64,000 nucleotides of DNA, taken from positions 43,841,429 to 43,905,428 of the forward strand of contig CM028328.1 in NCBI GenBank assembly GCA_016647705.1. Reading direction: 5' to 3'. Shown here piece by piece: positions 1-64,000 of this stretch. Below the pieces are notes generated by a model that did no database searches, had not been told where the DNA came from, and worked only from the letters and a program-made list of their open reading frames with translations. The translations under genes were made by a program, and so were the position numbers. Each line of letters opens with the position of its first letter. Positions within the stretch are counted from its first letter, which is position 1. The stretch is from Eucommia ulmoides (lineage: Eukaryota; Streptophyta; Magnoliopsida; Garryales; Eucommiaceae).

Positions 1-911
1 TCTCTCTCCCCACGCCACCGGTACTGCTATCGCCAAACACATTGGTGAAGAAATGGATGATTTTGATTGTTTTTAATATTGTTGATTTTGATATTTATTT
101 TTTTGCTGAAGCTTTTATTGCTAAATTGTTTTTCCCAAAATTTATGGGTGTGATTTGGTGAAGCTTCGAAGATAATCAACAATGTCTATCTGTTTCGTTG
201 GTCTTTCCCTCTCCATTACAACCCTAGCAGATCTTACCATTCGATAATTCTCACCATCCGCTGATCACAACTCACAGGTATTCTCCTATTTAAGTTCTCC
301 CATTTGTTCACATATTTTGTTTTTGTTTCCAATTTTAAGTTCTCTCATTCTCACCATTCGCTGATTGTAGTCTCTATTTGTTTCCGTTCACATATTTTGT
401 TTCTGTCTTGCCCTCTGAAAACTATTTTTGTCCCATCGGAAAGAATGTAACCATGTGATTTGTTCACATATTTTGCCTATGTTACCAGTTTTCAGAGAAC
501 ACAAAAATAAAAAATAAAAAATAAAAAATAAATACAAAACACAAATTGAGGCTGAAAATTCTAATATTTAGATTTTGTTCCTATATTTCTGTTCTGTAAC
601 AAGTCCCAGATTTATGTTTTTGTTCTGTTAAAGAATTTATATTTTTTTGGCCTAATTACGATCATCCCTCTCGATGTCCATCTCTATTTCGTGGATTTGA
701 CAAAATTGAAGTTGCTTACAGGTAAGCACATAGAGTGTTAGAAATCTATTTTATTTTATTTTTCTTTTTATGTGGTGCTTGATAAAAATGTTATATGTTA
801 AGGGATTTTTATTTAGTTAAATTTTAAGTTTTAATCATTGATTTGGATCATATATTTTTTTTTATTGTTGATAAATTTTTCTATTGTTTGCAATTGATTA
901 GTTCTTTATTT

Positions 912-916
<5 letters not shown>

Positions 917-963
<47 letters not shown>
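917..963. repeat. Poly-T tract of 47 bases
   Basis: An uninterrupted run of T. On the minus strand it would be a poly-A tail, but no retroelement coding sequence lies beside it, so only the simple repeat is claimed. Confidence 0.9.
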
Positions 964-2751
964 CGCTGAGAAAATTGTTCTTTGTAATCCTATAAACCCA
1001 ATATTGTGCCTTTTTAACTTGAAGTGCTAAACTTTGCATATTCACTTTTGAATGGAGTTGATATACCCATATTGAAGTTCTCTTGCCGACAGGTAAGTCC
1101 CAAGATTGTTTTAATTTATGTTTCTGTTTATGTGGTTGTCATTTCAAATTTATATTTGTCGCTCAAATTTTAGAATATGTGTATTTTAGAATTTATGTTT
1201 ATGTTTTCCATTCTTTAATTATTTAGGAAATTTGTTTACCGTTCTAAAATTAGTTTTTGTTTTATTTTAGGCTAAAGTATTAGGGCTAATTAGTTCTTTA
1301 CATCAAGCTAAATCATCGTCGTTCCTATGTTCATCCCTAATCACAAATACTCTCCTCTCTCGCTCTTACTCATTTGATTTATGGTTTTTATTTTTAATGG
1401 GAATAATTTTACAGTCTGAAAATTATATAAACCAATTTAAGTTTTGATCTATGAATGGCGGTTTAATTTTGCTGATTTATTTTCCTCCAACTTGGTCGAA
1501 TTTGATTTGCATTTTTTTTTCTTCTCTGATTTCATTCAGATTTTTGCGAAATCAACCCACTAAATCTGAGTTTTTCCATTTGTTTTTCGTAAATCTAGGT
1601 TTTTTCTCTCTTTTGTAGATGGTTTGATGGTTTAATTTGTGTTGGTAGTTATTAGTTATTTTGTTGCTATATTTTTGTTTTCGTTACTTCCGTTTCTGTT
1701 TCTGAAAAATTTTAATGTCTATGTTTTATATATTGTTCTCAATTTATCTGTATGTGTATTTCCAATCAATGTTCTAACTTTTCTTTTTCGAAATTGTGTT
1801 CCCGATTTTTTTGGTTTCCTAGCAAAATTATGTGCTTTTGTTGGCTAATGTTTTTTGGTTTGTGATATTCTTTCCAGGCTCATTTCTACATTCCATTTCG
1901 CTAGAAGATAATCTCCCACCCAGTTTGGTATAATTATTTAGTTAATGAAATCGAGCATTACTAGTTAGTTTTTTTGAATTTTTCGAAATATTTGAATTTC
2001 AACCTTGATGTAGCTTTTCTACGAAGTTAAACTATGAACTCGATTTCATAAACTTGAAATTGGTAGTGAATATAATACAACTACATTACTATAATTACAT
2101 TGTTGTTTGTTTTTTCACATAATTTTGACTTCTATTTTATTGGTGGATGGCTATTATGAGAATTTTATGCCCAATAACGTAAATACTTGGGAGACGGTTG
2201 GCTATTATGACTTTTAGAAATTCATATCGTTAAAATTAATGTATTGATTTGTTTCAACGTTATTTCCTCATTTTACTTGGGTATATAATTTCAATGGTAA
2301 AATCATGTTCTGAACCGCGTGATTCTTAAGTTTTTACCATTATGACTATTATTTTTCTCAGCTGAAGTTTATGGTGTTTATTTCATACCGTTGTTTTAGA
2401 TGTGGTCATATCTATTTTGGAGAACATGGAGGTATGAAAATCACCCACCTCTAGCTCACTTTACATTTTTATTTTAAGATTGTAAAAGATGACTCTTCAT
2501 GGTAGGATAAAAATGCTCATTTTTTTTTTTTTTTTTTTATTATTATTATTATCTTAGATTTAACACTATATATATTTCTCCTATATTGTACATTTAACTT
2601 CAGAATCAAACAGAAGATGATTTTGTTCCCCCAACTTTAACAGTTAGATTTTTTTTTTCCTTTGATAAAAAAATTCATCTTCCAACAGATAAACACATGA
2701 ATTATGTAATATATTTTGACTTATTTCAATAGAGTTGAGGAGATCATAGGC

Positions 2752-2887
2752 AGTGTTTGGTTTCACGGAATTGCAATCATGGAAATGTAATTTCAAATGA
2801 GCATACCATGTGTAAAAATCTAAGAACTTATATGCTTTCATTTTCAATTCTGATTCCAAGCATTGAATTTTGTGCTAACCAAACACT
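2752..2887. mobile_element. Short MITE-like inverted-repeat element
   Basis: The outer ends AGTGTTTGGTT and AACCAAACACT are perfect 11-bp inverted repeats enclosing about 114 bp without coding potential. The flanks read TAGGC on the left and AGG on the right, so a 3-4 bp target duplication (AGG or TAGG) is possible but not clean. The size and terminal repeats fit a non-autonomous DNA transposon; the superfamily cannot be assigned. Confidence 0.5.
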
Positions 2888-3565
2888 AGGTTACTGAATT
2901 TTGATACCTTTAATTATGTTTAAAGTATATAATTTATCTTTTCATGGATTCAAACGTACACTGGAACATATGGATGTCAAAGGCGGTTCAACATCATCAA
3001 GTCCAACCACCACTACATTTCCAAGCTCAATCTCTTCCCATTATGCCCCTAACACCAACAGTAAGTCTGATGCAAACTCCCTTATCACATGGCTTTAAAA
3101 TTTATCCTTTGGTTTGAACCTTAGTTCAAGAAGCTAGCCCTCCATCTCTACTTCATATGGATAAATTTAGGAGGTAAATACCTATTTTTTTATCTTAGGC
3201 TATATTTTGGATATTCCCTCTAAGGTGGTGGTCATGTGGCAGACATCTTCGAGTATCATCACTAAATACGAGACGTAAAAAATTGTAAATTTCTATGTTT
3301 TTTTTTTTTGTTATGCATGTCTATTTAGGTGCAACTGGTAGATTATTGTGTTACTCTAGATCTTCATATTGTGATATTTTACTAACAATTCTAATTTGAT
3401 TCAACTTATAGTCATTTTCTTGCATGTTTGATTTAGGTTTAGTTTTGATTTTGGTGTGTTATATATTTTATACTTTAATGTACTATGATCCTAACGAGTG
3501 TTAATTTCTAATTTTAGTGCTAAAATTTATGTTTTTTGTGTTTTTTTTTTCGATTGTTTTACAAC

Positions 3566-3642
3566 CGTACCTTTAGGCACGCGTTATACGCTAGTGTATA
3601 TATATATACACACTAGCGTATGACTCGTGCCTAAAGGCACGG
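3566..3642. repeat. Palindrome of two facing Helitron 3' termini
   Basis: Two arms of about 38 bases are inverted copies of each other with only a few mismatches. Each holds a CCTTTAGG-centred hairpin, the linker and CGCTAGT. The left arm is the plus-strand Helitron 3' end. The right arm is the 3' end of the minus-strand Helitron at 3613-14577. Eighteen alternating T/A-rich bases (3595-3612) separate the two CTAG ends. The whole could fold into a large cruciform. Confidence 0.8.
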
Positions 3643-3645
3643 GCA
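3613..3645 (-). other. Helitron 3' terminus: hairpin and CTAG
   Basis: On the minus strand, CGTGCCTTTAGGCACG (plus coordinates 3626-3641) is a perfect palindromic stem, followed by an eleven-base linker and CTAG|T. In Helitrons this hairpin is the termination signal of rolling-circle strand transfer. The same terminal design, diverged, occurs at 47466, 60349 and 63473. Confidence 0.85.
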
Positions 3646-3712
3646 TAAAACATACATCATCTATTGGGATAATTCTATCCATTTGTTTTATTATTTAACT
3701 TTAAATGTTGCA

Positions 3713-5944
3713 TCAACAGAGACAATTATAGTACAATAATATTTCAGGATAAACAATATTTGTTGTGGATAGAGATCTATATTCGGGGAGAAGTACACTT
3801 AATCGATTAAATGATGTACACCTTGATAAGGCCACATATAGTTGACCGTGACTAAAAACCGGTGTAGTCAAATCAACTCCAACAAATTTCATTAATTGTC
3901 CTTGTGATTTATTTATCGTCATAGCATACGCCAAACGAATTGGAAACTGACACCTTTTCATTTTGAAAGGAAATTCAGTAGACGATGGCGTCAAGGATAT
4001 TCTCAGAATGAACGCCAAATTTCTTTCTTTATCCCCTATCAATATTTGAGCTTCTATTACACATAAAGAACACCTGACAACCATTAATCGTGTGCCATTA
4101 CGAAGTCCATCACTTTGTGCGATATTTCTCAATAACATAACTAGACATCCAATTTTTAAATCTAACTTGAACGGAGGTAATCCTGGAGGATCTATGGAAT
4201 TCAAGTACTCATTAGGATAACGATTTGTAATTTGACGATCAACTCCATCATCTTCAGATATTTTATTTGCAGCCAGATATGTGATCGTTTCTCCGGGAAA
4301 AATATTTAAAGCAGCTGAATTAATAGCACTAACATCGTCATTTCTTGCAGAAAGGATGGAACGTTTAGTTAGAAATGTAAGGGTAGCAACACTGGGTGTA
4401 CTTAGATGTGGATAAACTGAAGATATTAGTTTAACCACATTACGACACTTGTGTATGGTTGATGGCAGTTGTACGATTTCATGCGGATCACCGCCAACCT
4501 ATTTAAAGAAAAGACAAATGTAAATGAATAATTTAGTATCAAAGCATATATAAGTAATCTACTGCAAACGAAATAACGCTAAAATATGTTTAAATGAAAT
4601 ATTACTTGAAGTAAATATCTTGAAAACTCTACATTTTCAATGTTACTACTATTTAGGCGCATGTTTAAATTCAAAGTCAAGATATGTATATTATTCGAAA
4701 GGTACGAACGTCTCAACGATGCTGCCACAATTTGTTGACGGACACCTTTAGGTATGACAGGTAGAATTTGTCGAAAGTCTCATCCAAGAACGACCGTGAT
4801 ACCCCCGAATGGATTTGGATTATTACAAATATCTCGTAGCGTGTGATCTAGAAACTCAACGCAGTACTTATGTTGCATCGGAACTTCATCCCAAATAATT
4901 AACTTTATCTCGCTAAACAATTCGGCATGCAATGATTGTTTGCTAAAATGGCAAATTGAATTATCAAGAATATCTAGAGGGATGCGAAATGTGGAATGTG
5001 CAGTTCGACCTCCTTTAAGTAGTAGAGATGCAATACCGGACGATGCCACAGTAATGACAATATGACCGACGCTACGACATTTTGTTGCTATGGTATTATA
5101 TAGAAACATCTTTCTTGTACCAGCACTACCATTCAAAAAAAATATTTTTCCTAGATTTCCAAACACTGATGAAGTGATTGCTTCGTATGCAACACGTTGG
5201 CCTTCATTGATACGATTAATATTACACTGCATATTCTCTTGTTGCGCTTTACTTTGCATTTGACGATATTCCCATATCAATCTATTTCCAACTACCATAT
5301 TCCAATTTTGGACAGGTTGTGGAATCGGCGGAAAGTCTGTTAATTTCTTACCTGATTCTTGAAGTAGTTTATTCAAAAGATATAGACTATAGTCTTTAAT
5401 CTGTGCCTCGCTTGGGATGGGTATCGAAAACAACATGCGAAGTTTGTGTGGGAGATCATCACAAATATGCATCCAAAATTGATCCCACAATTCATATGGA
5501 TTTATAGAGGAAAATTGTGTGAGAATGACACAAAATAATCTTCTCAATTGATATCCAGTACTCATAATAGAAGCCTCTTGAAGACATTGTATCCATTCAC
5601 CATCATCTTCCAATAGCCCCTTTGCTACACATGCAGCTTTGAACGTTGCATGTTCAACATTGTTAATAATGCGTAGACACCTAAACGATTGCGACCCTTT
5701 GACTATGTTCAACAGTAAATGCAAATAAAATTGTTCACTTGAATTGGGAGGCGCAAAATACATCCTGCCGATGGCAAATCCCCTCTATTAGTGGCTTCCA
5801 ACATTTTTCAGTTTTATTCCAAACAAAATGCTGGGGAAACTCTTGATAAGTATACACATGTGCAGAAGCATCTGCATCACAATATGCAAAAAATTCTGTC
5901 AGAGTCAACTTCTGTAATAAAGCTCGAGAAATGACAGACTCCAT
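3713..5944 (-). pseudogene. Helitron PIF1-like helicase domain, broken
   Basis: This is the C-terminal half of RepHel, the SF1 helicase that unwinds DNA during Helitron rolling-circle transposition. Upstream of the helicase core is the region around TYQEFPQHFVWNK that normally joins Rep to the helicase. The Walker A box reads GSAGTRKM, where the family has GxxGTGKT, so an Arg replaces the Gly before the catalytic Lys. Walker B is IIWDEVPM. Motifs near the end read [13 protein letters not shown] and [13 protein letters not shown], both well kept. Breaks: a frame change near 5750, an in-frame TGA at about 4777-4779 just after VVLG, and probably more. A likely intron lies at 4499-4605. The altered Walker A and the breaks argue against activity. 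Confidence 0.9.
4499..4605 (-). other. Probable intron in the Helitron helicase
   Basis: On the minus strand this stretch starts GTAATATT and ends TTTAAATAG. Helicase-like protein reads on both sides (ending RYLLQ, resuming at [12 protein letters not shown]). The interior is AT-rich and full of stops. Further candidate introns with GT...AG ends lie near 7995-8089 and 8330-8402 in the N-terminal part. Confidence 0.6.
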
Positions 5945-5968
5945 TGTTTCAGTAGGATTGAAGACAAC

Positions 5969-7139
5969 CTAATGCATTCCAGGAAAATGGAGTGCCAATC
6001 GAACAACTGTTGGATTCTCATCGTGCAAAGAAAAACTCAACAATCGCCAGGCCGCCTCAGACGGTCCAATGTATCTTGCATCAAGATATTGCTTGATCTC
6101 ATCCACCATTCCCAAAATTAATGACATCATATCACCTTCTTTATATATATATATATATATATATCTTGGAAAGGTACGAATTTTATGGGATGACGTCTCT
6201 ATTATCAACTTGTTGCCCCTTTACTGTATAAACTTTACCATCATCACGACAACGGTAAATGGGATATCTGTCTTGATCCATCGTTGTATACTTCGTGAAA
6301 TCTCATGGATATCTCTTAGTGCATCTCCCGTTCTCCATGAACGGAGCTTAACAATTTCGAACACCACATGGTCTGTGAACCATGCATTTTTTTACAGTCT
6401 CAAAAAGTTCTGGATCTTTATTTGGATCTGGAAATTCAGCACAAACTATTCTGTCTACTTGGTTGCACGTTCAAATTTTGTCTATATCATCAAGAAATAT
6501 AAGTAAGTGAATATGCGACAGACCACGTTTCTGGTACTCAATTGTAAAAACATGGGCAACCTTTTTTTTCTAAATACTCGAGTGTTTTCAATCTCTTTCA
6601 TTAGAGCACTTCTTTTTAACTCGAAAACACGGGCAATTAAGTCTGGACGGTCAATTAGTGTGATGTGGAAATAAAGCTTCAGTGATTTTTGTCCAACTTG
6701 GATTCACAGTCATGGTAAGAAACACGTCAGGTTAATGGTGGTATCGCGTTATAGCCATTGAATCTTGGAAGATTTCAAACATATGTCTTGGACTACCAAT
6801 AAAAGATAATGGCAAAATCATTCGTTGACCTATTTGATTAGGTTTTATCTCATCTAATGCTACATCAGTAAGACTTTGATAGAGTTCACCACGAAGGTTT
6901 GGATGATGTTGCCTAAAGTAATTCAACCTATTTTGCTCAGTCGCAGCCCAAGCATCTACCAAGAACTCTTGAAATAATTTTCCTCCCCTTAGAATTATCG
7001 AATAATCTGTTGGCCTTTCAAACATACGGTAGTTATAAAATTGCATTTGATTTAGTCGAGCGTTTGTGTATCGACCATGAATCACATTCCATTGCCTAAA
7101 TTTAGGCTCCCATCCAAGCTCACCAAAAGGGAACAACAA
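5969..7139 (-). pseudogene. Helitron Rep (HUH nuclease) region, broken
   Basis: This is the replication-initiator part of RepHel, which nicks and joins DNA strands. The N-terminal segment contains LLFPFGELGWEP, DYSIILRGGKLFQEF and DAWAATEQNR, followed by ILPLSFIGSPRHM, all characteristic of the Helitron-like N domain. Further on, the HUH metal-binding motif is readable as GLSHIHLLIF, with the His-Ile-His codons at 6507-6515. After a frame change the text continues VDRIVCAEFPDPNKDPELF, then YPIYRRRDDGKVYT and VDNRDVIP in other frames. A TA microsatellite sits where the conserved residues after YLSK should be, and the frame resumes at DEIKQYLDARYIGPSEAAWR. Stops and frameshifts make it non-functional. 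Confidence 0.88.
6142..6164. repeat. (TA)n microsatellite inside the Rep pseudogene
   Basis: A dinucleotide run encodes repeated Tyr-Ile on the minus strand. It lies exactly where the conserved stretch between YLSK and DEIKxYLDARY of Rep is missing, so it marks an internal deletion or replacement. Confidence 0.85.
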
Positions 7140-7142
7140 AAC

Positions 7143-7940
7143 TTAATGCAATGGTAGATAAGCCGGATGACATTCATTGATTTGCATTAGTTCATTACTC
7201 CCCTTTAAATATAAAACAACATCTCTCATCGCATTGGTCTCAGTTCCATCCCCTGGTAATATAACGGCCACCTCATCTGTTGTCAGCATATTATATCTCC
7301 AATGATCGTTAGAGGCAGTATTGTGAAGAAAAGCAGGCAACGTTTGTTGTTCCAAATCCAATTGATTTAAAATTACAAAAGCTTGACGAAATTTATCTAC
7401 AAATACATTATGTTGCAAGAATGTATCTTGAATAATTTGCAAAACATCTGATCTCAAATGAGGATTTCTACGGCTTCTCATGCAAAAAGCGAAATCAGGA
7501 TCGTAGATATACAATTGAGAATAAATGGGATCTTGTCCCGATTCTGGGATTAACGTTCCTGTCTGATGACGCAACTCTCTATGTATAGTAAATGTTGTTG
7601 GGCCTCTTCCGGAAAGTAGTTTTGTATCCAATTTAGCACCAAGGCTTATAAAAGCGTTGCTTGTATTGTATTGTCTTGAATTACGTCAAAATGATTCCGA
7701 TATATCATCATTACCATCATATAGCGCTTTAATTTTGGGAGGAGGTGTGAGAAGTAGTGGAAGCCTAACCTTTCCTGGTAAACAACATGTACAAAAAAGA
7801 TGACGTCGTTCGGATGATTTTGTTAATCTCTCATCCATCCAGTGTAACGCAGAACAATGAGGACACATGACATTCATTCTACCAAGAGAGTGTCGATTTG
7901 AACTTGTATAAACATCACGGTCGGCAGATGGATTGTTCAC
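7143..7940 (-). pseudogene. Helitron RepHel N-terminal zinc-finger region
   Basis: Residues MCPHCSALHWMDER followed by FCTCCLPGKVRLPLL form the CxxC...CxCC zinc-binding region found at the N-terminus of plant Helitron proteins. The text then continues through a segment beginning near SLGAKLDTKLLSGRGPTTF to RHQTG, another family signature. The two open parts (7686-7940 and 7143-7631) are in one frame, interrupted only by an in-frame stop after ESF, and the same frame runs on into the Rep region after another stop at 7143-7145. This region therefore decayed mainly by point mutation. Confidence 0.85.
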
Positions 7941-8099
7941 CTCGTCAATATCTTAATTATCGTAAAACTCCTCATTGGTAGTATTTGGCGGCCTAAATTT
8001 GATGAATAACAAAATTATTATATAGATCTTAATACCATATATGTGAATAACTTATTTAATTAGATGAATAAGATGAAAAATAAACTCACCATATACTCC

Positions 8100-9231
8100 C
8101 AGAAGGTATAATTGGTTTTTCAACTGCTACGATCGGGCTTTCATTTAAGTTTGGGTAAACAAAAGGTTCTGGGTTACCGCACGGAGAAAGGCATGCATTG
8201 TAAATTATACTGAGAGAATGAGGAATCAAATTTGTATCCATCCCAATGTTAATAGATAAATTTCCTGCACGATAAGTATCGTGATTCTTGGCAAAGTATT
8301 GACATGTTGAAGTTGACCTATAGCTAGCAAGTATTAAATTTTATACATCTAGTGCTTTTAAACATTAATACTTAAAAATGTAAATAATGAATTAGTATAA
8401 TACCTTATATCAGACAATACAACTGGTTCCTCAACTTCGGGTATTGAATATTCATTCAGAGCCACGGTATCAAACGTTTCCGTAAGATTGCGTGGAGAGG
8501 GCAAATTTGGTTCAACAATAGAATTTATTTCATACTCCCTGGATGATGGAGTAGTGCGATCCATAAGGAGATCCACAATTCTAGGAGTACATGGACTCGT
8601 AATCACTGATGGCCCACATGATTGTAAAATCATTTTTCGTTATAGTGGAGGCTGAGATGATTCTTCCAGTAGTGAACGATCCCTTTTTAAATATTGAATA
8701 TTCCCAAAATTTCGCTAATCAGATCTCTCTCGTTCTCTCCGTGATCGTTGAGCTATAGCACGTTTTGATATGACATTATTGTTAGGTGCTATATATTCAG
8801 AAGGTAATGTCAGATTGGTCTCGAAAGTGGAATCCATTTCATATTCCATTACTGGCTCAGTAACTTGATCACTAAGAATTATAGGGGTATATTGACTTGT
8901 GCTTGCCGATGACACAGAGACTTGTGTAACCATTCTTCGTTTTGGCGTAGGCTCTGATGATTCTTCCAAAAATGATTGACCTCCTTCCAAGAATTTGCGA
9001 TTATCTTTATTAAGCGATCACTTCTCTCCTGATCAACTCTTTCCCGTTCTCTTCGTTCTCGTTGAGCCAGAGATCTTCTTGACATGTTTTTTGGGCTAAA
9101 TGTTCTTGAAATATCACTTGAGCGAGATGTTCCACCTTCTTAACATTCCAGAATCGGACGACTAAGCCTCTCTCGTTCCCTTCGCATTCATTGGGCTAGA
9201 GCAACTTTTGATATGACATTATCATTGAATA
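8100..9231 (-). pseudogene. RepHel N-terminal extension with repeated Arg-rich modules
   Basis: Upstream of the zinc finger, minus-strand frames carry a recurring basic module: ISKRAIAQRSRRERERSD (about 8715-8790), MSRRSLAQRERRERERVD (about 9030-9085) and a third copy ISKVALAQ-stop-MRRERER (about 9165-9231). Between modules lie acidic, serine/threonine-rich linkers, for example YTPIILSDQVTEPVMEYEMD, with a diverged counterpart near 8500-8600. The position and basic character suit a nuclear-localisation or DNA-contact region of RepHel, which is inference. Frames are joined by probable introns and broken by stops. The exact start of the gene cannot be fixed. Confidence 0.55.
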
Positions 9232-10718
9232 CCTAGTGGTAACATGGGTTTGATTCTTCAATTTTGTAGATTGAAGAAATGAAAATGGAAAGTGGAGGAG
9301 TGTGTGACAAAGTATGAACTAAAATAAGTACTACATAAAACCATAAATAGAATACAATACGCTAGAGTATAAATAAGAATATGATCAACTCAATACCGCG
9401 CAAAATGCAAGAGTATAAATACACAATCAGATTAGATAAACAACTATACATTTAAAATGATAACTAATTATAATGATCAGTTATCTGATTGAATGTACTG
9501 TAATGTCAATGAAGTTTTGTCTCTCATTCTCGTTTTACTTATTTGACTCATGCTCTTTAGTGGTTCTCTTTTCAATTTGATCATATAGATGAAACGTTAT
9601 TGTTTAGGATCATAGGAATAATCTATACAATCAAAACATTTTTTGTTGTTGCTGATAGAGATCAAGTTAACGTGTTAGCATTATCCATTATTCAAATAAA
9701 ACGAAATAATCGTTTGATGATAATTATTTGCTAATTTCATTTTTTTTTATTATGGTTGTATTTTCCATTTGCTTTATGATTTATTTATAACCAATGTGTA
9801 TATTTCTTAGATATATTTCTATTACAATAGATATTTTGGTTTTTATTATATCATTGTTTCGTTTATTATTTGTGTTTTATAGTTTATTTAAGATCTTTAA
9901 TTTATTGTAAGATTAGTTTATATTTTATAGATTGAACATGTGATTATATTTGTATGATAAAATAGTGACAATTAAAATTTAAAAATAATTGACTCGAAGT
10001 AATCTTAGTAATTACATACATACCACGTTACTATTGACGTCCTCCTTCCCGACGTTCGCACTATTTGAAATAAAACACACTTTCTCTTTTCCTATACTAT
10101 TTGAAGTCAATTTTTCTTTCAATTTGTCATCATTCCCCTTCTGTTTTTTCCATAGCTAAATATTTTTCCTTGAAAAATATAAAACGAATATATTTTTTAG
10201 AAAGCAATACATCACATTTGCATGGCAAAGATAAAAAAGTAAAATATTCAATGCGAATTATAAATACTAAATTAAAATTAAAATATTTTAATTTAAAAAT
10301 TAATTGAATAATTGGCATATTACTTAAATATTATACATAAGCAAAAGATCAACAAAGTATAAACATATAACATTAATTACATTGCATTAAGATAATATAA
10401 ATTTAAATATAACAAAATAAAGAAATCAATTCACATGTCTATAATTTAAAAATAAAAACATAAATGACAACATAAAAAATAACAATCGTATTATTCTAGA
10501 AATCTTAATGACATAACGTAAAAATTAAAAATTATCTATTATTCAAATAAAACTAAACGAAAGCCGAAACATCTTCAACCACCGAAGAGAACAAACAAAT
10601 TGACGTGGTAACCCTACAAAAGAAAAAGGGAAAAAATATATATTAGATATAAAATTTAAAAAACATATATTTTGTATACAAAATAGGTTAAAATTATTTA
10701 TACCTTAAAACTGTCGGT
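9232..10718. other. Helitron interior, non-coding
   Basis: AT-rich sequence between the RepHel gene start and the gag-like fragments. No convincing protein, RNA gene or terminal repeat is visible. It probably holds the RepHel promoter and leader, since transcription would enter the gene from this side, but no specific signal can be called. Confidence 0.5.
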
Positions 10719-11243
10719 TTAGGGTACAATTTCATTGCTCTGACTGCCTATTTGTAGTTGAATCTCATAATCCTCCAGCGCCTTTAAGCATATTTGATTG
10801 TCTTCGATACTCTCTAACAACTCCCCTAATGCTCTCAGGTCTAGGAATTCTTTCCTTAAGGCTCTATAAACTCTAGCTCTAGGCCATGACGAAGGTAGGG
10901 TGCGCACTATTGCATACACCAAGACTGCAATGTTTGATTGAAACCTTCTACGTCTTAGGTTGTAGTATTAACGCTCTTTTCTAAGTATATGCTCTCTGAC
11001 ACTCTTGTTTTAATTCATTTTTCCTCTTTCGAATTCTCTTCACAATGGATGCACATTTCGCTCAACCTCCTCTAAAAATTGCACAAATTCAAATGCAGTA
11101 AGAGGTTGATGATTCTCAAATATGTTCTCTTTCTCAATAGTCCAATTTGATGGCAAACCATTAGTAATTTGGTTCATTATATCTCTCTCACTAATTTTAT
11201 ACTTATAATTCTGCAAACGCCTAGCACTTAAAATCTTATTCAT
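10719..11243 (-). pseudogene. Two gag-like fragments in the Helitron
   Basis: Two short minus-strand frames share one pattern. The upstream one has IMNQITNGLPSNW followed by LTAFEFVQFLEEVERN. The downstream one has VYAIVRTLPSSWPRARV followed by LRALGELLESIEDN. An I..xLPSxW core followed about 20 residues later by a Leu/Glu-rich helix is common in Copia-type gag (UBN2-like) proteins. The fragments could come from a retrotransposon carried or captured by the Helitron, or from an internal duplication of one captured exon. Neither has a start context or full length. Confidence 0.35.
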
Positions 11244-12136
11244 GCCATATTCTCTCGCGGGACAATTTTGTAAAATAAGGCTTGTAATAGTAGAACTACT
11301 TTTCCTTACGCAACTCTAACCTAGCACTCGTTCTCAATGTAATAGCGGGTCGTACCATATTGCCTGAGATTTTAGGACAATAATCGTATAATAAGTAAAT
11401 CAAACGAAAAACCAATAACACAAAGGAAATCAATACTAAGGTTCCAAATCTCAAGCCAACAATGAAATTGTAGAATAAAAAAATAGTTAATAAAGTGTAT
11501 ACATGAAACTTAAATGGTGAATGTCTTACCTGATTCGAGAGCTAAGCTTTAACCTGATTCTACAGCCACTTCCTTCCTTTATCGCTAGCTTGTCTCTCTT
11601 CCCTCTAATTTTACAATAAAATAGAAAATAAATAAATAAATAAATTAAAAAAGAACATTGAAATAATATATAAAATAATTATTATTTAGGCAATATATAA
11701 AATAATATATAAAAAAACAAAACAGGAACAAAAGTGGAACAAAACAGGGGAAAAAAAGAACAAAACAGGAATAAAATTATAAATCTAAGAAATAAATAAC
11801 CTAATATTTAGGTAATTAACAAAAAAAAAAAAAAAAAAAAAATCAACCTAATTTCTACTAGCTCAAATATAAACATAAACAAAAATTAAAATAGAAACAT
11901 AATTTAGAAATGAACACAACAGGAACTGAGAACACGAACAGAACAGAACCGAAACTGGTACAAGAACAGAAATAGAAACAGCAAAAGAAACAGGAACACA
12001 AACAAAAACAGAAACAGGAATGCAAATAAGAACATGTAACTTTCTCTACAAAATAATCCCAAAAAGTATATTTCTCTTAAATATAAACTCAATTATATAA
12101 CAAAACAAATCCAATTAGTGCAGTTTTACATAGTAC
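11244..12136. other. Helitron interior, A-rich low complexity
   Basis: A-rich and CAGAAACA-like simple sequence with a long A run at 11820-11842. It grades into the minisatellite that follows. No gene is visible. Confidence 0.5.
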
Positions 12137-12530
12137 AAAAAACAGAAACAGAAACAAAAACAAAAACAAAAACAAAAACAGGGAACAAAACATAAATCAA
12201 CTAAACAGAAATCCAAGTTAACAACAACATACAAATGTAGGATCAAGCTCTTGATAATATGTTCTCAACAACATGGCAAAGGACACACACAAAAAACAGA
12301 AACAGAAACAAAAAACAGGGAATAGAATACAAACCAACTAAACAGAAATCTGAGTTCAGAATAAAATACAAATGTAGGATCAAACTCTTGATAATATGTT
12401 CTCAACAACATGGAAAAGGACACACACAAAAAACAGAAACAGGGAACATAAACATAAACAAAAACAGGGAACATAACATAAATTAACTAAACAAAAATCT
12501 GAGTTCACAACAAACGACAAATAGTTTTGT
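12137..12530. repeat. 137-bp tandem repeat, about 2.7 copies
   Basis: The string GGACACACACAAAAAACAG recurs at 12281 and 12418, giving a 137-bp period. Each unit runs from an AAACAGAAACA-rich block through AACTAAACAGAAATC and ATGTAGGATCAA to TTGATAATATGTTCTC. A first copy starts near 12137 and a partial third ends near 12530. It is a minisatellite inside the Helitron. Confidence 0.85.
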
Positions 12531-13514
12531 ATTTAAAAAAACAAGCACATTTAGGATTAGAAACAAAAACAGAGAACAGAAACAGAAGCAGGATCAGAAA
12601 CAAAAAAAATAAAAACAGAAACAGGGAATTGAAACATAAACAGGAATGGTAAACAGGGACATTGATTTTTTTTTTTTTTTGAAGTTTTGAAATGTTGGGT
12701 TAAGATTTCAATTGGAATATAGAATACTCCCAAAGAGGTACCTTATGAATTATCTTTAATCAAGATCAGAAACAAAAATAGTGAACAGAAACAGAAGCAG
12801 GATCAGAAACAAAAAAATAGAAACAGAAATAGGGAACAGAAACATAAACAGGGACACAATAATCTTTGACATCTCATTTCGCATAGAAGATTGTCCTAGA
12901 ATGAGATTATTAGTACAAAAGAATTCAAATAGCTGCTCTTAAGGTTTATCGTCGTAAAACATATCTAGCTAGGTAGCAAAGCACTAGGGTTCAGTTAGTC
13001 CAGAAATACCTTGCTTATACCGAATTTCAAACGGTGATGGCGGCAGTTCGTGGCTCCCAATCACGGTTCCTGAAGATGGTGGTGGTAGTCGGGAAGTACC
13101 TGAACTCGAATTAAAAAATAGACCATTTGCAAATTTCATTAGTTTAACATGACAGGTCAATAACAGAACATAAACAGGAACGGGACAGGAATAGAGGCAG
13201 GAATAGGAACAGGACTAATGCAGCAATGCTTTGAGGTCTGACCCACATAAATCTATTTGATTTTTGTTAAATCTCATTACTCACCTTCCAAATAACACGA
13301 AAAATTTAATTTTGTAACAAATCAGGAAGAACTAAGACTGCATCAAATTGGTAAACCATTGACAAAGTTGCTGTAGAAAGGTTGTTTAAAGGATTTTATG
13401 TGATAGATATCATGACAAAAAATAGTTCTTGGTTTTCAAATTTGATCATATCATATATTATTCTCTCCATATTCTTCTTATGTTTGTAATATCACATTCT
13501 TAAATTGACAATAC
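12531..13514. other. Helitron interior, CAGAAACA-rich, no gene
   Basis: More CAGAAACA-like low-complexity sequence, a T run at 12666-12680, and a short GGTGATGGCGG-like stretch near 13035-13095 that could be a remnant of coding sequence but is too short to identify. Confidence 0.4.
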
Positions 13515-13835
13515 TACTATCATTAGATCAAACATGAAATTAGTAGCATTGTTCATCATTCAAGCATTTCATCAAACATGTGGTGCTCAATATGATTATA
13601 GAGCAATCAACATAAAATCAGAATACAAATTCGGGTATGAAATCAGTAATCTAATTATAGTCAAACATTAGATCACATTCTTAGATTGGGGTGAATTATT
13701 GTGGAATTCAATTAACGAACCTACTATCATTAGATCAAACATGAAATCAGTGGCATTATTCATCATCCAAGCATTTCATCAAACATGTGGTGCTCAATAA
13801 AATAAGAATACAAATTCGGGAAACATTAGATTATG
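13515..13835. repeat. Direct duplication, period 207 bp
   Basis: CATTAGATCAAACATGAAAT occurs at 13521 and 13728. The following text (CATCAAACATGTGGTGCTCA, then AGAATACAAATTCGGG) is repeated in the same order with few changes. It is a local tandem duplication in the Helitron 5' half. Confidence 0.85.
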
Positions 13836-14526
13836 GAAAAAGAATGGAAATTGAAATTCAAGAACATCAGAATAGAATCACAAACTCGCGCTATTTGTAA
13901 ACACTAAGAATAGTAGCAAACAAAACTCCAAAGCAAACATAAAATAGAAGCTGACCTTGGCAATATGAAATCAAAAAGTGACTTTTGCAGTTAATCCGAC
14001 AAAGCGAAGACCGATTTGTTGTGAAGGTCGTCTGATGCGAGGGTTTTATAGACGCGAGATGAAGGGATTCCATTTGGGCAAGAATGATTTTGAGGGATTA
14101 GGGCAGAGATTAGGGATGACTGATTTTCATGGATTATGGAATAGAACATGGAGATTAGGGAATAGAAGATAAAGGCGATGACAAAGAGGAACAATCCAAG
14201 AACGATGATCGGGAGAGATGAGAGAGATGACGACTACGATGATGAGGGAGGTGACGATGGAGAAGATGAGAGAGGTACTGATCTGCGAGATTGGGCAGTA
14301 GAATAGAGAGAGAAAGTGTGACAAATCAGGCGCAGATGGGGTGGAGATGAAGCCGATAGAGATGGTAAGCGATGATCACTCGGGCAATGGAGACAGATTG
14401 AGAGAGTAGCTTCATTTTCGGTGGGTGACGGAGAAAGAACAAAGCGGAGAAAGAAATCCCAAACCCTAAAATGTGTGGAGTGTGTAAAATAAAAGCCAAC
14501 TAACGGTTAGAAAATGTCTAAGAGTT
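13836..14526 (-). other. Helitron 5' leader-like region
   Basis: On the minus strand this reads as pyrimidine-rich, TCTC-rich sequence resembling a plant 5' leader. Short frames here show no known protein. It may be the promoter and leader of the Helitron transcript, which is inference from position only. Confidence 0.35.
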
Positions 14527-14577
14527 TGTCTCTCATTTGACGGCCGTGAATATACCCGTCCTGATTTATTATATAGA
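14527..14577 (-). other. Helitron 5' terminus (TC start)
   Basis: The minus strand starts TCTATATAATAAATCAGG, followed by GACGGGTATATTCACGGCCG. The TC start, the A-T insertion site and a short GC-rich palindrome (ACGGCCGT) about 30 bases in are typical of plant Helitron left ends. It pairs with the CTAG end at 3613. Confidence 0.85.
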
Positions 14578-15352
14578 TTATTGTTAGACACCATGTACGT
14601 TTAGTAAAATTATCTTATCTTTTAATGTTGAGTAAAAAGAGTGAGATCGTAAATTTTTTTTTATTAATAATATCCTAAATGTTTCTAGTCATTCAGAATT
14701 GTTGAGCTTTTACTTAATGATTTGGTTAGACTACCTTATCGAGTATTTTCTTAATAGAGAAACCATTATCTTAGCTTTTGATGCTGAGTAAAAGGAGTTA
14801 GATCTAATAACACGATAATTATGATATAAACAATTATTTAAATGAAATTTTTATTAACTGAATATAGTTATGACATATTGGTAGACGTTAACCCTAGTAA
14901 GTGGGAATGCCATAAAGAAATAATTTATTTTCGGGGGCAAAAATCAAATTGTTTAATTAATTAATTAATTGAACTCTTGATAGTCATTTAGAAAGAATGT
15001 GTAGGAATCTTGAATAGCTTAAAAAGTTCATGGTCAAAGTGGAAACATGAGAAACAAGTAACTAGGGGACAAAATCCAACTCTATTGAAAGAGCCCAAGG
15101 ATGGCCCTACAGTCATACTGTGATCACCCGTTTGTCTCAGCCACTCTCTTATATACATTATTCAATATGTTATCTGTCATATTAAACCTATTCAAATCTA
15201 CCTTAATCTTCTTTGATCTAGTATTTATATACTTACACGATAGAAGAAAAATTGTTCTTTGTGTGTATACGGTTAGAGGTAAGACAACTTTGCTGTTTTT
15301 TAGTGATTCAGGAAGAAGAGAAATCACGACTCACCGAACTATTAGCTAAGTT
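14578..15352. other. Intergenic sequence, nothing recognised
   Basis: This lies between the Helitron 5' end and an LTR fragment. It holds degenerate internal similarities (TTATCTTATCTTTTAATG and TTATCTTAGCTTTTGATG) but no gene or terminal repeat. Confidence 0.5.
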
Positions 15353-16103
15353 TGTTGGACTAAAGATTTACCCAAAAGGGAGGTAAATTGGGCAGTTATA
15401 AAAATTTAGGCAATAAATTCAAACACAAATTATTAATGTTTCTAAATTGATTATTATCTTGTTAAGTAGCGAAAATATGTTTAATCAAGCACATACTCAA
15501 ACAAACAGAAATGTAAACAATGCAGCGCACATTCAATCCCCCGAGCTCCACAGAGATTCGCAATTTACTAAACCCTAATTCTTTTCCTAGGTAAAAACCA
15601 AACCCTTACAACTCTGATTCTATTACAGGCAGAATTAACACCTAATCTTTTTAAAGGCTAAAGACTAACTTAATCTTTTTCATAGGCCAAAGATAAACGT
15701 TAATCCTTTTTTGGGCTAAAGATTAAACCCCAATCATTTTCATAGGCTATAGATTAAAACCTAGCTACCCTGATTAGATACTAATCCCAAACGTGTCGAA
15801 CTCGCTCAAACTCGCAAATACAAAAGATTTACTAGTTTATTCTCACAAGGAGGTTCTACCATCTCAAAACAGTTTTACACAATTAATGTCTCGAAAATTC
15901 TACGTGATAGATTCAACGTGAGGCCAACAAATCTGATTTAAATAATTTCACACACAAATAGCACATAATCTGATTTTTAAAATAAAATCCATTTTAAAAT
16001 ATTTTCACAAGATTAAATTTGACAATGATTATTCTCTAATAACTTATCCAAGCAATTAATCAAAATAATATAAGAAAGTAAAACCAATAGCTTGGAAAGA
16101 TCT
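15353..16103 (-). mobile_element. SIRE/Maximus-like LTR fragment, minus strand
   Basis: The left edge TGTTGGACTAAAGATTTACC is the reverse complement of the LTR end ...GGGCCAACA seen at 26198, 35985 and 45061. The following sequence (CCCCCGAGCTCCACAGAGAT, then repeated AGGCTAAAGA-like units) matches the reverse complement of the plus-strand LTRs at 30011 and 43022. It stops at 16103, where the Ogre-type LTR begins, so the insertion appears to have cut it. No primer-binding site lies next to the left edge, so this is a solo LTR or 3' LTR remnant. Confidence 0.8.
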
Positions 16104-17451
16104 TGTAGACACTGCATTTTGTCTCGCCTATTTATTATTGAATCGTAAGTACAGGTTTAGATAAAAGTTAAACTGAGGTTTAAAGGGAACGAATTTATGC
16201 CTGGGATTACATTAGATACTAACAAAAAAAAAAAAAAGAAAAAGAAAAAAAGTTACCAGAAAATATAAAATTTTCAATTTAACTGAATTCGGTATAAGTA
16301 AACGTTTCGGGTTAACCTTGAAATTCTTGAATTTAAGGGAGACTAAAATGACATTATTAAAGGTTGATTTTTCTAGAAATCACTTTTAATATGAATAAAA
16401 ATTAGTTACTACCCTTTAACTTAAGAAAATTTCACCAATTACCTTTGTTTCCAGTTTTGACTCCTGAAACTTTTACTATCACCGATTTCGTTTTTTTACA
16501 CCAAAAATACTTCTTTAAATTTTTGTTTAAAGTATTAATCCCCAATAAATCAATCCAAAATCATTGATCAAGTCAAAGAAACTACCAGGACAAATCTAGT
16601 TACCCAAAGTAACTAATGCTAAAGACATGATTCAAAACCAACCAAACCGATTGTCATCATGACAAGTATTTAAGGCCCATCACATCAAGAACACATCATA
16701 TATTAAATGACTCATTAATGATAATTAAATAATTGAATCGTTTCAAGATATTTCTAGCAAAATATCTAGGATGGAAACCTAGTTACTTGAAAAAAAAAAA
16801 AAAAAACTAACGTTACAAAACTAATCGAATCGGTTTCCCATCATATCATACAATAAAATGATTTATCAAATCAAGGTCACTTCAAGAATTTAATGCTTGA
16901 AACAACATTTTAAGACTATATTCAAAGAATGAAGATATTTTGATCAAAATATTTTAAGGAAATTTAGTTACTTCAATGTAACTAAACGGTTATAAGACAA
17001 GATCAATTCCCATCCCATCAAAGGAATTAGATACCCATAAAATCAAATATTAAACCAAGAATTCAATACAAACGTTACATGTAGAAACTACATTAATTGA
17101 ACATCAAAGGGAATTTAATGTATGTAATTGGATTACTTTGAGTAACTAGTACTTAGCAAGCAAAGCGAACCGAAAAACATCACATCAATCATTAAATGAC
17201 CAATATACTAACCAATGATAGCTAATAATGACCAATGATGAGTAATTATTTGCAATCATGAGCAATCATTACCTAGATATTTTGAAGATTGTATAATCAT
17301 TACTAAATCATATAGAATCTTAGTAAATCTTCAATATTTGGCTCTAACCATGAAAGTGAGAGACATCAAAAGGTTGAACCTATACCAAACAGACCCTAAG
17401 AAAAAGGCTGGGTAAGCCTACACATTAGGGAATGCACAGGCTCCTCGAGCC

Positions 17452-17458
17452 TATAAAT
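17452..17458 (+). promoter_or_regulatory. TATA box of the Ogre-type LTR
   Basis: TATAAAT follows GAGCC and precedes a pyrimidine-rich leader (CTTTCTCTCTCTAGTC). The same arrangement occurs in the related solo LTR at 34565. This fits the U3/R boundary of an LTR promoter. Confidence 0.65.
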
Positions 17459-18374
17459 AGGTAGTCTGTTTTTTCATTCCAAAGGGATTGAACCAAGACT
17501 TTCTCTCTCTAGTCTCGAAATTCTCTCTCAGTCTAGGGAATTTTCAAGCTTTGTACTTCAAAACCACTCTCAAGTATTGTCAAAATGGTTTCCAAAAGGT
17601 GTTATTGAGATTCTTAAAACAAGATCTTAAGAAGTTGTCGAGAAATGATCAAGAACAACCAAGAAGATCGAAGAAGGAAAAGAAAGAAAAAGCATAGTGA
17701 AAGACCACTGCCCTATGTTTGGTATGTCTTATTAAACTGCTCTTTGATTTTGTTTAAATATTGTTATATTACTTGTATATAGCATATTTGGTTAGTTCTT
17801 AGATTCATAGATCATGTACATAGTGTAGATATAAAAAATTTGTCATGAACATCAAGTTCATATCAAAAACATCAAGTTCATATCAAGAACCAAGATCGCC
17901 ATGAGTTGTGCATGGAATTTTTTATTCTCTCAAGAACACATGAACCTCTGACAAGGGACTATTAACTACTGACTACTAATAACTAACTTTTACTTTTCTA
18001 CAATAGTCTAGATCACTGCCTGACACTAAATCACGGGCTTGTGAACTGGCACCTTATATATATACATATATACTACTCCGTCGAGACTTTTATGGCTAAA
18101 ATTCGAAATAAATGAAGGACGTGTATTCCTTCGGGGATAAGTGTGCACCTTCTTCTGGTACATTTTCTTTATCGTAGTTACGAGTAGGACTGACACATAT
18201 ACGATATATTTTCTTCTTGAACTAATATCCTAAACCTAAACACTAAACTTGCCAAAGCAAGTGAGTTCGGTTGGAGTGTTCTTAACAAAATAAAAAGTAT
18301 ATATCCATTTATCATCGGTGCGATTTATGTCCTTATCTCATAAAAAATAAAAGAAATAAAATAAAACAAAATAA

Positions 18375-18655
18375 ATTCATCTCAAAATGAACTACATATT
18401 GACCTAAATCTCAGCTATTTGAGATATGTAGGCAACCTGCAAACAAGTTCAGTCACTTTTTTAAAGAAAGAACATCTTGAAAAGATGAACTACATATTCA
18501 CCTGAATCTCAGCTATCTGAGATACGTAGGCAACCTACACATGAGTTCAGTCATTTGTTTAAACAAATCCATTTGAAAAAAGATGAACTATGTTTCAACC
18601 TGATTCCCTATGAAAACTAGGATATGTAGGCAACCTTTAAAGGTTTGGTCGTCAT
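18375..18655. repeat. 97-99 bp LTR subrepeats, three copies
   Basis: Three units each contain GATGAACTA (or AATGAACTA), ...CTGA or CTAAATCTC, and end GATACGTAGGCAACCT or a close variant (ATG positions 18387, 18486, 18583). The solo LTR at 33266 has two such units near 35132 and 35233. Subrepeats with GATACGTAGGCA are a hallmark of Ogre-type LTRs. Confidence 0.8.
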
Positions 18656-18658
18656 TAA

Positions 18659-18659
18659 A

Positions 18660-18704
<45 letters not shown>
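18659..18704. repeat. (ATA)n microsatellite
   Basis: A trinucleotide run inside the Ogre-type LTR, after the last subrepeat; it is absent from the related solo LTR. Confidence 0.85.
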
Positions 18705-18705
<1 letters not shown>

Positions 18706-18811
18706 TAATTTCATTTAATCTATTTTATATATTGCCGCTGCTAGATAGTAATGCTTTCTTGTTTTCTGCTATGAAAATATCTAAAAAGATAAAAACATAA
18801 AAAATGAGAAT

Positions 18812-20920
18812 TGTTGGCCCAGTAGAATACCCAAGAGGGGGTGAATTGGGTAATTAAAAATAATCAGAATAAAAATCAATAAATTAAATAATTAATTTTA
18901 TACCTAAATTAATTATTATCTTTATAATACAGTGAAATTAATCAATCAACTAGGTGCACACACAAATAACAAAAATATTCAAATTAAGAAAACAACACAC
19001 TAGAGATTTATACTGGTTCATCAAGCTACTCTTGGGTAATCCAGTCCCTCGAGCTCCACGGAGGTCGCACCCACTAAAACCAATATTCATTTTAAGGTAG
19101 GAACCAAACCCGCACACTGATTCTTTTACAAACTCAGAATCACCTTCACAATTTCTTTTTCAAAGGCTAAGGAATAATCTCTAATTTTTACAGGCTAAAA
19201 AATAACCTAATTCTTTTTAACACTTAGGCTCAAGAATCAAAACCTCACCAAAACAATCCAAATATCCTTTTACCCGGTAAGGATTGAACCATTACAAAAT
19301 CACTCACAAACACGTAATTCTTATCAAGGAAGAATCACTACCTCAATCTCTTTATAGGAAGAGACTGAAACTCAACTACCCTTAATTAAATATCCCCAAT
19401 AATATTTAACCCGTCACAACTCACCAATATAAAAATTGATAAGTAAATCTCACTCAGAGCTTCTACCACCCCATATATATATAAACTCAATTAATATCTC
19501 AACTAGTGATAGAATTATGTGAGAGGCAAAAATCTGATTTTAACAATATATGGGTACCAAATTAGAGCACGTAATCAGATTCAAGAAATTGTTTGAAATA
19601 ATATTTTTTTTTAAAAATCAAAAACAATTTCTAAGATCAATTTCCAAAATACAATAATAAACAAGTAATAATCAATATGGAAAGATCTCACCCGTAATCC
19701 ACAGAATTAATGATGAAAACAATGTAGCTTTAATTCCGGTATTAGCACAAATCAATCGTAGTTGATTATCAGCATCACTCTTAGAACAGCTCACAATATC
19801 GTTGAATGATAACTCTTATAAACGCTCTCTCAAAAAGATATAGATTGATTTTCTCTTAGAATGATTAGAATGATTAGCTCTCTTAGAAAATTCGCTGGTC
19901 TCTATAAGGGCACATTTAATCAGCTTCCTGACGGCTAGTTTACAAGTGTCATGATAATAAAATACTCTTATAGACTCTTCATAACATAAGGACTTCATTT
20001 AGGTTCAATTTCACTTACTAACAACTTTCAAAATTCTAAATTAAATCCTCAAAGTATTTCTCAATCAAAACAAATAAGTATAGAATCCATTTTAAGTATC
20101 AAATTGAGAAACTTTAATAATTAATGAACCATATTGAAAGGATATAATCTGTATATGAACCATATCTCAAATGTTAAGAATATCCCCGAAATGTCTCTCA
20201 AATCTTAACCAAAAATGGCAACTTCTGGATTTAAAATCGGATCAACCAATATCCAGAAACTGCACGTTCAATTGACTGAAGGATACTGGAAGTAGCCTAT
20301 GCACTTTATCGGTCGACTCCTCAGTCGACTCGCAGATTCAGAGAGTTTGTCAAGCTTCCATTGGTCGACCACTCTATCAACTCACAGATTCAGAGAGTTT
20401 GTCAAGCTTCTATCGGTAGACCTCTCAGTCGACTCGCAGATTTAGAGAGTTCATCTTCTTTCTCCGGTCGACTCCTGAATCGACTGCCCCCTCCTGAATC
20501 TCTTCTTTGATATCTTTTTTAACTTACTTTCTTTTACAATTTTTCCTCTTTATCGATATTTATATTCAAATGAACTCCACTAATACTCTTATATTCTATT
20601 TTAGTCAAAAAATATTTCTTTTTGATTCACACAGGAGCAAATAAATATACTCAACCAAAACACACATAAAAGATAAAATTAATTTTGTGCCGTGTGTGTG
20701 TGTTCCTAAATGGGATATTAAGAGTTTATATTTACCTGGGTTGTTTTCCCTAATGTATTCAAACTCTTAATACTTCTTCATCATCTTAATATCTTCATTT
20801 AGCATCCATTCACTTTGACATCTTCATTATTAGAACTTTAAATCATTGAAACACTTGATCAAACATTAGTTCCACCAAAACATCAATACTTAATTGTTTA
20901 TCAAAATCTTAGGATCAACA
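18812..20920 (-). mobile_element. SIRE-like solo LTR nested in the Ogre LTR
   Basis: The plus strand starts TGTTGGCCCAGTAGAATACC and ends ATCAACA. Reversed, this is the LTR start TGTTGATCCTAAGATTTTGA, matching the LTR start at 43022, and the LTR end GGGCCAACA. The host LTR resumes on the right in register with the related Ogre LTR (ATTATTGTGTTAAAC against ATTATTGTGTAAAAC). Flanking five bases are AGAAT and TGAAT, a target duplication with one mismatch. There is no internal region, so it is a solo LTR of 2,109 bp. Confidence 0.88.
20311..20490. repeat. 52-bp GGTCGAC subrepeats in the SIRE-like LTR
   Basis: GGTCGAC-type starts occur at 20311, 20363, 20415 (GGTAGACC) and 20466. Each is followed by CTCAGTCGACTCGCAGATT or a variant and GAGAGTTTGTCAAGC. 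Related GGTCAACCGACC-type blocks occur in the other SIRE-like LTRs near 30410-30700 and 43420-43700, and in the interior near 27720-27800. Confidence 0.8.
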
Positions 20921-21372
20921 TGAATTATTGTGTTAAACAAAACCAAAGGAAATTACTTAGATTTGTTTAAACGTAAAGATCTATTTAGACTTAATATCGT
21001 TCATCTTTGCACAGGTGTAGTGGGGTACTAACACCTTCCCCGAGCATAATTGACCCCCAAACTTTAATAACTCTCTAGTAAAAGATCAATTATTTTTGAG
21101 TCAAAACTTAGGCCATTTTGAAGCAAAAAATGATTTATAAACATTCCGGTGACCTAACATATCATTTAACTCAACCCTAGGTGGCGAATCCATTATTCAC
21201 ATAAATCCTGGCCTAGGGAACATTTCAAAATTGGTGCCTAGAAAATCCCCTGAAGCTAATTTTCTAAAACTGAACGAATTTTTTAGGACTTTTAAGAGGG
21301 AGGAACGAAACCTTGTTTTGACTTTCTTCCCATTCTCTACTTTCTCTACAACAAAAAATTCAGGGTGCGTCA

Positions 21373-21393
21373 ACTGGCAACTCAGCGGGGGAC
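21373..21393 (+). other. Primer-binding site of the Ogre-like element
   Basis: Directly after the LTR end TCA the sequence reads ACTGGCAACTCAGCGGGGGA. This resembles the TGGCGACTCxxCTGGGGA primer-binding site of Ogre elements, diverged at a few bases. It fixes the orientation and the LTR boundary. Confidence 0.7.
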
Positions 21394-22959
21394 TTTTGAG
21401 GGTCGAGCCTTGTCGGAGTCTAAATTTATGTTCACAATTAAATAAACACAAATAAATAGGTCTTCGATTTTTTAAACATAAATAATTCCTTAAAAAAAGT
21501 TCTCTTAATATGTTTGTTTATATATTTGCAAGCATTTATTTACTGTCTTTACATTACTACATTTAATTTACTATCTTTAAATATTTGCATTTAACTGTCT
21601 TTAAATGTATGCATTTAATTTCTATAAATTCTCTCCAACACAAGAGCAATACTTCGTATTGCATATCATGAGAAAAAAAATCCAAAACGATGCAAACCTC
21701 ATTACTTTGTATTGCATATCATTGGAAAAAAACCCAAAAAGCCAAAAACATCTTAGGGATAGAGAGGACAGCAGTTGAGGTTGAAGTCATGCGATTTCAT
21801 CATGCCGACTTAAGCTCTGAAACCCTTTAGGACTAGAAAGAGGAATCTATAGAAGCAAGGCTAGGCAGTTTATCTCTTGGGATTCGGCTTCAAAACTCGC
21901 CTTGCTCGAATCACCAATGAATGATGGATGTTCCCTCGGGAAGGACGCCAGAGATTTGAAGATCTGGGAACCAAACTTTCTAGGATGCATTAGTAGAAAG
22001 CCATGAACCACATATAGTAAGCCTAGGATAGAATAATACCCAAAACTTTGTTCTACTTAGGACACTATCTTGGAGAGAAATTTTATTTTTGTCTTGTGTA
22101 CAATTATTGATGCCAATGTTATGCTAGATAGGTAGAATAAAGATTCTAAGACAAATAGGGGCATAATAGACGATGCAAGAATTATCGTTCCATCCCACAG
22201 ATTTTTTAGCTTGCTCCACATCAAAAAACGTTTTCAAAAATTGGAATAGGGAGCAAGTTGTAGGAAAATAACGAGAATCTAAATTTTTACTTCATACAAT
22301 AAGCCCTTAATACAAATATTACATCATTAATGCCCCTTTCATCCGTGATAATGCACTTAAAACTTTCTTTAGTAAAATCTCAAATACATTCACCTTTAAA
22401 TAATACACGAAAAACCCACCTCAAATAAACATCTAAATATAGCCTTTGCTAAATAGCCATCCTAAATCTTGTACGCTAAAGACACTAAGATGGGATCAAC
22501 ATCACAATACCATGTGTAAGATGCAACAAACAGTTACTGCCCTGAAGAAAATGCTAAACGAAAAGAACCCGGCATAGCTTCTTAAGAAGATCAAACAAGA
22601 ACCCATATCCCCACCTAGGATAAATGAAAATGAATCCTTTGAACAGATAAAGTAAATGTCACCTTGTAATAACTTCAATAACCTCAGAGTATGAAGACAT
22701 GACCCTAAACCCTTTCATGGAGAATGGATCGTCGCGGCTAACTGTGAAAAAGCCTATCAGGTAACCTATTCAGAGCCTATGAAGGAAGTTGACAATCCTA
22801 TCATCAAATAGGAAGATGAGTAAGATGATGATGCTGACAATGAAAAAGACTTAGGAAATTATTAGACCGTTGATGTGTAACTAATAACTGAAGCACTAGC
22901 CTTTCAACAATTTGAAGATAAAGTCCTTAAACAAGTCCGATGAAAGATATCCAAAATGT
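21394..22959 (+). other. Ogre-like 5' internal region, decayed
   Basis: This lies between the primer-binding site and the readable gag end. It includes a short duplication (TTTGTATTGCATATCATTGG and a variant 55-60 bp before it) and stretches that look like former coding sequence full of stops. The domain order cannot be read. Confidence 0.4.
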
Positions 22960-23410
22960 GGGATCAAATCGATAGTCTGGGTCAAACCATTAAATAAATA
23001 GGATAGTTTATGCCTAGGATCCAGCCTAACAATGTAAGGAATTGGAGTCTATACCTAACCTTTACTGAAAAATGTGCATACCCTAAGCATCGAGTCTCTA
23101 CCCCTACACCTTACTCCTTTGCTACTCGTAAACCTACTCAAGCTTCTCGGGAACGAAGAAATTTCACCATACTTTCCATTCCACTCTCCCAAATATAACA
23201 TCACTGCCTTATTGACAACCTGTTGACACCTCTTCCTCACCACTAACCTAATCCACATTCTCCATAGTTTAACCCAAAAGCTTTTTGTGATTATCACTCT
23301 AGAGGAATAGGTCGTCACATTGATCAATGCTATTCCCTGCATGACCATGTCGAAGATCTCATCTAAGCTGGAGTGATTGATGTCAACAAAAGTGCGAATT
23401 AAGCCAAGAC
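22960..23410 (+). pseudogene. Ogre/Tat-like gag C-terminus with zinc motif, broken
   Basis: Gag is the capsid protein of the retrotransposon. One frame ends with SRERRNFTILSIPLSQI (about 23150-23198), the conserved start of the Tat-clade gag end. Shortly after, 23280-23370 reads AFCDYHSRGIGRHIDQC then YSLHDHVEDLI before a stop and AGVIDVN. C-D-Y-H...G-R-H-x4-C matches the CxxH-x4-GHx4C zinc-binding pattern of this clade, with Arg before the second His. Several in-frame stops lie between the two segments. No protease or polymerase follows. Confidence 0.75.
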
Positions 23411-25980
23411 GGGATAGTAAGATAAAATGTATTTTGATATCCATCTAGTTTTTGGTTTTCCTAGTTTCCCTTAAGTAGGGCATTTTGGTGTTTAGAAAAT
23501 ATCTGTAAGCGACTAAGGTATAACTCTTCTGTTATAAAATGCATTATAATCTACCTAAAGTTTGTTTCAAATTTCCATTTCTAACCTTCAACAGTTGACC
23601 TATCTATCATAATTTATGCACTATGGAAAGACTAACGTTATGATATTACGATTTTAACATTAAAGTGGAACATAATCCAAATTAACGTTAAAAAGAAAAG
23701 TCTTATTTCAACCAAACAAGAGATATTGACAATTAAATTTGAGAAAGTTAGAAGGAAACCCTAAGAGCCTTATTATGGAATCATTATATATGTTCCAACC
23801 CCGGAATGTCTAAGGAACCATGAAAAAGTATATAAGAGCTCCTCAATCAGAATGAAATGATGAGATACCTAGAAGAATCATGATGAGAAGGATGATACAA
23901 AAAGTCTTGAAACTTGATCCCGCCAAAGAAAAGTTCTTAAAAAGGTCAAGCAGATGAACAAAGAAAGATGCACTAATATAGACTAGGATTTTACCCAAAA
24001 ATAATGGATCTAGAAACACGTGAAACCTACTTGAAATTTAAAAAAAAAAAAAAAAGTAGGATTAACCTTGTAAGATTGAAGATGATTAAGATTGGAAGAA
24101 GACAATGAGACTTTACTAAAATAGTAACTAATAATTGGAAAGTAGTCGGAATAGGGGCAAAATCAATGAAGATCTCAAGATTGATTCAAACTACTCTAAT
24201 TCTCCAAAATGTAAAAATCTGAAAGTACGTAAAGAAATGAAAACAATAAATCAAAGACCAGTCTCAGAAAGTTTTTAAACTCTAATTGGTCACACGGAAG
24301 CAATAAGGTGAATCACGTCACTATACAGTCAGAGTATTAATTCATGGGGGTGTCTCAACACCTAGTGACTTGGGAAAACTGGACTAGGATCACTACCCAG
24401 AACTTGCTACATGGATTATATAGCAAGTATGAGTCTTTACTTGCTAGAGTGAAACAATAAAAAAATAAAAAGAAAAAAACATAACAAAAGAAAAAATAAT
24501 TCTCTCAACACTACCAGGATAAAACAACATTTGTTAGTCTTCATTAACTAATATTTGTTTCTCCATCACTTATTTTCTCCCTCATTTGAGTCATCTCAGG
24601 AATACCTGTGTTGTTTGCCTTCAGTTTATGACAGAGGAAGTAAATCAGAGACGTTGAAGAAACCTCAGATAACAAGGTCTAAGGAATCCTAATAAAATTC
24701 TTAGAAAAGTTAAAATATTGGAACTTGATGGAATTGAACTAGACGACGCTGGATAACAAATTACTAAGGTGATTTCTCCAAATTCTTGTTAAAATTAAAC
24801 TTACCGTATGCAAAAAAAATTCCCGATCTAAAAGATTAGAAAAACAAACAAATTTTTGAATGTTTGAAATATGGAAGTTAAAAATATACTTTAGTTAAAT
24901 AATTTTGTAAGTGATAAAGATGGAAATATACAAAGGCGTGACAAGGACAATAATTTAAGACACTAAAAATCTAAACTAAAGGGAATCTAGGAAGACGAAA
25001 TGGATGGAAATCAACCTCATATGATTAACTACCCCTAAGATCAGAAATGCTGAAAAATCGGATAAAACAAAAGGGAAAACCAAAACGAAGAAAAGTGTGA
25101 AAAGGAACCAGAGTTTATGTCATCCAAAAGACGATAGGTGTCCCCATCATCAAGATTCATGAGCCAATAAGAAAGCCCAAGCAGACGCCAGTAACTATTA
25201 CCCATTTTAAAAGACAACGATAGTCACTTTAGTATGGCTAAAGGCAAATGTTATTTAACTCGATTCTAAAAAATGATGGAATCATTAAAGACAATGATAA
25301 ATGTAGAAAAAACAATAAAATCAAATAGAAAAGTAAATAAAACTATCATCTAAATATTTACATAAGATTAAAAAAGCCAGACTAAAAGTACAAACAAGGA
25401 TTCGAAACACTACAAGCTAAGCACTAGGTAGAGTTACTAATGTTTGAAGTGAAACAGAAAGAAAAAAATATAAACAGATCGATCACACGTATCAGGTAAC
25501 TAATAATCAAGAAGTAAGAGACAAACTCAGAGATCACACATAATCTTAAGCCTCCAGACAAGGGCAGATCCAGGTTAACTCTTCATCTGTGAAAGAGGAA
25601 GGATAATCCAAAATGGATGGAGTATTTCCTACTGATGGAGAAGGAACCTCAACCATATATATATTGACAAACTATGAGATCATTGGGCGAAATAAAGGGT
25701 CCATCCAGACCATGTACTTTGAGTCGGCAAAGGGATGAGATGAAAAGGGTATTTTATCGAAAGTCAAACGACGTTGCTCCCATTGAGCATAGGCTGCAAC
25801 ATTTTGATTCTTGTTCTCGAACTGAATATATAATGTGTTATAATTGTGCCATGAACCAAGGGAATATGCTGAGTTCGATCGATCTGGCGATGCACTCGAC
25901 TTAGGATATAAGGGACACAACTTCTAAATCCAAGAAGAGAAATAAAAGGTAGGTCCACGTAATCCAAGTAAATATCAGTC
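23411..25980. other. Ogre-like interior or unknown, no gene
   Basis: A-rich sequence with no readable polymerase motif on either strand. Overlapping short frames near 25670-25967 on both strands carry no known domain. Its right edge joins SIRE-like LTR sequence near 25981. Confidence 0.45.
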
Positions 25981-26198
25981 GTAGGTAAGAGTAAGTTACC
26001 GAACTAGGATAAATTCTTGTGTACTGCATTGTTTACATTTCTGTTTGTTTGGGTGTGCACTTAGCTAAATAAATTTCCGTTGTGTAACAAAATAACAATC
26101 AAATTGGAAATTGATTTATTTGAATTTGAATTTGAATTTAGTGCTTAATTTTGTAACTACCCAATTCACCACCTCTTGAGTAGATATTTGCGCCAACA
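25981..26198 (+). repeat. Truncated 5' LTR of element A
   Basis: Only the last 218 bases of the LTR remain. They align with the end of the LTR at 43022-45061 (GTGTACTGCATTG..., then CTACCCAATTCACC and GCCAACA). The left part is missing at the junction with the Ogre-like interior. Confidence 0.75.
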
Positions 26199-26200
26199 AT

Positions 26201-26213
26201 TGGTACCCGAGCT
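26201..26213 (+). other. Primer-binding site of element A
   Basis: TGGTACCCGAGCT begins two bases after the LTR end. The usual plant Copia initiator-tRNA-Met site is TGGTATCAGAGC, so this copy has three changes. Confidence 0.65.
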
Positions 26214-26257
26214 TGTTTTAGCCCGATAAGCTTAACTTTATAGCTAAACACGATCAT

Positions 26258-27470
26258 ATGGAGTGCACTGAGGATAATGCTGTATGTGAATCTTCTGCTT
26301 GCCTTGATGTTATAAGTGAATCTCCTTCTTTCTGTGATAATCACAAATTTGTTATTGAGAATGATAAAGATTGTGACAACGAGACTACTGATAATGGTAT
26401 TGAGAAACTAATTGCTCTTACATATGTTTTTGGAAAGGGAATTTGAAACTTGGTCGAGAATTGGTATTCTTAGAAATGAAAAGTTTAGTACCATTGAATC
26501 TCTTCGAAAAACGAATTTAGACAAATATTTTGAAACTGCAAAATTTTTAAATGCTTACTTGAAAAGTTGACTCTCTTGAAGAAGAAAATGCAGGTTTGAA
26601 AAATAATATCTCGGATTTTCTATATAGTTATTTTAAAAAGAAAAATATTGAAAATTTACTAAGTCGAAAATGATTGTCGAATTCCAAAAAATGATCTTGA
26701 ATTTATGCATAAAATTTTTTTTGGTCTTCAAATGAATGTTAGTTCATTAGAATGGTCACTTAAAAAGGCTCAAAAGAAGCTTAATAAATCTATGGATAAA
26801 TTCTAGGATTTTGAGAAAACTAAGATCATGGAAAAACCAATAGTCACTAAAGTAGATCCTTAATATCATTATCAATATTGTGCTCCAGTATAGAAAAATG
26901 ATTATCTTAAGAAACCTGCTAAGTATGCTAGAAGCTATTCTTGTGAAAAGTTTGGTCATATTGAGAAAAAAGTGTTACCTATTGCATGGTTACCCAGTTG
27001 GACTCAGAAATAATTGGATACCTAGGAAAGAAAATTCCATGTAGGTTTGAATGGTGGATTTGCTCAAACAAGAACAAATAATGGACATTATATGCCAAGG
27101 AGAAATTCTGGATTCATGGAGCCAAAAAGAATGAATCAAAATGATATGAAAAGGGTCAACGAAAATTTTCAATAGCAACAAGTTCAGTATAGGAAATCGA
27201 TTGATGCTACCTCAAAGAATAACGAAGAAAAATTATCAAATAACGATGATGCATAAGATTGTGGTAGATCATAAAAAGACAAAACAACCTATATAGCATC
27301 TTATAAAGGCAAGAAGATCGCTACAAAAACCATTTAGAAGAAAACCGCCATGCATAAAGAAGACATTATAAAGGTGAATCAAATAAAAGAAAATTTAGTT
27401 GATTCAAAGGAAAACAAGTTCAGAATTTAAAACCAATCAAATGTATACACACTAACTGCTCCCAAGGATG
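26258..27470 (+). pseudogene. SIRE-like gag, element A, broken
   Basis: Gag packages the element RNA. The first 62 codons (MECTEDNAVCESSACLDVIS onward) are open and end near LIALTYVFGKG, which recurs in element B as IIALTYVFGKE. After several breaks a coiled-coil-like Lys/Glu-rich stretch is visible. Near 26935-26995 comes SYSCEKFGHIEKKVLPIAWL, a degenerate zinc knuckle in which the first and last cysteines of C-x2-C-x4-H-x4-C are lost. The tail contains PRRNSGFMEPKRMNQNDMKR. Multiple stops make it non-functional. Confidence 0.7.
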
Positions 27471-28104
27471 AACCATGTATGTCAAATCTTTTCAATTTAA
27501 ATATGTTAATTTTGTTATAGAGACCAATGCTTCGCACTTTTCTAATTAATCTATTTTAAAAGTGAGTGTTAAAATTAATATTGAAATAATTTTATTAGGT
27601 GAAAGATTTAAGTCGTATAAAAAGATCTTTGAACTAATTATTTATGTGGATCAAAATAAGGAATAAATGTGTTTTAAATAGAGAAATAGGACAAAAATGG
27701 GACCCGTGGATTAATCAACAGAACCTGTCGGTCAACCAAAAGTGGTAGAGGCTAAAACATGCAGCCTCTGAACTGGTCGGTCAACCGACTAGTAACTTAC
27801 GGGATTTATATCTATTAGACCCTCATTTTCTTCCCCATTCCAAATTATTTCACTCTCTCTCTCTAAAAACCACTCCAAATCTAGAGAGATTCCATCCAAA
27901 CACTCTTAGGACTCTTCATATTTGGCTTAGATTTGAGAATTTTGTGCACAAATCTAGCATTTTTAATATATTTTGGGTGATTCTCAATCAAGTATGACTG
28001 ATTCTCTGTCGCACTTTTTGGTTTTTGTTAGATCTACTATCTAGGGTCACTCTTCTATTTATTTGGGGTTAAGATTTCTTGGTAGACATTTTTTTAAGTG
28101 AAAA
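27471..28104. other. Spacer between gag and extra frame of element A
   Basis: This is where pol would be expected. It contains GGTCAACC-type blocks near 27725-27795 like those in the LTRs, a CTCTCTCTCTC tract, and leader-like sequence before the next frame. No polymerase motif is visible. Confidence 0.5.
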
Positions 28105-29380
28105 ATGATGAAACATAGAGTAACGAAGCCAAGTTCTTCAAGACCCGATTTTAATGCTACATATTTTTCGTCTGAAGAAGAGGAGGAAAAATGCAATAAT
28201 AAAACGATAAATCGGAAAGTGGTATGTTCAAAACCCTTGGACTTTTCAAACTTATGAAAAAAATAATATCAATGAAGAGGGCATTTTAAAGAAAATGGGT
28301 TGGAAGAATTTTCCTTCCCAAAATGACCCATGGATGTCACATTGGGTTAAAATGTGCTTCAATAATTTGTCTTTTCGTGAAATGAAGTTAGAATCTTATG
28401 TTAATGGAGTGCATATAAATTTAGACATGGATGATTTTGCATGTGTCTTGAAAATAAAATAGGAAGATGTTTTTCCATATCATAATGCCTATTGGCTTAT
28501 TCATAATTTCAATGCGAGTGAAGCCCATGAGAAATTTAATTTGGTTGAGAGTAAAGTGGGAACATTAGGTCTTGAAAATCAAATTCTTCATTCCGTAATC
28601 ACCTTTTACAATGTTTCGTGGGGAGGTAGCTATGCGACGATTACCGATTTCGATCTCTATCATATGAATGCCATTATAGAGGGTTAACGTATCGATCTTG
28701 TCCATGTCATGTTTGAACATGTGAAATATCAATTAAGCGTATATTCTAGAGTATTACCTTATAGTGATACTCTTCAAAAGATTTATGTGCACTATGGAAT
28801 CCAAAAGAAAGCGGAAGATGAGGCATATGTTATACCCAGTCCAACATGGTTGAATGTGATGAGTATAATTTTAATTGGCTATGAGCGTGTTGGAAATATA
28901 TAGGCTACAAAAAGAGGAGAATAAAGAGAAATGATGGTTGAGGAAGAAGAAGGATAGGAAGTAAGCTTAGAGTAGAAATTTAATCAGCTTCAGAGCCAAT
29001 TTGTTAATTTTCAACAATACACCGAAGTGCTTGATTCTAGAATGTTTGAAATGACATATGAGATGAAAGGTATGAGAATCTTAATGGAAGCTGCATTTGG
29101 CAGAATAGATCAAATGTTTATGATAATGCAGAACTAACAACAATTCGGGGACAACAAAAATATGCAGGGCAACAACAGTTTAGAGGGTCGTTGACATTTG
29201 GAGGGCAACAACCATTTGGAGGCCAGGCAGGACTAGGGCTATCAACTTCGTATTATCTACCAATGCCTCCCAGCTCCAGTAGATGATCTAGAGGATACCA
29301 TCCGCAGCCACCTTCTACTAGTTCTCTCGACCCATATTACCCTTTTACGGGTTAGGGTCCTCACTAGACTTCTCACATTC
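28105..29380 (+). pseudogene. Extra 3' frame (plant-transposon-type domain), broken
   Basis: The region starts MMKHRVTKPSSSRPDFNATY and an acidic stretch. After a frameshift it continues INEEGILKKMGWKNFPSQND, SHWVKMCFNNLSFREMKLES, VFPYHNAYWLIHNFNASEAH and IDLVHVMFEHVKYQL, with in-frame stops near 28460 and 28685. This resembles the plant-specific domain in the additional reading frame between pol and the 3' LTR of some SIRE-like and Athila-like elements, sometimes called env-like. No signal peptide or membrane span is apparent in what remains. The last part is Gln/Gly-rich and then Pro/Ser-rich. Whether it was ever an envelope protein cannot be judged. Confidence 0.5.
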
Positions 29381-30010
29381 TCTCTATTTGTGTTATGTAC
29401 TTGAACAAGTTCCATTTCGTACCTTGTTCTATAATAGTTAATTTAATATTTGTGATGATTACTAGAAGTACATAGGCTTGATTAGTATTGGCGTATAATC
29501 GTGGATTCCCATGCCTATTTATTTGAAATTCTATTTATGCCTTATCGTTTATTTATTATAATGATCTAGATGAATATTATGTATGCTATCTTGAAAATAT
29601 GTGATTTTGTGAGAGAATTTTGTCAAAATCTTAATGAATTCAATATTTTAAAGTTGATGTTTTTAAAAAAAAATGTGTTTTGGATAAATGAATTGCTTTT
29701 TAGGAAAGGATATTTTTTAAGGTGAATAAAAACGTCTTTCATTTCCATCCCCATTTTCTTTTCTTTTTTGTAAAAGAAAGGGAGAGAAATTGATGTTTAG
29801 GGTTTTCTCGCTTGCGTTTGTTCAACTAAGCATTTAAAAAAGAAGAGAAATTTTCTTACAAATTATATTGGGGGAGAAATCTATTTTATATTTTCACTAA
29901 TGGTGCTTAAATGAGTATATAAAACCCATCCTCGGATTTAGAGGGAGTGTGATTACATTATCTTTTGAAAAATCATCAAAGTTAATTGTCAACATAAAAA
30001 ATGGGAAGAC
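29381..30010 (+). other. 3' non-coding region of element A
   Basis: It contains TTGGGGGAGAAAT, a purine-rich tract of the polypurine type. The 110 bases before the LTR match the corresponding region of element B (CACTAATGGTG...TAAATGAGT, then ACATTATCTTTT). No gene is visible. Confidence 0.6.
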
Positions 30011-31644
30011 TATTAAACCCAATTTTTTTATGGACAATTAAGTGTTGATATTTTATGGGACTAATGTTTTTACTGAGTAATTTTAGAGTTAAAGTTCCAA
30101 GTAATTTGCTTTAGAAGAGGAATCATTGAAAAATATATAGTGGGTGCAAAATAGAAATGACGAAAACTTGAAGAGTATTGAAGATATTGAAGACAAATAG
30201 GTAGAAACAATTCTCAACTTATATTTTCTTAATGCAACCCAAATTAGGTTAATGTACAACACTTTAAAATGAATTAATCTTATGTGTGGTGATAATTTTA
30301 GGGTCTAAAGTCTGTTCTATAATTTGCTAATTATTTGAAATGGTTTTAGTTAATGACCTAATTGAAAAAATAGTTTTAGTGCATAAGATGGTGATTTTTT
30401 GGGTCAAGTCGGTCAATCGAAAAAAGGGGTTGGTTGACTAACCAAAGCAGTGTGTTTAGGAAGGGGAATAGATGTCATGCTGGTTAATTTGTTCAACCGA
30501 CATGATGGATAGGTCGACTAACGAATCCAATAGCCGAAATAAGAAGATGGGGGACCTTCTAGTCTAATCGATCAACCAACCAAGATGGCTGGTCAACCAA
30601 CAAAACTAACACAACAATCAAATTAATGACCGTTGTGATGGGTCATTCAATCTGTAGGGTTGGCTGGTCGACAAACGTAGTCAGTCAAATCTTTGGCTGA
30701 TTTGTTTGTTGGTCAAGATATTTCTATTTTGATGATCCAAGGAAAGTTTTTAAAGGAATTCAAAGTATTTTTGAAATATATCATTTATTATGGGATTCCT
30801 ATTTAATTGGTTTATCTAATTAATTATTCTTTCAATTAAAGCGTTTAAATATTTCTTATTTCTATGGATTTCAATTTGAAAACATTTTAACGAACAAAAT
30901 GAGTTTTCCCAAGATTATTGTTTAATGAAACATATCTCTTTTTAATATATATACTATATAGGGTCTTAGGATGTCATTTTTCCTCATGACATTTGAAAAC
31001 TAGCGATTAGAGGCCTAGTTTTATGTCTTTTAATATAAACCTAGGGATTGAGTTTGAGGCATCAAGAACATCCGCCTTCTATCATTCTAAGAGAGATTTT
31101 ATCATTGAGATTCATAATTGTGATTATACTTGAAGTTCTTGATCTAAGGTGGTCATTATTTGTTTCACCGGTTTGTGTTCTCTATCGTGAAATCATTATC
31201 GTTTTCGACGAATTCCGATGAGATCTTTCTAAACTCTTGTTATTGCTTTCTTAGATTATTATTGATTAATTACTTGGATAATGTATTTCAGAAAAATAAT
31301 TTTTGAACTTAATTATGTGAAAATCTTTTAAACGATTTTTATTTGAGAAATCTGATTACGTGCTACTTTTATATTAATTACTTTAAATCATATTTGTAGC
31401 TTACATTGAATATATCACGTAATATTATTCGAGACATTAATTCATTATATTTGTATTGAGGTGCTAGAAGCACCTTATGGGAAGAAAGTTGTTAATTTTT
31501 TTGTATTGGCGAGTTTGAGAAGATTATACACGTTTGGGTCGATGTGTAATCAAGGTAGCTAGGTTTCTGTCTTAGCATATGAAAATGATTAGGGTTTGAT
31601 CTTTCGCATGCGAAAAAATTAGGTTTATATTTTTCCTAGGGCCT

Positions 31645-32259
31645 TCACGCGATTTCTCCCTTTGGAGAACTAATAATAAAATCGAATAATCAATATTTCA
31701 TTTTATAAAAATCAGAGAAATTTTACAACTTATTGATTTATCGAGTTAATTTTACAACAGTAAATAATAAATACAATTACCATAAATTAAATAGAAATTT
31801 AAATTAAATTTTATGCGCAACATCATTTCCATCGGCCTTGCAATAAAAACTGTAGGGTTGTGAGCTAGGGTCTAGTAGAATTTTTAATCCATTTACTTCG
31901 TGTTTTTAATCAATCCACAAATAAACATATAAACATATTCCCCACATAATTTTTTACATAATAATCCTAAATATTTCATGAAAACTAACAATTAAAGATT
32001 AACAACAACTTTAACATGAATCATATAATAAAGAGAGAGAGAGAGATTAAATACAAATATTAAAAGGCTTAGAAATTATATCTGAAATCCGAGCCGAAAC
32101 ATTTTTCTTGCTCAAAAACTTCCCAAAATCTAATCTTGTAACCTTATTAATCATATATATATATTCATTTGTAATTCTCATTCTATGGGTCCAATGTCTT
32201 GCTATTATCATGATGATAATGAGAATGAAAATCATTCTCTTATTTATTCATTTATTTTT

Positions 32260-32297
<38 letters not shown>

Positions 32298-32846
32298 AAC
32301 CCAATAGGTGTTAGTCCCTAAGTATATATAAGTTTACATTATATGTTTTCTTCATTATATGAAGACAACATATATTTTTTTTTTATTTACAAAAATTTTT
32401 CTTTTAAAATAAAGAAAATATTAATTATATCTCAAAAAATTTTAAAAATATATTTTAAATAAAACGATTGTCCCAAAACTTTTAAACATTAATTTAAAAT
32501 TAACACTTAACCCCCCAAAATTGTCAAATACTGATTTATGCCATAATTTTTCACAATATACAAAACAACCCCAAAATATTAAACTTTCATATAAATAATA
32601 TTTTCAAAAATATAAAATTTTGGGGTATTAAAATATTATTTATATCCCAAAACTCTTTAAAAGTATATTTTAAATAATACAATAGTCTCAAACCTTTTAA
32701 AAGTCAATTTCAAATTAACACTTAACCCCAAAAATTATCAAATACTTATTTATACCACAAATTTTCACAACATACAAAAAACCCCAAAAAAACTAAACTT
32801 TTATAAAAATAATATTTTTAAAAATATAAATTTTCAGGGTATTACA
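31645..32846 (-). mobile_element. Insertion with LTR-like end, unassigned
   Basis: This sequence interrupts the LTR of element A. On the minus strand the right edge starts TGTAATACCCTGAAAATTT, a typical start of a Gypsy-type LTR. The left edge is not resolved and no clear target duplication was found. It includes a (TTA)n run near 32271-32297 and a tandem duplication of about 214 bp (GGGTATTA at 32623 and 32837). Confidence 0.4.
32410..32846. repeat. Tandem duplication, period about 214 bp
   Basis: Two successive blocks share TATATTTTAAATAA, AATTAACACTTAACCCC, AAATACT..TTTAT and end TTTTGGGGTATTA or TTTTCAGGGTATTA. It lies inside the unassigned insertion. Confidence 0.75.
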
Positions 32847-33265
32847 GAATCTCCATGGAGTTTAGGGGATTGGATGTAGGTAAAAGTAGCTTACCAAATC
32901 AAGATAATTCTTGTGTGCTGCATTGTTTACATTTTTGTTTGTTTGAGTGTGCACTTAGCTTAATATATGTATGTTGCATGAAAAGATAATAATTGATTAC
33001 GAAATTGATTTATTTGAATTTGAATTTATTGCTTAAATTTTATAACTATCCAATTCACCCCCCCTCTTGGGTAGATCTTTGGGCCAATAGTTTGTTCCTA
33101 CCTATGAAAGGAATCAGGGTTTAGTGGATTGAGAATCTCCCTCGGGAGACTGGATTTAGGTAAAAGTAACCTACCAAACCAGGATATATCGTTGTGTACT
33201 ACATTATTTTATTTCAGATTGTTTAGATATGCATCAAGATAAACCAAGTTCCATTGCATAACATT

Positions 33266-35873
33266 GTACACAGTGTATTTTATCCCGCCCTTTTAGTATC
33301 AGATCAAAAATTCAAGTTTAGATAAACTTTAAATTGAGGTTTAAAGGGAATGAATTTCTACCTTAGATCACACTGGATCTACCAAAAAAAAAAAAATTGT
33401 CAAATTTGACTGAATTTGGTTAAGTAAAAATTTAGGTCAACCTCAAAATTCCTAAAGTTAAGGGGGACTAATATGACATTATTGAATGGAGATTTTCATG
33501 AAATCACCTTCAATATGAATAAAAATTAGTTACTACCCTTTAATTTAAGAAAATTTCACCAATTACCCTTGTTACGCATTTTGACCTCTAAAACATTTAC
33601 TATTGTCGATTTCATCTTCTTGAAACCAAAAATACTTTTCTAAATTCATGTTTAAAGCATTAATCCTCCATTAATTAAGCCAAAAACCTTGATCAAACCA
33701 AAAAAAATGCAATGACATGTATGGTTACCCAAAGTAACTAGTACTTAAGACTTGGTTCGAAACTAACCAAACCAAACCAAAGTCATCATGACTAGTATTC
33801 AAAGCCCATCACATCATGGGCCCATCATGCATTTAATGAATCAATAATGAGCATTAAATGACCAACATATTTCTAAGATATTTCTACCAAAATATCTATA
33901 AACAAAACCAAGTTACTTGAAAAGTAACTAACGATTACAAATCCAAACGATTTGGTTTTCCATCAAGTCAATGCATTTAAAGAACCATCAATCAACCTCC
34001 TATCAAGAATTAAATGATTAAAATAACCTAGGGAGGATACATTCAAAGAACCTAGATATTTTGAGCAAAATATCTTATGAAAACCAAGTTACTTGAAATA
34101 TAACTAAACAGTTACAAGACTAATCAGACCAATTCCATTCTATCAAAGGGAATTCAATGCCCATAAAATATATTGTCATGATCAAGAATTAAATGCAAAA
34201 TAACACATGGAAACTACATACATTGAACCTCCAAAGCATTTAATGAAAGCTAACCGAAATAGTTCGAGTAACTACTACTTAGCAAGAAAATCAAATCGAA
34301 AGTGTCTCATCTCATCAAGCATTAAATATCCCATGTGAAAGTCAATCATGGCCAATTATTGCTAATGATAACCAATCATGAGTAATGATTGCCAATCATT
34401 ATTTAAGATATTTTGAGATTTTGTAATCATTACAAATCTTAGGAAATCTTAGTGAATCTTCCAAATTTGTCAAAAACCATCAAACTACAAGACATCAAAA
34501 GGTAACACCTAGACCAAACAGTCCCTAAGGAGTCGGTTGGTCCAATGCATATAGTCCCCGAGCTTATAAATAGGAAGCATATTTTCACAATTTGATAGGC
34601 TTGATCCAAGACTCTTTCTCTTTAGTCTCGAATTTCTTTCTTGGGTCTAGCCATTCTCAAGAATTCTATTCCAAATACACTCCAAATTCTATTAAAATAG
34701 TTTCCTAAAGATATTTTGGAGGATCTTGTAGGAAGATCTCAAGAAGTTGTCAAAGAATGATCAAGAACAACTGAGAAGATCAAAGAAGGAGAAGAAGAAA
34801 ATCACTTAGGGAAAGACCACTCCCTCAAGTTAGGTAAGTCTTCGTAAACACCCTTCAATCTTGTATAAATATTGTTATATTGTTTGTATATAGCGTATTT
34901 GGTTAATGCATAGATAATTTACATAGTGTATATATCACAAAACAAGTTAAAAACATAACAAATATGTCCAAAACATCAAAATATGTCAAGAACATCAAGA
35001 ACATGTCAAGAACATCAAAAATATGTCAAGAACATCAATCACACCATGAGTTGTGCATAGTATCTATGATTCTATCAAGAACACATAAAACCAAACTCTA
35101 AAGAACTCGAAACACATAAAGTCATCTCAGGATGAACTACATGATGACCTGATTCTCAGCTACCTGAGATACTTAGGCAACCCACGTATAGGTTCGGTCA
35201 CCTATCTAAATAAAAATCAATTTATCTTGAATAGATAAACTACGTTTCGACCTGATTTCCTACGAAAACTGAGATACGTAGGCAACCTTTACATGCTTCA
35301 GTCATCAAAAATACAAAAAATATTTTCCATTTCATACGTTTTATCAATTTATATTGATAGATAGTTAACTTCTTACTTGCTTTCCTTACATAAAAATACA
35401 TAGAAAGATGAAAACATGAAAAGGGAATTATTGTGTAAAACAAAACCATAGGAAATTGTTTGGAATTTTTTTAAACATGAACATCTATTTAGAGTGAGGT
35501 ACCATTTTTGGACGGGTGTCTTAGGGTGCTTAACACCTTTCCTGCATATAATTGACGCCCAAACTTGAAAAAATCTCTGGTAAAAGACTAACAGTTTTCG
35601 AGTCAAAACTTGGGCCATTTAAAAATAAAAATGAAATTCTAAAATCTCAGCAACCTAGCACACCATTTAATCTCATATTAGGTGGTGACTCCATTTCTAA
35701 CATAAATCTTGACCCAAATAGTGTTTTCCAAATCGGTGCCTAGAAAAGCCCCTGAAAACTCATTTTCGAAAATGAACGGATTTTGAGGATTTCAAGAAGG
35801 AGGAATGAAACTTTGTTTTCCTCTTCTTCCAGCTCACTACTTCCTCTACTTTCAAAAAATCTGAGGTGTGTCA
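33266..35873 (+). mobile_element. Ogre-type solo LTR with AACAT target duplication
   Basis: The LTR starts TGTACACAGTGTATTTTATC and ends GGTGTGTCA. It is flanked on both sides by AACAT (33261-33265 and 35874-35878), and the SIRE-like LTR continues across it in register with the copy at 43022. No internal region remains, so it is a solo LTR formed by recombination between the two LTRs of a former element. It is related throughout to the LTR at 16104. Confidence 0.93.
34565..34572 (+). promoter_or_regulatory. TATA box of the Ogre-type solo LTR
   Basis: TATAAATA is followed by GGAAGC and a pyrimidine-rich leader, in the same position as the TATA box at 17452 in the related LTR. Confidence 0.6.
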
Positions 35874-35987
35874 AACATAATAATAATTGATTTAGGAAAA
35901 TTAGTTATTTGTGCTTGAACTAATTGTTTAAATTTTTGTCACTACCCAATTCACCCCCTCTCTTGGGTAGATATTTGGGCCAACAAT

Positions 35988-36000
35988 TGATATCAAAACT
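35988..36000 (+). other. Primer-binding site of element B
   Basis: TGATATCAAAACT follows the LTR end GCCAACA by two bases. It resembles TGGTATCAGAGC with G-to-A changes. Confidence 0.65.
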
Positions 36001-36009
36001 GGTTTTAGC

Positions 36010-37080
36010 TTGATTAGGCTTAATATCCACGCTAAACACGATCACATGGAGTATACTGAGAATATTCTTGTACATAAATCTTTTGCGTGTCCAAATATTT
36101 TAAGGGAAACTCCTTATTGTTTTGATAATCAATGTTCTATTAGTGGAAATGATATAAATAGTTATAATGAGGCTACTGATAAGGTTATTAAGAATATAAT
36201 TGCTCTTACATATGTTTTTGGTAAAGAAAAATTAAAGATTTCACAGAAAATCGCGATTCTTGAAAATAAAAAGTTTAGTACTTCAAAATCTCTTAAGAAG
36301 AAGAATTTGGATAAATATTTTTAAACTATTGAATTTTTAAATGCTCCGTCTGAGATAAACAACCTTCTTGAAAAAGTTGAATCCCTTTAAGAAAAAAATG
36401 TTTTTCTAAAAATAACGTTTCAAATATTCAAAAAGGTGTTTCAAATTTTAGAAATCTTGGAAAATTAATTGAGGCTTTAAATGTTGAGTTAGAAAATTTA
36501 AGGTGTGAACTTGGTAGATCTTCTTTGAGAATACATTCTGTTGAAAATGATTATCGAATTTTGAAAAATGATCTTGAATCTATCAACAAGAAATTTTTTG
36601 GTCATCAGGTGAGTGAGTTCTTTGGAACGCTCACTTAAGCTAATGAGAATAAATGGAAATAATTTGCCAAGGAAATATGCTAGGATAGCTTGATCAAAGA
36701 GTATGAATGAAAACAATACTAAATGGTGTAAGATGTATGATATCAGAAAGCCACGAGTTTAGCAAAATAATTATCAATGAGAGAGAATGCAACCTCAAAA
36801 TCAGCAGAAATTGGTTTACAAAATTATTGCAGATCACAACAAAATAAATCAACCAGTAGTATCTAAGATGGACAAAGATGTTGTTGAGACGAATCAACTG
36901 GTTACCTTCAGGAATGACAAGCCAACTCAATCAATTATTTCAAAGAATAACAAGAATAGCGTTGCAATTGTAATGAGGTAACAAAGAAAGTCATCCCCAA
37001 GGGCATTAGAGTTACACCTAATCTTTCTCAATTTAAATTCATTAAATTTTTAAAAGAAGTAGGTGTTCGAACTGCCAATT
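36010..37080 (+). pseudogene. SIRE-like gag, element B, broken
   Basis: The first 104 codons are open. They contain HMEYTENILVHKSFACPNIL and IIALTYVFGKEKLKISQKIA, parallel to MECTEDNAVCESSACLDV and LIALTYVFGKG of element A. After a stop come a Leu/Glu-rich coiled-coil-like part and an Asn/Gln-rich part (near 36690-36860) containing MQPQNQQKLVYKI. No intact zinc knuckle is visible. It probably started in the same place as gag of element A, just after the primer-binding site. Confidence 0.65.
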
Positions 37081-37559
37081 AGATAAGTCAATAATGGTTT
37101 CTAAGATATGTTAAATTATGTATTCATTTATTGTCTTATAGGCATTGCGTTATGATTCTGAGAATCACATTTATTTAAAGTGTATTAACATGCTTGTTTA
37201 AAATTTTATTATATTATTCGTATCATGCATTCATTGATATTTTTGAAATCTATAATATGATTATAAGAAACGTGTTATTTAAGATGACTTAATATGAATC
37301 ACTCATTTTGTTCTCACTAGTATCATATTATGTTTTGATTACATGTTCATTTTAGCAAAATTTGTCTGTATAATTTGCTTTTATCCATGATGCTTTTACA
37401 AGAGTTTGATTTAATCAAGATATTTTCTAGCATTACATATCTCATAGATGGTGATCTCAATTATGCTTCGTTTGATCTATTTTGTTAGCTTGATACATAT
37501 ATTGATAGTATATTAAATCAGTTGTTTCAACATGTAAACATGATATCCTATTGTCAACC
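37081..37559. other. Element B interior, no gene
   Basis: AT-rich, stop-laden sequence between gag and the Athila-like fragment. No domain is recognised. Confidence 0.45.
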
Positions 37560-38334
37560 CATGTGCTAGTCCTCGAGCAAAACTAAATATAATATTTAAA
37601 TAAAAAGCCACTTTTGTGGGGAACACGATTCTATTTAACTTATGCAATAAGCCTTTAAACCCCTAGGTTACTCCTAATAGATGAGTATAGTCTTGTGAGG
37701 GTTTACAACGATACTAGCAACAAACATCCCAAATTCCAATTGTGAATTTTTATTCCTCACAAAAGCTTTATCAGTCTTGTCCAATACTAACATATCAAGT
37801 TAAGATCATACAAGAGTTAGTGAAATAATCATTGATCCCATGACATGTGATTCTTAACAATATCTACTTTGTACCCACAACATGTACGTAACTCTTTTTT
37901 ATAATGAATTTAACACAAGTAACTAGTCAACTAATTTTAGAAAATCAAACAACGTTTTCCCTTAAAGAAATATATTTTTGTCTATATTCTTTTTATTTTA
38001 TTTTATTTTATAAGCATATAATTTTCTTAAAGTAACTTGTGCAATGTTAACCCCACTGAGCTTTTTAAGATGTTCCTGTAGCGATGGTTGAGTGATCCCA
38101 ATCCAGTTGGCTTGGGGCATTAGGTGTTAAGGCATCCTTTAGGCTTAATAACTCAAACAACTTATACTTCGAGGTTAACGAGTCACTTATTGTCTTAACA
38201 AATTGCTCACTCCTTTTAATGCAAACACTCACTACTCACTGAGGTAAGAGGCTCGATTACTTAGAGAAAGTTCAACATTAAGACTCAAAATCTTTATTAT
38301 TAACAATTTTTGTATTAGTATTTTTTTCATTTTT

Positions 38335-38341
<7 letters not shown>

Positions 38342-38391
<50 letters not shown>
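38342..38391. repeat. (TA)n microsatellite, about 25 units
   Basis: An uninterrupted alternating TA run, likely hypervariable and able to form a cruciform. Confidence 0.9.
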
Positions 38392-38394
<3 letters not shown>

Positions 38395-39661
38395 TCCAGA
38401 AATAGATTATTATCATGCCGAAATTAAGAAAACTAGCTAATGTGGTAAATTTAAAATAAAAGAAAGTTAGCATGTATGCAATGGTGAAAAGAATGAAATA
38501 TTTTTAAAAATCAGTGCTATGCTCCAATGATTATTTAGCAAATTCAAATTTGTACCAGGCAGATATGTTATTCGAGGATAGGTTGATAAAATTAAGTGTT
38601 AAATAAAATAATAGAATTAAAAAAAGCATTTACCCCCCTAAATCTCCCATTTTTCTCAATGAAAAAAGTACGAAATTAATTTGGTAAGAGAAGATACTAC
38701 CTGATGTAACTAAACTGTAGAGCCTTGTTGAATGCTTGGAAACCTGTCTGTCACAACACTAAAAGAAACTCATAAAATCAAATATATAATAGTATAAAAT
38801 AAAAGCTAAAATAACAGTAGGTTGCCTCCCACTCAACGCTACGTTTAATGTCTTTAGCCAGACGAGGAGTGTCTCAACTCATCAAATATAGTAGAGTAAC
38901 CCGTTCTTCACATTTTGTTGAGCTACGCTCCACGCGACGAGGGATATGCCATAGGTGACATCAAATTTCTCAATTTCTTTCCCAAATCAAATCCTATTTT
39001 TTTTCCTTTGGGACTTACTTGGTGGTATTTTTATTAAGACTCCAAATAGAATTTGAGTGAAGTCAACCCATTGGATTTGACATAAATTATTTAGCGTTGA
39101 TAGTTGGTTCACTACATCAAAAAGATATAAATTGATTTTTGGATGCGGTGGTATGGGTATAATGAATGTTTGAATCAAAATAAAATTATCTAGATGTGTC
39201 ATTGGTGGTTAGATCTCAAATTCCCTATGATTTTTTACCTTAACCTTTTCCATGTATGTATTTTCGTTTTCTAAGTTCATCCACTCATCTTCTCTCTCAT
39301 ATATCACTATCTTCTCTACCTTACTCAATGGTGGTGGATGAGCCAAACACAACTCAAGCTCGGGATTAGAATGTTGATATTTCTCACCAGTTTCCTCACC
39401 TACCCAATTGTCATCCTCAAGACTACTTTCTGCATTTTTCTTATTTAATAATTCCATGATTCGCCTAACTTGGGCTTATTCCCAGTCTATATCCCCATAT
39501 TTCTCTTTTAAAGATTGTGCTCGCCTTTCTAAGATTTGGTTTTGCCTTTCTGATATCTCGCCTTACTCCACTAAATATTGGTGGTTCTCTTCTAAGGTAT
39601 GTCATTGCTTTGCTAAAGTTTGGCGACTATCTGCTAAGGATCATTTCTTTTCTGAGAATTT

Positions 39662-40015
39662 TTAAAATTTGTTGCATTTTGGTGGGTTTAGAATTCCTAA
39701 CTTCTTGAGGAAACAACGGTTGGCTTTGGGGTTGGTAATAAAGTTGATCGTAAAAGTACACCCCTGAAGGTTTACTATAATATTGTTGATCCTATCAATA
39801 TGTTTTTGAATATTGATTATACTCAGGCGGTGGATAATCGGGATAAACATTATTATAGGAACAAGTGGGTTTGGGAAATTATAAGGACATTGTTCGATAA
39901 AAGGAGCAGGGTTTTCACATATAGTACATGGATATGGATTGGGTTGCGGTTTTAAAAAATTAGATTGTTCTAATTTCTCAATCAAAGTGCCTAATCTCCT
40001 TAATTCAGCATCCAT
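39662..40015 (-). pseudogene. Gag-like remnant with zinc-knuckle-like motif
   Basis: A 117-codon frame begins MDAELRRLGTLIEKLEQSNF, has NPYPCTICENPAPFIEQCPY, then Asn/Ile/Pro-rich text. C-x2-C-x9-C followed by PYN resembles the CxxC...CPYN context found in gag-derived proteins of plant Ty3 elements, though the His of a true knuckle is missing. It sits a few hundred bases downstream of the primer-binding site, where gag is expected. A second Glu-rich frame at 39209-39457 may be a further piece in another frame. Confidence 0.45.
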
Positions 40016-40358
40016 TGTCCCTAATCCGAATTATTTTTTTAACTTAAAGCGAACAATAAAAGTTGTATTAACAAGCAATTAGGAGGCTCAACCTCCCAGT
40101 AAACAAGAAATAAATATGAAAATAAAAAAGAGGAGAAGGCTCAGCCTTTCTTAAAAAAAAAAAAAAAAAAGAAAAAGAAAAAAAGAAAGACAGCTCAGCT
40201 TACTATCAAACAAAAAAGAAAAAAAGAAAATAAAAAAAATAAGGCTTAACCTTCCTGTCTAACAAAAAAGAAATAAAATAAAGCGGAGGAGGCTCAACCT
40301 TCCTTAAAAAAACTAGTACAAGATTTAAACTAACGTGGATTTCAAAGTTCTTCCATCG

Positions 40359-40379
40359 CCATCCTGGGAAATAGCGCCA
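40359..40379 (-). other. Athila-like primer-binding site
   Basis: Minus strand TGGCGCTATTTCCCAGGATG resembles the TGGCGCCGTTGCCGGGGAT site of Athila-type elements, with several G-to-A or C-to-T changes. It lies nine bases after the LTR end TGTCA. Confidence 0.6.
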
Positions 40380-41441
40380 AAAATTTATTGACAGGAACTT
40401 GTTGTGTCTGGTTTTAAATTTACCCCCAAGTGCACGAATTAGTTGTAGCAAAGATTAATGGTAGCGAGGTCGATCCTACGAGGATTGCTATAGGAGAGAA
40501 AATAGTTAATCTGTCCAAGTTGATTTAATTGTAATATAGTTCAATATGATTTTTTTTTGGTTTTTCAAAATAAATAAAAATGATATTAAATAAAAATTAA
40601 AAAAGAAATAAAAAAATAAATTAAAATAGGGAATCAGGTTAGAAATTGTGGATTTTGTATTTTGGGCATCATGTTGTTTTCATGTTTTTTCTTTAACTTG
40701 GATTTGTGTAAATAAGCATTCCCAACTTTAAGCCGAAACTACTCAAAAATATTGGAATAGTTATTCTCAAGCATGATATATCTTCGATATTTAATTCTTA
40801 CATTACTCTAATCTAGGGTAAATTAAAATTGAGGTATAAACCATCAAGTTTACTAATCCACCTTTGTGAATACTATTGTATGACAATGATATTTAGACCT
40901 TAAGTACTAAATCTAATGAAGCAATTGAATTTAGAATCAAAATTTGACAAGAATCTTTTGAAAATAAATCCAATCCAATTTCAAGAACAATATTCTTTGT
41001 TATACAATTCTTTATACAATTCTAAAACTAAATTAAAAATAGAATATTACATAAATTCAATAGTACAATACCACAATCCTAACCTAATTGGAGGAAGTTA
41101 TCCGCTCATCATTGTCTAAAGCAGTATTTTCCTAGAAACAATCCTCAAAACACCGTTTTATAATTTGGACCCCTAAGAATTCAATCTTCCTCGTCTCCAA
41201 AATAAAAATAATATAAAAGAAGAGCAAATAGAAATATTTACAAAGATTGTGAAAATGGTTTTCAAAATTGTTCTAAGAATGGTATCTATGGTCTCAAACA
41301 CGTTAAGCTATTTATAAAACTCAAAAATGAAGTTTGCGGGGTACAAAATGGCCATAATCAAATGCAAGAGGTGGTGAAAACGACACTTGGGTTAAAGTTG
41401 GGGGACTACATGTAGCCAAGTAGGCTAACCACTAAGCCACC

Positions 41442-41468
41442 AGCAGCCGCGCACAATGTGCGGCTGCT
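41442..41468. repeat. GC-rich hairpin in the Athila-like LTR
   Basis: AGCAGCCGCGCACAATGTGC followed by GGCTGCT folds into an 11-base-pair stem with a two-base bulge. A second small hairpin (GAGCCAAAGGCTC) follows at about 41482. Both stand out in AT-rich surroundings. Confidence 0.7.
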
Positions 41469-41905
41469 AAAAGGTGGAAGTTGAGCCAAAGGCTCGGCGT
41501 CGCCAAGATATTGGCTTGGCTTGCTCGGTTTAGTGAGCCACCTACTGTTTTGGCTTCTTCGTCTTTTGTTCGGCTTGCCATGGTTTACCCATTTTTATCC
41601 GTTAACAAATTCCATTTTGTTCATTTTTCAAAAACCTACAAAGACATATCAAAAATTAAATTTTTGATATTTCAATTTGATCGAACGATTTGTTCCAATT
41701 TCTTTCATTTTTGTTCGTCTTGTCGTGGTTTGCTCATTTTTTTTTACCCGATTTGCCCCAACTTAATGTTGTCTTGTTTTATTTTCAAAAACATGCAAAA
41801 ACAAATGAAATAACTTAATTTATAATAATTTACTCTATTTAAGCGATTAACAAACCTATGTTTAATGGTATTAAATCACACAAAATGTGTTGCGATGACC
41901 ATGCA

Positions 41906-43021
41906 TATAATCTGTATCACATATTGATATGTAGGATCAAAATTGTTTGGAAGTTGGTTAGTGATGATCTGTCGTTTTGAGGATATATATATATACACAC
42001 ACACACACACATACTTGATCTCTACGTAATGATTTTCTTCTAAGTATGTTTCGAAATTAGCATTGACAAATCTTATTCACTAAAATTGATTCGCATTATT
42101 ATTATGAATATTGTGTCTTGATTATATATCTGCATGGAATTTTATTGTTAGTTAATACTGGTTTATTGATTAAATGTTTATAACTAAGAGATGTTAGATA
42201 AAATCACTGTTAAGCATGATCATATTTGTCGGCATATCGTATGATATTAAACTTGCATGGTTGGTATCGTTTTATGAAATCATATTAATATATTTTTGAT
42301 GCCATCTGTATGATTATCTGCATATATATGGTATATTAATCGTTGCTAAATATTAATTGCTTAGTTATATGCTTGATTCTTAGTGTGAATTATTTTCAGC
42401 ATACTTTCATCATCTCTTGGTTTTAATAGGAAGCTGAATTTTTTTGAGATAGCAACATAACAATATATGATTATCCATGTTTAAGTGTGCATTAGACTTA
42501 TATCAATCAGCTTCATAAATCATCATGATTAAGATATGATCCTTGTGTTTGTGCTTTATTGTTGAAATGAGTTTGAGTACATCTAAAAGGGAGTTATTAA
42601 TTGGTATCGTGAAATAAAAAATGTTGACTCATTTGAAATTATGTAATTTCATGCTGTATTGAAATGTTTTGATGATCTCTTGAAATTGCCCCACTTTTTG
42701 ATGTGACAAAAGGGGGAGAGAATAAGATATTTTTGTTGTAATATTATTGGGGGAGAAAATATGATATTAAGGGGGAAAATTTATAAGATGTTGTATGTGT
42801 TCTCCTAGCATGAATTCAAGAGTATAATTAGAAAGGGGGAGCAATAACATTTTAAAAATATTTTATGCTTAAATTCAAAATCTTTTTGATTAATGTTTAT
42901 TTTTCTCACTAATGGTGATTAAATGAGTTAAAAATTTGTCCTTAGATTTAGGGGTAACATTGTTACATTATCTTTTTGAGAAAACATCAAAAATAATTTC
43001 CATCATAAAAAATTAGTAGAT
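41906..43021 (+). other. 3' non-coding region of element B
   Basis: It contains GATGTGACAAAAGGGGGAG (near 42700) and several further GGGGGAG/GGGGGAA tracts of polypurine type. The last 110 bases before the LTR match the same part of element A. A TA/CA run lies at 41985-42011. Confidence 0.55.
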
Positions 43022-45061
43022 TGTTGACCCCAATGTTTTGATGGATAGCTAAAAGTTGATGTTTTATAGAATTAATGCTCTATTGAGTGGTTTTAGATTT
43101 AAATTCCATATATTTAATTGAGAAGAAAAAGCATTGAAAAATCTATAGAGGGTGCAAAATGAGGATAACGAAGATTTGAAGAGTATTGAAGACATTAAAA
43201 ACAAATAGGTGAAAATAACTCTTTACTTTTATACTCTTCATGTAACCCGAATTAGAATCACACACGACACTTTAAAATGAATTACACTTATGTGTATATT
43301 GATAATTTTAGGTTTCTAATGTGTGTTTTATGATGTGTTAGTCTTTGAAATATTTTTTATTAAGGACCTGATTGAAAAAATGGTTTTAATACTTAAGATT
43401 GTGGTTTCTTCGGTCAATTCAATTAACCAACGTAAGGAGTCAGTTGACTAACCAAAATAATGTGTTTGGGACGTGGAATGGGTGACCTACTGGTGAATTC
43501 AGTCAATCAACAAGTTGGGTCGGTCGACTAATAAATCTAGTAACCGAAATTAAAAAATGGAAGGACCTAGTGGTCCGATTGGTCAACCGACCAGAAAGGT
43601 CGGTTAACCGAACAGACCAACACAATGGTCAAAAGTGTGACTGTTGTGAGATGTCAATCACCTGGCGAATATGGCCAGTCAACCGAGCAGTCCAGTTAAC
43701 CTTTTAACTGGTTCATTTTTTGGTCAAATCATCTCATTTTTTATGATTTCAAGGGAGTCTTTTGATTGATTTAAAAATATTTTTAGGATCAAAATGAGTT
43801 TTTCCAGCATTATTTTTCCAAAATCATATTTATGTTGAATATATATGATATATGGGGTGTTGGGATATCATTTAGAGTCATGACATTTGAAAACTAGTCG
43901 TTGGAAGCCTAGTTCTAGGTTTATCAATATAGATCTACGGGATTAAGAAAAGTAAATCAAGAACATCACCCTTCTAGAAATTATAAGATAGATTTTGCTG
44001 TTGAAAATCATACTTGTGATTATACTTAGAGTTCTTGATCAAAGGTCCTCAATGTTGTTGTCACCGGTTTGTGTTTTACTATCGAGTTATCGTAATAATT
44101 TTCAACGAATTCTGATGAGATCTTTCTAATTTATTTTTCTTACTTTCTTTTAATGGCTTGGTTAATTTGTTTGAGTAAAATTGTTTTCAAATATAATTTC
44201 GTGAAAATATATTAAAATGGTTTTTATTTAAGAAATCTGATTACTTGTTATTTGTGTGTTTAAATTATTTAAATCTGATTTGTGCCTCACATAGAATCTC
44301 TCACTTAGTATTTCAGGACACTAATTTTGTATAATTGTATTGAGCTGGTAAAAGCTCTTTGTGGGAAGAAACTTGTTGATTTTTTCGTATTGGCGAGTTC
44401 AAGCGGATTAGACAAGTTTAGGTCGGTGTTTAATTAGGGTAATTAGGTTTCAATCTTTAGCCTTAGAAATAGATTAGGATTTGATCTTTAGTCTGCAAAA
44501 ATATTAGGTTAGTCTTTAACTTGTGAAAAGATTAGATTTTAATTCTTCCTATAATAGAATTAAGTGATTGTAAAGATTCTTCCTAAGCCCGCGAAAAAGA
44601 TAAGTTTAACTGCATGATAGAGCGATAGATTGATTCTAATCTTGTGAAAAGAATTAGGGTCGGAAATGTTGATCCTGAGCCTGCAAAAAGCATTAGGGTA
44701 GTTAGGGTTTGATTCTGAGTCTGGGAAAAGAATTATGTTAGTTTTGAACCTGTGAAAAAAATTGTATAGGTTTGGTTCTTACCTATGAAAGAAATCATGG
44801 TTTAGTGGATTATGAATCTTCATGGAGCTCGGAGAACTGGAAGTAAGTATGAGTGGCTTACCTAACTAGGATATATCGTTGTATACTGTATTATTTTATT
44901 TCTGATTGTTTCGGTGTGTATCTAGATAAACACATTTTTCACTACGTAATAAAATAATAATCGATTTAGGAAAATTGGTTATTTATTTTTGAATTAATAG
45001 TCTAAATTTTTGTAACTACCCAATTTAACCCCCCCTTTTTGGGTACATCTTCGGGCCAACA
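43022..45061 (+). repeat. 3' LTR of element B, best-preserved SIRE-like LTR
   Basis: It starts TGTTGACCCCAATGTTTTGA and ends CTTCGGGCCAACA, 2,040 bp. GGTCAACC-type blocks lie near 43420-43700. The 3' part holds about ten diverged units of the type GTGAAAAGATTAGGTTT. It serves as the reference for recognising the LTRs at 15353, 18812, 25981, 30011 and 33090. Confidence 0.85.
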
Positions 45062-46624
45062 CTCTCTTCTGTGTTGACCCGCTCGTTGGTCATCAAGATG
45101 GTCTTTTATCCTTTATTTAACCCTTTATCCTCTCCAAACATAGTTTCTGAGAAACCTTCTCTGAATGAGGCCCTCAATTTCTTCTCGGAGCTAAAAGAAA
45201 TTGTCACAAGAGTCTCCCGATTGCAACGGAATTTGCAATAGTTGTTCATTGCTCTCTTAACTGGCTTCCCCTTTGGAGGCGGTAGATGGGAATAAATATC
45301 TCCTGGAATCCTCCATGAAAATGGCGGACACGATGGCAGTAATGGGATGAAGTCATGAACCCAGTGCCTGGAGAGAGAGAGAGAGAGAGAGCCATTGTTA
45401 TTCGCCAGGGAAGGGGTCGAGACGTCCCTCCACTTGGTAATCTTTGATCCCTACACCTTGATCAATCCTTTGTAACCATCTTTCTCTTTCTTTTTTGCTC
45501 ATCTGCGGCGCTTTCTTCTAGGTGCTGCTTGGACATCTACAAGGTGGAATTTGGTTCTCCTGTCTATAGCCTGGTCCAAGTTGGTGATAGGTTGGTGCAA
45601 AGGTTATAGGAGAGCTTCAAATGGCACAACACATCCATAAACGTTGTTATAGTCATGTCATCTAATAGTTCGTCACATCCATTCACCTACTTGTTGAACC
45701 GATCCTAGTGTACTAGTTTCCATGTCCTGTGAATGGTCCTCAATTAAAGTATCTGGAGTCCGTGTAAAGATTTGTAGAAAGAACCGTAAGGGTGTGCCCA
45801 GTAAAGTTCCTTCAGCGTGAGAGTAAGAGTTCGACTAAAAATATGAGTTCAAGGGTTAAATAAGAAACCTATTCATTACCTGGTGTGTCATTGTCCCGCT
45901 ATTTATAGGAGAGAAATATGATAGCTACAAAAAATTAAGGTTTTGAGCTCGGATTATTAGTGTAATTCAGCAAGTTTAATCAGGTAGCGTGTGGCATGAT
46001 TAAGTCATTGGACCTTGACTTTTAGCCCATCAAATGAAACCCATTGCCTATTTGAGGGATTGGGGGAAAAGGCCAAGCCCATGGGAATTAATGTAGAGAC
46101 CATCGTTGGTCACCGGAGAATTTGGCTAGTGCACGGCGAATACCCCAGATGACCCCCTATAATATAGTCAATAAGATCTGACCGATAAAAGGTGGTAGGT
46201 GATTTGTGCCTCTCTGAAACGTGATGGCTTTGAATTGTGCAAGTGGTACCACGAAAGCACCTCTCATCGTTGTTATTTATTTTTTTTATTTTTATTTTTT
46301 GGGTACAAGTTGGGGGTTTGATTCCATCTTAAATCCACATAATGATAAGATTACACTTTGTACCATACAAACTAAGTAAACTAAGTATACAGGTTGTTAG
46401 ATTTTGCACTCTAATTAATATTTTAAATTTCATTGTATTACTCTTTAAATTTTAAAATTTTTGCTTCGTTAACTCCTCTAACTAGGCCGGATCACGTTTT
46501 TTTACCGAAGTTTTGTCAAGATTTTGGCGAATGTATTATTTAGTGAGAAGTGACAAATTTAGTCAAGTTTTTATTTTAATTCAATCTTGAGTTCCCCTTC
46601 ATTTCTTTTAGCATTTACCATCTC

Positions 46625-46648
46625 AAACACACACACACACACACACAA
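46625..46648. repeat. (CA)n microsatellite, unit 1
   Basis: The shortest of three allelic-like CA runs in the triplicated units. The others are at about 59490-59514 and 62604-62646, and the last is clearly longest. Confidence 0.85.
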
Positions 46649-46781
46649 ACTGGAAATAACTTTAGGACATAAACAACCATATATATTAATTATATGTGTA
46701 ACATGAAAAAGAAACCAACAATCTTACAAGGCATACTGTAAATATATATATCGCAATTTTATTGCGAAGAGTAGAGACTCA

Positions 46782-47186
46782 TTAATTTGTAGATTCCATT
46801 TCAACGGTGATTGGTAGTGGTAAATTTATTCGGATGGCTTCGCGGAACATAGGGAAATGTAGGGTAGGAAGTGTAAATATCGAGCAAAGAGGAGGATGAG
46901 GCAGCTTGCACTTGTCAGGGAGCTGAAAGGCGAGGTTAAGGTCAATCCCGAGCGAAGGCAAGAGCTTTTTGTAAGAGCAAAGGCATCGGATGTCGGCGTG
47001 AGACAGCGCCTGGCAACACTCCGGTGACGGTGGCCGTGGGTTCGGCGGAGTCACCGACGGCTTGCAAGCCATGAGACCCGCACCATTCATTCCGCAGACT
47101 ATTTGGCCTTCCGACACTTGAATTCCGACGGCCATCAATGAGACAGCCACCACTACTAAAACCTTTAGCTTTATGGATATCTCTAT
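46782..47186 (-). pseudogene. DIR1-like lipid-transfer protein, copy 1, start lost
   Basis: The product is a small secreted eight-cysteine lipid-transfer protein of the DIR1 type; in Arabidopsis DIR1 takes part in systemic acquired resistance signalling. The mature part reads C-x9-C-x15-CC-x9-CxC-x22-C-x7-C, with PPNPRPPSPECC carrying PxxP motifs and IRCLCSYKKLLPSLG. A hydrophobic signal peptide (LKVLVVVAVSLMAVGIQVSE) precedes it. The start codon used by copies 2 and 3 (Met before EISIK) is ATA here (47184-47186). The upstream Met at 47231 is only six bases past the TATA box, so it is unlikely to lie on the mRNA. A 34-residue tail follows the eighth cysteine. Confidence 0.75.
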
Positions 47187-47236
47187 TTTGTTATCACCCT
47201 TTCGTAATTTGCTTGAACAAACCCTTTGCATCTGTC

Positions 47237-47248
47237 TATATTTATATA
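47237..47248 (-). promoter_or_regulatory. TATA box of DIR1-like copy 1
   Basis: The minus strand reads CCATTGGTATATAAATATAG, a strong TATA element about 50 bases before the EISIK position. It shows that the longer open frame starting MNNLF is not the real start. Confidence 0.7.
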
Positions 47249-47465
47249 CCAATGGGAGACTTGCAAATAGTTCCCAAATAAATAAATTGTTCATAATTTC
47301 ATGTGTATTTGATTTAACTGGTCAAATAATAGTGAAATCAACAATCATAAATAATTCATTTATTTTATTTGAGCGTTGCACTTTTAATTCTCTATTTTCG
47401 GAGAGCATGTTAAGCGACGGTTTTATCTATTTTTTTACCATTTCTAGTTACGTTTTATTAAAACA

Positions 47466-47500
47466 CTACCGTATGACCCGTGCTTGAAGACACGCTGTCA
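47466..47500 (-). other. Helitron 3' terminus upstream of DIR1 copy 1, mutated
   Basis: The minus strand reads CGTGTCTTCAAGCACGGG, then TCATACGGTAGT. The hairpin is well kept, but the final CTAG has become GTAG. It is related to the terminus of the Helitron at 3613 (same TCATACG linker). Confidence 0.75.
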
Positions 47501-48121
47501 AAATCAATTGAGCCTAATTTAATAATATATCTTCAATTTAATTTATAAAAAATTTAATGTTTTAGTTTTATTACAAAATTTAATATCCATATATAAATGT
47601 AATGCTCATAATTTTTATATATTATATTTTTGTTTTTATATTATTTTTTTAATATTTTAGTATTATTACAAAATTTAATGTTGATTTATTATTTCTATAA
47701 TTTTCGTTAATTTAATGTTCATAATTTTCATATATTATATTTTTTATCTTTTATTTAATCTAAATTTTTTCAATTTAATGGTTCAGCATTGTTACTAAAT
47801 TTAGTTTAATTCATTTTCTATAAAATTAATTTCCATTGATTATGTATAGTACATTTCATCTTTTATAAGTTTGAGTATTATTACTAAAATGAATTTTCAT
47901 AGATTATTTCTATAATTTTTATAAATTTAATGTCAATAATTTATATTGCGTATATTACATTTTTTTTCTTTTATATCATTTTTTAATTTAATTCCGTAAA
48001 TTTAATATTTTAATGTTATTACTAAATTTAATGTGCATATATTAATTCTATAATTTTGATGAATTTAATGTCCATATTTTTATGTATTATATTTTACTTT
48101 TATATTATTTCTAATTTAACT
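47501..48121 (-). repeat. AT-rich degenerate minisatellite, unit 1
   Basis: Many diverged copies of a unit of roughly 110-130 bp built from AATTTAATGTTCATAATTTT, CATATATTATATTTT, TTCTATAAT and TTATTACTAAATTTAATG. It lies on the Helitron side of the terminus and is repeated in units 2 and 3 (60384-61060 and 63508 to the window end). Confidence 0.75.
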
Positions 48122-48134
48122 TTCGTAAATGTAA
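48122..48134. repeat. LINE target-site duplication, left
   Basis: TTCGTAAATGTAA, identical to 57761-57773 after the A-rich tail. In unit 2 the uninterrupted site reads TTCGTAAATGTAATATTTCC at about 61004. Confidence 0.93.
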
Positions 48135-48741
48135 GCATGTTAATCAAAGACATTTCAAAAACAGAAGTATATTTTAGTGAGAGAGAGAGTGACTGGGGAA
48201 ATGTGCCTGGGCAATTTCAAAATCGTCTAGCCGTTGCAAAACACGGCCGGCGAACTTCTGGTGAATTATTTCGATCTCAGTCAAGCAATCGGAAGAGGGT
48301 GAATGATCGACTGCTATTGTAGATAGAGAGAGAGGTTCAAAGATCTACGGAAGTATAGCATCGTGGAGGAAGATCAGTAAGAAACGCAGCATCAGAAGAT
48401 TTTAGATTTATGGGTGGTTGTTGAAATCGAATGGTAGCGGTTTGCATGTACCAAATCCAACATTTTTAGGCTGTTAGATAATACAGAGCAGGTCAAGGGA
48501 GCTACAAACCAGACGACACCTCTTCAGGGCTGAATCGGATCTTATGGGTTTCGGCGGCAGATGAGTTGCGTCGAGAGCAATTGGGTAAGGTATGGAATTG
48601 GTTGGTGTTTTCAACTTTTAAGACTAGTCCCTGTAATAACTACTTGCTGAACTAAGAGGAGGAGATTTTGTGTCCTCCTCGGTTGATACCCACTAAAACA
48701 GAGGGTTTGAATCTAATAGAGAGATAGTCTATTTGTGGGCA
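48135..48741 (+). other. LINE 5' leader
   Basis: This runs from the target-site duplication to the first Met of ORF1. It is less AT-rich than its surroundings and includes AGAGAGAG tracts near 48179 and 48325. Plant L1 leaders carry an internal promoter, but no specific element can be pointed to. Confidence 0.55.
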
Positions 48742-48792
48742 ATGGATTATAGTAGAGGTAATTTGCAACAAGGCAAGGAGAAGGTTGTACTG

Positions 48793-49611
48793 TGTGGCTA
48801 ATGTAGTAGAAGATTCAGCCAAAAATGGGCTCCATTCCTGGCACTGGTTCATGTGGGATATAATATGGAAGAAGCTCTAGCCTCGTTGGGTGTGTATGAG
48901 GATTGTTGCAGTAAGACCTTTCAAAGGCAATATAAATTTTGGAATAGTAATGGGGGCATGAATCCAGTAGTGATAGGGGTAGAAAAGAAGAAAGAGTCAA
49001 ACGAAAGGGTGTTGGCTTCACTGTGCCCAAAGTGTAGAAGTTTCAAGAGGATAAATGTCAAGGGTATGCTCAGACTAATCAGAGACGGCTATGAGGATGA
49101 TGAAGAAATGGACATATTGGGATTGGACAATTCGTGCTGCAGGGACCATATAAGGGCAGCCTTGAGGAGAGAAAGTAGGAAAGAAAATGGGGGAGTGAGT
49201 TCCGACTTGGTTAGAGAATGAGGGAATGAGGAATGGTTAGCTTGGAAAGAAGTTATGAAAACAGAGGAAGGTTTTCTAAAAATGATATGTGATCAGTGCA
49301 AAGGCTTTTCTAGATTCAAACCAAAATGTTGGATTAAATTGGTGGAAGACGGATGGAACGAGAATGATGCCCTTGATTCATTGGGTGTTGTCATGAATTG
49401 TTGCAAGACGCAAGTGAGATATGGTCTAAGATCGAGGGAGTGGGTAGAGAGAAGCGCGAACACAGTGATTCCTAATGGTTTGTTCTTCTCATGCTGCAAA
49501 GGCTGCAAAAAGTATATGGAAGTCAACTGCTTGGTTCTAAAAACCCAAATAAAGTTTGCCAATAGTGTGTGGAATGCTCTGCACTAAGTGGGGGTCAAAA
49601 AATGGTGTTGC
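48793..49611 (+). other. Four tandem RPB10-like C-x2-C-x33-CC repeats
   Basis: First-cysteine and double-cysteine codons are at 48793/48904, 49024/49135, 49288/49399 and 49495/49606. Each unit is C-x2-C, exactly 33 residues, then CC. Key segments before CC: MEEALASLGVYED, DEEMDILGLDNS, ENDALDSLGVVMN, and NALH-stop-VGVKKW. RPB10, the zinc subunit N of RNA polymerases I-III, has CxTC-x33-CC with DALDALGLxRY before CC, so spacing and consensus agree. Repeat 1 has a stop codon between its first two cysteines and repeat 4 has one four codons after its NAL segment; both look like point mutations. The function is unknown. Confidence 0.8.
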
Positions 49612-49755
49612 AAGAATCACTTCGTTAACCAATGCGCAGAGGACAGGGGAGATAACAAATTGGAAGTCCAAAGAATCAGTGAAAATATGGAGAAACAGCA
49701 CAATGCAATAGTGACGGGTGAAGAAATGAGTAGAGCAGAGTTAGGTAGGGACAAC

Positions 49756-49998
49756 ATCACAACTCTGTTCGTGGATAATCTGCCCTTACAAGCATCAAAA
49801 TTCTGGCTGCAATGCTTTTTCGGTAGATGGGAAAATGTGGTGGATTGTTTCGTATCAAGTAAAAAACGGTATGCAAAACCGGTAGCATTTGGATTTGTGA
49901 GGTTTGATTCGAAATTGGAAGCTGAGGAAGTGGCAAGAAAAGAGAAAAATTACACAGTAGGAGGGAAGAGATTATGGGCATCGGTGGCAAAGTATGAC
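49756..49998 (+). other. RRM domain of LINE ORF1
   Basis: RNP2 reads TTLFVDNLP and RNP1 reads AFGFVRFDS, about 35 residues apart, followed by VGGKRLWASVAKYD. It is an RNA-recognition motif, as in several plant L1 ORF1 proteins. No stop lies inside it. Confidence 0.85.
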
Positions 49999-51760
49999 CA
50001 AAGGAGAAACAAAAAGGAGGATAGTCGGAAAGCAGAAGAAGACTCAGAGTAATTACAAGAAGTATTCAGAAGGCAAACAGGTAGGAGCGATCAGGGTTAA
50101 CATAGCGGAGAAGGCGAAAAATGGAAGCAGGAGATCCTGAGTTGATTGGAGAAAAAAGGAGGAAGTTAGAAACAAAAGAAAGTGGTGATCGGAACGAAGT
50201 GTCAGGGTGCAGAAATTGCAACAATCCGGTGTCCTTAAGATTAACTGTTGATATGGAAGGTAGGGAATGGTTGAAAAGGGCAGCAGTGGGAAAACTTCAC
50301 TCTTACATGACGATGGAGCACTTAAACTCAGCCTTTATCCAAGAACAAGTCTTTTCAACGACGGCAAAGTCGTTGGGAGGAAAATCGGTGCTTCTTAACT
50401 TCGACTCAGAGGAAACAAAGGATGTTTTATTGGATTGGAGGAGATGCAGTTGGTTAGAAAACTGGTTTGAATGGGTAAAGGAATGGAAGGAATCTTATGC
50501 TAGCAAGGAGAGGCTCACATGGATTACAATTGTTGGTATCCCAGTACATGCGTGGAAATGGAAAGTATTTAGAAGTATTAGTGAATTGTGGGGAGAGCTA
50601 ATATAGGTGGAAGAGGATACGATGGAAGAAATAGCATACGATAAGGGAAGATGTTTGATTTCAACGGAGTGTAATTTCGGAATAAACTCAGAGATGGATT
50701 TGGTTATCAACGGGTGTAGTTTCAAAATCAAAGTAATGGAAGAGTCTTTTCTAAGCACTTTGAGTAGATCCATTAATGGGATTAAGAGAGGAGTGGCTAG
50801 AAGATCATCGCCGGGGAAAACAACAAGCATTACTAGTGAGAAAGAAGATGGGAAATCGATTAACTCACTGGAGGAAATGGAAGGGGGTGATATCCGCAAT
50901 TTTAGCAAAATTAGAGTGAGGGGCCAAAGTACAAAAACAGTAAGTGTAGGGGCCAGTAGAGATTTTACTAGTGATTACCCTATTCAAGAGGATGGGCACA
51001 GTCAGAAGGGTTATTCTGAACAAAGGGGTTGTGGAAACTTCTCCCTAACGCTTTGAGTGCTGAGAAGGAGAAAGGGGAGGAATGGAAGAAGGATCAAGAT
51101 CGAGCTAAAAAAGAAAACCCTTCCTTCTGAAGACCAATCGGCAACCACGTGAGGAAAGTCCTGTTCCCAGCTTCTGGTGGTAAAGATGCTACATGTGTGT
51201 GCAGTGATTTTGAAGCGGTGGCAGCTGTCTCGTCCGAGGTAAAGGAAAAAGGAGAGACCAAGGTTCAAGCGGAGCCTCCTCTGGTAGAAGAAGGTCAGTC
51301 ATCGGCAGAAAATAAAGGTAACTTATCTAACTTTGAAGATGAACTGTTGGGGATAACATATATTTCAGAGTCCTCTCAAATAGCGGAATCTTTTTTAAAT
51401 AAGAACAAGAGGCAAGAAAGATTGTTGGTTAAAAAAAAAAAGAAACTAAAGCGTTGCTTGAAAGACTTAGCGCCTATTCGGAAACAGAAGTGGTCTAGGA
51501 GGAGGAAAAGAATCACAACTTTTCCTCCGCCTAAGGAGATTACTGACAATTCGGTTTCTGATAGGGGAATTAAAAACTGTAATAAGTTGTTTTTGGAAGA
51601 ATTAGATAGGTTCCTCTGCATAGGGAAGCAAATGGGTTGGACCGTTAGAGATAATGAGTTGGAGATAAAAGAAAAAGTGCTTGAAATGATATCTAAAGAT
51701 TGGAATGCTTTTGAAAAAGAAAGGGTAGATATAGGTCTTAAAAATTTGTAGTGTAGAGTT

Positions 51761-51835
51761 TATAAATAAATAAATCAATAAAAAAAAATTATATATATAT
51801 ATATATATAATATAATATTAATAATACCAATTTGT
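51761..51835. repeat. AT-rich spacer between ORF1 and ORF2
   Basis: AATAAATAAATC, an A run and (TA)n in the short gap between the two reading frames. It contains AATAAA-like strings but is internal to the element. Confidence 0.7.
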
Positions 51836-51879
51836 AGTGTAGGGCTTAGGTAGGAGTCTTTACCTTAGGTAATTTAGGA

Positions 51880-52635
51880 ATGGTGTCTCTTATTAGCTGG
51901 AATATTAGGGGGGCTAATAGTGTGGTGAAACTTAAAGCAATTAGGGAGCTAATTAGAGTTAATAGGGTGGTAGTGTTGTTCTTACAAGAAACTAAGTTGG
52001 AATTGATTTTGGAACCTCTAGTTAGACGGATGTGGAGCAATGATGAAGTAGCGTTTGAGTTTGTCAGTTCTGTAGGGAAATCAGGGGGTATACTTAGGGT
52101 GTGGGATACTAAGACATTTAAATTAGAATCTAAAATGGGTGGGGAAAGATGGTTACTTTTGAGCGGAATTTTGATAGAGAGCAACCTAGCTTGTGTCCTC
52201 TTAAATGTATATGCTCCTAATGGAATCAAAGACAGGGAGACTCTGTGGAGAGAATTGTCCATAATTGAATTGTCCATAATTAAGAAAAATATGGAGTTAC
52301 CGTGGGTTGTAGGTGGAGACTTTAATGTTGTCCTTAAGGTTGAGGAGAGGAACCATTGTTTAGGATTGGATAGAGGAATAACAAATTTTAGGCAATTTGT
52401 GGAAGAATTGGATCTTGTGGATCTTCCAATGCAAAGACGAAGATTTACGTGGTCCAATGCAAAGTCAGCTAGCAGGTTAGATAGATTCCTTTGTTCCCCG
52501 AAATGGTTGACTACGCTTAGGGGTATTGTTCAAGTTGGGCTACCCAAAGAACTCTCTGATCATGCTCCAGTTCTCTTAATGGAATCCTCAACTGATTGGG
52601 GACCTAAACCTTTTAAAACCCTAGATTGTTGGTAA
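51880..52635 (+). other. APE-type endonuclease domain of ORF2
   Basis: Motifs in order: SWNIRGAN near residue 5, LFLQETKLE near 38, LLNVYAPNG near 107, VVGGDFNVV near 143, SRLDRFL near 200 and SDHAPVLL near 225. These include the Asn, Glu, Asp/Asn and Asp-His residues of the AP-endonuclease fold that nicks the target. The TAA at 52633 cuts the domain from RT. Confidence 0.93.
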
Positions 52636-52725
52636 GCCTCCCCTAAATTTTCAGAATTTGTTGCTACTGAATGGGCTGGAATTTCGGGTTCATGCCTAGC
52701 AGGGAAGCTTTCTTTAGGAGATAAG

Positions 52726-54558
52726 TTGAGGAAGCTGAAGTGGAGACTGAAGGAATGGAATAAAAGTCATTTCGGGAATGTGGACTTGAAAGTAGCAAGG
52801 ATTAAGTCTCAACTAGAAGCTTTGGATAGAATTCAGGAGAATAGAGTTTTAGATTCTCCGGAGGTAGAAAGTAGGGTTAAATTAACAGCAGAACTATGGT
52901 CAACTAGTTGGGCTACGGCTAGCCTGTGGAAACAGAAGTCCAGGATTAGGTGGGCTCAGGGGGGTGATAGGAATACGAAGTTTTTTCATGCCACGGTTAA
53001 GATTAGAAGATCCATGAATAATCTGAACACCTTAAAAGTGGGTGGAAATACTTTGTCTACTCCTGGTCTAATCAAATCTGAAGTGTTTAGGTTCTTTAAA
53101 GAACATTTTAGAGGGAACCAATGGGATAGACCAAGATTTGAATCATTAGACTATGCGGTCCTAGAAGAAGATTCTAGGATGGCCATAGAGAAGCCGTTCA
53201 CTTTGGAAGAGGTGGAGGCAGCTTTAGAGTCCTGTGATGGGAACAAATCACCCGGGCCGGACGGGTTCAACATGAATTTTATCAAAAATTCATGGAAGTG
53301 GATAAAGGGGGAGATTATGTCCTTTTTCATGGACTTCTATGATGGAGGATCTCTAAACAAAGGGGTAAATGCAACCTTCATTGCATTAATCCCCAAAGTG
53401 TTGAACCCCATGACTCTAGGTGATTACCGACCAATTAGCATGGTCAATTGCTTATATAAGCTTCTAGCTAAAACTTTAGCTAGAAGACTTGGGGGAGTGT
53501 TGGGGTCGTTGATTGGAGAGTCGCAAAGTGGTTTCCTTAGAGGGAGACAAATCTATGATAGTATCCTAATTGCAAATGAGGTAATAAAGGAGACTAAAAG
53601 AAAGAAAAAGAAAGTCCTAATGTTCAACCTTGACTTTGAAAAAGCATACGATTGTGTAGATTGGGACTTTCTTGACTTTACCTTGTCTAAATTTGGGTTT
53701 GGAGTTAGGTGGAGAAAATGGATTGGTGAGTGCCTTAATTCGCCTTCAGTATCGATGTTGGTCAATGGGTCCCCCACTAAAGAGTTTAGAATGGGTTGTG
53801 GATTGAGACAAGGGGATCCTTTGTCTCCAGGATTATTCTTATTAGCAACCGAAGTTCTAAACTTACTAATCCAAAAGGTGGAAAGGCTAGACTTGATTCA
53901 TGGAGTTGGATTAGGAAGAAATTCACTCTCAATAACTCATTTGCAATTTGCGGATGACACTTTAATCTTTTGTAGGGCGGAGGGTCAAGATGCGGTAAAT
54001 ATCAAAGGTGTTCTTAGGCATTTTGAGACATGTTTGGGTTTAAGGGTAAATTATCATAAGAGTGTCTTAGTGGGAGTTGGGGTAGATGGGTGGAAGTTAT
54101 GTGGGGTCGCTTCCCTCCTAAAATGTAAAGTTGGCTCTCTTCCAATTACCTATTTAGGGATGCCTTTGGGGGCAAACTCTAATAGGATTAGCTCTTGGAA
54201 TCATGTTATTGAAAAACTCCAAGCTAAATTGAGTGGGTGGAAGTCACATTTCCTATCATTGGGGGGAAGAGTGACCCTTATCAAAGCTGTTTTGTCCAGC
54301 CTACCCCTATACCATCTCTCTATGTTTCGAATTCTGGTGGGGGTAGCGAGGCGTCTAGAGAGGATCATGAGGTGCTTCTTATGGAAGTCTTTGGAAAAAC
54401 GAAAGGTTCATTGGGCTTTTTGGGGAAAGGTGACTAGGAGAAAAAAGTGGGGAGGGCTGGGAATTAGTAGAATTATAGAGAGGAATGTGGCCTTATTGAC
54501 CAAGTGGTGGTGGAGATTTGGTATGGAGAAAGAAGCTTTGTGGAGGAAACTAGTATGA
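52726..54558 (+). other. Reverse transcriptase domain of ORF2
   Basis: Motifs: NKSPGPDGFNMNFIK, YRPISMVNCLYKLLAKTLA, FNLDFEKAYDCVDW (motif A Asp), GLRQGDPLSPGLFLLA, LQFADDTLIF (FADD catalytic box), ITYLGMPLG and KLSGWKSHFLSLGGR. All are standard for plant L1 elements. It ends at a TGA after LWRKLV; the frame continues beyond it. Confidence 0.95.
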
Positions 54559-55310
54559 GCTAAATACGACCTAGAAGAAGAGGCTTGGCTCCCCCGAGAG
54601 GGGAAGAGAGGGTCACCCTCTTCTCCTTGGATGATTATCAAGGCTATAGTCTCAAATTCAAGATGGTCTTCAATTTTGCTAGAAAACTTTGGTTTTACAG
54701 TAGGGAATGGGAGATCAATAGTATTTTGGGAAGATAATTGGTCTCACATAGAGAAGTTGAGCTCCCTTTTTCCTAGAATCTATAACCTTGCAATTCTTAA
54801 GAAAACAAAAGTAAGTGAATTGGGTAGTTGGGTGGAAGGGAGCTGGGTATGGTCTATTGCCCTTAGGAGACCGTGTTACGAGTGGGAAAAGGATGAATGG
54901 GTTAATCTCCTTGGTATCCTTAGATCTGTAGTTCTTTGTGAGGATTTGGAGGATACTTTGGTTTGGAGGGACAACCCGAACGGGTTGTTTTCGGTCAAGT
55001 CTTGTTATAATCTTGCCGAAAAACTCGACTTGAGGGTGGAGGCCCCTTCTCCCTTTAAGTGGGCTGGTTGGGCTCCCCCAAAGGTAGAGACTTTTGCTTG
55101 GCTTCTAGTAGCTAACAAAGTTTTAACGAGGGGGGAGCTGGGTAGGAGGAATTTAGTAGATGTGTTAGACTTAGTTTGTCCTATGTGTGAGGACGACATA
55201 GAAGAGAGTGTTTATCTTTTTATTTTTTGCCCTTGGACGTGGTCTATTTGGAACTCTATTCTTGAATGGTGGAGTAAACTTTGTATTCCCCAATTCTTTA
55301 AGTCTTTTGT
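54559..55310 (+). other. ORF2 linker and zf-RVT zinc-binding region
   Basis: It continues in the RT frame. GLFSVKSCYNLAEKL, AGWAPPKVETFAWLLVANKV, and LVCPMCEDDIEESVYLFIFC followed by WTWSIWNSILEWW form the zinc-binding region found between RT and RNase H in plant LINEs. The usual His of CxxC...H...C is Tyr here (ESVYLF), a likely inactivating change. Confidence 0.85.
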
Positions 55311-55559
55311 GGGAACAATGGTTAGGCCAAGAGGGAGTGGGTTTGCATAAGATCATTTGGGAAACATTATTGTTTTCGATGGTTTGGTTAGTGTGGCTTG
55401 CAAGAAATGAGAGGGTTTTTAGAGGCTCCATTTTGGAGCCAAAGGAAGTTGTGTGGTTGATAAAGGTAAGGTTAGCTCTTTGGATCTTAGCTAAGAAGCC
55501 GGACTTAGGCTACTCAGTTAGGGATTTCATGCTAACCATTGGGGGAGTGAGATCCTACA

Positions 55560-56061
55560 AACCTTTAACAAAGGTTAGAGACACTATTTCTTGGGCCCCT
55601 TCTCCGAGGGATTTTCTCAAATTTAATGTGGATGGTTCCTCTTTGGGAAACCGGGTCCAGCAGGAGTAGGGGGTGTTTTGAGGATCGGGAGTGGGAACAT
55701 TTTGTGCCTATTTTCGGAATCAATCGGTGTGGCAGACTCCAATGTAGCAGAACTAAAGGCGATAGCAAAAGCTTTGGAATTGTTTTCTAAATCGTCATTA
55801 AATAGTAGATTTTCCTTGATTATTGAAAGTGATTCTAATAATGCAATTGTGTGGATGCTAAGCCATAATAAAAGGCCATGGAAGCTGAATTTTATTTTTA
55901 ACCATTGCTTTAAGTTGTTGCAAGCTTTGACAGTTGTAAAATTTGTGCACATCCGTAGAGAAGCTAACTCAATTGCAGATAAGTTGGCAAAGGCGGGGGT
56001 CAACAAACTTATCCCTCTTTGCAAGTGGTTGGTGGACCATTCCAGGCCTGAGGAAGTGTAA
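55560..56061 (+). other. RNase H domain of ORF2
   Basis: The first catalytic Asp lies in LKFNVDGSS (in the shifted frame). After the frame returns come GPAGVGGVLR, VAELKAIAKALELF (Glu), IIESDSNNAI (Asp) and REANSIADKLAKAG (Asp). This is the plant L1 RNase H that removes RNA after reverse transcription. The shift near 55650 separates the first Asp from the rest. Confidence 0.9.
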
Positions 56062-57760
56062 CATGGGTTCTCTTGTTTCTAATTTAGTATAGTATTGATA
56101 TTCATACTTTTGTTAACTAATTGGTTTTGATTTTGTGATTGCACAGAGATTGGTGGCGTTGTCTTCCTTGCTTACCTTAATGATTGACACTATTTAGTAA
56201 CAGGTTGAAAAGGTTGTTCAAAGTAAGGCTAAGCTAGTAGAGGTAAGTTCAGGTTGGTGTTCTTTCTTTGGTCATAGGTATCTCTTTGGGGTTCTTTTTG
56301 GGTCTTATTGTGAGTGTTCGGTGGGTTGTTCATTGGGTTGTTGGGTGGGAAGTCCTGCTGGCTCCTTTGGTGAGGGTGGTGATAGATTTTTTGCGTGAGT
56401 ATTTTGGTGTAGTGAGGGACGAATCCAAAGTCGTCTGATCTCCCGCTTCCCCACTGGAAGTTGGCATAGTGAGGCGAGGGCGGCTTAATAGAAGTGAGGT
56501 GGTTTGCTTGTTTAGTAGTTACTGGGTGATTTTTTGAGTTGAAGTTGCCAGCCTGCGAAGTCCGCTGTAAGTATTTCTATTACCTTTCCTCTCGGGGTGC
56601 TAAGGGTGGACCATATTTGTGTGATAGAGAGGTTTAGTGGGAGTAAGTTGAGGGTGAGTATGGTCCCGAGGGTTGTTAGGGGAGTCCACATCCTTCTCCC
56701 CACTGGGAGTCGTAATATTGAGTATTTTTGGCAGTCTTGGGACTCACATGTGTAGAGGAGGTTGATTGGCTCATTGTTACTTTGTATGCGTAGGCCATTG
56801 TACCTATTGTTGTTGGGTTTGCAGGGGATTGTGACAGATATGAGTTGGCTCCAAATTATAAACAGAGGAAGATTTAGGTCTAGCTTCTGCTGCGGATTTT
56901 TAATTCAGATTAGCTGGTTGGAAGTGTATTTTGTTTAAGATTGATGTTGGCAGAGTATGGTTGCGTTGGTGGCGGACCTGCGCGCTTGGCCGACTGCTAC
57001 TGGTTTGGTGGAAATGTTCCAGTTTTCTCTTTATGGCACGTTCAACTGGCTGTCTTCAGGCTATTCGGAGCTGCTGCCGGTACTACATTGCTAAATTGCA
57101 GACTGTTTTGCTGAAACTGCAGCTTGATTTCACGCAAGTTATCCAATTTCTTCAGTTTAGTTCGCTGTAGATTATTTAAGGTTGTTTTTGTGGCGGAACC
57201 TGGGTATTCTTGTAGATTTCCAGTTTGTTACGTGTGTTTTGGAACTCCACTTCGTTGTTCCTTCTGGTTTTTATGTCTTGAACGGTTTGCCTTCCATGTA
57301 GCAGAGATCTCTTAGAATCTCTAAATCTAGGTTCTGTGTGTTTGCCTTGTCGAGATTTTGAGGGGATCTTTGCTAGGTTGGCCTGGATTTTTGGTAAAGT
57401 TGAGTTCGGAATTGAAGCACGTTCTTTGTTCTTCTCCGGTGGAATGTGGCTATTTCAATAGAGGAGCACAGGAGTTGCAGGGTGTATTGCTCGGTAGAGA
57501 AGATGTTGTGTAACTAATGCTAGGAGTGTTGTAAGCGTAATTTAGGGTTGTCTTGAGTGGGTTTGTAATTGAGATCTTTTTGAATCTCTTTTGTAGGCTC
57601 ATAGCTGGCCTTGTGAGATTTAAGGGGATCTTTGGTTGGCTTTAAGGACCAACCTGTTTTGCGTTCGGTCTGGGATTGAAGCAGTCCATTGGAAGCTTCA
57701 TACTCGATCGCATCTCTTTTGCAATATAACATTTTGCCTATAAAAAAAAATTAAAAAAAA
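56062..57760 (+). other. LINE 3' region and A-rich tail
   Basis: About 1.7 kb, G/T-rich on the plus strand, without a recognised gene. It ends in CCTATAAAAAAAAATTAAAA, the tail, directly before the target-site duplication. The words TGAGATCT/TTTGAATCTC and GGCTTTGTGAGATTTA are loosely repeated. Confidence 0.75.
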
Positions 57761-57773
57761 TTCGTAAATGTAA
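57761..57773. repeat. LINE target-site duplication, right
   Basis: TTCGTAAATGTAA, identical to 48122-48134. The unit 1 sequence resumes after it with TATTTCTGGATTGATTAAG, matching unit 2. Confidence 0.93.
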
Positions 57774-59488
57774 TATTTCTGGATTGATTAAGTTTAATGT
57801 TCACATATTATTTCTATATTTTTTTTTTGTAAATTTAATGTCTATAATTCCCATATATTATACTTTCTCTTTTATCTTATTTCTTTAATTTAATTTATTT
57901 AACCGTTTCTCATCTCCAAACATAGATTCTGAGAAACCTTCTCTAAACGAGGCCCTCAATTTCTTCTTAGAGCTAAAAGAAGTTGTCACTAGAGTGTCCC
58001 GATTGCAACGGAATTTGCAATAGTTGTTCATTGCTCTCTCAATTGGCTTCCCTTTTGGAGGCGGTAGATAGGAAGAAATATCTCCTGGAATCCTCCATGA
58101 AAATGGTGGACACAATGGTAGTAATGGGATGAACTCATGAACCAGGTGCCTAGAGAGAGAGAAAGAGAGAGCCATTGTCATTCTCCAGGGAAGGGGTTGA
58201 GACATCCCTCCACTTGGTACATCTTCGATCCCTTCAGCTTGATCGATCTTTTGTGACCATCTTTCTCTTTCTTTTTTGCTCATCTCTCACACTCTCTTCT
58301 AGGCGTCGCTTGGACATCGACAAGGTGGAATTTGGTTCTCCTATCTATATAGCCTGGTCCAAGTTGGCGATAGGTTGGTGCATAGGTCATAGGAGAGCTT
58401 GAAATGGCGCAACACATCCATAAAGGTTGTTATTGTCACGTCATCTAATAGGTCATCACATCCATTCACGTTCTTGTTGAACTGATCCTAGTGTACTAGT
58501 TTCCATGTCCTGTGAATGGTCCTCAATTAAAGTATCTGGAGTCGATGTAAAATTTGTAGAAAGAACCGTAAGGGTGTGCCCAATAAAGTTCCTTCATCAT
58601 GAGAGTAAGAGTTCAATTGAAAATATGAGTTTAAGGGTTAAATAAGAAACCTATTCATTACCTGGTGTGTCATTGTCCTGCTATTTATAAGAGAGAAATC
58701 TAATAGCTACGAAAAATTAAGGTTTTGAGCTCAGATTATTAGTGTAATTCAACAAGTTTAATCAGGTAGCGTGTGGCATGATTAAGTCATTAGACCTTGA
58801 CTTTCAGCCCATCAAATGAAACCCATTGCCTATTTGAGGGATTGGGGGAAAAGGCCAAGCCCATGGGAATTAATGTAGAGACCCTGCTGGTTGCATGGAG
58901 AATCTACATAATCCTCACTACTCACTGATCGAACCATGGCAGGATAGCATATGTAGGAGGTTAAGAAAGGTGCCCGACTCGGAGACCATCGTTGGTTACT
59001 GGAGAATTTGGCTAGTGCACGACGAATACCCCAGATGACCCCCTATAATATAGTCAATAAGCGCTGACCGATAAAAAGTGGTAGGTGATTTGTGCCTCTC
59101 TGACACGTGATGGCTTTGAATTGTGCAAGTGGTACCACGAAAGTACCTCTCATCGTTGTTATTTTTATTTTTTTTGGGTACAAGTTGTGGGTTTGATTCC
59201 ATCTTAAATCCACATAATGATAAGATTACACTTTGTACCATAACTAAGTATACAGGTTGTTAGATTTTGCACTCAAATTAATATTTTAAATTTCATTGCA
59301 TTACTCTTTAAATTTTCAAATTTTTGCTTCATTAACTCCTTTAACTAGGCCGGATCACGTTTTTTACCGAAGTTTTGTCAAGATTTTGGCAAATGTATTA
59401 TTTAGTGAGAAGTGACAAATTTAGTCAAGTTTTTATTTTAATTCAATATTGAGTTCCCCCTCATTTCCTTTAGCATTTACCATCTCAA

Positions 59489-59519
<31 letters not shown>

Positions 59520-59764
59520 AAACAACACAAACTTGAAATAACTTTAGGACAAAAACAACCATATATATTAATTATATGTGTAACATGAAAAAGAAACCAA
59601 CAATCTTACAAGGCATACTGTAAATATATATATATCGCAATTTTATTGCGAAGAGTAGAGACTCATTAATTTGTAGACTCCATTTCAACGGTGATTGGTA
59701 GTGGTAAATTTATTCGGATGGCTTCGCGTAATATAGGGAAATGTAGGGTAGGAAGTGTAAATAT

Positions 59765-60071
59765 CTAGCAAAGAGGAGGATGAGGCAGCTTGCACTTGTC
59801 AGGGAGCTGAAAGGCGAGGTTAGGGTCAATCCCGAGCGACGGCAAGAGCTTTTTGTAAGAGCAAAGGCATCGGATGTCGGCGTGAGACAGCGCCTGGCAA
59901 CACTCCGGTGACGGTGGCCGTGGGTTCGGCGGAGTCACCGACGGCTTGCAAGCCATGAGACCCGCACCATTCATCCCGCAGACTGTTTGGCCTTCCGACA
60001 CTTGAATTCCGACGTCCATCAATGAGACAGCCACCACTACTAAAACCTTTAGCTTTTATGGATATCTCCAT
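59765..60071 (-). pseudogene. DIR1-like lipid-transfer protein, copy 2, frameshifted
   Basis: The start codon (60069-60071) and TATA box (60122-60133) are intact, but one extra T near 60053-60056 shifts the frame after MEISIK, so the signal peptide and mature part cannot be read from it. In the correct frame the eight-cysteine core is complete (VCGMNGAGLMAC, PECC, IRCLCSYKK, DKCKLPHPPLC) and ends in TAG directly after the eighth cysteine. Copies 1 and 3 have TCG there and read on for 34 residues. Ending at the last cysteine is normal for this family, so copy 2 may keep the ancestral stop. Confidence 0.8.
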
Positions 60072-60121
60072 TTTGTTATCACCCTTTAGTAATTTGCCTG
60101 AACAAACCCTTTGCATCTGTC

Positions 60122-60133
60122 TATATTTATATA
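60122..60133 (-). promoter_or_regulatory. TATA box of DIR1-like copy 2
   Basis: TATATAAATATA on the minus strand, preceded by CCATTGG, about 50 bases before the Met codon. Confidence 0.65.
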
Positions 60134-60348
60134 CCAATGGGAGACTTGCAAATAGTTCCCAAATAAATAAATTGTTCATAATTTCATGTGTATTTGATTT
60201 AACTGGTCAAATAATAGTGAAATCAACAATCATAAATAATTCATTTATTTTATTTGAGCGTTGCGCTTTTAATTCTCTATTTTCGGAGAGCATGTTAAGC
60301 GACGGTTTTATCTACTTTTCTACCATTTCTAGTTAGGTTTTATTAAAA

Positions 60349-60383
60349 CTAGCGTATGACCCATGTCTGAAGGCACGCTGTCA
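60349..60383 (-). other. Helitron 3' terminus upstream of DIR1 copy 2
   Basis: The minus strand reads GCGTGCCTTCAGACATGGGT, then CATACGCTAGT. The terminal CTAG|T is intact. The hairpin is partly degraded (CGTG...CATG). It sits about 216 bases before the TATA box. Confidence 0.75.
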
Positions 60384-61059
60384 AAAACAATTGAGCCTAA
60401 TTTAATAATTTGTCTTCAATTTAATTTATAAAAAATTTAATGTTTCAGTTTTATTACAAAATTTAATATCCATATATAAATGTAATGCTCATAATTTTTA
60501 TATATTATATTTTTGTTGTTATATTATTTTTTTAATATTTTAGTATTATTACAAAATTTAATGTTGATTTATTATTTCTATAATTTTCGTTAATTTAATG
60601 TTCATAATTTTCATATATTATATTTTTTATCTTTTATTTAATTTAAATTTTGTCAATTTAATGGTTCAGCATTGTTACTAAATTTAGTTTAATTTATTTT
60701 CTATAAAATTAATTTCCATTGATTATGTATAGTACATTTCATCTTTTATAAGTTTGAGTATTATTACTAAAATGAATTTTCATATATTATTTCTATAATT
60801 TTTATAAATTTAATGTAAATAATTTATATTGCGTATATTACATTTTTTTTCTTTTATATCATTTTTTAATTTAATTCCGTAAATTTAATATTTTAATGTT
60901 ATTGCTAAATTTAATGTGCATATATTAATTCTATAATTTTGATGAATTTAATGTCCATATTTTTATGTATTATATTTTCACTTTTACATTATTTCTAATT
61001 TAACTTTCGTAAATGTAATATTTCCGGATTGATTAAGTTTAATGTTCACATATTATTTC
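60384..61059 (-). repeat. AT-rich degenerate minisatellite, unit 2
   Basis: This is nearly identical to the unit 1 array and contains the unoccupied LINE target site near 61004-61016. Confidence 0.75.
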
Positions 61060-62602
61060 TCTGAACGAGGCCCTCAATTTCTTCTCAGAGCTAAAAGAAG
61101 TTGTCACTAGAGTGTCCCGATTGCAACGAAATTTGCAATAGTTGTTCATTGCTCTCTCAATTGGCCTTTTGGAGGCGGTAGATAGGAAGAAATATCTCCT
61201 GGAATCCTCCATGAAAATGGTGGACACAATGGCAATAATGGGATGAACTCATGAACCCGGTGCCTAGAGAGAGAGAAAGAGAGAGCCATTGTCATTCTCC
61301 AGGGAAGGGGTTGAGACATCCCTCCACTTGGTACATCTTTGATCCCTTCAGCTTGATCGATCTTTTGTGACCATTTTTCTCTTTCTTTTTTGCTCATCTC
61401 TCGCACTCTCTTCTAGGCGTTGCTTGGACATCGACAAGGTGGAATTTGGTTCTCCTATCTATATAGCCTGGTCCAAGTTGGCGATAGGTTGGTGCATAGG
61501 TCATAGGAGAGCTTGAAATGGCGCAACACATCCATAAAGGTTGTTATTGTCACGTCATCTAATAGGTCATCACATCCATTCACGTTCTTGTTGAACTGAT
61601 CCTAGTGTACTAGTTTCCATGTCCTGTGAATGGTCCTCAATTAAAGTATCTGGAGTCGATGTAAAATTTGTAGAAAGAACCGTAAGGGTGTGCCCAATAA
61701 AGTTCTTTCATCATGAGAGTAAGAGATCAAATGAAAATATGAGTTTAAGGGTTAAATAAGAAACCTATTCATTACCTGGTGTGTCATTGTCCTGCTATTT
61801 ATAGGAGAGAAATCTAATAGCTACGAAAAATTAAGGTTTTGAGCTCAGATTATTAGTGTAATTCAACAAGTTTAATCAGGTAGCGTGTGGCATAATTAAG
61901 TCATTAGACCTTGACTTTCAGCCCATCAAATGAAACCCATTGCCTATTTGAGGGATTGGGGGAAAAGGCCAAGCCCATGGGAATTAATGTAGAGACCCTG
62001 CTGGTTGCATGGAGAATCTACATAATCCTCACTACTCATTGATCGAACCATGGCAGGATAGCATATGTAGGGGGTCAAGAAAGGTGCCCGACTCGGAGAC
62101 CATCGTTGGTTACCCGAGAATTTGGCTAGTGCACGACGAATACCCCAGATGACCCCCTATAATATAGTCAATAAGCGCTGACCGATAAAAAGTGGTAGGT
62201 GATTTGTGGCTCTCTGACACGTGATGGCTTTGAATTGTGCAAGTGGTACCACGAAAGTACCTCTCATCGTTGTTATTTTTATTTTTTTTGGGTACAAGTT
62301 GTGGGTTTGATTCCATCTTAAATCCACATAATGATAAGATTACACTTTGTACCATTCAAACTAAGTATACAGGTTGTTAGATTTTGCACTCTAATTAATA
62401 TTTTAAATTTCATTGCATTACTCTTTAAATTTTCAAATTTTTGCTTCATTAACTCCTTTAACTAGGCCGGATCACGTTTTTTACCGAAGTTTTGTCAAGA
62501 TTTTGGCAAATGTATTATTTAGTGAGAAGTGACAAATTTAGTCAAGTTTTTATTTTAATTCAATATTGAGTTCCCCCTCATTTCCTTTAGCATTTACCAT
62601 CT

Positions 62603-62603
<1 letters not shown>

Positions 62604-62646
<43 letters not shown>
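62604..62646. repeat. (CA)n microsatellite, unit 3
   Basis: The longest of the three CA runs in equivalent positions, roughly twice that of unit 1. Confidence 0.85.
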
Positions 62647-62647
<1 letters not shown>

Positions 62648-62790
62648 CAACACAAACTTGAAATAACTTTAGGACAAAAACAACCATATTTATTAATTAT
62701 ATGTGTAACATGAAAAAGAAACCAACAATCTTACAAGGCATACTGTAAATATATATATATCGCAATTTTATTGCGAAGAGTTGAGACTCA

Positions 62791-63195
62791 TTAATTTGTA
62801 GACTCCATTTCAACGGTGATTGGTAGTGGTAAATTTATTCGGATGGCTTCGCGTAATATAGGGAAATGTAGGGTAGGAAGTGTAAATATCGAGCAAAGAG
62901 GAGGATGAGGCAGCTTGCACTTGTCAGGGAGCTGAAAGGCGAGGTTAGGGTCAATCCCGAGCGACGGCAAGAGCTTTTTGTAAGAGCAAAGGCATCGGAT
63001 GTCGGCGTGAGACAGCGCCTGGCAACACTCCGGTGACGGTGGCCGTGGGTTCGGCGGAGTCACCGACGGCTTGCAAGCCATGAGACCCGCACCATTCATC
63101 CCGCAGACTGTTTGGCCTTCCGACACTTGAATTCCGACGGCCATCAATGAGACAGCCACCACTACTAAAACCTTTAGCTTTATGGATATCTCCAT
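62791..63195 (-). CDS. DIR1-like lipid-transfer protein, copy 3, intact
   Basis: A 134-residue secreted eight-cysteine protein of the DIR1 type. A signal peptide (MEISIKLKVLVVVAVSLMAV, cleavage likely after VSEG or nearby) leads to a mature domain C-x9-C-x15-CC-x9-CxC-x22-C-x7-C. PPNPRPPSPECC has the PxxP feature of DIR1, and the CxC with SYKKLLPSLGID is typical of the family that binds long-chain lipids in the apoplast. The start at 63195 is chosen because the TATA box lies about 50 bases upstream; the longer frame beginning MNNLF runs through the TATA box. A 34-residue tail after the last cysteine is unusual and results from TCG where copy 2 has TAG. No intron is visible. This is the only copy with start and frame both intact. 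Confidence 0.85.
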   Translation of the reverse strand: MEISIKLKVLVVVAVSLMAVGIQVSEGQTVCGMNGAGLMACKPSVTPPNPRPPSPECCQALSHADIRCLCSYKKLLPSLGIDPNLAFQLPDKCKLPHPPLCSIFTLPTLHFPILREAIRINLPLPITVEMESTN

Positions 63196-63245
63196 TTTGT
63201 TATCACCCTTTAGTAATTTGCCTGAACAAACCCTTTGCATCTGTC

Positions 63246-63257
63246 TATATTTATATA
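63246..63257 (-). promoter_or_regulatory. TATA box of DIR1-like copy 3
   Basis: TATATAAATATA on the minus strand, preceded by CCATTGG. The distance to the Met codon (about 50 bases) leaves room for a leader of roughly 20 bases. Confidence 0.7.
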
Positions 63258-63472
63258 CCAATGGGAGGCTTGCAAATAGTTCCCAAATAAATAAATTGTT
63301 CATAATTTCATGTGTATTTGATTTAACTGGTCAAATAATAGTGAAATCAACAATCGTAAATAATTCATTTATTTTATTTGAGCATTGCGCTTTTAATTCT
63401 CTATTTTCGGAGAGCTTGTTAAGCGACGGTTTTATCTACTTTTCTACCATTTCTAGTTATGTTTTATTAAAA

Positions 63473-63507
63473 CTAGCGTATGATCCATGTCTGAAGGCAC
63501 ACTGTCA
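63473..63507 (-). other. Helitron 3' terminus upstream of DIR1 copy 3
   Basis: The minus strand ends ATCATACGCTAGT after GTGTGCCTTCAGACATGG. CTAG|T is intact and the hairpin is weakened. It lies in the same place relative to the gene as in units 1 and 2, so the Helitron insertion preceded the triplication. Confidence 0.75.
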
Positions 63508-64000
63508 AAAATAATTGAGCCTAATTTAATAATTTGTCTTCAATTTAATTTATAAAAAATTTAATGTTTCAGTTTTATTACAAAATTTAATATCCATATA
63601 TAAATGTAATGCCAATAATTTTTGTATATTATATTTTTTTTTTAAATTATTTTTTTAATTTCATATTCATAAATTTAATATTTTAGTTTTACTAAATTTA
63701 ATGTTGATTTATTATTTCTTTAATTTTCGTTAATTTAATGTTCATAATTTTCATATATTATATTTTTTATTTTTTATTTTATTTAAATTTTTTCAATTTA
63801 ATGGTTCAGCATTGTTACTAAATTTAGTTTAATTTATTTTTTATAAAATTAATTTCCATAGATCATGTATATTACATTTCATCTTTTATATTATTTCTTT
63901 AATTTAATTTCTATAAACTTAAAAGTTGAGAAAATTAATTTTCATATATTATTTCTATAATTTTTATAAATTTAATGTCAATAATTTCTATTGCGTATAT

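Follow-up and report, generated by a model that had tools for sequence, protein, structure and literature searches.

Of the single-domain subunits that archaeal and eukaryotic RNA polymerases contain, RPB10 is one of the most highly conserved. A LINE of Eucommia ulmoides carries, at the N-terminus of its ORF1, four tandem zinc units that resemble it, and the locus raises the question of whether these units descend from RPB10 and what they might do in a retrotransposon protein. A six-frame scan of the window (the entire 64-kb stretch of DNA analysed, 64,000 nt) places the motif C-x2-C-x33-CC at 48793, 49024, 49288 and 49495, in one frame with an ATG at 48742, and nowhere else; the final motif ends at 49611. 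The motif did not arise once in 200 residue shuffles of the array's 437-residue stretch, and its origin by chance was rejected. Scan and shuffles confirm the four in-frame repeats reported in the initial annotation. The repeats precede an RRM, itself followed by DUF4283, in a LINE ORF1. The features of the element are as follows.

48122..48134, no strand: 5' target-site duplication TTCGTAAATGTAA, an exact 13-bp match to 57761-57773, directly past the poly-A
about 48135..57760, + strand: full-length LINE, decayed copy, delimited by blastn against four sister loci, the poly-A (from 57742) and the target-site duplication
48742..50052, + strand: N-terminal part of the ORF1 frame (ATG to stop), by translation; three in-frame stops in the array; sister copies have the same start and a near-identical N-terminus
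48793..48909, + strand: RPB10-like zinc unit 1, C-x2-C-x33-CC (RNA_pol_N E 3e-6, 27.8 bits, over the cut-off, X at the stop)
49024..49140, + strand: RPB10-like zinc unit 2 (RNA_pol_N E 0.0029)
49288..49404, + strand: RPB10-like zinc unit 3 (RNA_pol_N E 0.0013)
49495..49611, + strand: RPB10-like zinc unit 4, with a stop inside in the window copy (RNA_pol_N E 0.15 alone)
49765..49974, + strand: RRM (RRM_1 E 1.1e-8)
50355..50600, + strand: DUF4283 (E 7.2e-7)
51880..52635, + strand: ORF2 endonuclease part (Exo_endo_phos E 2.7e-14)
53416..54165, + strand: ORF2 reverse transcriptase (RVT_1 E 3.4e-33)
54988..55251, + strand: ORF2 zf-RVT (E 5.6e-14)
55690..55995, + strand: ORF2 RNase H-like domain (RVT_3 E 3.5e-14)
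57761..57773, no strand: 3' target-site duplication, 13-bp match to 48122-48134

With an ORF1, an ORF2 containing endonuclease, reverse transcriptase and RNase H domains, a poly-A and a target-site duplication, the element has the make-up of a plant L1-type LINE, the L1 type being assigned by this layout. Its identity to four sister loci is 94-96% (blastn), or 84-94% in the 3' part. The window copy is a decayed pseudo-copy, since the array frame is interrupted by three stops: a TAA within the C-x2-C of unit 1, a TGA past unit 2 and a TAA within unit 4. Neither these stops nor the stop-free arrays found elsewhere in the genome figured in the initial annotation. Homology to the sister copies begins at 48176-48195, leaving about 41 bp (48135-48175) behind the target-site duplication, perhaps a variable 5' end. 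A stretch of about 255 bp in the 3'-UTR (56882-57136) matches two places in one sister copy (L063) and about three in another (L064), where it looks tandemly repeated. A lipid-transfer-protein-like gene adjoins the LINE (46785-47294, minus strand, LTP_2 E 3.7e-11).

Relatives were sought in the one host genome (947 Mb). A 297-aa array query gave at least 107 matches. At least six of those covering nearly the whole query are free of stops, and at least three of these six belong to open frames (852, 918 and 934 codons); in two sister copies that were read out, L009 and L010, ORF1 begins with an ATG and is 837 and 903 aa long, respectively. LINEs related to it and built alike, which the initial annotation had proposed to look for, are present in the genome itself. 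For 41 of the best 42 LINE-RRM matches listed, an array match lies no more than 2.5 kb away; four of these 41 rest solely on weak array matches (E 0.056-2.67), one of which (L061) was confirmed by reading. In the sole exception (rank 30, L059), decayed units were found on reading. Overall, an array match lies nearby in 47 of the 124 RRM matches compared, the comparison covering 124 of at least 149 RRM matches, all of the at least 107 array matches and 24 chosen from 122 further ones, regardless of strand. Since four RRM-bearing, LINE-like loci (L057, L058, L060 and L062) were found on reading to be without RPB10-like units, the array seems to mark one LINE lineage. Two protein database searches returned no relative (1279 candidates with lengths of 0.55-1.75 times 837 aa, and 4099 candidates with limits around 432 aa), which is no proof of absence because transposons are frequently masked in gene sets. 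No relative turned up in GTDB genome contigs or IMG/VR either, as expected for a plant element. We found no description of RPB10 units in LINEs in the literature, although they may have been noticed before in Heitkam and Schmidt 2009, Heitkam 2014 or Repbase.

Two further loci were recorded in passing. In a family-B LINE copy (L012 1771-2500; G000:C16, about 50063770), three residue-identical units lie head to tail at a spacing of 284 bp, no two of them sharing a frame. A decayed two-unit RPB10-like fragment occupies about 2030-2450 on the reverse strand of L017 (G000:C15:41753122), and visual inspection of the sequence read past it revealed no RRM. This PF01194 locus reads CCQRML past the core and was considered as a unit with an RPB10 tail; it was rejected as the tail then diverges and a stop follows soon after.

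Are the units RPB10? In the window, unit 1 alone, with an X at the stop, exceeds the Pfam RNA_pol_N (PF01194) cut-off of 26.9 bits, while units 2 to 4, each alone, fall under it. Open copies score much better: the ORF1s of L009 and L010 match at E 1.3e-12 and 2.1e-12 (48.2 and 47.5 bits, over the cut-off) and the whole L052 protein reaches 35.0 bits, also over it; L056 stays under it at 22.1 bits and L054 gives no match at E<=0.1. A set of 22 diverse units was chosen by hand from 55 stop-free units collected by the cysteine motif, so that the cysteines are invariant by construction; it omits near-duplicates and some divergent units, namely unit 1 from both L039 and L053 as well as a motif of L055 that matches poorly. 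RNA_pol_N matches 21 of the 22 (E<=1, best 3e-8), and any other Pfam family two at most. Other zinc families were considered and rejected: two C2H2 models each matched two units, at E 0.034 and 0.11 at best. Against the PDB, the 22-unit profile retrieves RPB10/RpoN chains (best 1.5e-9, 8him_J) with all else at E >=0.6. When unit 1 is removed (15 of the 22 units), RPB10 still comes first (E 3.2e-6; all else E >=0.4), and hhalign gives E 1.6e-7.

Cores were also shuffled with the cysteines held fixed. Variants of unit 1 score 5.9-7.0 SD over chance, units 2 and 3 2.6-4.8 SD and unit 4 1.8-3.3 SD (p 0.001-0.045); the likeness to RPB10 therefore extends past the cysteines, unit 4 being a weak case. 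The core before CC, in which the initial annotation had seen RPB10, is indeed shared: L24 is kept in 19/22 units, G39 in 17/22, and A34, L35 and L38 in 16/22 each. W18 is kept solely in the unit-1 group (7/7). Altogether, the unit 1 score, the sister ORF1s, the 21 matching units and the ranking of RPB10 without unit 1 support the descent from RPB10 that had been proposed. None of the outcomes named beforehand as speaking against it appeared: the profile of the repeats is related to the RPB10 family past the cysteines, and no zinc family matches better. The profiles predict for the units the RPB10 zinc bundle, of three helices, a fold classed among DNA/RNA-binding 3-helical bundles (PMC4999995, in excerpt).

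The host has two separate RPB10-like loci (exons NKWDTYLDLLQADYTEG and DALDALGLVRYCC), close to PDB chain 8him_J, which we take to be a plant polymerase chain; the similar chain 8hil_J is labelled as a subunit of polymerases II, IV and V. Host RPB10 has introns and the array has none, which fits a capture through mRNA.

The units are not arranged alike in all copies. Family A has the order 1-2-3-4-RRM, and L052 has 2'-1'-RRM in one frame, an order found over two frames in L054. L055 and L056 carry units 3'-4'. In L056 the RRM follows them; in L055 they are preceded by one more motif, a poor match that lies in a different frame. L022, L055 and L056 agree in a distance of 207 nt from unit 3 to unit 4. 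In a tree of 45 columns, and hence of low resolution, the unit 2 and unit 4 clades span families (support 0.954 and 0.982), unit 1 is weak (0.652) and unit 3 is not firm. Since units 2 and 4 group across families, part of the unit duplication is, on this tree, older than the families.

Past CC the picture is different. Each unit has 0-1 identities in 12 to host RPB10, and the HVDLIEK tail, which we take to be the conserved motif of the mutational work cited further below, is not recognisable. Over the unit as a whole, F8, V13, Y43, R47, M48, L49, V53, D54, L55 and I56 are lost from every unit in which the position is occupied (19 to 22 units), and H52 is kept in 2/22. Yet the tail scores over the shuffle mean in 17 of the 19 units (out of 22) with a full tail, by about 2.2 SD at most, as calculated from shuffle means and SDs; a weak residual likeness to the RPB10 tail, not wholly random, is suggested. 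Functional RPB10 stands alone with about 70 residues and carries HVDLIEK in its C-terminal segment, neither of which holds for units lying within ORF1s of 837-903 aa. It is improbable that a unit with a tail of this kind substitutes for RPB10, although it could have a different binding partner. In this respect the array is a natural experiment separating the RPB10 residues required for the fold from those required for polymerase assembly.

To assess selection, loci were aligned by homology and not by the motif, which makes cysteine retention an unbiased test; two overlapping duplicate loci were dropped. In 27 divergent loci the ligand cysteines are kept at 297 of 339 positions (88%), against 3010 of 5884 (51%) for other positions; non-ligand cysteines are kept at 30 of 63. 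The contrast is small in ten close loci, the query's own included (151/160 ligand cysteines against 2549/2810 other positions). Between subfamilies, seven comparisons with L027 or L029 give an array dN/dS of 0.20-0.29; with L036, synonymous change is saturated and dN is 0.23. The three closest copies, compared with one another, give a higher ratio of 0.43-0.61; here, we think, post-insertion decay has more influence. These computations show the array to be conserved under selection.

What is being conserved? We favour, with fair though by no means full confidence, the reading that a captured and multiplied RPB10 zinc bundle is reused for nucleic-acid or RNP handling in the ORF1 of a plant L1-type LINE. 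A lineage of such LINEs would have taken in an RPB10 coding sequence via mRNA, the zinc-bundle core would have been multiplied upstream of the RRM, yielding four or more unit types, and the polymerase-binding tail would have decayed. The array would then most likely form a basic multi-zinc module for nucleic acid or RNP that, together with the RRM, binds and condenses the element RNA or chaperones RNA in target-primed reverse transcription; L1 ORF1 binds, protects and transports element RNA (PMC9033089, in excerpt). It would replace the CCHC knuckles that plant ORF1s of the RRM type usually carry: RRM-type ORF1s normally pair the RRM with CCHC (PMC4120745, in excerpt), and no such knuckle (C-x2-C-x3-6-H-x3-6-C) was found in the ORF1 of L009 or L010, from which we infer that the basic zinc bundles have taken over the role of the knuckles. 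Counting against the proposal are the weakness of unit 4 alone (E 0.15), a modest charge, a tail that is apparently not wholly random and the small cysteine contrast among close loci. If RPB10 was indeed captured, tandemly copied and selected, the fold of an essential polymerase subunit would have become a building block of a retrotransposon ORF1. Binding of the array to RNA or to polymerase is directly testable.

The array could alternatively be a protein-protein module, serving oligomerisation or the binding of a host factor and leaving RNA to the RRM. Hydrophobic core positions are kept while most others differ between unit types, and the zinc cysteines are conserved, all of which would suit such a role; zinc bundles bind proteins too, and the basic charge is modest (48 K+R against 37 D+E in the array of one copy), so that it is no proof of binding to nucleic acid. 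All four L009 units are nevertheless basic (pI 8.38-8.95), in contrast to the acidic parent (4.99 for the host RPB10 core), and the CCHC knuckle is missing from both ORF1s searched. We regard this alternative as unlikely.

Polymerase mimicry would have the units bind the alpha-like RPB3/RPB11 or AC40/AC19, tethering the LINE RNP to transcription sites or steering integration. RPB10 lies with the alpha-like pair on one side and the beta-like subunit on the other, and associates with the alpha-like heterodimer as the polymerase assembles (PMC8160253, in excerpt); Ty1 integrase offers a precedent for targeting through AC40/AC19 (PMC13374769, likewise in excerpt). The homology itself and the weak residual likeness of the tail in 17/19 units point the same way. 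However, residues past CC have gone (R47, M48, L49, V53, D54, L55 and I56 from all units with a residue there, H52 from all but two of 22), and when the conserved RPB10 motif is mutated the largest Pol I subunit is reported to be depleted (PMC8160253, in the part consulted). With 0-1 of 12 tail residues per unit, the speculation in the initial annotation that a captured subunit brings the element to transcription sites finds no support. A search for tRNA genes found none in nine fetched loci or the window, a weak test of Pol III targeting as the loci are mostly the element. Mimicry is possible, less supported than nucleic-acid or RNP handling, and in our judgement quite improbable. We would also call it a long shot that the units have kept the ability to dock on polymerase alpha-like subunits, or on some related surface, the LINE RNP hitch-hiking on a host polymerase, possibly the silencing polymerases IV/V; if true, a retrotransposon would be using a stolen polymerase part to find or evade transcription.

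Convergence, in which an unrelated CX2C...CC zinc fold came to resemble RPB10, might account for the weak scores of unit 4 and of some unit 2 and 3 variants taken alone, but is made very improbable by the exact 33-residue spacing, the shared L24, A34, L35, L38 and G39, the significant profile matches and the lack of a competing family. Noise, that is decayed DNA with chance cysteines, has the three stops of the window copy in its favour and is refuted by open sister copies, a dN/dS below 0.3 between subfamilies and conserved ligands in divergent copies.

Compared with RPB10/RpoN (PF01194, RNA polymerase N / 8 kDa subunit), the units share C-x2-C-x33-CC, the core helix residues and the Pfam and PDB matches; they differ in being tandem within a retrotransposon protein, in having no recognisable tail past CC, in being basic in the copy tested and in having no introns. 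BNR of Beta vulgaris, an RRM-type plant L1 LINE, encodes an RRM in ORF1 and endonuclease and RT in the ORF2 that follows, as does the Eucommia LINE, which adds the RPB10-like array before the RRM. The type I ORF1 of Khazina and Weichenrieder places an RRM immediately upstream of a CCHC knuckle (PMC4120745, in excerpt). The array ORF1 also has an RRM, but its zinc units precede it and are of the RPB10 type, and no CCHC was found in L009 or L010. In CR1/L2 LINEs, ORF1s bear a PHD (same excerpt), likewise a chromatin/transcription-type zinc domain shuffled into ORF1. The PHD belongs to another zinc family and, as far as that excerpt goes, is single-copy there; to a zinc repertoire of LINE ORF1s comprising CCHC and PHD, the array would add the RPB10 type.
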